A DNA stretch of 32,710 nt from Nitrospiraceae bacterium (GTDB taxonomy: Bacteria > Nitrospirota > Thermodesulfovibrionia > Thermodesulfovibrionales > Dissulfurispiraceae): positions 1-32,710 of the forward strand of contig JAAYUK010000123.1 of assembly GCA_012517735.1 (NCBI GenBank). The letters run 5' to 3'. Position 1 is the stretch's first letter; every line of letters begins with the position of its first letter. Made by a program: the position numbers and the translations under genes. A model generated the notes under the pieces. The model was not told where the DNA came from. It ran no database searches and saw only the letters and a program-made list of their open reading frames with translations. Of this stretch, positions 1 through 32,710 are shown piece after piece.

Positions 1-260
1 CTAAACAGATCGTTTTTTTCACCTATATCCACAATTTCGGAGCAGAGAGTAAAACCAACGCGTCGTATCACGAGAGTAAAAGGCGGTGATGCGGCTATTG
101 AGCGGATCATAAAAAATGCCATTACAGGGAGTAAAAATTAATCAGCAAATTAGATGAAGTCGACAAATCTGAAATGCTAATATTCATTTATAGGTAAGCA
201 AGATTGTCGGCTCATGCAGGTCCGGATTTAGACCGGGCATCAGAAAGGAGGACAAGTCGC
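1..260. other. Gene-free left edge with three GAGTAAAA repeats
   Basis: I see no convincing gene here. The stretch is AT-rich, unlike the arginine and folate genes further right, and precedes the integrase. The octamer GAGTAAAA occurs three times on the plus strand, at 47-54, 74-81 and 129-136, with offsets of 27 and 55 bases; the first two copies extend to GAGAGTAAAA. Repeats beside a tyrosine recombinase could be arm-type integrase sites, or the residue of a transposon end, but neither can be shown from this window. The integrated element would continue left beyond position 1. Confidence 0.4.
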
Positions 261-1391
261 ATGGGCTTATACAGAAGAAAGGATTCTGCTGTATGGTGGA
301 TGTCATTTACTGCCAACGGCAGGCAGTTTCAGCAAAGCACACAAACAACAGACAAGAAAATTGCTGAAGTAATCTTGGGAAGCATTAAAACCAAGATTGT
401 TGAGAACAAGTTCTTTGACAAAGATGACAGCAGTGAAATTCGACTGTCCGAGATGATTGAAAAGTATGATGAGCAATATACGAATGAGAAATCATACTAT
501 TCGAAAGCTCGTGATAAGTCAATATTCAAGCATCTACAGGCATATTTCGGTGAAAAAGCAACATTGGCGGATGTAGCCGAACGGTTAGGAGAGTATGAAG
601 TCTGGAGAAAAAAACAGAAAACAAAACGAGGCAGCAGACCAGACTCCGGAACTATCAGAAAAGAACTCAGACTCATGGGCCGGATGTTTAATGTAGCCCG
701 CAAGCGCTGGAAGTGGCGAGTTTCAAATCCCATCAATGATATTGAGCTTCCTTCTGATAGTGCGGAACGAATGCGTTATTTGTCGTGGGAAGAACTCAAG
801 CGTCTCATGGCTGCATTGAATGAGTCCGATCATGCGTGGCTTCCGCCACTGGTTGGAACAGCGCTTCTGTTGGGCTTGCGCGAGGGCAATCTGATCTCTC
901 TTCAGAAAAATGAGGTTCTCGATGGCACCGTATTCATTAGTTCTGAAAAAATGAAAAACGAAGACTATCTGGGAGCGCCGATGAGCGAGAGAGCAAGGGC
1001 TTTGCTTGAATATGTGATAGCAAACGATATCACGGATTCTCCGCTGGTGTTTCACTATGATGGCGGCAAACCTCTTTACCAAAAAAAGATTGAGCGAGCT
1101 TTTAAGAAAGTTCTCACATCAGCGGACATAACGAATTTTCGTTTTCATGATTTGCGGCATACATTCGCCAGCATCCTCCGACAAAATGGTGCGAGTCTCG
1201 AAGCAATAGCATCGTTGTTGGGACATAAGGATCTGCGAATGACGCTCAGATACGCTAAGCTTAATCTGGATGCAATGAAACCGACGGTGAACATCATGGA
1301 TGAAGCAATCACCAAAAACGGTCTTGCAGATTATGACGTTTTTATGACAGGAGAAGACACAAAAAAAACGTTGCCCTTGGCAACGCCTTGA
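261..1391 (+). CDS. Tyrosine recombinase / site-specific integrase
   Basis: Phage-type tyrosine recombinase of 376 residues that would catalyse integration or excision of a mobile element. The start at 261 is chosen because AAGGAGG lies at 245-251; the reading frame extends to a TTG at 204, but that start has no comparable site. The N-terminus (about residues 1-50) resembles an arm-binding domain, about 58-160 is a SAM-like core-binding domain, and the catalytic domain follows. The catalytic set is intact: Arg207 in GLREGN, a probable Lys near 230, His296 and Arg299 in the FHDLRHT motif, His322 in LLGHKD and the nucleophile Tyr331. The gene ends 16 bases from the 3' end of tRNA-Glu, the usual attachment target of this family. 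Base composition is visibly more AT-rich than the genes to the right, consistent with transfer. An excisionase or cargo gene is not seen. Confidence 0.93.
   Translation: MGLYRRKDSAVWWMSFTANGRQFQQSTQTTDKKIAEVILGSIKTKIVENKFFDKDDSSEIRLSEMIEKYDEQYTNEKSYYSKARDKSIFKHLQAYFGEKATLADVAERLGEYEVWRKKQKTKRGSRPDSGTIRKELRLMGRMFNVARKRWKWRVSNPINDIELPSDSAERMRYLSWEELKRLMAALNESDHAWLPPLVGTALLLGLREGNLISLQKNEVLDGTVFISSEKMKNEDYLGAPMSERARALLEYVIANDITDSPLVFHYDGGKPLYQKKIERAFKKVLTSADITNFRFHDLRHTFASILRQNGASLEAIASLLGHKDLRMTLRYAKLNLDAMKPTVNIMDEAITKNGLADYDVFMTGEDTKKTLPLATP
1361..1385 (-). terminator. Rho-independent terminator of the tRNA pair
   Basis: Read on the minus strand, a perfect 7-bp stem (CGTTGCC with GGCAACG, 3-base loop) is followed directly by eight T residues. 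It lies downstream of tRNA-Gln and tRNA-Glu in their direction of transcription, so it should end their transcript. It is embedded in the last codons of the plus-strand integrase gene. Confidence 0.8.
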
Positions 1392-1407
1392 TATTTCAGT
1401 GAAGTTT

Positions 1408-1483
1408 TGGTAGTCCCAACGGGAGTCGAACCCGTGTTTTAGCCTTGAGAGGGCCACGTCCTAGGCCACTAGACGATGGGACC
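1408..1483 (-). tRNA. tRNA-Glu (CTC)
   Basis: The complement folds into a full cloverleaf: the acceptor GGTCCCA pairs with TGGGACT (one G-U pair), the D-arm GTC...GGAC is present, the anticodon loop CTCTCAA gives anticodon CTC (decodes GAG), and the T-arm contains GGGTTCGACTCCC. The discriminator base A is followed by an encoded CCA at 1410-1408. It lies 6 bases from tRNA-Gln, so both are probably one transcript. Its 3' end is the likely attachment site for the neighbouring integrase. Confidence 0.96.
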
Positions 1484-1489
1484 TTAAAG

Positions 1490-1563
1490 TGGCTGGGGGA
1501 CAAGGATTCGAACCTTGATAAGCAGAGTCAGAGTCTGCTGTCCTGCCGTTGAACGATCCCCCA
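1490..1563 (-). tRNA. tRNA-Gln (CTG)
   Basis: The complement begins TGGGGGA and ends TCCCCCA plus discriminator G and encoded CCA. The anticodon stem GCAGA/TCTGC encloses the loop CTCTGAC, giving anticodon CTG (decodes CAG). The T-arm AAGGTTCGAATCCTT is canonical. It is the first gene of a two-tRNA transcript. Confidence 0.96.
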
Positions 1564-1580
1564 AGCCTTACGGAATAAAT

Positions 1581-1610
1581 AGCTTACAGAAATCAGACTC
1601 CCGAAGTCAA
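1581..1610 (-). promoter_or_regulatory. Possible sigma-70 promoter for the tRNA pair
   Basis: On the minus strand a TTGACT (1610-1605) is followed after 18 bases by TAAGCT (1586-1581), ending 17 bases before the 5' end of tRNA-Gln. The -35 box is good and the -10 box is weak (3 of 6). The alternative is read-through from nrdR, whose stop codon lies just upstream at 1613-1615. Confidence 0.4.
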
Positions 1611-1612
1611 TA

Positions 1613-2077
1613 TTATTTGCCTTTTTTGGCGTTGAACAGCGTTTTGACTTCGTCGATCAGATCGTTGATGTCCTTGAACTGGCGATAGACGGACGCAAAA
1701 CGGACGTAGGCGACCATGTCAATGTCTTTGAGGGAAGACATGATCTCTTCGCCGATCCAGGAACTCTGGATTTCCTTTGCGCCAAGAGACATGGCTTTCT
1801 GGCTGATGCTGCTGGCAACCGCTTCGAGGGTCTCGATCGGAATCGGCCGTTTTTCGCACGATTTTTTGAGACCGGTCAGGATTTTACGGTTGTCGTATAA
1901 TTCACGCCGGCCGTCTTTCTTGACGACCATCGGCAGCGGATCCTCGACCCGCTCATAGGAGGTGAAGCGCTGTTCACACTTGAGGCATTCGCGCCGACGC
2001 CTGATGACATCGCCGTCCTTGCTTGCGCGGGAATCGATTACCTTGTCTTCAATACTGCCGCAAAACGGGCATTTCAT
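1613..2077 (-). CDS. nrdR: Transcriptional repressor NrdR
   Basis: NrdR (154 residues, the normal size) is the ATP/dATP-sensing repressor of ribonucleotide reductase genes. The N-terminal zinc ribbon is complete, with Cys pairs CPFC (residues 3-6) and CLKC (31-34) around an RRRREC stretch. Residues about 49-139 form the ATP-cone nucleotide-binding domain, beginning PMVVKKDGRRE. It is the last gene of the minus-strand group rpiB-glyA-nrdR: glyA stops only 4 bases before this start, which points to translation coupling, and no strong Shine-Dalgarno site is visible. No ribonucleotide reductase gene lies in the window, so its targets must be elsewhere. Confidence 0.96.
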   Translation of the reverse strand: MKCPFCGSIEDKVIDSRASKDGDVIRRRRECLKCEQRFTSYERVEDPLPMVVKKDGRRELYDNRKILTGLKKSCEKRPIPIETLEAVASSISQKAMSLGAKEIQSSWIGEEIMSSLKDIDMVAYVRFASVYRQFKDINDLIDEVKTLFNAKKGK

Positions 2078-2081
2078 GGAG

Positions 2082-3320
2082 TCAGTATATCGGGAACCGT
2101 TCGCAGAGCGTCTTTACCCGAGCACTCTGCTTCTGAAGCAGTCCGGGATTGCTGATATTTTTTACCACCGTCGCGATAATGTCTGCGATCTCCTCCATCT
2201 CTGCAGTGCCCATGCCTCGCGAGGTGACACACGGGGTACCGATGCGGATGCCGCTGGTCACCATGGGCGAGAGCTTGTCGAACGGGACGGAATTCTTGTT
2301 GAGCGTCACGCCGATGCGGTCAAGCGCTTCTTCGGCATCCTTGCCGGTCACTCCGAGATTTGTCAGATCAACAAGCATGAGATGGTTGTCCGTGCCGCCC
2401 GAGATAATCGAGAAGCCGCGCTTCACCAATCCTTCGGCCAGAACCTTCGCATTGGCAACGACATTCTTCTGATACTGCCTGAATTCGGGCGTCAATGCTT
2501 CCCTGAACGCAACCGCTTTCGCAGCAATAATCTGCACCAGCGGCCCCCCCTGGATACCGGGGAAGATCATCTTGTCGACAGCCTTTGCATAATCGGCCTT
2601 GCACATGATCATGCCGCCACGCGGACCACGAAGCGTCTTGTGCGTCGTTGTGGTCACAAAATCGGCATGCGGAATCGGCGACGGATGCTCACCAGCGGCG
2701 ATAAGGCCGGCAATGTGGGCAACGTCGGCCATGAGGTATGCGTCGACTTCCTGAGCGATTTCGGCGAACGCCTGAAAATCGATAATCCGCGAATACGCGC
2801 TGGCGCCGACCACGATCATCTTCGGATTCATTTCAAGGGCAAGCTTGCGCGCTTCTTCATAGTCGATATAGCCGGTATCCTGTTTCACGCCATACGAAAC
2901 CGACTTGAAAATCTTGCCGGAAAAATTGACCGATGCGCCATGGGTAAGATGCCCCCCATGGCTCAGGCTCATGCCGAGAATGGTATCTCCGGGGTTGAGC
3001 ATCGCCAGATAGACCGCCATATTCGCCTGACTGCCGGAGTGCGGCTGCACATTGACATGTTCCGCACCAAAAAGTTCTTTTGCCCGGTCGATGGCAAGCC
3101 GCTCGACCGTATCGGCATATTCGCAGCCGCCATAATACCTCCTGGCCGGATATCCCTCTGCATATTTATTGGTGAAGACCGAGCCCTGTGCCTCCATCAC
3201 CGCACGACTCGCATAGTTTTCCGAGGCGATCAGGAGCAGTTTGTTCCGCTCCCGCTCTTCTTCAGCCAATATCGCTTCATATACAGCATCATCTGTTTTT
3301 CGAAGGTACTCCATACTCAT
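2082..3320 (-). CDS. glyA: Serine hydroxymethyltransferase
   Basis: Cytosolic PLP enzyme that interconverts serine plus tetrahydrofolate with glycine plus 5,10-methylene-tetrahydrofolate. At 412 residues it has the usual bacterial length. The PLP lysine is Lys228 in the conserved [14 protein letters not shown] motif; other hallmarks are LLIASENY near residue 30, [12 protein letters not shown] near 90-100 and [12 protein letters not shown] at 199-210. An AAAGGAT-like site lies about 8 bases before the ATG at 3320. It follows rpiB by 37 bases and precedes nrdR by 4. It supplies the one-carbon unit handled by the folate genes at 6173-9855, although those lie on the other strand. Confidence 0.98.
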
Positions 3321-3357
3321 AGATCGATCCTTTTTCCTCTCGTCAGTGCGCGGTTGT

Positions 3358-3831
3358 CTAACTGCACGTCTTTTCAGATTTATTTTTCAACACTTTTTGT
3401 TCGATGATACTGATTTTTCGCAGGCGGGACAGATGCCGTCCGCTTTCAAACGGCGTAGTCAACCAGGTATGCACTATCGCCTTGGCAAGGTCCCTGCCGA
3501 TAATGCGCCCGCCGACGACCAGAATGTTGGCATCATTATGCATGCGGCTCATGCGTGCAGAAAAGAGTTCGTTGCACAGGGCGGCCCGCACATTCGGAAA
3601 TTTGTTTGCCACAATCGACATGCCGATTCCGGTGCCACAGATCAGAATCCCGCGCTCCACCTTGCCGCACGAGACGGCACTGGAAACCTTTTCTCCAAAA
3701 TCAGGGTAATCAACCGACTGCGGGGTGTCGGTACCGAAATCAACGCACTCGTGTCCCAGCTCCTTGAGCAGATTCAGAATGTCCTGCTTCATCTCGAATC
3801 CGGCATGATCGGAACCAATGGCAACCAGCAT
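3358..3831 (-). CDS. rpiB: Ribose-5-phosphate isomerase B
   Basis: RpiB/LacA/LacB-family isomerase (157 residues) interconverting ribose-5-phosphate and ribulose-5-phosphate in the pentose phosphate pathway. The start at 3831 is chosen because GGAGG lies 5 bases upstream and the protein then begins [15 protein letters not shown], the family's N-terminus; a longer frame to 3867 has no such support. The catalytic cysteine is in [11 protein letters not shown], the phosphate-binding His in [10 protein letters not shown], and the Asp-His pair in GSDHAG. It is the first gene of the rpiB-glyA-nrdR group, downstream of a good sigma-70 promoter. The C-terminal extension [12 protein letters not shown] is unremarkable. 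Confidence 0.96.
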
Positions 3832-3901
3832 ATTTCCTCCAGCATGTGCCCGGGAAAGCGCAGACAAAACGCTTCATCAGCGGGAATAGTAACGGTGTCT
3901 T

Positions 3902-3930
3902 ATCTTAGCCCAGGACAGAGCCCCAGTCAA
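3902..3930 (-). promoter_or_regulatory. Sigma-70 promoter of rpiB-glyA-nrdR
   Basis: On the minus strand TTGACT (3930-3925) and TAAGAT (3907-3902) are separated by exactly 17 bases. The expected start point near 3895 would leave a leader of about 64 bases before rpiB. The region sits between argF and rpiB, so rpiB-glyA-nrdR can be expressed independently of the arg genes. No clear terminator for argF is visible in the 111-base gap. Confidence 0.7.
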
Positions 3931-3942
3931 TCAAGGCAGCAT

Positions 3943-4851
3943 TTATGAAACCAGATACTCAAGCAGGGCTTTTTCCGTATGCAGACGGTTCTCCGCCTGG
4001 GCGAATATTGCACTGTGCGGACCATCCATGACCGCATCGGTGATCTCATTGCCGCGCACCGCGGGAAGACAGTGGAGCACCATGGCATCAGGCTTTGCGC
4101 GGCCAAGAAGGTCGTCATTGATCTGGAAAGAGCGGAACTTCTCTACCTTCTCGTCGGCTTCCGCCTCCTGCCCCATACTGACCCACACATCGGTATACAA
4201 TACGTCAGCACCGGCTGCAGCCTCACGCGCATCACGCACGATCGCTATCCGTCCTCCCGCCGAACGAGCCCGCTGCACCACGGCAGGATCAGGGTCATAG
4301 CCCTCCGGCGCAGCTATGACGAAATCGAGTCCGGTGCGCGCGGCTATCTCGATCAGTGAATGCGCCACATTGTTGCCGTCACCGATAAAAGCAAAACGGA
4401 TGCCGTCAGTCCGCCCCTTGCGCTCCTGCACGGTCATGACATCGGCGAACGCCTGGCACGGATGGTGCGCATTGGAGAGCCCGTTTATAACCGGAATGCT
4501 TGCGTGGCGGGCAAATTCTGCAACGGTGTCATGCTGAAAAACCCGCATTACCATCCCATGCAGATACCGGGACAGTGTTCGGGCTGTATCTGCAATCGTT
4601 TCACCACGCCCCAGCTGAAGCTCCCTGGGGCTGAGCACGATCGGCTGCGCGCCAAGTTGATAGACGCCAACTTCAAACGAAACCCGTGTCCGCGTGGAAG
4701 GTTTCTCGAAAAAAAGCCCGATACTCTTGCCGATGAGCGGACATTTCATGCGATCCACACCGGACTTCAGTGCAATCGACCGATTGAGGATTGAGCGCAC
4801 TTCTTCGGCAGAAAAATCCCATATGGTCAGTAAATCCTTTTTAGCCGTCAT
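3943..4851 (-). CDS. argF: Ornithine carbamoyltransferase
   Basis: Anabolic ornithine carbamoyltransferase (302 residues) making citrulline from ornithine and carbamoyl phosphate in arginine biosynthesis. The carbamoyl-phosphate motif STRTR is at 52-56, HPCQ at 130-133, the ornithine-loop DVWVSMG at 221-227 and HCLP at 260-263 with the catalytic cysteine. The start ATG overlaps the argD stop in an ATGA arrangement, so the two are translated as a coupled pair. There is no argG or argH next to it. Confidence 0.97.
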   Translation of the reverse strand: MTAKKDLLTIWDFSAEEVRSILNRSIALKSGVDRMKCPLIGKSIGLFFEKPSTRTRVSFEVGVYQLGAQPIVLSPRELQLGRGETIADTARTLSRYLHGMVMRVFQHDTVAEFARHASIPVINGLSNAHHPCQAFADVMTVQERKGRTDGIRFAFIGDGNNVAHSLIEIAARTGLDFVIAAPEGYDPDPAVVQRARSAGGRIAIVRDAREAAAGADVLYTDVWVSMGQEAEADEKVEKFRSFQINDDLLGRAKPDAMVLHCLPAVRGNEITDAVMDGPHSAIFAQAENRLHTEKALLEYLVS

Positions 4852-6044
4852 TTTTCGAGAATGTCCTCCAACGTGGAAATCAGTACATCGATATCCTTTT
4901 CTTCAACAATCAGGGGGGGGGTGAATCTGAGCACATTGCCCGCACCGGCGGTACCGATCAGGATGCCCCGGTCGAGACACGCATTCACCACCGGCAGGGC
5001 ATCGCGCACCAGTTCAACCGCTACCAGCAACCCCATCCCCCGAACCTCAAGCACCTTCTCCGGACAGGCGATCTTCAGATGCGAGAGGCGCTCGAAGAAA
5101 TACCGCGACATGCGATTTACATGGTCGAGGACAAATCCGTCTTCCAGTATGACTTCAAGTGTGGTAATCGCGGCAGCGCAGACAAGCGGGTTGCCACCGA
5201 AGGTCGAGGCATGCGTTTTCGGCTGAAAGGCCGAAGCGACTCTGTCGGTCGCCAGCAGCGCACCGATCGGCACGCCGGCACCCAAGCCTTTTGCGAGGGT
5301 CATCACATCGGGAACAATGCCGAATTGTTCATAGGCAAAGAGCTTTCCGGTTCTCCCCATGCCGGTCTGCACCTCGTCGAGCATCAGCAGGATACCGTTA
5401 TCGTCGCAGAGCTGCCGGACCTGCTTCAGGAAATCCGCACCCGGAACCACGATCCCGCCCTCGCCCTGAATCGGCTCAAGCAGAATTGCACACGTCTTCG
5501 GCGAGACAGCAGCCCTGAGCGCATCAATATTGTTATACGGCACATACCGAAAACCCGGCACCAGCGGATGAAATCCCTTATGAAACTTTTCCTGGCCGGT
5601 CGCTGTCAGAGAACCGAGCGTCCGGCCATGAAAGGAATTCAGCGTAGTAATGATCTCATAACAATCCGCGCCGCGGTGATCCGACGCATATTTCCGGGCG
5701 AGCTTGATCGCCGCCTCATTCGCCTCAGCCCCCGAATTGCAGAAAAAGACCTTGTCGGCAAAAGAGTTGACACAGAGCAGTTTAGCCAGCTTGATCTGCG
5801 GCTCGATATGGTACAGATTCGATACATGAATGAGCCGCTGGGCCTGTTTCTGGATCGAAACAACGACTTTCGGGGGGCAATGGCCGAGAACGTTGACCGC
5901 AATGCCGCCGATAAAGTCCAGATACTCCTTGCCGCTGGTTCCCCAGACCCGCATGCCGCGTCCTTTGCGCAGGACAACGGGGAAACGGCTGTAGGTGTGC
6001 ATCAGGTACTTTTCAGCGTCTTCAATGAGCTTTTTGGTTTCCAT
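4848..6044 (-). CDS. argD: Acetylornithine aminotransferase
   Basis: Class III PLP aminotransferase (398 residues from this start) converting N-acetylglutamate semialdehyde to N-acetylornithine, and possibly also acting in lysine synthesis. The PLP lysine is Lys252 in TLAKGLGAG, the PLP-ring Asp is Asp223 in LLMLDEVQTGMGRTG, and SGAEANEAAIK at 104-114 is the phosphate/cofactor region. The frame stays open to 6140, but 6044 is preferred because METKKLIEDAEKYLMHTY matches the family N-terminus. It is the first gene of argD-argF. A run of nine C residues in the coding strand (4913-4921) encodes part of the FTPPLI segment near the C-terminus and is a possible slippage site. Confidence 0.96.
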   Translation of the reverse strand: METKKLIEDAEKYLMHTYSRFPVVLRKGRGMRVWGTSGKEYLDFIGGIAVNVLGHCPPKVVVSIQKQAQRLIHVSNLYHIEPQIKLAKLLCVNSFADKVFFCNSGAEANEAAIKLARKYASDHRGADCYEIITTLNSFHGRTLGSLTATGQEKFHKGFHPLVPGFRYVPYNNIDALRAAVSPKTCAILLEPIQGEGGIVVPGADFLKQVRQLCDDNGILLMLDEVQTGMGRTGKLFAYEQFGIVPDVMTLAKGLGAGVPIGALLATDRVASAFQPKTHASTFGGNPLVCAAAITTLEVILEDGFVLDHVNRMSRYFFERLSHLKIACPEKVLEVRGMGLLVAVELVRDALPVVNACLDRGILIGTAGAGNVLRFTPPLIVEEKDIDVLISTLEDILEK

Positions 6045-6172
6045 CCGGAATGATAGCATAAAGATGGCGCTGGATAAAAGTATGGTATAATTCTTGATTG
6101 GACATAATCCGCAGCAATAATAACTGACAAACTGGAACATGGCTGCCTGCGGTTATCGTCGTCATAAAGACT
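6045..6172. promoter_or_regulatory. Divergent promoter region, argD / cyclo-ligase
   Basis: This 128-base gap separates the minus-strand arg genes from the plus-strand folate genes. On the plus strand 6083-6091 is TGGTATAAT, an extended -10 element with a perfect TATAAT hexamer and no good -35 box, suitable for the cyclo-ligase-folE-folD run. For argD a TTGTCA (6130-6125 on the minus strand) 17 bases from a TTATGT is only a weak candidate. I see no recognisable ARG box. Confidence 0.5.
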
Positions 6173-6769
6173 ATGCCAACCACCATTCAGGAAGAAAAAG
6201 CACACTTGCGCCGGACCATGCTTCTGGAGCGTGACCGGCTCTCTCCGGATCTCCGGCGGCAGATGAGCAGACAGATAACCGCATCGCTGTGTACAATGAC
6301 CTTCTGGAGCGCAGCATCGTCGATCCTGCTGTATGCATCTGTCCGCGGCGAAGTCGATACGCATGGACTCATAACCGACAGCCTGAAAAGACCGGCCAGC
6401 GTCATTCTTCCCCGCGTCGACAAAAACGCGGCAAAGCTGCTACTGTATCGAATTCTGTCATGGAATGATCTTGCGCCCGGCCCGTTCGGCATTCCCGAAC
6501 CCCGTGACGGACAGTGCACCCTCATATCCCCTGACACGATTGATTGCGCGGTCATTCCGGGCATTGCTTTTGACATGACCGGCGCCCGCATAGGATACGG
6601 AAAGGGTTATTACGACAGATTGCTTGCGGAGCTGAACGCTCCGACCGCAGGTCTCTGCTTCGAACATCAGCTGGTCGGGCATATACCGTGTGAATCGCAC
6701 GACCGGCGCGTACACATGATCATCACGGAGAAAAGGATCATTTACTGCGATGGATACCAGAAAGATTGA
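6173..6769 (+). CDS. 5-formyltetrahydrofolate cyclo-ligase
   Basis: MTHFS/YgfA (Fau) family enzyme of 198 residues, which uses ATP to turn 5-formyl-tetrahydrofolate back into 5,10-methenyl-tetrahydrofolate. The family signature is [12 protein letters not shown] at 140-151, with EVDTHGLI near 60-67, an LPRV segment at 79-82 and an N-terminal K/R-rich [10 protein letters not shown] helix. It is the first gene of a plus-strand folate block: its last 20 bases overlap folE, and folD, metV and metF follow. This recovers folate trapped as the 5-formyl form, a by-product of serine hydroxymethyltransferase. Confidence 0.93.
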
Positions 6770-7313
6770 GGACGGCGTCCGGCTGATACTGGAAGGCATC
6801 GGGGAAGACCCTGAACGTGCGGGACTCAGGGATACCCCAAAGCGCGTCGCAAAAATGTACGCAGAACTGTTTTCCGGTCTCCATCTTCCCGAAAATGATC
6901 TCCTGAAACCGATCGAAGGCGAAACGCATGATGAAATGGTCATGCTCAAGGATATTCCGTTTTATTCCATCTGCGAGCACCACCTCCTGCCGTTTATCGG
7001 GAAAGCGCACATCGCCTATATCCCTGCAGGACAGATCGTCGGACTGAGCGACCTGGTCAAAGCGCTCGAGCATTTTGCCAACCGTCCTCAGGTGCAGGAG
7101 CGACTGACGACGCAGCTGGCGGATATCATCATGAAACAGGTCCGCCCGAAAGGCTGCATGGTGATCATCGACGCTGAGCATCTCTGTATGAGCATGCGCG
7201 GCATAAAAAAACCGGGCTCGCGCACCCTTACGTCTGCGGTGCGGGGCACATTCCGCAGTCGTCAGACCACGCGCGAGGAAATGCTGGCGCTGCTGAATAA
7301 TCATCATCAATAA
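6750..7313 (+). CDS. folE: GTP cyclohydrolase I (FolE type)
   Basis: Opens GTP to 7,8-dihydroneopterin triphosphate, the first committed step of (tetrahydro)folate synthesis. The 187-residue protein has the family's zinc ligands: Cys75 with His78 in CEHHLLPF, and Cys146 in [11 protein letters not shown]. The segment [14 protein letters not shown] and the C-terminal [13 protein letters not shown] are also typical. It overlaps the cyclo-ligase gene by 20 bases, so the two are almost certainly co-transcribed. FolE is the zinc-dependent type, not the FolE2 type. Confidence 0.97.
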
Positions 7314-7339
7314 AATCGTCCAAGCGAGGATACCGACAC

Positions 7340-8206
7340 GTGCCAGCAACCATTATCGACGGGAAACAGGTAGCAGGAGAGATCAAGGCAGCACTTGCCG
7401 CCAGAATTGCTTCGTTGCGGGAACAGGGAATTCAGCCCTGTCTGGCCGCCGTTCTCGTCGGCGACGACCCCGCATCGCAGAAATATGTCGCATCCAAGGA
7501 ACGCACCTGTACCCAGCTTGGCATAAAAGGAATCGTCCATCGTCTGCCGTCAACAACATCGCAGGACGAACTCCGGGCCCTCATTGCAGAGCTCAATGCT
7601 GACGCTTCCGTGCATGGGATCCTTGTTCAGTTGCCTCTGCCCGGAGGGCTCGACGAAAAAGACATTATGGAACGCATCGCCCCCGGAAAGGATGTCGACG
7701 GATTCGGTCCTGTCTCACTCGGGCATCTGGTGATGGATCAACCCGGATTTCTGGCATGCACACCACATGGCGTCATTAAGCTCCTTGATGCCTATCAGGT
7801 TGACCCTGCGGGAAAGCATGCCGTTGTTGTCGGCAGGAGCATCATCGTCGGCAAACCGCTCTCCCTCCTGCTGCTCCGCAGAAATGCGACGGTCACGATC
7901 TGCCATAGCAAAACAGCAGGTCTAGCGGAGGTCTGCCGGTCGGCCGATATCCTGTGCGTCGCCATCGGAAAGCCCGGATTCATCACGGCTGACATGGTCA
8001 AGGCAGGCGCGGTGGTCATCGATATCGGCATTAATGTTGTTACGAGCGGGGCTTTGCGCGGCGATGTCGATTTCGAGCGGGTACGGCAAAAAGCATCTTT
8101 GCTGACCCCGGTCCCGGGCGGTGTCGGCCCGCTGACCATTGCAATGCTGATGCAGAACACCGTGCTTGCCGCTGAGCAACGCCTCAGAGATCAGGCACAA
8201 AGATAG
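7340..8206 (+). CDS. folD: Bifunctional methylene-THF dehydrogenase / methenyl-THF cyclohydrolase
   Basis: FolD interconverts 5,10-methylene-, 5,10-methenyl- and 10-formyl-tetrahydrofolate with NADP(H) or NAD(H). It has 288 residues. Visible signatures are the catalytic pair Tyr49 and Lys53 in KYVASKE, GILVQLPLP at 93-101, Asp120 in KDVDGF, the nucleotide-binding VVGRS at 163-167 and TPVPGGVGP near the C-terminus. The start is GTG with GAGGA at 7326-7330 nine bases upstream. It lies 26 bases after folE and 93 before metV, giving three consecutive folate one-carbon reactions on one strand. Confidence 0.97.
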   Translation: MPATIIDGKQVAGEIKAALAARIASLREQGIQPCLAAVLVGDDPASQKYVASKERTCTQLGIKGIVHRLPSTTSQDELRALIAELNADASVHGILVQLPLPGGLDEKDIMERIAPGKDVDGFGPVSLGHLVMDQPGFLACTPHGVIKLLDAYQVDPAGKHAVVVGRSIIVGKPLSLLLLRRNATVTICHSKTAGLAEVCRSADILCVAIGKPGFITADMVKAGAVVIDIGINVVTSGALRGDVDFERVRQKASLLTPVPGGVGPLTIAMLMQNTVLAAEQRLRDQAQR

Positions 8207-8265
8207 AACAGGGCTCCGGAGTGTTGTTGTTTCGTTCCCTCCGACAGCAGCATTGAAAGAGGCAG

Positions 8266-8294
8266 CCCTTGTGCAAGGGAGCCTTCGGAAGGAG
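8266..8294 (+). promoter_or_regulatory. Small hairpins ahead of metV
   Basis: In the folD-metV gap, CCCTT-GTGC-AAGGG (8266-8279) and CCTT-CGG-AAGG (8282-8292) are adjacent short inverted repeats. The second covers the metV Shine-Dalgarno AAGGAG (8289-8294), so it could dampen initiation. No known riboswitch architecture is recognised. Confidence 0.3.
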
Positions 8295-8299
8295 TTCAG

Positions 8300-8968
8300 A
8301 TGATTATTACCAAAAAGCGCGACATGGATGCAATTCTCGACAATATCCGGAACTACCGGCATGTTTTCCTGCTCGGCTGTTCGGAGTGTGCCACGCTCTG
8401 CGCAACAGGCGGTGCCGAGCAGCTTGAGGAGATGAAAACCCTGCTGACCGCTCAGGGCAAAGAAGTTACCGGCATGTTTGTCGCAAAGACTGGCTGCCAG
8501 GTTCTGGGAACCAAGGTTGAACTGAGGCAGCATGCAGAAGCGATCAACGCCGCAGACTGCATTCTCGCCATGGCCTGCGGTGCAGGGACCCAAACCGCGG
8601 TCGAACTGTTTGAGGACAAGCCGGTGTACACAGTGAATGATACTCTTTTTCTCGGCAACATGACCCGTCTGCAGCAGTTCCATGAGCGATGCTCCCAGTG
8701 CGGCGAGTGTATTCTTGACAAAACCGGTGGTATCTGTCCGGTCACCGCATGCCCCAAAGGCATCCTGGTCGGGCCCTGCGGCGGCTGCAAGGACGGGAAG
8801 TGCGAGGTCAGCCCCGACGTCCCGTGCGCCTGGGTCAAGATATACGAGCGGATGAAGAGGATCGACCAGTTACAGGAATTCTGCAATACCATTCTGCCTC
8901 CCAAGGACTGGTCGAAAAACACAAAACCCCGAATAAGAAACGCAAAGGAGACGAAAGAGAGCCCATGA
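8300..8968 (+). CDS. metV: MetV-type zinc/iron-sulfur subunit of methylene-THF reductase
   Basis: Protein of 222 residues of the MTHFR C-terminal (MetV) family, which pairs with a small MetF in anaerobes using the Wood-Ljungdahl methyl branch; in acetogens the pair links to electron-transfer partners. It is very cysteine-rich: Cys27, Cys30 and Cys34 in LLGCSECATLC, then Cys131, 134, 137, 146, 151, 160, 163, 168 and 176, consistent with zinc and/or Fe-S binding. The start follows AAGGAG at 8289-8294. Its TGA stop overlaps the metF ATG (ATGA at 8965-8968), indicating coupled synthesis of the two subunits. The exact cofactors and electron donor cannot be read from the sequence; no hdr or mvh genes are adjacent. 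Confidence 0.9.
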   Translation: MIITKKRDMDAILDNIRNYRHVFLLGCSECATLCATGGAEQLEEMKTLLTAQGKEVTGMFVAKTGCQVLGTKVELRQHAEAINAADCILAMACGAGTQTAVELFEDKPVYTVNDTLFLGNMTRLQQFHERCSQCGECILDKTGGICPVTACPKGILVGPCGGCKDGKCEVSPDVPCAWVKIYERMKRIDQLQEFCNTILPPKDWSKNTKPRIRNAKETKESP

Positions 8969-9855
8969 GCTTACAGGAGGCACTGGAGAGCGGGAAATTT
9001 GTCGTCACCGCTGAAATCGCCCCACCCAAAGGGACCAATACCGATGAAATAAAGCATCTGCTCGATCTCTACGATGGGAGGGTCGATGCGATTAATGCAA
9101 CCGACAACCAATCCGCAGTCATGCGGATGAGTTCGCTCGCCCTCTCGAAAATAGTCCTCGATCACGGACATGAGGCTGTTGTGCAGATGACCTGCCGCGA
9201 TCGCAACCGATTGGCCCTCCAGTCGGATCTCCTTGGCGCTCATGCCCTCGGCATCAGGAATGTCGTTGCCATGACCGGCGATCATGTGATTGCCGGCGAT
9301 CACAAGCAGGCGAAACCGGTGTACGACGTCGAGTCAGTCCAGCTGTTGCAGATGATCCGCTCGCTGAATGAAGGCAGGGACATGATGGGAACGCCGTTAA
9401 AAGGCCCCACCGGGTTTTACGCCGGCGCAGTGGTAACCCCCGAAGCAAATCCGCTCGAACCGCAACTCATAAAATTTGCAAAAAAAGTCCAGGCAGGGGC
9501 CAAGTACTTCCAAACGCAGGCGATTTATGATATAACTATGTTCAACATATTTATGTCCCATGCAAGAAAAATGGGCGCCAAGGTACTGGCAGGCATCGTG
9601 GTTCTGAAAAACGAGCGGATGGCGCAGTACCTGAATGACAATATTGCGGGTATTCGGGTGCCCGCCGGGATGATCGCGGAACTGGCGGCAGCCCCCTCGA
9701 AGGCCGAAAAACTCGAAACCGGCATTCGCATGGCAGCGCGGCTGATCCGCCAGCTGAAGGAAGAACGGATATGCGACGGTATCCATATTATGGCGATCGG
9801 CATGGAAGAACGGGTGCCGGAGATCATGAAGCAGGCAGGATTACTCTCTGATTAA
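8965..9855 (+). CDS. metF: Methylenetetrahydrofolate reductase
   Basis: FAD enzyme reducing 5,10-methylene- to 5-methyl-tetrahydrofolate. With this start it has 296 residues, the usual MetF length; the frame is open further upstream to 8749, but that part lies inside metV and has no family similarity. The family's N-terminal motif appears as TAEIAPPKG with Glu17 at the catalytic position, followed by DAINATDN, VQMTCRDRNR, VVAMTGDH and the FQTQAIYD strand. The start overlaps the metV stop by four bases. 5-methyl-THF could feed methionine synthesis or a corrinoid/acetyl-CoA pathway; the MetV partner favours the anaerobic role. Confidence 0.94.
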   Translation: MSLQEALESGKFVVTAEIAPPKGTNTDEIKHLLDLYDGRVDAINATDNQSAVMRMSSLALSKIVLDHGHEAVVQMTCRDRNRLALQSDLLGAHALGIRNVVAMTGDHVIAGDHKQAKPVYDVESVQLLQMIRSLNEGRDMMGTPLKGPTGFYAGAVVTPEANPLEPQLIKFAKKVQAGAKYFQTQAIYDITMFNIFMSHARKMGAKVLAGIVVLKNERMAQYLNDNIAGIRVPAGMIAELAAAPSKAEKLETGIRMAARLIRQLKEERICDGIHIMAIGMEERVPEIMKQAGLLSD

Positions 9856-9870
9856 CGACAAGGGGTAACG

Positions 9871-11082
9871 ATGGCGAAATTCACATGGACAGCACAGGAC
9901 GGTCAGAACAAGGCTCAGAAAGGTGAAATGAGCGCCGCGAGCCGGGAAGAAGTCTTTACCGCCCTCGCGCGCAAGGGGTACCACACCATTGCGGTCGAAG
10001 AAAAAACCGGGTTGCAATTAGGCAAGAAACGGGCAAAAAAAATTACCGAAAAAGACCTTGTTGTCTTTACCCGCCAGTTCGCAACCCTTTTCAACGCCGG
10101 TATTCCGATTGTTCAAGGCCTTGATATCCTGTCAAAGCAGGCTGAAAACAAATCCCTTGGCGCAATTGTCGGCCAGGTCAAGACCGACGTTGAAACCGGC
10201 TCCACGCTTTCCGATGCGCTGAAGCGCCATCCACGGCTTTTTGATGAATTGTACGTCAACCTCGTTGCTGCGGGAGAAACAGCAGGCGTTCTCGACGACA
10301 TCCTCCAGCGGCTTGCCGTATATATCGAAAAAAACATGAAGCTGAAAAAAAAGGTCAAAGGTGCTTTGATTTATCCAGGCATTGTCATCAGTGTTGCAGT
10401 TATCGTCGTTGCCGTTATCCTGATTTTTGTCATCCCGGTCTTTTCGAAAATATTCACTGAAATGGGAGTCTTGCTCCCCCTGCCTACCCGGGTAGTTATC
10501 GGGCTGAGTGAGTTTCTTGGCGGTTGGGGTGGTTTAACAGTTGCTGTTGCGCTCATCGGCTCGGCGATTGCTGCAGTGCGATACCGGAGGACAGATCAAG
10601 GTCGCCGTGTTACCGATCGCCTCTTTCTACAACTGCCGCTGGTGGGGGAACTGCTCAAAAAAGTTGCCGTTGCCCGCTTTTCCCGCACGCTCGGAACACT
10701 TATCCAGAGCGGTGTTCCGATTCTTGATGCCCTTGAAATTTGCGGAAAATCTTCCGGAAACAAAATTGTCGAAGAAGTCATCATGGATGTACGCAAGGAG
10801 GTTGCCGCCGGGCGTACACTTGCGGAACCGTTGGCAAAAACACCCACAATATTCACCAACATGGTCGTCCAGATGGTCAATGTTGGTGAATCTACCGGCT
10901 CTCTTGATCAGATGCTCATCAAGATCGCCGATTTCTTCGAGGATGAAGTCGATAATACCGTCGCCAATCTCATGACCATGCTGGAGCCCCTGCTGATGGT
11001 TTTCCTTGGTGGCGTCATCGGCTTCATTGTTGTTGCGCTCTATCTGCCGATATTTAAGATGGGAGAGGTTCTCGGGAAATAA
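9871..11082 (+). CDS. pilC: Type IV pilus inner-membrane platform protein PilC
   Basis: PilC/GspF-family platform protein (403 residues), around which the assembly ATPase drives pilin polymerisation. The N-terminal region FTWTAQDGQNKAQKGEM is typical, followed by two T2SSF domains (about 65-190 and 270-395), each ending near hydrophobic segments; membrane spans are visible around 168-192, 215-240 and 370-395. The VNVGESTGSLD and VAAGETAGVLD motifs mark the two repeats. It follows metF by 15 bases with an AAGGGG site. No pilB or pilT is in the window, so the motor ATPases are encoded elsewhere. A bidirectional terminator follows. Confidence 0.96.
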   Translation: MAKFTWTAQDGQNKAQKGEMSAASREEVFTALARKGYHTIAVEEKTGLQLGKKRAKKITEKDLVVFTRQFATLFNAGIPIVQGLDILSKQAENKSLGAIVGQVKTDVETGSTLSDALKRHPRLFDELYVNLVAAGETAGVLDDILQRLAVYIEKNMKLKKKVKGALIYPGIVISVAVIVVAVILIFVIPVFSKIFTEMGVLLPLPTRVVIGLSEFLGGWGGLTVAVALIGSAIAAVRYRRTDQGRRVTDRLFLQLPLVGELLKKVAVARFSRTLGTLIQSGVPILDALEICGKSSGNKIVEEVIMDVRKEVAAGRTLAEPLAKTPTIFTNMVVQMVNVGESTGSLDQMLIKIADFFEDEVDNTVANLMTMLEPLLMVFLGGVIGFIVVALYLPIFKMGEVLGK

Positions 11083-11101
11083 CTGACCATGCAATATCGC
11101 A

Positions 11102-11142
11102 AAAAGGCCCCTGAAGAAAAGCTTACGCTTCAGGGGCCTTTT
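11102..11142. terminator. Bidirectional terminator between pilC and pilR
   Basis: A perfect 15-bp inverted repeat (AAAAGGCCCCTGAAG at 11102-11116 and its complement at 11128-11142, 11-base loop) has A/T runs on both sides, so it can terminate both convergent transcripts. Its right arm also encodes the last residues of PilR (KAPEA). Confidence 0.88.
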
Positions 11143-12469
11143 GTTTCGCCAGCCGGTATCTGAACTCCCGGAAAGTCAGACCAAGCAGCTCTGCTGCCTT
11201 GGTTTTGTTTCCTTTGGTCATGGCAAGCGCCCGGTGCAAATACGAACGCTCCATTTCCGCAAGAAATTCATCAAGAGAAAAACCACTGGACGGCAATTCT
11301 GCGGCACCACTGCTTGCCAAGGGCTGTGGAGGCATGTCTGACCGCCTCAGCACGCCTCCTTCAGAAAGAATGACCTCACGTTCGATCAGGTTCTTGAGTT
11401 CACGGACATTGCCGCGCAGTTCATGATGCACGATAAAATCCATAAAACTGGGGTCGATACGTTCAATTCTCTTTTCAAACTTTTGAGCAAAGAACTTCAC
11501 AAAATGATTCACCAGTAACGGGATATCCTCACGACGCTCGCGCAGTGATGGCAATGTCAGTTCAAACGTAGCGAGTCGATAAAAGAGATCTTCCCGGAAG
11601 TCTCCCTTGGCAAGCAGCTCGGTAACCAGACGGTTTGTCGCAGCAATCACCCGCACATCAACATCCCGCTCCACCCCGCTCCCGAGCGGCCGGATTTTCT
11701 TATCTTCGAGAAATCGGAGCAGTTTTGCCTGCAACCCCAGCGGCATTTCGCCAATCTCATCCAGAAAAAGCGTTCCCCTGTGCGCCTCTTCAATCAAGCC
11801 ACGCTTGGTCGTATACGCCCCCGTAAAAGCACCCTTCGCATAGCCGAACAGTTCGCTTTCGAGCAGTTCGCCCGGCAGACTCGCACAGTTAATCGCAATC
11901 ATGGGCTCAGCCCCACGGCGGCTTTTCTCATGAATAGCCTTTGCCACCAGTTCTTTGCCCGTGCCGCTCTCGCCGATAATAAGCACATTGGAATCAAACG
12001 GCGCTATCTTGTCGATCACGGCAAAGACCCGCCGCATCGCGTCAGATTTGCCGATGAGGCTCTGATATTCATCCGCATACTGTTGAAGGGTTCGTACCTT
12101 TTTTTCGAGCTGCAGACGCTCGACAACATTCCGGACGACCATTCTGATTTCGTCAATATTGAACGGTTTTGTCATGTAATCAAGAGCTCCGGCTTTCATC
12201 GCCTCAATCGCTGTTTCAGCCGTTGCAAAGGCAGTAACCATCAATACTACCGTAGCGGACCGCTCCTCTTTGAGTGCCCGCAACACATCAATACCCGATC
12301 CGTCAGGCAGCCGCATATCGACAATCGCAAGATCATAAATGTTAGTTTTCGCTGCCTCCAGAGCATCCACAACAGTGGAGACCGTATCAACCACAGGTAT
12401 CTGTTCAAGCAGCAACCGCTTCAGGACCTTTCTGATATTTGGCTCGTCATCGACAATCAGTGCTCTCAT
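11123..12469 (-). CDS. pilR: Sigma-54-dependent response regulator, PilR-like
   Basis: NtrC-class activator of 448 residues: receiver domain (1-115) with phospho-acceptor Asp51 and Lys101, AAA+ domain with Walker A GESGTGKE (166-173), the sigma-54 contact loop GAFTGA (213-218) and Walker B LFLDEIG (234-240), then a C-terminal Fis-type HTH (KTKAAELLGLTFREFRYRL). The start at 12469 is chosen because GGAGGAG lies just upstream and MRALIVDDE is a normal receiver N-terminus; the frame extends to 12532 inside pilS. Only one base separates it from the pilS stop. Between pilC and the pilin, with a sigma-54 site ahead of the pilin, it is most likely the pilin activator. Confidence 0.93.
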   Translation of the reverse strand: MRALIVDDEPNIRKVLKRLLLEQIPVVDTVSTVVDALEAAKTNIYDLAIVDMRLPDGSGIDVLRALKEERSATVVLMVTAFATAETAIEAMKAGALDYMTKPFNIDEIRMVVRNVVERLQLEKKVRTLQQYADEYQSLIGKSDAMRRVFAVIDKIAPFDSNVLIIGESGTGKELVAKAIHEKSRRGAEPMIAINCASLPGELLESELFGYAKGAFTGAYTTKRGLIEEAHRGTLFLDEIGEMPLGLQAKLLRFLEDKKIRPLGSGVERDVDVRVIAATNRLVTELLAKGDFREDLFYRLATFELTLPSLRERREDIPLLVNHFVKFFAQKFEKRIERIDPSFMDFIVHHELRGNVRELKNLIEREVILSEGGVLRRSDMPPQPLASSGAAELPSSGFSLDEFLAEMERSYLHRALAMTKGNKTKAAELLGLTFREFRYRLAKQKAPEA

Positions 12470-12470
12470 C

Positions 12471-13640
12471 TCACTCCTCCACCGGCAATATGACGGAACA
12501 TCGTGCTCCCCCCAATCTGATAGCATCATCAAACATGATCAATCCCTGATATCCAGTGACTATCCGATAGGCAATAGCAAGACCAAGACCGGTTCCTTTC
12601 GGCTTTGTCGTCACAAACGGTTCAAAAATCCGATCACGATCATTCACCGGGATACCGGGGCCATCGTCTTCCACCTCGATCAGCACCCGTTTCCCCGTAT
12701 CGCCGGTGGCGTCCGGCAGCATCCTCACTGATACCGTAACCTCCACCCGCGATTGAGCTGCTTCCAAGGCATTTTTGATCACATTCATGAATACCACTTC
12801 CAGGAAGGTCCGGTTGGCACGAACGAGACCATCCTCAATCACCTCGACAGTATAGTGTTTGTCGCTGAAAGGCAGACCGAGACTTTCAATGACCTTCCGA
12901 ACAGAAAGCAGATCTGTCGGCGCTTCCGAAGGTCGTGAGTAAATCAGAAAATCCTCAACAAGCCGTGACAAGCGCTCAGTTTCTGCCCTCAACATCTCGA
13001 CCAGTTCAGGATCGCAGCTGCCCTCACGAAGAAACTGCACGGATGCGGAGATCGAAGCAAGCGGGTTGCGCAATTCATGTGCAAGATCGGCACTGACCCG
13101 GAAAAGTCGCTCATACCCCTGCATGCGGGCACGCTCTTCTTCAAGACGTCTGATATACACATCCTGACGTTCAATGCGCTCCTTCAATCCATGTCCGGCA
13201 AGCGTAATCACAAAAAATGCAAACCCGTGCAATGCCGGATCCAGCAATGCCCCTTGTTCAGTTCTCCCTCCATATATGTATACAACAGTTGCATACAAAG
13301 CGATTGCAACGGTCGGGAACAAAAAACTGCGGCGCGTACTGATAACCAGTGACGAGAAAAAGATCGGGAAGAGGTAGATCAGTGTCAGAAATGACGAGAG
13401 CCGGAAGGTGAGATATACCACTGCAGTGACAAAGACAATATCGAACAGAAAATCGAAATAGTTGATCTTCTGCGCTGAAGTAACCAGACGAATAAACACA
13501 ATGAACACGTATATCAGGACAACCCATAAAAGACGCGGGCTGGCGGTAAGAAAACCGGTCATCTGAAGCGGCAGCAACAGAGCAAGGCCAAACAGCAACC
13601 TGCCAACCATGTAATAATTGAATAAAAGCTTTATGTACAT
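12471..13640 (-). CDS. pilS: Membrane sensor histidine kinase, PilS-like
   Basis: Sensor kinase of 389 residues, partner of the downstream PilR. The N-terminal third has six hydrophobic spans (about 11-31, 37-53, 64-81, 84-100, 106-124, 138-152), as in PilS. A charged, helical linker (153-180) leads to the dimerisation box SADLAHELRNPLASI with His188, then an HATPase domain with NVIKNALEAA (N box), DDGPGIP (G1) and GTGLGLA (G2). Only about 35 residues separate the last span from the H box, so the PAS domain known in Pseudomonas PilS appears to be missing. No Shine-Dalgarno site precedes the ATG at 13640; a promoter-like pair predicts an almost leaderless mRNA. Divergent from the pilin. Confidence 0.92.
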   Translation of the reverse strand: MYIKLLFNYYMVGRLLFGLALLLPLQMTGFLTASPRLLWVVLIYVFIVFIRLVTSAQKINYFDFLFDIVFVTAVVYLTFRLSSFLTLIYLFPIFFSSLVISTRRSFLFPTVAIALYATVVYIYGGRTEQGALLDPALHGFAFFVITLAGHGLKERIERQDVYIRRLEEERARMQGYERLFRVSADLAHELRNPLASISASVQFLREGSCDPELVEMLRAETERLSRLVEDFLIYSRPSEAPTDLLSVRKVIESLGLPFSDKHYTVEVIEDGLVRANRTFLEVVFMNVIKNALEAAQSRVEVTVSVRMLPDATGDTGKRVLIEVEDDGPGIPVNDRDRIFEPFVTTKPKGTGLGLAIAYRIVTGYQGLIMFDDAIRLGGARCSVILPVEE

Positions 13641-13646
13641 GGCTAA

Positions 13647-13675
13647 AGCTTAATGTATGTGACGATTTTTGTCAA
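13647..13675 (-). promoter_or_regulatory. Possible pilS-pilR promoter
   Basis: On the minus strand a perfect TTGACA (13675-13670) is 17 bases from TAAGCT (13652-13647). The -10 is weak, and the predicted start falls at or next to the pilS ATG (13640). The -35 lies inside the palindrome at 13658-13699, so a protein bound there would affect this promoter. Confidence 0.4.
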
Positions 13676-13699
13676 CCTTGACTGACAAAATATGTCACA
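13658..13699. promoter_or_regulatory. TGTCA-rich palindrome, candidate PilR binding region
   Basis: Two 17-base arms (13658-13674 and 13683-13699) match as an inverted repeat at 14 of 17 positions, separated by 8 bases. Each arm has an outer TGTGAC and an inner TTTTGTCA in opposite orientation; a further GTCAA-CC-TTGAC palindrome sits at 13671-13682. From memory of the family, Pseudomonas PilR binds repeated TGTC-type motifs upstream of the pilin promoter. Relative to the sigma-54 start point expected near 13797, the sites lie at about -98 to -139, the normal distance for an enhancer. Binding itself is inferred. Confidence 0.6.
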
Positions 13700-13770
13700 A
13701 AACAGAATAACCATCTCGATTCATTCAACTTTATCTTTGTTTTTCAATGATCATCAGAAAAGTTGCAGGA

Positions 13771-13786
13771 TGGTATGCAATGTGCT
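13771..13786 (+). promoter_or_regulatory. Sigma-54 (-24/-12) promoter of the pilin
   Basis: TGGTATGCAATGTGCT has the invariant GG (13772-13773) and GC (13784-13785) separated by exactly 10 bases, and matches TGGCAC-N5-TTGCW at most positions. It lies 115 bases ahead of the pilin start, on the pilin strand, next to a gene for a GAFTGA-containing activator. A leader of about 100 bases is expected; within it GGTGAG (13818-13823) and CTCACC (13847-13852) could form a stem. Confidence 0.72.
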
Positions 13787-13900
13787 ATGATTGAAGTCGT
13801 AAATTCTGGGAACAGGAGGTGAGAGGATTTCGGTTTCCGGAGCCGGCTCACCGGCAGGTGAATATGGAGCAGTACTACACCAACCAAAAGGAGGCAACGC

Positions 13901-14128
13901 ATGTTTCAAGCAATCCACAAAATGAGAAAGGGTGACCAGAAGGGGTTCACGCTCGTCGAGCTTCTGGTTGTTGTCGCGATCATCGCCATTCTGGCAGCTA
14001 TCGCAATCCCGCAGTTCTCCGAGTATCGCAAGAAAGCCTACAACTCAGCGGCGGAGAGCGATCTGAGAAACTTCAAGACTGCCATGGAAGCCGCGTATGT
14101 AGATTCCCAGCAGTATCCGGCACTTTAA
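13901..14128 (+). CDS. pilA: Short type IVa pilin, e-pilin-like PilA
   Basis: Prepilin of 75 residues with a 15-residue leader ending in Gly, cleaved before Phe1 of the mature protein ([13 protein letters not shown], with Glu5). The mature pilin is only 60 residues: essentially the N-terminal helix with no globular C-terminal domain, as in Geobacter sulfurreducens PilA. The shared segments [20 protein letters not shown] and [10 protein letters not shown] are unmistakable. Aromatic residues are Phe1, Phe24, Tyr27, Tyr32, Phe43, Tyr51 and Tyr57; six of these positions are aromatic in the Geobacter protein, and Phe43 is extra. AAGGAGG precedes the start, and a second Met at residue 8 could give a shorter preprotein. 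Conductivity is not proven by sequence. The next gene, 17 bases on, is its probable partner. Confidence 0.94.
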
Positions 14129-14145
14129 TTAGGGAGGACATGGAT

Positions 14146-14493
14146 ATGAAAAAAGCATTCATTGTAATCATGGTCATAGCTTTCTCTCTGGTATCTTCAA
14201 TGGCATTTGCAGCTTCTATTACGCAGGCAACTACCCTTGGTCTTATTCCGTATTCACCGTCCGCCAAAGTAGGCGTTTCGGCTGCCTCTGCTAACCTTTC
14301 ATACTGTGCAGCTTCCTGCCATGTCTCCGGTTCGTTCCAGTACGGAACATGTGGCGGTTCCGGCATTACCGGCACGTACAATGATACCGCCAAGATCTAC
14401 AAAGGCACCATTCCGACCCAGGACGCCAATGCGACTGTCTGCGCACCGACAAGTCAGACTTCCGCTACGTCACTCTCTGGTACTTTTCAGTAA
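14146..14493 (+). CDS. Small secreted protein, PilA-C/Spc-like pilin partner
   Basis: Protein of 115 residues with a clear signal peptide (about 1-22, ending SSMAFA). The mature part is small, Ser/Thr/Gly/Ala-rich and predicted beta, with Cys54, Cys58, Cys69 and Cys99, probably forming disulfides. The start at 14146 is preferred over the in-frame ATG at 14140 because GGAGG (14133-14137) is then 8 bases away rather than 2. In Geobacter the gene directly after the short pilin encodes the pilin's missing globular part (PilA-C, Spc). Position, size, signal peptide and a pattern of spaced Tyr/Gly/His residues (YCAASCHVSG, QYGTC, AKIYKG) suggest the same role here. Similarity is judged by eye, so this is inference. 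CAASCH is CX3CH, not the standard CX2CH heme motif. Confidence 0.6.
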   Translation: MKKAFIVIMVIAFSLVSSMAFAASITQATTLGLIPYSPSAKVGVSAASANLSYCAASCHVSGSFQYGTCGGSGITGTYNDTAKIYKGTIPTQDANATVCAPTSQTSATSLSGTFQ

Positions 14494-14516
14494 TATCTGC
14501 TGATCTTGTTTTGCCT

Positions 14517-14552
14517 GAGAGAGGGTTGACAGCCGTCAACCCTCTCTCTTTT
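14517..14552 (+). terminator. Terminator after the pilin pair
   Basis: A perfect 14-bp stem (GAGAGAGGGTTGAC with its complement, 4-base loop AGCC) is followed by a T-rich tract (CTTTT). It ends the sigma-54 pilin transcript, and the next gene starts only 10 bases later, so the export cluster depends on read-through or an internal promoter. Leaky termination would keep pilin expression well above the cluster's. Confidence 0.88.
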
Positions 14553-14562
14553 AATAGAGAAC

Positions 14563-15351
14563 ATGAAAAACATTCTCAGGATAACCATTCTCGGCATCAT
14601 GCGCGACCGGGTGTTTCACGGCATCACCGTTGCCGCGCTCGTATTCGGTCTGGTCCCGGTCATCAGCCAGCTCTCGATGCGACAGGTAACGGAACTTGCG
14701 CTCACGCTCTCGCTCTCGCTGACCTCGTTTCTGCTTCTGCTGCTCTCGGTTTTTCTGGGCGGAGTGTCTCTCTGGAAGGACATCGACCGGAGGTATGCAT
14801 ACAGCATTCTCGGACTTCCTCTGCGGCGCAGCGACTATGTGCTCGGCAAATACCTGGGCATTGTTTCGTTTATTCTCCTGACGGCAACAGTGCTCGGCAT
14901 CGTCGGAGCGCTTTTTTCGTATTCAGCCATTGGCGTCTATCCGCCCAATCGACCAGTCCTCTGGGAAAACTATGTGTATGCCATTTTTTTTGACGTTCTG
15001 AAATATGCGCTCCTTGTCAGCTTTGCGTTTCTCTTTTCAACGATCAGCACTTCATTTTTCCTGCCGATGTTCGGCGCAGTCTGTATCTTCTTTGTCGGCT
15101 CCTCGTCGCAGGAAGCATATAACTATGTGAACTCCCCGGAGGCAGCAGCCTTGCATCCGGCAGCCAAGAGCGCGATAACCGCACTCTACTATGTGCTGCC
15201 CAATTTCGGTGCGTTCGATTTCAAAACCAACGCCATCTATTCCATACCCATGGATTATCAGGGTCTCATGCTGACCTTTGTCTATTTCTGTTGCTACGTT
15301 TCGATTGTCCTTGGATTGGCCGTTATTCTCTTCAACCGCAGGCAGCTATGA
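14563..15351 (+). CDS. ABC-2 type transporter permease
   Basis: Hydrophobic protein of 262 residues with about six membrane spans (20-38, 50-68, 97-118, 137-160, 168-182, 234-256) and the cytoplasmic motif DIDRRYAYSILGLPLRRSDYVLGKYLG after span 2, typical of ABC-2 permeases in which ATPase and permease are separate. The matching ATPase is probably the gene at 16217, two genes on. The substrate is unknown. The stop overlaps the next start (ATGA at 15348-15351). It is the first gene of a tightly packed run extending to 21136. Its Shine-Dalgarno is weak and it begins directly behind a strong terminator. Confidence 0.85.
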   Translation: MKNILRITILGIMRDRVFHGITVAALVFGLVPVISQLSMRQVTELALTLSLSLTSFLLLLLSVFLGGVSLWKDIDRRYAYSILGLPLRRSDYVLGKYLGIVSFILLTATVLGIVGALFSYSAIGVYPPNRPVLWENYVYAIFFDVLKYALLVSFAFLFSTISTSFFLPMFGAVCIFFVGSSSQEAYNYVNSPEAAALHPAAKSAITALYYVLPNFGAFDFKTNAIYSIPMDYQGLMLTFVYFCCYVSIVLGLAVILFNRRQL

Positions 15352-16220
15352 AAAAGATGCTTTTATACCTGCTGGCATGCACTATTCTGCTGGCCGCGGT
15401 CATCCCGCCGTTTGTCGGATATCAGAAGCAAAAATCCTTTGCCGAGCAGCTCGGTGTCGTTCCACGCGGAGAGGTGCTCAGGTATGTGGCTGCAGACCAG
15501 AAGGAGTTTCTCGCAGCTTCCGTGGTTTTGAAAGTACTCATCTATTTTGGAGGAAGGAGTCAGGCACTTCCGAACCAGGTGCAGCTTCCGGTCGATTATC
15601 CGGGGATATCGCGCATTCTGCACAGTGCGGTCAAGCTCGATCCGCGCAATATGGATGCTCATTACTTTGCGCAGGCAATTCTCGTCTGGGATGTCAAACA
15701 GATCGACGTCGCCAACGGACTGCTGGAGTACGGCATGCGCTACCGGGACTGGGACTTTTATCTGCCGTTTTTTGTCGGGTTCAATTCCGGCTACTTTCTG
15801 AAAGACTATGAAAAAGCCGCCAGGATGTATCGGCGGGCAGCAGAATTGTCGGGGAATCCGCTGTTCATACAGCTTGCCGGCAGATATCTCTATGAGGCGG
15901 GCAGGACTGAACATGCCATTGTCTACCTGACGGCAATGGAAAAATCGACCCGGAATGAATCAGTAAAAAAGAACCTCCGTACTCGGCTGGAAGCGCTCGT
16001 TGCGGTAAGGGCAATAGAGAACGCCCGAGATCTTTTTGCATCGCGTTTTGGCCGTCAACCGCATTCCATCGGAGAATTGGTTCAACGCGGAATGCTTTCT
16101 TCCATTCCTCATGATCCCTATGGAGGCACGTTTTATCTGGATGAGGACGGTTCCGTCCGTTCGACCAGCAAACTGGCTTTTGGACATCTTAATCAACCAT
16201 CGACCGAGGTTACACAATGA
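15348..16220 (+). CDS. Membrane-anchored TPR-like protein
   Basis: Protein of 290 residues with an N-terminal signal anchor (LLYLLACTILLAAVIPPFVGY) and a mostly helical periplasmic part. Degenerate TPR repeats are visible around 80-215 (SAVKLDPRNMDAHYFAQAIL, YEKAARMYRRAAELSGNP, YLYEAGRTEHAIVYL). The C-terminus (about 225-280) has a conserved-looking motif LVQRGMLSSIPHDPYGG with FYLDEDG, like the end segment of some pseudopilin-type domains. The start at 15348 is used because it overlaps the permease stop, while the longer frame lies inside the permease gene. Lying between an ABC permease and its ATPase, it is likely a scaffold or substrate-handling partner; exact function unknown. Confidence 0.72.
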   Translation: MKKMLLYLLACTILLAAVIPPFVGYQKQKSFAEQLGVVPRGEVLRYVAADQKEFLAASVVLKVLIYFGGRSQALPNQVQLPVDYPGISRILHSAVKLDPRNMDAHYFAQAILVWDVKQIDVANGLLEYGMRYRDWDFYLPFFVGFNSGYFLKDYEKAARMYRRAAELSGNPLFIQLAGRYLYEAGRTEHAIVYLTAMEKSTRNESVKKNLRTRLEALVAVRAIENARDLFASRFGRQPHSIGELVQRGMLSSIPHDPYGGTFYLDEDGSVRSTSKLAFGHLNQPSTEVTQ

Positions 16221-17086
16221 GTCACCCCCTGGAGCTCAGCTCAGTATCAAAACAGTACGTCTCCCGAAAACACCGGGTCGATGCTGTCCGCGAGGTATCT
16301 TTTGCCGTTGCCGCAGGAGAGATTTTCGGATTTCTCGGTCCGAACGGGGCAGGGAAAAGCACTACCATCAAAATCATCATGAATCTGATCCGGGCCGATC
16401 GAGGCACCGCAACAATCTTTGGAACACCGTCAACCAAGGCTGAAACCCGTCGGCATGTCGGTTTCCTGCCTGAAAACCCGGCACTGTATGACTACATGAC
16501 GGGAGCTGAGTATCTCCGGTTCGTCGGCAATGTCCATGGCATGCCGAAGCAGCGCATCAGACAGCGCAGTGATGAACTGCTCATGCTCCTGGACCTTCTG
16601 CCTGCCGCGAAAAGAGCGATTCGCTCCTATAGCAAGGGAATGCTGCAGAAACTGGGACTTGCACAGGCAATCATCCACGATCCGCCGGTGCTCATACTGG
16701 ACGAGCCGATGAGCGGACTGGATCCCTTGTCGCGGGTATTGGTGAAAGAACTGATCGTCAATGAGAAAAAAAACGGGAAAACCGTTTTTTTCAGTACGCA
16801 TATCATTTCAGACGTCGAACGGGTCTGCGATCGGGTCGGCATCATTAGAAACGGCATTTTAAAAGCCGTGAAAGAAGTAGCGCCGCTGCTCAGGGAAGGC
16901 ATCGAGGCATATCGGGTCCGTTTTGCCGAACATGAAAGCTCGGCGGAGCAGGAGATTATGGTTTCTCCTGACGATCTGACCACGCAGATGGTCGCAATTA
17001 CTTCAACAGGGGGCACAATTAGACTGCTGGAGCCGGTCCGGAAGAATCTGGAAGACTTCTTCCTTCATATCATCCGCGAGGACTGA
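16217..17086 (+). CDS. ABC transporter ATP-binding protein
   Basis: ABC ATPase of 289 residues. Walker A GPNGAGKST is at 41-49, the signature YSKGM at 138-142, Walker B VLILDEP at 158-164 followed by SGLDP, and the H-loop histidine in FFSTHI. The C-terminal 60 residues (about 225-289) are a DUF4162-like tail often seen in CcmA/NatA-type exporter ATPases. It overlaps the TPR gene stop by ATGA. It presumably energises the permease at 14563. In Geobacter an ABC ATPase gene (xapD) in the cluster downstream of pilA is needed for matrix polysaccharide; whether this is its counterpart needs a similarity search. Confidence 0.9.
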   Translation: MSHPLELSSVSKQYVSRKHRVDAVREVSFAVAAGEIFGFLGPNGAGKSTTIKIIMNLIRADRGTATIFGTPSTKAETRRHVGFLPENPALYDYMTGAEYLRFVGNVHGMPKQRIRQRSDELLMLLDLLPAAKRAIRSYSKGMLQKLGLAQAIIHDPPVLILDEPMSGLDPLSRVLVKELIVNEKKNGKTVFFSTHIISDVERVCDRVGIIRNGILKAVKEVAPLLREGIEAYRVRFAEHESSAEQEIMVSPDDLTTQMVAITSTGGTIRLLEPVRKNLEDFFLHIIRED

Positions 17087-17088
17087 CC

Positions 17089-18804
17089 TTGCGTCCGCAG
17101 TATCAGGTCGCACTAATTTTTACGCTGGTCTTCAGCGCATATTATCCCGTTATTTCTGCTGAAGTATGTCGGGTCGATGATGCCGATATTCTCGCTTCGC
17201 TGATTGCACGCAGCACATGGGACCCGCTCACGTTTTTTCTGCCGAAAAGCTCCATGGGGCTCTATTACCGCCCTGTCGCGCTATTCAGCTATTCTCTGGA
17301 CATGTTCCTGACAGGCTTTTCACCGGCCGGCATGCATATAATCAACATGACACTGCATGTGGCAAACGCTGCCATAGTGTTCTTCATCGCACGCAGACTC
17401 CTCAAAGAATCCTCTGAAATATCCCTGAAACCACTTGTCTGTTCACTGTTGTTTGCACTGCATCCTGCCGCAACGGAAGCGGTCAGTCTCCTGGCTGGCA
17501 GGACAGATCTCGTTGCCTGTTTTTTTGTCCTGCTTAGCACCTATTGTCTCGTTGCATATAGAGAAACGCGACGCAGCTTTTGGATCGCCAGCGCACTGGG
17601 AGCCGCATTGCTTGGGGTCTTGAGCAAGGAAGTCGCATTTGCTTTTTTTCTTTCCATGAGCATGCTCCTCCTTCCGAAGGCACGTCAACATGGTGCAAAG
17701 GAAACTGACAAGAGAAAATACCTGACGGCCGCTCTTGTCCTCTTCCTCATCAATGGTGCGCTGGTAGGCGGGGTCATCCTGCTACGGAGTCTTGCCTTCA
17801 CCAGTCAGCACGGGGGAATGCCTCTGACCATCCAGTATCTTCTGAATGACCCTGTTCAAACTTTTTTTCTGTTCCTGAGATCCATCGGTTTTTATGTTTC
17901 CAAATATATTGTGCCGTATCCGTTAAATTTCGCCATTGTTGAAGTCGATCCACTTTTTGAAATTGTCGGCATTTTTGTGACGTGTCTTCTGATCGCCTGT
18001 ATTATGCTCCGGACCATTCCTTCCGTATTCTTTGCTCTCGGCATCATCATGCTGGTGCCGGCTCTCGTTTTGGTCTACAACAGCATTGCATGGACACCCT
18101 ACGCAGAACGCTATCTCTATATTTCGATTGCTTTTTTCAGCATCTCCATCCCTTTATGGCTTTCATTTCCCAAAAGACTCGCAAGGCGCATCGTTATGCC
18201 CGCCCTTACGGTTCTGTTGGTTGTTTTTTCAGCTACGGTTTTCCTGCGGGCAGAGATATGGCAAACCAATTTCAGCTTATTCAAAGATACGGTTCAGAAA
18301 TCGCCGTCAGCCCGTCAGGCTCTCATTCAATATGCATATAGCCTGCTTCTGGCAGGAGATGCTGCGCAGGCACGTCTGTACCTCAATGCCGCTGCCAAGC
18401 ATTTTTCATTCCGCTATGATCCATCCCATGATCTTGTGTTGAGCCTGATTTTTTTCAAGGAAGGAAATATCGCTGAAGCCATTGAGATGAACACCGGCAT
18501 TCTCAAAAAGACAGCGTTCATGAATCTACCGGCCCTGGAGAATCAGATCCAGTTTCTCGGCGCACTTCTGGATGACCGACATAATCGGCATGAAAAGATA
18601 CGGATTCTTGCTGAAATCCTGCAGGCACAAAAACGCCTCGCCGAACTGACGATGGACCCGCTCCGTATGTATGAGGCAGCCAAACTCGCTGTGCAGCTAA
18701 AAAGAACAAATGACGCTCTTCAACTTTTTCAGCAAACAAGGCAGCTGCTTTCCAACAACCACCCGTACTATGCCTTCTCGTTGAAAATGCAGAGATATTT
18801 ATGA
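17089..18804 (+). CDS. TMTC-like GT-C membrane protein with TPR tail
   Basis: Integral membrane protein of 571 residues: roughly ten spans in residues 1-400, then a soluble helical TPR-like tail (about 405-571). An acidic pair follows the first span (CRVDDADIL, near residues 27-35), as in GT-C glycosyltransferases, with the segments YYRPVALFSYSLD, HIINMTLHVANA, LFALHPAATEAV and SLLAGRTDLVACFF matching the TMTC/DUF1736-type O-mannosyltransferase family. Such enzymes use polyprenyl-phosphate sugars as donors. The start is TTG with GAGGA six bases upstream, two bases after the ATPase stop. It is followed directly by a UbiA-type enzyme that could supply a lipid-linked sugar. The acceptor, protein or glycan, is unknown. 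Confidence 0.78.
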   Translation: MRPQYQVALIFTLVFSAYYPVISAEVCRVDDADILASLIARSTWDPLTFFLPKSSMGLYYRPVALFSYSLDMFLTGFSPAGMHIINMTLHVANAAIVFFIARRLLKESSEISLKPLVCSLLFALHPAATEAVSLLAGRTDLVACFFVLLSTYCLVAYRETRRSFWIASALGAALLGVLSKEVAFAFFLSMSMLLLPKARQHGAKETDKRKYLTAALVLFLINGALVGGVILLRSLAFTSQHGGMPLTIQYLLNDPVQTFFLFLRSIGFYVSKYIVPYPLNFAIVEVDPLFEIVGIFVTCLLIACIMLRTIPSVFFALGIIMLVPALVLVYNSIAWTPYAERYLYISIAFFSISIPLWLSFPKRLARRIVMPALTVLLVVFSATVFLRAEIWQTNFSLFKDTVQKSPSARQALIQYAYSLLLAGDAAQARLYLNAAAKHFSFRYDPSHDLVLSLIFFKEGNIAEAIEMNTGILKKTAFMNLPALENQIQFLGALLDDRHNRHEKIRILAEILQAQKRLAELTMDPLRMYEAAKLAVQLKRTNDALQLFQQTRQLLSNNHPYYAFSLKMQRYL

Positions 18805-19631
18805 TGCAATATATCATTCTCCTCAGGCCGCTGCACTGGATCAAGAATTTTTTCCTTTTTGCCGCACCGTTATTTGCCGGAACGCTTTTCCGATATGAGA
18901 ATCTTCTGACTGCCTTTTTGTCGTTCGCCGCTTTCTCGCTATGCTCCAGCGCAGTATATATCCTGAATGACCTCGCTGATGAAAAAACCGACCGTTTTCA
19001 TCCACAAAAAAACAGACGTCCAATTGCCGCAGGCACGGTTTCAAGACATTCTGCACAAGTGCTGTCACTGTTGTTATTCTTTTCCTCGATTATCGCTGCG
19101 TACTGCACATCGCTTTTGTTCCTACCATTTCTCTTCGTGTATTTTGCTATCCAGATCATCTACTCGTTCCATGGGAAAAAAGTGCCGTTTCTCGATGTTG
19201 TTCTGATTGCTTCCGGTTTTCTGATACGCATGCAGGCTGGTGCCGCAGCCTTTCTGGTTACCGTTTCGAACTGGCTCTTTATCTGTCTGTTCTGTCTTGC
19301 CATGGTTCTTGCCACCGGCAAACGCTATTCGGAAGCAATTCTTCTGCAGCATACCGCTCCACAACACCGCAAGGTTTTTCTGACATACTCACCGAAGGTT
19401 CTCCTGATCCTATTCGTCTTTTCATGCGCTGCTTCAGCCATGTTTTATACCTTATACGCCGTTGCTCACCCGCAGTATCTGATTACTGTGCCTCTGGTTC
19501 TGATGGGGCTCGTGCGGTACTCATGGCTTACATCCCGCAATCGCGGAGAACCGGTTTCCGCGATTATTCATGATCGTTTTCTCTGTACCACTGTTATAAT
19601 ATGGCTGGCAGTCATTATCGCAACCACATAA
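18801..19631 (+). CDS. UbiA-family prenyltransferase, polyprenyl-phosphate phosphoribosyltransferase-like
   Basis: Membrane protein of 276 residues with about eight spans. The first Asp-rich motif reads NDLADEKTDRFHP (56-68) followed by QKNRRPIAAG; this Asp-rich, HPxKxxRPIAAG form is characteristic of the decaprenyl-phosphate phosphoribosyltransferase branch of the UbiA family (Mycobacterium Rv3806c type) rather than quinone or heme enzymes. The second motif is around FLDVVLIASGFLIRMQAGA, with Asp132. The expected reaction is transfer of 5-phosphoribose from PRPP to a polyprenyl phosphate, giving a pentose donor lipid. The start overlaps the previous stop (ATGATG). Oxidation and epimerisation enzymes that would turn ribose into arabinose are not adjacent. 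Confidence 0.82.
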   Translation: MMQYIILLRPLHWIKNFFLFAAPLFAGTLFRYENLLTAFLSFAAFSLCSSAVYILNDLADEKTDRFHPQKNRRPIAAGTVSRHSAQVLSLLLFFSSIIAAYCTSLLFLPFLFVYFAIQIIYSFHGKKVPFLDVVLIASGFLIRMQAGAAAFLVTVSNWLFICLFCLAMVLATGKRYSEAILLQHTAPQHRKVFLTYSPKVLLILFVFSCAASAMFYTLYAVAHPQYLITVPLVLMGLVRYSWLTSRNRGEPVSAIIHDRFLCTTVIIWLAVIIATT

Positions 19632-19647
19632 GGCAGGAGAGGAATCC

Positions 19648-20430
19648 ATGATATCGGCGTTCAGAGAACTATGGCAGTTTCGTGACCTGTTCTTCGTGCT
19701 GATATGGCGTGAAATTACTATTCGTTACAAGCACTCCGTTCTCGGCATTCTGTGGGCCGTTATTCAACCGATCAGCATGATGACGGTTTTTGTCATTATT
19801 TTTACCAAGATCATGCCAGTCACGCTCTCCGCTCATCCCTATCCGCTTTTTTTTTATGCAGCCCTTTTACCTTGGACTTTTTTCTCCACCTCGCTGAATT
19901 ATGCAACGCCCGTGCTGGTTGATAATTATCACCTGATCACAAAAATATCATTCCCTCGGGCTTTGCTCCCACTCACATGCCTTGCTGTTGCCTTGGTCGA
20001 CCTCCTCATATCGCTGGTCTTTTTCTTCATTTTGCTTATTATCTACAATATTCCCGTCAGTGCTTTCATGCTATGGTTGTTTCCGCTCATGGGGCTGTTG
20101 TTTCTCTTCACCTTCGGGACTTCGCTGGTCGTTAGCTCGCTGAATGTCTATTATCGGGATGTCCGACACGTGACGACACTGCTCATTCAGCTCATGTTCT
20201 TTGCAACACCCATTTTCTATTCGACAGTCGCGATTCAGCCTCCTTACAGATACCTTCTATTTGCAAATCCTCTGACATTCATCGTCGAAGGTCTTCGAAC
20301 CTGCACGCTCGATCAAAAAGCCATTCCTTCGGGAGAAATGGCAGGAGCCACGGTCATCATCATGGTTTTTGTTGTTGCAAGCTGGTTATTTTTTAAAAGA
20401 ATGGAGCGACGTTTTGCTGATGTCATCTGA
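19648..20430 (+). CDS. Polysaccharide ABC exporter permease (Wzm/TagG type)
   Basis: ABC-2 permease of 260 residues with six spans. The N-terminal cytoplasmic helix ELWQFRDLFFVLIWREITIRYKHSVLG is the family's hallmark, followed by WAVIQPISMMTVFVIIF; NVYYRDVRHV and FYSTVAIQP are also typical. Together with the next gene it forms an O-antigen/teichoic-acid-like exporter that moves lipid-linked glycans across the inner membrane. AGGAGAGGA lies just before the start. It overlaps the ATPase gene by 11 bases. This is the second ABC system in the cluster. Confidence 0.93.
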   Translation: MISAFRELWQFRDLFFVLIWREITIRYKHSVLGILWAVIQPISMMTVFVIIFTKIMPVTLSAHPYPLFFYAALLPWTFFSTSLNYATPVLVDNYHLITKISFPRALLPLTCLAVALVDLLISLVFFFILLIIYNIPVSAFMLWLFPLMGLLFLFTFGTSLVVSSLNVYYRDVRHVTTLLIQLMFFATPIFYSTVAIQPPYRYLLFANPLTFIVEGLRTCTLDQKAIPSGEMAGATVIIMVFVVASWLFFKRMERRFADVI

Positions 20431-21136
20431 ACCGGCAGTAATCTTTACCAACGTCTGGAAGAAATATTCCAAGAACGCCTTCTTTCATAAATCGCTTCGC
20501 GAGGACATCATCAATATTTTTTCTCATTCAACAGATAAAAGTGAACTGAAAAGCGATGAATTCTGGGCATTGCGGAATGTCTCTTTTCAGATCAACAAAG
20601 GAGAGTCGGTCGGACTCTATGGCCATAATGGTGCCGGCAAAAGCACCATCCTCAAGCTGATCACCTCCATCACGGCTCCGACACTCGGAACCGTTCATGT
20701 CGATGGACGTATCGCACCCCTTCTTGAGATTGGAGCAGGGTTCCATCCGGACCTGTCGGGCATGGAAAACATATTTGTAAACGGTACTATTCTGGGCATG
20801 TCCATTTCAGAGGTTCGCAGGAAAGTTGACACTATCGTGGATTTTGCCGAATTGCGTGAATTTATCGGAATGCCGGTCAAGAAATATTCCTCCGGCATGT
20901 ATCTTCGTCTGGCTTTTTCCATCGCTATCCACAGTCAGGCAGATATATTTCTTATCGATGAAGTGCTCTCAGTCGGCGACACCCAGTTTCAGGAGCGCTG
21001 CTTTCAGTGCATTCGGGAAATGCAGAAAGCAGGAATAACAATCATTGCTGTTTCACACAATGAAGATCTGCTGAAATCCCTCTGCCACCGGATACTCTAC
21101 ATTCACAAGGGAGAAATAACGAAGACGTCGGGCTAG
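20420..21136 (+). CDS. Polysaccharide ABC exporter ATPase (Wzt/TagH type)
   Basis: ABC ATPase of 238 residues from the start inside the permease gene. Walker A GHNGAGKST, signature KYSSGMYLRLAFS and Walker B DIFLIDEVLSVGD are present, together with EIGAGFHPDLSGMENIF typical of the KpsT/Wzt/TagH group. It has no C-terminal carbohydrate-binding domain, unlike long Wzt proteins that recognise terminally modified glycans, so chain-end recognition is not expected. An upstream frame to 20369 is within the permease gene and not used. Its TAG stop and the opposing gene's stop share the palindrome CTAG. Confidence 0.93.
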   Translation: MSSEPAVIFTNVWKKYSKNAFFHKSLREDIINIFSHSTDKSELKSDEFWALRNVSFQINKGESVGLYGHNGAGKSTILKLITSITAPTLGTVHVDGRIAPLLEIGAGFHPDLSGMENIFVNGTILGMSISEVRRKVDTIVDFAELREFIGMPVKKYSSGMYLRLAFSIAIHSQADIFLIDEVLSVGDTQFQERCFQCIREMQKAGITIIAVSHNEDLLKSLCHRILYIHKGEITKTSG

Positions 21137-23160
21137 ACAGCCTTTTTTCTGAAACAGCACCCCCCTACGGTTAATCCTGCGGGAATCCCTTCAATGGAAG
21201 CTTCCTGAATCTCTCGCATCGCTATTTCAATATCGTGCTTCAAGGTATCTGACGCAAAAATATGGCAATCAGGAAACATCTGTTGCAAGCCTTTTTCGGA
21301 CCATATTTCAACCCGAGCGGTGTCTTCCAGACTGCGCTTCCGGTCGTCAGTAGTAACATCAAAGGTAAGCACCAGGAGACCTCCGGGTTTCAGAACCCGG
21401 ATCAATTCTGCCAGTGCACGATCTTTGTTTCTGAAATGCTCGACAACACTCACGCACACGACGCATTCGAACTGCTCATCATCATAGGGCAGATTGAAAA
21501 CCGAACCGGTCCGAAAGGAAATGGAACCAGAGTACGTCCGCAGGAAACTCCCCCCCATGGGTTTTCCGTGAGGCGAATGCTCATTATAATCATAATCGCA
21601 TGAAAATACCTTTCTTTTCCCCTCCGATGCAAGATAAATCTGGAGGGCTCCACGACCGGCACCGACATCAAGCACCCGCGCTTGTTCAGTATGCGTCATA
21701 TGGTTCTCAATCATGCGAACAACGTACGGATATTCCCAATTCTTCGACCCATGAATATACGCCCCCGTCTCGCTGTTCAGAGCAGATACATTCATCTGGC
21801 GAAACGTCAGTCCGGCGCTCGCATAAATATCTTTCAGGCAATCCCTCTCTGCAAGCAATGCTTTTTCAGAAAAGAGGGAAAAGTCGAGGAGCTGAAGAAT
21901 TGATCTGTCTGCTTCACGTTGATTGATCGATGCGAGCACGCCTATCAACAGCTCAATAACCATGGATGCCGTGATTTCATTCATACACGCAGGCAGATCA
22001 TGCCCTTTGGGACATTTTCTGTACCAATCAAGCGTCGACCACCAGCATGCAGTACAACGATCTGAAGCAATATTGATATTGTCATCATACCCATAAAAAC
22101 CGACTGCCGTCGGACCGAACACGACAAGACTCCGGGTTCTCATCGCCTTCGCAAGATGCACCAAGCCACCCTCCGTGTCCATATGAAGAAAGGAGTGCTT
22201 GAGTATTGCACCAGCCTCCATCAGACTGGTCTTCCCACGGAAATCCAGAACCCCGGGAATCAACGGGTCGGTCGATACACCAAGTTGAACAACCGGAATC
22301 CCCCGGGAACTGCAAAAGGCAACAACCTGAGCCCATCGGTCGCCAAACCAATTCTTTGTCTGAAGCCCGCTTTCCGTCTTGTGGCGCGGATTCATCTCGG
22401 AATCAGCACCATGATGAACCGTCAGGTAACACGGCGGTAACTGCTGGAGACAATCCAGCGAACGTTCGTCAAGAGGGATATTCAGTTGATCAGGAGTTAT
22501 CGAAAGCCCAGTACAGGCACTTCTCAGTGCAAAGTCACTCATCCCGAATTTGGCATACAGATCGCAGGTATGATGGGGAAAATTATAAAAATTGAACGAA
22601 TATTTCTGAAATGCGCGCTCGACCTGTTTTTTATATTCGCCGAATGAATCATCCCGGAAAAAAACTTTTACTACATAGCGATCGAGAAAACAGATATCCA
22701 GATGTGCTTTGACGAGACGACTGCACAGGATCGGGAAGACTTCTTCGGTCAAGTAAAGATTATCCCGAAAACTGAACACATGGGTAACATCATGATTGTG
22801 TCGCAAAAGCTCAGCTTGTGATTTGGAACGAACAAAAACAAAAATTTCAGCTTCCGGCCATCTTTTCCTCACAGCAGAGGCAAATGCCGTCAGCAGCACT
22901 GCATCACCGATGCCACCGACGCGGACGATACCGATTTTGAGGACACCCGGATATTTTTTGAGCGTATTTACAATATTTCTGTCTTCAAAATACCGGTACA
23001 AGGCCAGATTGGTTACCCGGATGGCCTTGTGCGCAAGAATGAGAATACTGTCAATGAGGATGGCTGATCCAACTACAAACGATCTCCCCACGGTTTTATA
23101 GAAACCGAAAGCTCTATAATACTCACGCGCAGCACACCACAGTTTTCCGAGTCCTGTCAT
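21133..23160 (-). CDS. GT9 glycosyltransferase fused to a SAM methyltransferase
   Basis: Two-domain protein of 675 residues. Residues about 70-415 are a heptosyltransferase-like GT9 domain (LKIGIVRVGGIGDAVLLTAF, HMDTEGGLVHLAKAM, VVFGPT), preceded by an amphipathic or membrane-facing segment near 25-45. Residues about 480-675 are a class I methyltransferase with the SAM motif RVLDVGAGRGALQIYL and the post-motif FECVVCVSVVEHF. The start at 23160 is preferred because GAGGA lies 9 bases upstream; the frame otherwise extends to a TTG at 23205. It is convergent with the Wzt-like gene and divergent from the next GT9 gene. It probably adds and methylates a sugar; substrate unknown. Confidence 0.85.
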   Translation of the reverse strand: MTGLGKLWCAAREYYRAFGFYKTVGRSFVVGSAILIDSILILAHKAIRVTNLALYRYFEDRNIVNTLKKYPGVLKIGIVRVGGIGDAVLLTAFASAVRKRWPEAEIFVFVRSKSQAELLRHNHDVTHVFSFRDNLYLTEEVFPILCSRLVKAHLDICFLDRYVVKVFFRDDSFGEYKKQVERAFQKYSFNFYNFPHHTCDLYAKFGMSDFALRSACTGLSITPDQLNIPLDERSLDCLQQLPPCYLTVHHGADSEMNPRHKTESGLQTKNWFGDRWAQVVAFCSSRGIPVVQLGVSTDPLIPGVLDFRGKTSLMEAGAILKHSFLHMDTEGGLVHLAKAMRTRSLVVFGPTAVGFYGYDDNINIASDRCTACWWSTLDWYRKCPKGHDLPACMNEITASMVIELLIGVLASINQREADRSILQLLDFSLFSEKALLAERDCLKDIYASAGLTFRQMNVSALNSETGAYIHGSKNWEYPYVVRMIENHMTHTEQARVLDVGAGRGALQIYLASEGKRKVFSCDYDYNEHSPHGKPMGGSFLRTYSGSISFRTGSVFNLPYDDEQFECVVCVSVVEHFRNKDRALAELIRVLKPGGLLVLTFDVTTDDRKRSLEDTARVEIWSEKGLQQMFPDCHIFASDTLKHDIEIAMREIQEASIEGIPAGLTVGGCCFRKKAV

Positions 23161-23247
23161 TGCATCCGTTCCTCTTTTTTCGCCGTTTTTTGCTGAATCA
23201 GCCAATAAAATCGAATCCGTTTTTCAAAATAACGGAAGATTTCCAGT

Positions 23248-23253
23248 TATAAT
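23248..23253 (+). promoter_or_regulatory. Candidate -10 element for the GT9 gene
   Basis: A perfect TATAAT lies in the 158-base divergent gap, without a good -35 partner. A TTGTTT/TATTAT pair with an 18-base spacer on the opposite strand of the same gap could serve the fusion gene. Both are modest candidates. Confidence 0.4.
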
Positions 23254-23277
23254 AGGGCATTTAAACCTGAGAAAACA

Positions 23278-23322
23278 ATGAACTCTATCAGAATAATCTA
23301 TCACCGTTTGTACCTCCCATGA
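23278..23322 (+). CDS. 14-codon leader ORF ahead of the GT9 gene
   Basis: A short frame (MNSIRIIYHRLYLP) ends in TGA overlapping the ATG of the GT9 gene (ATGA at 23319-23322). The GT9 gene has no Shine-Dalgarno site of its own and no alternative upstream start, since its frame is closed by a stop at 23268-23270. Translation of this ORF could therefore deliver ribosomes to the GT9 start. The ORF's own ribosome site is weak, so chance occurrence remains possible. Confidence 0.3.
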   Translation: MNSIRIIYHRLYLP

Positions 23323-24383
23323 AAAGAGCGCTCCTATTTTTGGACAAAATGCTCGGAAATGCTGCGATTAGCGCATGTTCCATTCTCAGGAACAAGACTG
23401 TTCGTTGTGATGCTCCTGAGCGGTTTTTGTTCATCAGGCCGGGAGGAATCGGCGACGCGGTCCTGTTGCTTAAAGCAATACAGACACTCAAGACAGCGAA
23501 TCCCATAGCAACCATAGATGTGCTTGCGGAAACGCGAAATGCTGATGTGTTCAGCCTTCTATCTTCAGTACATACAACTTATCGATATGATGTCCCAAGG
23601 GAATTTCTCTCCTGTTTGACCAATCGCTACCACGCAGTTATTGATTCCGAACAATGGTATAAGCTCTCCGCTGTCGTCGGATCCATCGTTCGCGCCAGCG
23701 TTCGAGTCGGTTTCAGCACCAATGAGCGGAGACAACTGCTTGACATAGCACTTCCATATGCTCCCGACGAATACGAGGAGAGAAGTTTCTTGAGACTTGT
23801 GAAGCCTTTTGTTTCTCCATCATTGCAGCATAACGGTGCGCCGCCTATGATCAGGTGCAGTAGCAATTTCGGACTCCCGAACCCTCTTTCGGATCGCACT
23901 ATCATTGCAGTTGCTCCCGGGTCCACCGTTGCTGAAAAAGTCTGGTATCAAGAGCGCTACATTTCCGTCATCACCCAACTATCACAAAAAAAACTCTCAA
24001 TTATTCTGCTCGGCGGAAAAGCTGATACCGCGATGGCACGCGAAATAGCCGCACAGTGTCCAGACTGCATCAACCTCTGCGGAACAACATCACTTACTGA
24101 CGCAGTCTCGGTCCTGCAACACTGCCAGCTGCTCATTAGTCCTGATTGTGGAATAATGCATCTTGCATATGTTGCAGGAATTAAAACACTCTCTCTGTTT
24201 GGCCCAAGCAATCCCCTGAAATGGGCTCCTTCAGGGCCGCACCACAAACAAATCTGGAAAAATCTTCCCTGCTCACCTTGTTCACAGTTCGGTACCATCC
24301 CCCCCTGCCCTCACAATGGTGCCTGCATGAAACAGATATTCCCTGAAGAGGTTGTCGCAGCAGCACTCGAACTGCTTGAATAG
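23319..24383 (+). CDS. GT9 (heptosyltransferase-like) glycosyltransferase
   Basis: Glycosyltransferase family 9 protein of 354 residues, acting on the cytoplasmic side on LPS-core-type or other surface glycans. The N-terminal motif RFLFIRPGGIGDAVLLLKAI (about 35-54), AVAPGSTVAEKVW, CINLCGTTSLTDAVSVLQHC, SPDCGIMHLAYVAG and LSLFGPSNP are classical GT9 features. The Cys-rich tail (CSPCSQFG, CPHNGAC) is common in this family. It is divergent from the fusion gene at 21133-23160, which carries a related GT9 domain. An ADP-heptose donor is a family expectation; the actual sugar is unknown. Confidence 0.92.
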   Translation: MKRALLFLDKMLGNAAISACSILRNKTVRCDAPERFLFIRPGGIGDAVLLLKAIQTLKTANPIATIDVLAETRNADVFSLLSSVHTTYRYDVPREFLSCLTNRYHAVIDSEQWYKLSAVVGSIVRASVRVGFSTNERRQLLDIALPYAPDEYEERSFLRLVKPFVSPSLQHNGAPPMIRCSSNFGLPNPLSDRTIIAVAPGSTVAEKVWYQERYISVITQLSQKKLSIILLGGKADTAMAREIAAQCPDCINLCGTTSLTDAVSVLQHCQLLISPDCGIMHLAYVAGIKTLSLFGPSNPLKWAPSGPHHKQIWKNLPCSPCSQFGTIPPCPHNGACMKQIFPEEVVAAALELLE

Positions 24384-24513
24384 CCCTTTGCTGGCATACT
24401 TTTTTCCTCCTCTGAAATACGGTCTTTATGGTAACCTACAACACTTACGTACCGAGAGCTTTGCTCGAACTACACACGATCATCTCCGATAGATCATTCG
24501 CAGGGGGAATGGA

Positions 24514-27500
24514 ATGCACCGTATCGGTCTTGATGTTGGGTCTGTTGCTGTCAAGGCTGTTGTCATTGATGACAACGGCACTATCGCAGAACGGGTTTAT
24601 GAACGTCATCTCGGTCGGCCGATTGAGACCAGTGTTGCTGTACTCACCGATCTGCTGAAAAAACACCCGGGAGCATCGCTTTCCATCACCGGCTCTGCCG
24701 GAAAGTATATCGCCGCTACGCTCGGCATTCGCCATGTCAACGAGATTGCTTCACAATCGTTTTCCGTCCGGAAACTGCATCCGGAGATCAGAACGATTAT
24801 CGAGCTCGGCGGGGAAGATGCCAAGTTGATTATTCTTGACGACGGGAAAATCAGTGATTTTGCGCTGAATTCCGTCTGCGCGGCTGGCACCGGTTCGTTT
24901 CTGGAACAACAGGCGGAACGGCTGAAAATGTCCATCGAGGACTTCGGAGCCATGGCCGCCGAGTCGAAGCGGCCGTCCAAGATCGCCGGACGATGCAGCG
25001 TTTTTGCCAAGTCCGACATGATTCATCTCCAGCAGATCGCCACGCCGGTAGAGGACATTGTCGCCGGACTCTGTTTTGCGGTCGCCAGAAACTTCAAGGG
25101 CAGCATTGCTCGCGGGATTGAGCTCCGAACGCCAGTGGCCTTTCAGGGAGGGGTTGCCGCCAATGTCGGATTGCGCCGGGCGTTCTGCGAGGTCTTCCGT
25201 CTTGACAATCTGTTCATCCCTCCTGACTTCGCCTATATGGGGGCCATCGGAGCTGCACTGCGCGATCAGGATGCCGGTATTGCGCAGGGCGTTGATGCCA
25301 GAGCGTTTCAGTCCCTCTTGCAGAACCGGGCCGCCGAGCACGGCCATCCGCGTCTGGTTGTTGAAAATGACGGTTTCAAAGAACGCCATCTGTCTGCAGA
25401 CAGCGGCACTCCGCTCAAGCCGCGTAAAAAAAGCACCGGGAAAGACCTCCCGCTCTTCACTGCGTCCGCGGAGCGCATTCCCGCGTTTCTCGGCATCGAT
25501 ATCGGCTCGATCAGCACGAACCTTGCAATCATCGATCGTGATGGCAAACTCCTTGCCAAACGATACCTGATGACCGCCGGTCGTCCTATCGAAGCGGTCA
25601 AACAGGGTCTGCAGGAGATCCATGACGAACTGGGTGACACCCTCACCATCGTCGGGGTTGGCACCACCGGATCGGGCCGATACATGATCGCCGACTTTTT
25701 CGGGGCGGATGTCGTGAAAAACGAAATCACCGCGCAGGCGACTGCAGCATTGTTCATTGACCCGAATGTCGATACCATTTTCGAAATCGGCGGGCAGGAT
25801 TCGAAATACATCTCCCTGCGCGACGGCATTATCGTTGATTTCGAGATGAACAAGGCTTGTGCGGCAGGCACCGGTTCCTTCATCGAGGAGCAGGCCGAGA
25901 AACTCGGCATTTCGGTCAGGAATGAATTCGCTCAACAGGCGCTTCCCGCGGAAATGCCGTGCAGGCTTGGCGAACGCTGCACCGTCTTCATGGAGAACTC
26001 CCTGATGGCCAACCTCCAGCGCGGCGCGGGCAAGGACAACCTGCTCGCCGGACTCGCCTATTCGATTGTCCAGAACTACATCAACCGCGTCGTCGCGGGA
26101 CGTACCGTCGGCTCCCACATCTTTTTCCAGGGCGGGGTAGCGTTCAACAAGGCGGTTGTCGCAGCATTCGAAAAACACCTGAATGTGACGGTCACCGTTC
26201 CTCCCCACCACGATGTCACCGGCGCCATCGGCATGGCGCTCATTGCACGCGAAACCTTACGGAACCATCCGGACCTGAAGACCCAATTCAAAGGCTTTTC
26301 AGCAGCGCAGCAGTCCTATGCGATCAAATCATTTGAGTGCAAAAGCTGCCCCAACGTCTGTGAAATCAATCGCATCCAGGTTGAAGGGGAAAACGGGTAT
26401 CTGTTCTATGGCGGCCGGTGCGAGAAGTACGATGTCCGCCGTGCGCAGAAGGCGACACTGCCCGACTTTTTTGTAATGCGGGAGAATGAACTCTGGAGAA
26501 GTCATCTGGCGTACCGTGACGCAGCAAAAAAGAGCCCGGACACAACAAGACGCCCCACAATCGGTATCCCGAACATCTTTTTTTTCCACGAATTTTTGCC
26601 CTACTGGTCCACGTTTCTCTGGGAACTCGGCTTTGAAGTCATTGTTTCTCCGAAAACCAACAAGCAAGTCATCAATGCGGGGGTTGAAAATATCCTGTCT
26701 GAAGCCTGTTTCCCGGTCAAGGTAGCGCATGGCCACAAAGCCTGGCTGCGGGACAACGGGATCGATGCCCTCTTCAGTCCGAGTTTCATCAACATGAACA
26801 CAAAGGATAATGAGTACCCGAACGGACTGGCGTGCCCCTACACTCAGACGATCCCTTATGTGACAAAGGTCGCCATCGAGGGGATCAGGAACATAGCTCC
26901 GGCAATCGACTGGAGCCTCGGCGATCGGGCAGTGGCAAAAGAGCTCCACAAGAGCCTGGCCGGCTTCGGCATTTCCCGCAAGCAGATCGATTCCGCCATG
27001 GATAAAGCCCGCAAAGCGCAGGATGCTTTCAGGTCCGCGGTTGCTGGTCGCGGCACGACGTTTCTCAAGCAGCTGAATCTGGTGAGGTCGGGACTTGCAC
27101 GTGAGGTGAGCGAGCCGCATCTGGCAGATTTGCCGCCCGATCAGCCGGTTATTGTGATCGTCGGTCGCGGCTATAACGCCTTCGACGCAGGGATGAATCT
27201 CGAAATCCCCAAAAAACTGGCCCAGATCGGCGTGCTCTCGATACCGATGGACATGCTGCCGCTGCAGGAGTCCCGTATCCGGGAGCGTTGGCCGAACATG
27301 TACTGGCGTTCCGGGCAGCGTATTCTCAAGGCAGCGCACTTCATCAGGAAAACGCCGGGTCTTTATGCCATTTTCATCGGGAACTTCTCGTGCGGTCCCG
27401 ACTCATTCATTCTCAAATACTTCAAGGAAGAGATGGGAGACAAGCCGTTTCTCCACCTCGAGATCGACGAGCACAGCGCCGACGCGGGTGCGGTCACCCG

Positions 27501-28806
27501 CTGCGAGGCCTTTATCGACAGTATTCAGCAGCAGCTCCGCTCTTCGCAGCACCGTCACACTGCCCCCGCGCATCTATCGGGGCGAAAGAAGCAATCCGTG
27601 CCGAATATCAAGAGCAGAACGTTTTACCTGCCGCGCATGTCTGATCATGTCTATGGGATACAGGCCGCGTTTCATGCCTGCGGCATTCCGGCCGAAGTGT
27701 TGCCGCCCTCGGACCGCGATTCGGTCGATCTCGGCAGAAAATATGTTTCCGGCAAGGAATGCTACCCGTACCTCGTTACGGCCGGCGACATGCTGAAGCG
27801 GGCGCTCGATTCGGGGTTTGATCCTGCTGCCTCGGCGTTCTTCATGCCGTCCGGCGGAGGTCCGTGCAGGTTCGGCCAGTACAATGTCTCTCACCGGCTC
27901 ATTCTCGACAGTATCGGCATGGACAGCGTCCCGATTTTTGCGCCGAATCAGGACGTCCAGTTTTACCGGTACCTCGGATCGCTCGGGAGCAGTTTCTCGA
28001 AACACGCCTGGAAAGGCGTTGTCGCATACGAACTGCTGACCAAGTGCGTGCATGAAACCCGTCCGTACGAAAAGACCGCGGGAGATACCGACGCACTGCA
28101 CGAGCAGTATCACACGAAGCTCTTCAATGCCCTTGCAGCCGGCAACGGAGCGTTTGAGCCGCTTCTCGAACAGATGAAGCACGATTTCGCCCGCATTCCG
28201 CGCACTGATGAAAAGAAACCGGTCATCGGCCTGATCGGGGAGATATTTGTCCGCTCCCACAGCTTCTCCAACGAGGAACTGGTGCGCAAAATCGAGTCGC
28301 TGGGAGGAGAAGTCTGGCTCGCCCCGATCGGGGAGTGGATCGCGTATGTGAACACCGTTGCGTACAGGAAGGCCTTGATAAAAAAAGATTTCCCTGCTAT
28401 CATAGAACTCTTTACGCAGCGGTTTGTCCAGCGGCGCATTGAGCAGAAAATGATGCATCGTTTCGACGATCTTCTCAGGACAGCTCACGAGCCGCATACC
28501 GAGGAACTGTTCGAAAAAGCGGCGCCGTATATTCACCATTCGTTTGAGGGAGAGACCATTCTGAGCATCGGCAAAGCGGTCGACCTCATCCAGAAAGGTG
28601 CTGCCGGTATCATCAATGCCATGCCGTTCGGCTGCATGCCCGGCACGATCGTTTCGGCGATCATGAAAGGCATTGTGCGGGACCACGGAATCCCGAGCAT
28701 CAGCATTCCGTTTGACGGAACCGAGTCGCCCACGATCGAATTGCAGGTCGAGGCGTTCATGGAAGCGGTACACAGCAGGAAGTCGGAAGTGGGAAGTAGA
28801 AAATAG
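24514..28806 (+). CDS. Giant 2-hydroxyacyl-CoA dehydratase activase fusion
   Basis: Protein of 1430 residues. Two BadF/BadG/HgdC-type ASKHA ATPase domains lie at about 1-255 and 325-585, each with GxDxGS phosphate loops (IGLDVGS, LGIDIGS) and Fe-S cysteines (Cys122 in CAAGTGSF and Cys161 in GRCSVF; Cys449 in ACAAGTGSF and Cys489 in ERCTVF), so one chain could form the normally homodimeric activator. A Cys cluster follows (609, 612, 616, 636), then DUF2229 (about 665-880) and an HgdB-like dehydratase-type region to the C-terminus. The family activates radical CoA dehydratases or reduces unknown substrates by ATP-driven electron transfer. GGGGGA precedes the start. The last residues (HSRKSEVGSRK) come from a heptad repeat. 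No separate dehydratase gene is adjacent. Confidence 0.93.
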   Translation: MHRIGLDVGSVAVKAVVIDDNGTIAERVYERHLGRPIETSVAVLTDLLKKHPGASLSITGSAGKYIAATLGIRHVNEIASQSFSVRKLHPEIRTIIELGGEDAKLIILDDGKISDFALNSVCAAGTGSFLEQQAERLKMSIEDFGAMAAESKRPSKIAGRCSVFAKSDMIHLQQIATPVEDIVAGLCFAVARNFKGSIARGIELRTPVAFQGGVAANVGLRRAFCEVFRLDNLFIPPDFAYMGAIGAALRDQDAGIAQGVDARAFQSLLQNRAAEHGHPRLVVENDGFKERHLSADSGTPLKPRKKSTGKDLPLFTASAERIPAFLGIDIGSISTNLAIIDRDGKLLAKRYLMTAGRPIEAVKQGLQEIHDELGDTLTIVGVGTTGSGRYMIADFFGADVVKNEITAQATAALFIDPNVDTIFEIGGQDSKYISLRDGIIVDFEMNKACAAGTGSFIEEQAEKLGISVRNEFAQQALPAEMPCRLGERCTVFMENSLMANLQRGAGKDNLLAGLAYSIVQNYINRVVAGRTVGSHIFFQGGVAFNKAVVAAFEKHLNVTVTVPPHHDVTGAIGMALIARETLRNHPDLKTQFKGFSAAQQSYAIKSFECKSCPNVCEINRIQVEGENGYLFYGGRCEKYDVRRAQKATLPDFFVMRENELWRSHLAYRDAAKKSPDTTRRPTIGIPNIFFFHEFLPYWSTFLWELGFEVIVSPKTNKQVINAGVENILSEACFPVKVAHGHKAWLRDNGIDALFSPSFINMNTKDNEYPNGLACPYTQTIPYVTKVAIEGIRNIAPAIDWSLGDRAVAKELHKSLAGFGISRKQIDSAMDKARKAQDAFRSAVAGRGTTFLKQLNLVRSGLAREVSEPHLADLPPDQPVIVIVGRGYNAFDAGMNLEIPKKLAQIGVLSIPMDMLPLQESRIRERWPNMYWRSGQRILKAAHFIRKTPGLYAIFIGNFSCGPDSFILKYFKEEMGDKPFLHLEIDEHSADAGAVTRCEAFIDSIQQQLRSSQHRHTAPAHLSGRKKQSVPNIKSRTFYLPRMSDHVYGIQAAFHACGIPAEVLPPSDRDSVDLGRKYVSGKECYPYLVTAGDMLKRALDSGFDPAASAFFMPSGGGPCRFGQYNVSHRLILDSIGMDSVPIFAPNQDVQFYRYLGSLGSSFSKHAWKGVVAYELLTKCVHETRPYEKTAGDTDALHEQYHTKLFNALAAGNGAFEPLLEQMKHDFARIPRTDEKKPVIGLIGEIFVRSHSFSNEELVRKIESLGGEVWLAPIGEWIAYVNTVAYRKALIKKDFPAIIELFTQRFVQRRIEQKMMHRFDDLLRTAHEPHTEELFEKAAPYIHHSFEGETILSIGKAVDLIQKGAAGIINAMPFGCMPGTIVSAIMKGIVRDHGIPSISIPFDGTESPTIELQVEAFMEAVHSRKSEVGSRK

Positions 28807-28809
28807 GAC
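28775..28809 (+). repeat. Heptanucleotide tandem repeat, copy 1
   Basis: Five consecutive 7-base units (GCAGGAA, GTCGGAA, GTGGGAA, GTAGAAA, ATAGGAC) run through the end of the activase gene, including its stop codon. The same unit pattern, GTRRGAA, occurs at 28876-28903 and 31562-31617. Confidence 0.75.
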
Positions 28810-28875
28810 GTAACGAGAAGAAAAAGCAAGAAAACAAAAGATGCAGCCAGCCTCGTCCTCTCTGGGATGGCATAT

Positions 28876-28903
28876 TTCTTACTTTGTACTTCTCACTTCT
28901 CGC
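28876..28903 (-). repeat. Heptanucleotide tandem repeat, copy 2 (inverted)
   Basis: On the minus strand four in-phase units GCGAGAA, GTGAGAA, GTACAAA and GTAAGAA match the GTRRGAA pattern. It lies in the gap between the activase gene and the small ribosomal protein gene, in the opposite orientation to copy 1, about 66 bases away. Confidence 0.7.
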
Positions 28904-28926
28904 TTTATGCGATTGGAGGTGATGGT

Positions 28927-29022
28927 GTGGGAAGTGTCGTAAAATGGCGCAAAAAGAAGATGCGGAAACACAAACACAGCAAGCTTCGCAGAAAAACCCG
29001 CGCTCAGCGGAGACGGTCATAG
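28927..29022 (+). CDS. bS22 / AURKAIP1-COX24-like small ribosomal protein
   Basis: A 31-codon gene starting at GTG with GGAGGT (28915-28920) six bases upstream. The product begins MGSVVKWRKKKMRKHKHSK and ends in an Arg-rich stretch; more than half its residues are Lys, Arg or His. It matches the short bacterial proteins with the AURKAIP1/COX24 domain (mitochondrial mS38 relatives; bS22 on mycobacterial ribosomes), which are about 30-40 residues long, with the same MGSV start and a MRKHKH-type core. It therefore probably binds rRNA of the small subunit. It is easily missed by gene callers. The neighbours give no extra hint. Confidence 0.85.
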   Translation: MGSVVKWRKKKMRKHKHSKLRRKTRAQRRRS

Positions 29023-29042
29023 AACGTTTTTGATCCGGGTGG

Positions 29043-29073
29043 GCGCGTGCGGCCGGCAGTGCTGACGCGCTTT
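29043..29073 (+). terminator. Possible weak terminator after the bS22-like gene
   Basis: GCGCGT (29043-29048) pairs with ACGCGC (29065-29070) around a GC-rich loop, followed by only three T residues. It lies between convergent genes; the short T tract makes termination uncertain. Confidence 0.35.
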
Positions 29074-29866
29074 ACTCGAATCGCGTAACCTGCACGCCTG
29101 CAAACGGCATGGTCGCAAGATAGCTGCGCAGCACTACCTTTTTGACCGTTCCTCCGCCGCCCTTGATTCCGGCAGCATGCACCAGAAACAGCGTATCCTG
29201 ATCCGGCACCCTCCCTGCCGCCACAATGCCCATATGACCGATCACTTCATCCCGGACCCTGGACTTGGCTGATCGCACAAAAAACAGGATATCTCCCGGC
29301 CGCAAAATGCCGAGATTCTGCACGACCATCTCCCGGGAAGCGTATCGCACTTCCGGCAGGTCCCGGCTGCCGCGCATGCGCAGCGGGAGACCGAAAAGAT
29401 CGGTGATCTCGCGTCCGAACTTGCCGCTCAACACCATATCCTCGCCATACGCATACCGGTCTTCATAATTGACGACCTGTCCGGCCTCCAGCACCCCCAT
29501 CCGGTGAAAACGCTGGAACAGCGCGACCTGTATCGCATGCTCGGGCGTGGAGGCAAGAGCAAGCTCCACCGACCGGAAAACATGGTACATGCAATCGATC
29601 CGCTCATCGGCTACAATGACCCGACGCCGGACATATTCGCCCAACGGATCCCGGTCGTACGGCGTGCCGACAAACCGTTCTGCCCATTGCGCGATCCGCT
29701 CCGACAGCGGGAGCTGACCGAACTGCTGCTGAAGCAGAGCTATCTCGGCATCTGTCAGGGAGAACGCAAAACCGGAAGACGTCAGTAAACCGGAAAACGC
29801 GCAGCAGAAAAGAAAGACGAACACCATTTGGCGGAGCCGGGCTGGAAGACCCATTGCAGAATGCAT
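29072..29866 (-). CDS. Secreted NlpC/P60-like (DUF1460-type) hydrolase
   Basis: Protein of up to 264 residues with a hydrophobic signal segment (MVFVFLFCCAFSGLLTSSGFA), so exported. The papain-like pattern is FVGTPYDRDPLGEY (about 66-79), DERIDCMYHVFRSVELAL with the probable nucleophile Cys near residue 92, GDILFFV and GHMGIV with the catalytic His. This matches the NlpC/P60 superfamily, closest to DUF1460 amidase-like proteins acting on peptidoglycan peptides or amides. The start is uncertain: ATGs lie at 29866, 29854 and 29827, none has a Shine-Dalgarno site, and the predicted promoter starts transcription near 29865, so a leaderless message from the first ATG is possible. Confidence 0.72.
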   Translation of the reverse strand: MHSAMGLPARLRQMVFVFLFCCAFSGLLTSSGFAFSLTDAEIALLQQQFGQLPLSERIAQWAERFVGTPYDRDPLGEYVRRRVIVADERIDCMYHVFRSVELALASTPEHAIQVALFQRFHRMGVLEAGQVVNYEDRYAYGEDMVLSGKFGREITDLFGLPLRMRGSRDLPEVRYASREMVVQNLGILRPGDILFFVRSAKSRVRDEVIGHMGIVAAGRVPDQDTLFLVHAAGIKGGGGTVKKVVLRSYLATMPFAGVQVTRFE

Positions 29867-29867
29867 G

Positions 29868-29901
29868 TGCTATAATAGTGTTCGGTCTCAATCCAAGTCA
29901 A
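29868..29901. promoter_or_regulatory. Overlapping divergent promoters, hydrolase / tmk
   Basis: On the minus strand TTGACT (29901-29896) and TATTAT (29877-29872) with an 18-base spacer face the hydrolase gene. On the plus strand TGCTATAAT (29868-29876) is an extended -10 for the tmk operon. The two -10 boxes overlap, so polymerase can occupy only one at a time. Confidence 0.55.
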
Positions 29902-29920
29902 TGATTTGATTCAATAAATC

Positions 29921-29941
29921 CGTCCTGCCGCCGGCAGGACG
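29921..29941. repeat. Perfect GC-rich palindrome in the tmk leader
   Basis: CGTCCTGCC and GGCAGGACG form a 9-bp perfect stem with the 3-base loop GCC. No T run follows, so it is not a typical terminator. It resembles REP-like intergenic palindromes and lies 3 bases before the AAGGAG of the leader ORF. No second copy was noticed in the window. Confidence 0.55.
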
Positions 29942-29961
29942 CCAAGGAGTATGAATAACCG

Positions 29962-30030
29962 ATGCCACTGAAATACCATCATTTTTTTACGTCGGTGCGG
30001 ACAGAAAGGTTCCGGGTCAGCCATTCATGA
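29962..30030 (+). CDS. 22-codon leader ORF ahead of tmk
   Basis: A frame of 22 codons begins MPLKYHHFF, has AGGAG 12 bases upstream, and stops in the ATGA that starts tmk (30027-30030). The tmk start lacks a Shine-Dalgarno site, so this ORF may couple translation into tmk. The product resembles nothing I recognise. Confidence 0.3.
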   Translation: MPLKYHHFFTSVRTERFRVSHS

Positions 30031-30674
30031 GCGCAAACCGGAAAAGCGGCGTCTTCATCACGTTTGAAGGCATCGAGGGAAGCGGCAAAAGCACCCAGGC
30101 GAAACTGCTCGCCTCCGGACTCGCTGCCGCAGGCGTTGAAGTCATCGCAACGCACGAACCGGGAGGAACACTCATCAGCGACCGGATCAGAGCTCTTCTG
30201 CTCGATCCCGAGCATACCGATATGGACGCCACCACTGAACTGCTTCTGTACGCAGCAGCGCGCGCCCAGCATCTTGCTCAAAAAATACGCCCGGCGCTTG
30301 CGGCGGGCGCCGTCGTCATCTGCGACCGCTTCTCTGACTCGACGGTTGCGTATCAGGGATTCGGCAGGGGAATTGCCCGTGAACTCCTCGATGCGGTGGA
30401 TGCGGTTGCAACAGGACGTCTCCGCCCCCACCTGACCATTCTCTGTGACCTCGATGTGCGACAGGGGCTTCAGCGGAACCGGAATGCGCGGAAACGTGAC
30501 CGTCTGGAACTGGAAGCCGTGGATTTTCATGAAAAAGTCCGTGCCGGCTTTCTCGCTCTGGCGCACGACGATCCCGGGCGGTTTCATATCGTCGATGCTG
30601 CGCAGCCCCCTGACGTGCTTGCCGCGGAGATTCTTGCACGCGTGAAGAAGGTGTTATGGGATTCAGCGAAATAA
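30027..30674 (+). CDS. tmk: Thymidylate kinase
   Basis: Phosphorylates dTMP to dTDP (215 residues, normal length). The P-loop FEGIEGSGKST is at 13-23, the DR(F/Y) motif VVICDRFSDSTVAYQG is at 96-111 with Asp100-Arg101, and the lid region RNRNARKRDRLE lies around 152-163. The mixed charge of the lid suggests a type resembling the Gram-positive/archaeal group, but this is not firm. It heads the run tmk-holB-ricT-metG, a common arrangement in bacteria, and overlaps holB by 19 bases. It is translated from an ATGA shared with the 22-codon leader ORF. Confidence 0.96.
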   Translation: MSANRKSGVFITFEGIEGSGKSTQAKLLASGLAAAGVEVIATHEPGGTLISDRIRALLLDPEHTDMDATTELLLYAAARAQHLAQKIRPALAAGAVVICDRFSDSTVAYQGFGRGIARELLDAVDAVATGRLRPHLTILCDLDVRQGLQRNRNARKRDRLELEAVDFHEKVRAGFLALAHDDPGRFHIVDAAQPPDVLAAEILARVKKVLWDSAK

Positions 30675-31623
30675 AAGGCCATGAACGGCCCCTGCGCATC
30701 CTGCAGGGCACCATCCGCAGAAACCGCATACCCTCCGCCCTGCTTTTCACCGGAGATTCCGGGATCGGCAAGCGGTCGTCCGCGCTCATTTACCTTCAGG
30801 CGCTGAACTGCCTTGAGCGCCAGGACGGAGACGCCTGCGGGGCCTGCACCTCGTGCCGCAAGATCGCCAGCGGCAACCACCCTGACCTGCTGTCGATTCA
30901 GCCAGACGGCGGTGAAATCAAAATCGAGACAATACGCTCCGTCGAGGAGTTTCTTGCTATGAAACCATACGAGGGGCGGAAAAAAGCGGTGCTGATTGAC
31001 GAGGCTGACGCTATGAACATCAATGCGTCCAACGCGTTTCTCAAAACGCTCGAAGAGCCTCCTGCGGACAGCGTGATCCTGCTGATCACCGCGAATCCGG
31101 ATACCCTGCCGGACACCATCCGGTCACGCTGTTTTCAGGTCCGCTTCTCCCCGCTTCCCGCTGCTGCATACAATGCGGTTCTGAATGCTGCCCAGAGCAC
31201 CGAGATTGACGATACCGCGCGCAGACTTGCCAAGGGGCGGCCGGGGCTCGCCCTGGCAGGAACCCATGGGGCCGATGCCCGGCGTTGCGCTGAACTCTAT
31301 GCGGCAATGGCACGGGGAGAAACCAAGGACGCATGGGAGGATCGTCAGGACATGGAGCAGTGGCTCGCGCTGGCCCCGCTGGTCTTCCGCGATCTTGCCG
31401 TCGCACGTATCGGGGCCGGAGAACCGCTGCTGGTGACCGACGCGCCAAAAACGGAAGATATCGGGACTGTGCTGGAAAAGTATCGGGCTGTCCAGCGTGT
31501 TCAGACACGCTCGGCCTTCAATCTGAACAAGGGCATCACCTGGCAGTATGTGTCGGAGATTGTAAGAAGTAAGAAGTGGGAAGTGGGAAGTAGGGAGTCC
31601 GGAGCAGGAAGTCAGGAGGAATT

Positions 31624-31627
<4 letters not shown>
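30656..31627 (+). CDS. holB: DNA polymerase III delta-prime subunit
   Basis: Clamp-loader subunit of 323 residues. The AAA+ core has a Walker A GDSGIGKR at 33-40 (Arg where Ser or Thr is usual, fitting the non-hydrolysing role of delta-prime), four zinc-binding cysteines (52, 61, 64, 67), DEAD-like IDEAD at 114-118, LEEPP at 132-136 and the sensor SRC at 157-159. The last 20 residues or so (RSKKWEVGSRESGAGSQEEL) are encoded by a heptanucleotide repeat and are not part of the family fold. Its stop overlaps the ricT start. Confidence 0.94.
31562..31617 (+). repeat. Heptanucleotide tandem repeat, copy 3
   Basis: Eight consecutive in-phase units: GTAAGAA twice, GTGGGAA twice, GTAGGGA, GTCCGGA, GCAGGAA and GTCAGGA. 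It forms the C-terminal codons of holB and leads straight into the AGGAGG used by ricT. The pattern matches the copies at 28775-28809 and 28876-28903. Confidence 0.82.

Positions 31628-32710
<1,083 letters not shown>

Follow-up and report, generated by a model that had tools for sequence, protein, structure and literature searches.

Two tandem dyads as a candidate PilR enhancer between the divergent pilSR and pilA genes of a Nitrospirota family

In a stretch of 32,710 nucleotides (hereafter the window), which is one contig (C162) of a 2.7-Mb draft genome from the Nitrospirota, the pilSR operon and the major pilin gene pilA diverge from an intergenic stretch in which two tandem 15-bp dyads, TGACA-N5-TGTCA, very likely form an enhancer for the response regulator PilR. 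Judged by its sequence, the element is likely to serve as a PilR upstream activating sequence common to two divergent promoters, through which pilA would be switched on via sigma-54 and the sigma-70 promoter of pilSR would be occluded.

Both members of the regulatory pair are encoded leftward. The sensor histidine kinase PilS (12471–13640, − strand) carries HisKA and HATPase_c domains and a weak 6TM_PilS domain, which at 25.4 bits lies slightly below the cut-off of 27 in the domain search, and PilR (11123–12469, − strand) is an NtrC-type sigma-54 response regulator with Response_reg, Sigma54_activat (including GAFTGA) and Fis-type HTH_8 domains; a linked regulator with receiver, GAFTGA AAA+ and Fis-type helix-turn-helix domains, together with a PilS-like kinase, is what one expects beside a PilR-dependent pilin enhancer. 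Rightward, across 301 bp of intergenic DNA, lies pilA (13901–14128, + strand), encoding a 75-aa major pilin of the short geopilin type whose top PDB matches (7tgg, 2m7g and 9egp) are Geobacter pilin structures. It is followed directly 3′ by a gene for a predicted secreted protein of 117 aa (14140–14493, + strand), a possible partner of the short pilin, and a hairpin resembling an intrinsic terminator (14517–14548, + strand) follows the pilA operon. Among the family genomes, a short geopilin and a 117-aa cysteine-containing secreted protein co-occur only in G000 and G016 (C272), which suggests a two-gene pilin module resembling the PilA-N/PilA-C split of Geobacter; the other family members inspected have longer pilins. 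At the left end of the window a phage-type integrase gene (204–1391) adjoins genes for tRNA-Glu and tRNA-Gln (1408–1563, − strand), as is typical of the end of an integrated element. A search of the window for known RNA families, the pilA leader included, returned two tRNAs and nothing else.

Upstream of the major pilin gene stands a GG-N10-GC box of the sigma-54 −24/−12 type, TGGTATGCAATGTGC (13771–13785, + strand), with an expected start at about 13797; relatives show TGGCA-N8-GC forms of this box. The predicted pilA leader (13797–13900, + strand, 104 nt) has a Shine-Dalgarno sequence before the ATG and a hairpin, GCCGG-CTCA-CCGGC, at 13842–13855. Hairpins with the consensus TCCGCC-NTT-GGCGGA, to which that of the window is similarly placed, occur in G014, G018, G019, G007, G016, G005, G017b, G021, G012, G022, G024 and G025, with compensatory changes in 4 of the 6 pairs and 97% of cells paired; the leader hairpin may stabilise or regulate the pilin mRNA, or may be a dispersed repeat. 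No convincing IHF site was found in the loop between dyads and promoter of the window, and IHF-assisted looping was rejected as a conserved part of the system because the best candidate there has three mismatches, despite perfect matches in three relatives (G018, G016 and G010).

The candidate enhancer lies in a 42-bp inverted repeat (13658–13699) whose 17-nt arms (13658–13674 and 13683–13699) are complementary at 14 of 17 positions and separated by an 8-nt gap. The better reading of the repeat is as a pair of adjoining 15-bp dyads and not as a single 42-bp palindrome: candidate PilR site 1, TGACGATTTTTGTCA (13660–13674, + strand), is proximal to pilS, and candidate PilR site 2, TGACAAAATATGTCA (13683–13697, + strand), is proximal to pilA and begins 88 bp before the −24 box, with 23 bp between the two centres. 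On this analysis the long 17+8+17 symmetry arises because two self-palindromic sites are placed side by side. An earlier reading made from the letters of the window (the sequence-only reading) had correctly proposed the sigma-54 promoter upstream of pilA, and had further taken the 17+8+17 symmetry as a functional unit of unusual regularity. The latter finds no support among relatives, in which the 15-bp dyad is constant and the spacing is rigid within dyads and variable between them; the 42-bp palindrome was rejected as a functional unit on this ground. Strict and relaxed scans of the window's genome for a wide PilR regulon revealed no further dyad accompanied by a convincing sigma-54 promoter, and the strict double dyad (TGAC-N6-TGTCA twice) has a single occurrence in the 2.7 Mb. 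A CRP-like reading of the TGTGAC/GTCACA boxes was rejected, the outer boxes being about 30 bp apart and not 6. A direct repeat, AAAGCTTTATGTA / AAAGCTTAATGTA, with copies 20 bp apart (13625–13657), covers the start codon and −10 region of pilS.

We compared the regions upstream of pilS in those genomes of the family that have a PilR orthologue. The dyad pair adjoins pilS in 19 genomes of the family, the window's genome counted, with site 1 in the same position; the genomes are related, several are fragmented, and counts across the family are not independent events. Half-sites are spaced by 5 bp inside every dyad of the 19 genomes, and the distance between dyad centres ranges from 22 to 35 bp (mostly 22–24 bp, with two genomes at 32 or 35 bp). 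From site 2 to the −24 box there are 85–89 bp in 13 of the 16 promoters with two sites (outliers at 76, 79 and 100 bp), and the recognition sites are conserved at about 80–150 bp upstream of the start, as expected of a PilR-dependent enhancer. The remote enhancer of TGTCA boxes envisaged by the sequence-only reading is thus present, in the form of two dyads, and the conservation upstream of pilA in related genomes whose absence had been named beforehand as refuting it was found. Genomes with other arrangements were also seen: in G025 pilSR adjoins another gene and has no dyads at pilS, and a dyad pair is found elsewhere, 89 bp ahead of the sigma-54 box of a major pilin; G017 has a duplicate pilA promoter with its own dyad pair; G024 has a single dyad at the pilin; and in G003 neither a major pilin nor dyads at pilS were found. 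A scan of 31 family genomes for a dyad followed at 55–85 bp by a sigma-54 box retrieved pilA promoters, and the remaining inspected matches lie inside coding sequence.

Site 1 also contributes to a second promoter. The −35 box of a sigma-70-type pilS promoter, TTGACA (− strand, 13675–13670), which had been placed inside the repeat from the outset, is made up of the right half of site 1 and a single flanking base, and the −10 box, TAAGCT (13647–13652, − strand), follows at 17 bp; this −10 is weak in the window (3/6) and of the TAnACT type in relatives. TTGACA with a −10 after 17 bp is found at site 1 in 17/19 genomes and at site 2 in 0/19, so that the enhancer overlaps the sigma-70 promoter of the activator gene itself, as in circuits of the PspF/XylR type. 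The flanking base completing TTGACA is present at 17 of the 19 pilS-adjacent sites versus 3 of the 25 other sites (Fisher p about 3e-7, a value that overstates the independent evidence since the genomes are related). G001, a member of the window's genus, differs in that its −35, TTGGCA, is drawn from the opposite half of site 1 and is 18 bp from TAGAAT. In most genomes the pilS ATG falls 5–10 nt after the −10 (6 nt in the window, farther off in G013), so that the pilS mRNA probably begins at or next to its start codon and is leaderless. No Shine-Dalgarno sequence was seen before the pilS ATG of the window, and the N-terminus of PilS is conserved as M-Y-x-x-x-F-N-Y-Y.

From the sequence grammar, conservation, spacing and linkage described above we infer the following course of events. 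PilR dimers would bind the two tandem dyads, assemble and loop to sigma-54 RNA polymerase at 13771–13785, which would turn the pilin operon on. PilR on site 1 would at the same time mask the −35 of pilS together with much of the spacer and exclude sigma-70 polymerase; since site 1 holds these elements, bound PilR should repress pilSR, and the overlap of −35 and operator suggests this sign of autoregulation. If the pilS mRNA is leaderless, start codon, −10, −35 and enhancer would be packed into about 60 bp. A paper cited in PMC7962754 states in its title that unphosphorylated PilR regulates pilA in G. sulfurreducens, which bears on the phosphorylation state needed. Whether one may go further and speak of a homeostatic pilin switch hard-wired in this Nitrospirota family appears to us evenly balanced; in such a switch one PilR operator would fire pilA via sigma-54 and shut off pilSR, which would be transcribed without a leader from a promoter whose −35 is half the operator, and sensor, regulator and pilin would be tied into a single loop set by the occupancy of about 40 bp.

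Alternatively, the PilR enhancer might serve pilA only, the overlap with the pilS −35 being tolerated as PilR is too scarce or is outcompeted by polymerase. We consider this unlikely, although the dyads remain with pilA where pilSR lies elsewhere (G025 and G024), which does mark activation as the core role. The base completing TTGACA is retained at the pilS-adjacent sites and the −10 keeps a constant distance of 17 bp, both of which argue against mere tolerance, as does the persistence of the pilS-side dyads in four genomes in which a gene intervenes between them and pilA (L041/G006, L040/G026, L033/G030 and L048/G022); there the dyads may have a role independent of pilA. The intervening reading frames of G006, G026 and G030 resemble one another, and that of G022 is of a different kind, similar to a nucleotidyltransferase (both kinds were named by eye); G006 has an additional dyad beside the displaced pilA.

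Recognition of the inner arms by another activator or repressor, for instance of the FleQ/FlrA type (GTCA-N6-TGAC) or another NtrC-family paralogue, is more doubtful still. The PilR query has at least 28 matches in the genome, mostly paralogous sigma-54 activators, and because of these another activator could bind the dyads; FlrA/FleQ-like sites, yGTCA-N6-TGACr, have moreover been described (PMC4641369). The fixed spacing of a FleQ/FlrA-type operator is nevertheless not what we observe, since the inner spacing TGTCA-N-TGACA ranges from 7 to 20 among relatives, whereas TGACA-N5-TGTCA is constant, and the site co-occurs with pilR and pilA and matches the regions upstream of pilA in Geobacteraceae. 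As the dyads follow the pilin gene and also occur before Geobacteraceae pilA, PilR is by far the likeliest ligand. It is scarcely credible that chance or a structural role (as a cruciform or terminator-like element) accounts for the inverted repeat: although 17-nt inverted repeats of such quality do arise by chance in a window of 32.7 kb (0.76 expected, and present in 36% of windows simulated under Markov-1), one falls within the 301-bp intergenic stretch in 0.8% of cases by simulation, the strict double dyad appeared in 0 of 200 simulated Markov windows, and its position is conserved in the 19 genomes.

Outside the family, the identical dyad is found before pilA in Geobacter sp. OR-1, in another Geobacteraceae MAG and in Desulfuromusa, and further Desulfuromonadales have close variants before pilA, in some cases followed 7 bp on by another dyad that is half-conserved; none was seen before pilA of Geobacter sp. 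GAC1. A divergent layout outside the family was rejected, as in five other families the closest homologues of PilR follow pilC-type and pilS-type genes. Since neither dyads nor a divergent pilin were found at these homologues in the five families, the divergent layout seems specific to the family studied here, and the recognition sequence seems older or shared. In a Myxococcota MAG (L112, − strand) three directly repeated TGAC-N6-TGTCA dyads, one every 16 bp, precede a sigma-54-like box and a pilin located at about 1532, which suggests that the dyad is in wider use. The sharp candidate PilR consensus of two TGACA-N5-TGTCA dyads appears to be valid across Nitrospirota and Desulfuromonadota, and should therefore allow pilin regulons to be predicted for uncultured bacteria, among them ones that have Geobacter-type short pilins. 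A further prediction is a specific feedback, the repression of pilSR by PilR.

Each element of the proposed circuit has precedents. At glnA/glnL, tandem dyads bound by NtrC act both as a sigma-54 enhancer and as an operator for a sigma-70 promoter. NtrC belongs to the same class of response regulators as PilR, and the case differs in dyad sequence, in its co-directional layout and in its role in nitrogen regulation. In pspF-pspA, xylR-Pu/Pr and norR-norVW, a divergently encoded sigma-54 activator has an enhancer that overlaps its own promoter and is subject to negative autoregulation. The proposed PilR circuit comes closest to those of PspF and XylR, and PspF is documented to limit its own expression by negative feedback (PMC7229158). 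PspF, XylR and NorR are not two-component regulators of pilins, however, whereas the operon that is presumably co-repressed here includes the gene for the sensor kinase, and the pilS transcript appears to lack a leader.

The PilS/PilR-RpoN systems of pilA in Pseudomonas aeruginosa, Geobacter sulfurreducens and Myxococcus xanthus share with the present locus a sigma-54 pilin promoter, an NtrC-type PilR and upstream boxes containing TGTC. A similar site model for PilR of G. sulfurreducens may already be contained in Krushkal 2010. That study and Jin 1994 are both cited in PMC6058289. In G. sulfurreducens pilA is reportedly under the control of PilR and RpoN, and pilR of Geobacter immediately precedes pilA in the same orientation (PMC2725144), whereas pilSR is divergent here and its sigma-70 promoter is built into the candidate PilR site. 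We found no report in the searchable literature of a sigma-70 promoter built into a PilR site or of repression of pilSR by PilR. Among the parts, PilR, the sigma-54 promoter of the pilin gene and an enhancer that overlaps the promoter of its own activator are all known. Judged by the searchable literature, what is new is their combination for PilR, the family-wide conservation, the clear consensus for the dyad and a pilS transcript that is probably leaderless; the arrangement adds a further example to a known class of circuit rather than founding a class of its own.
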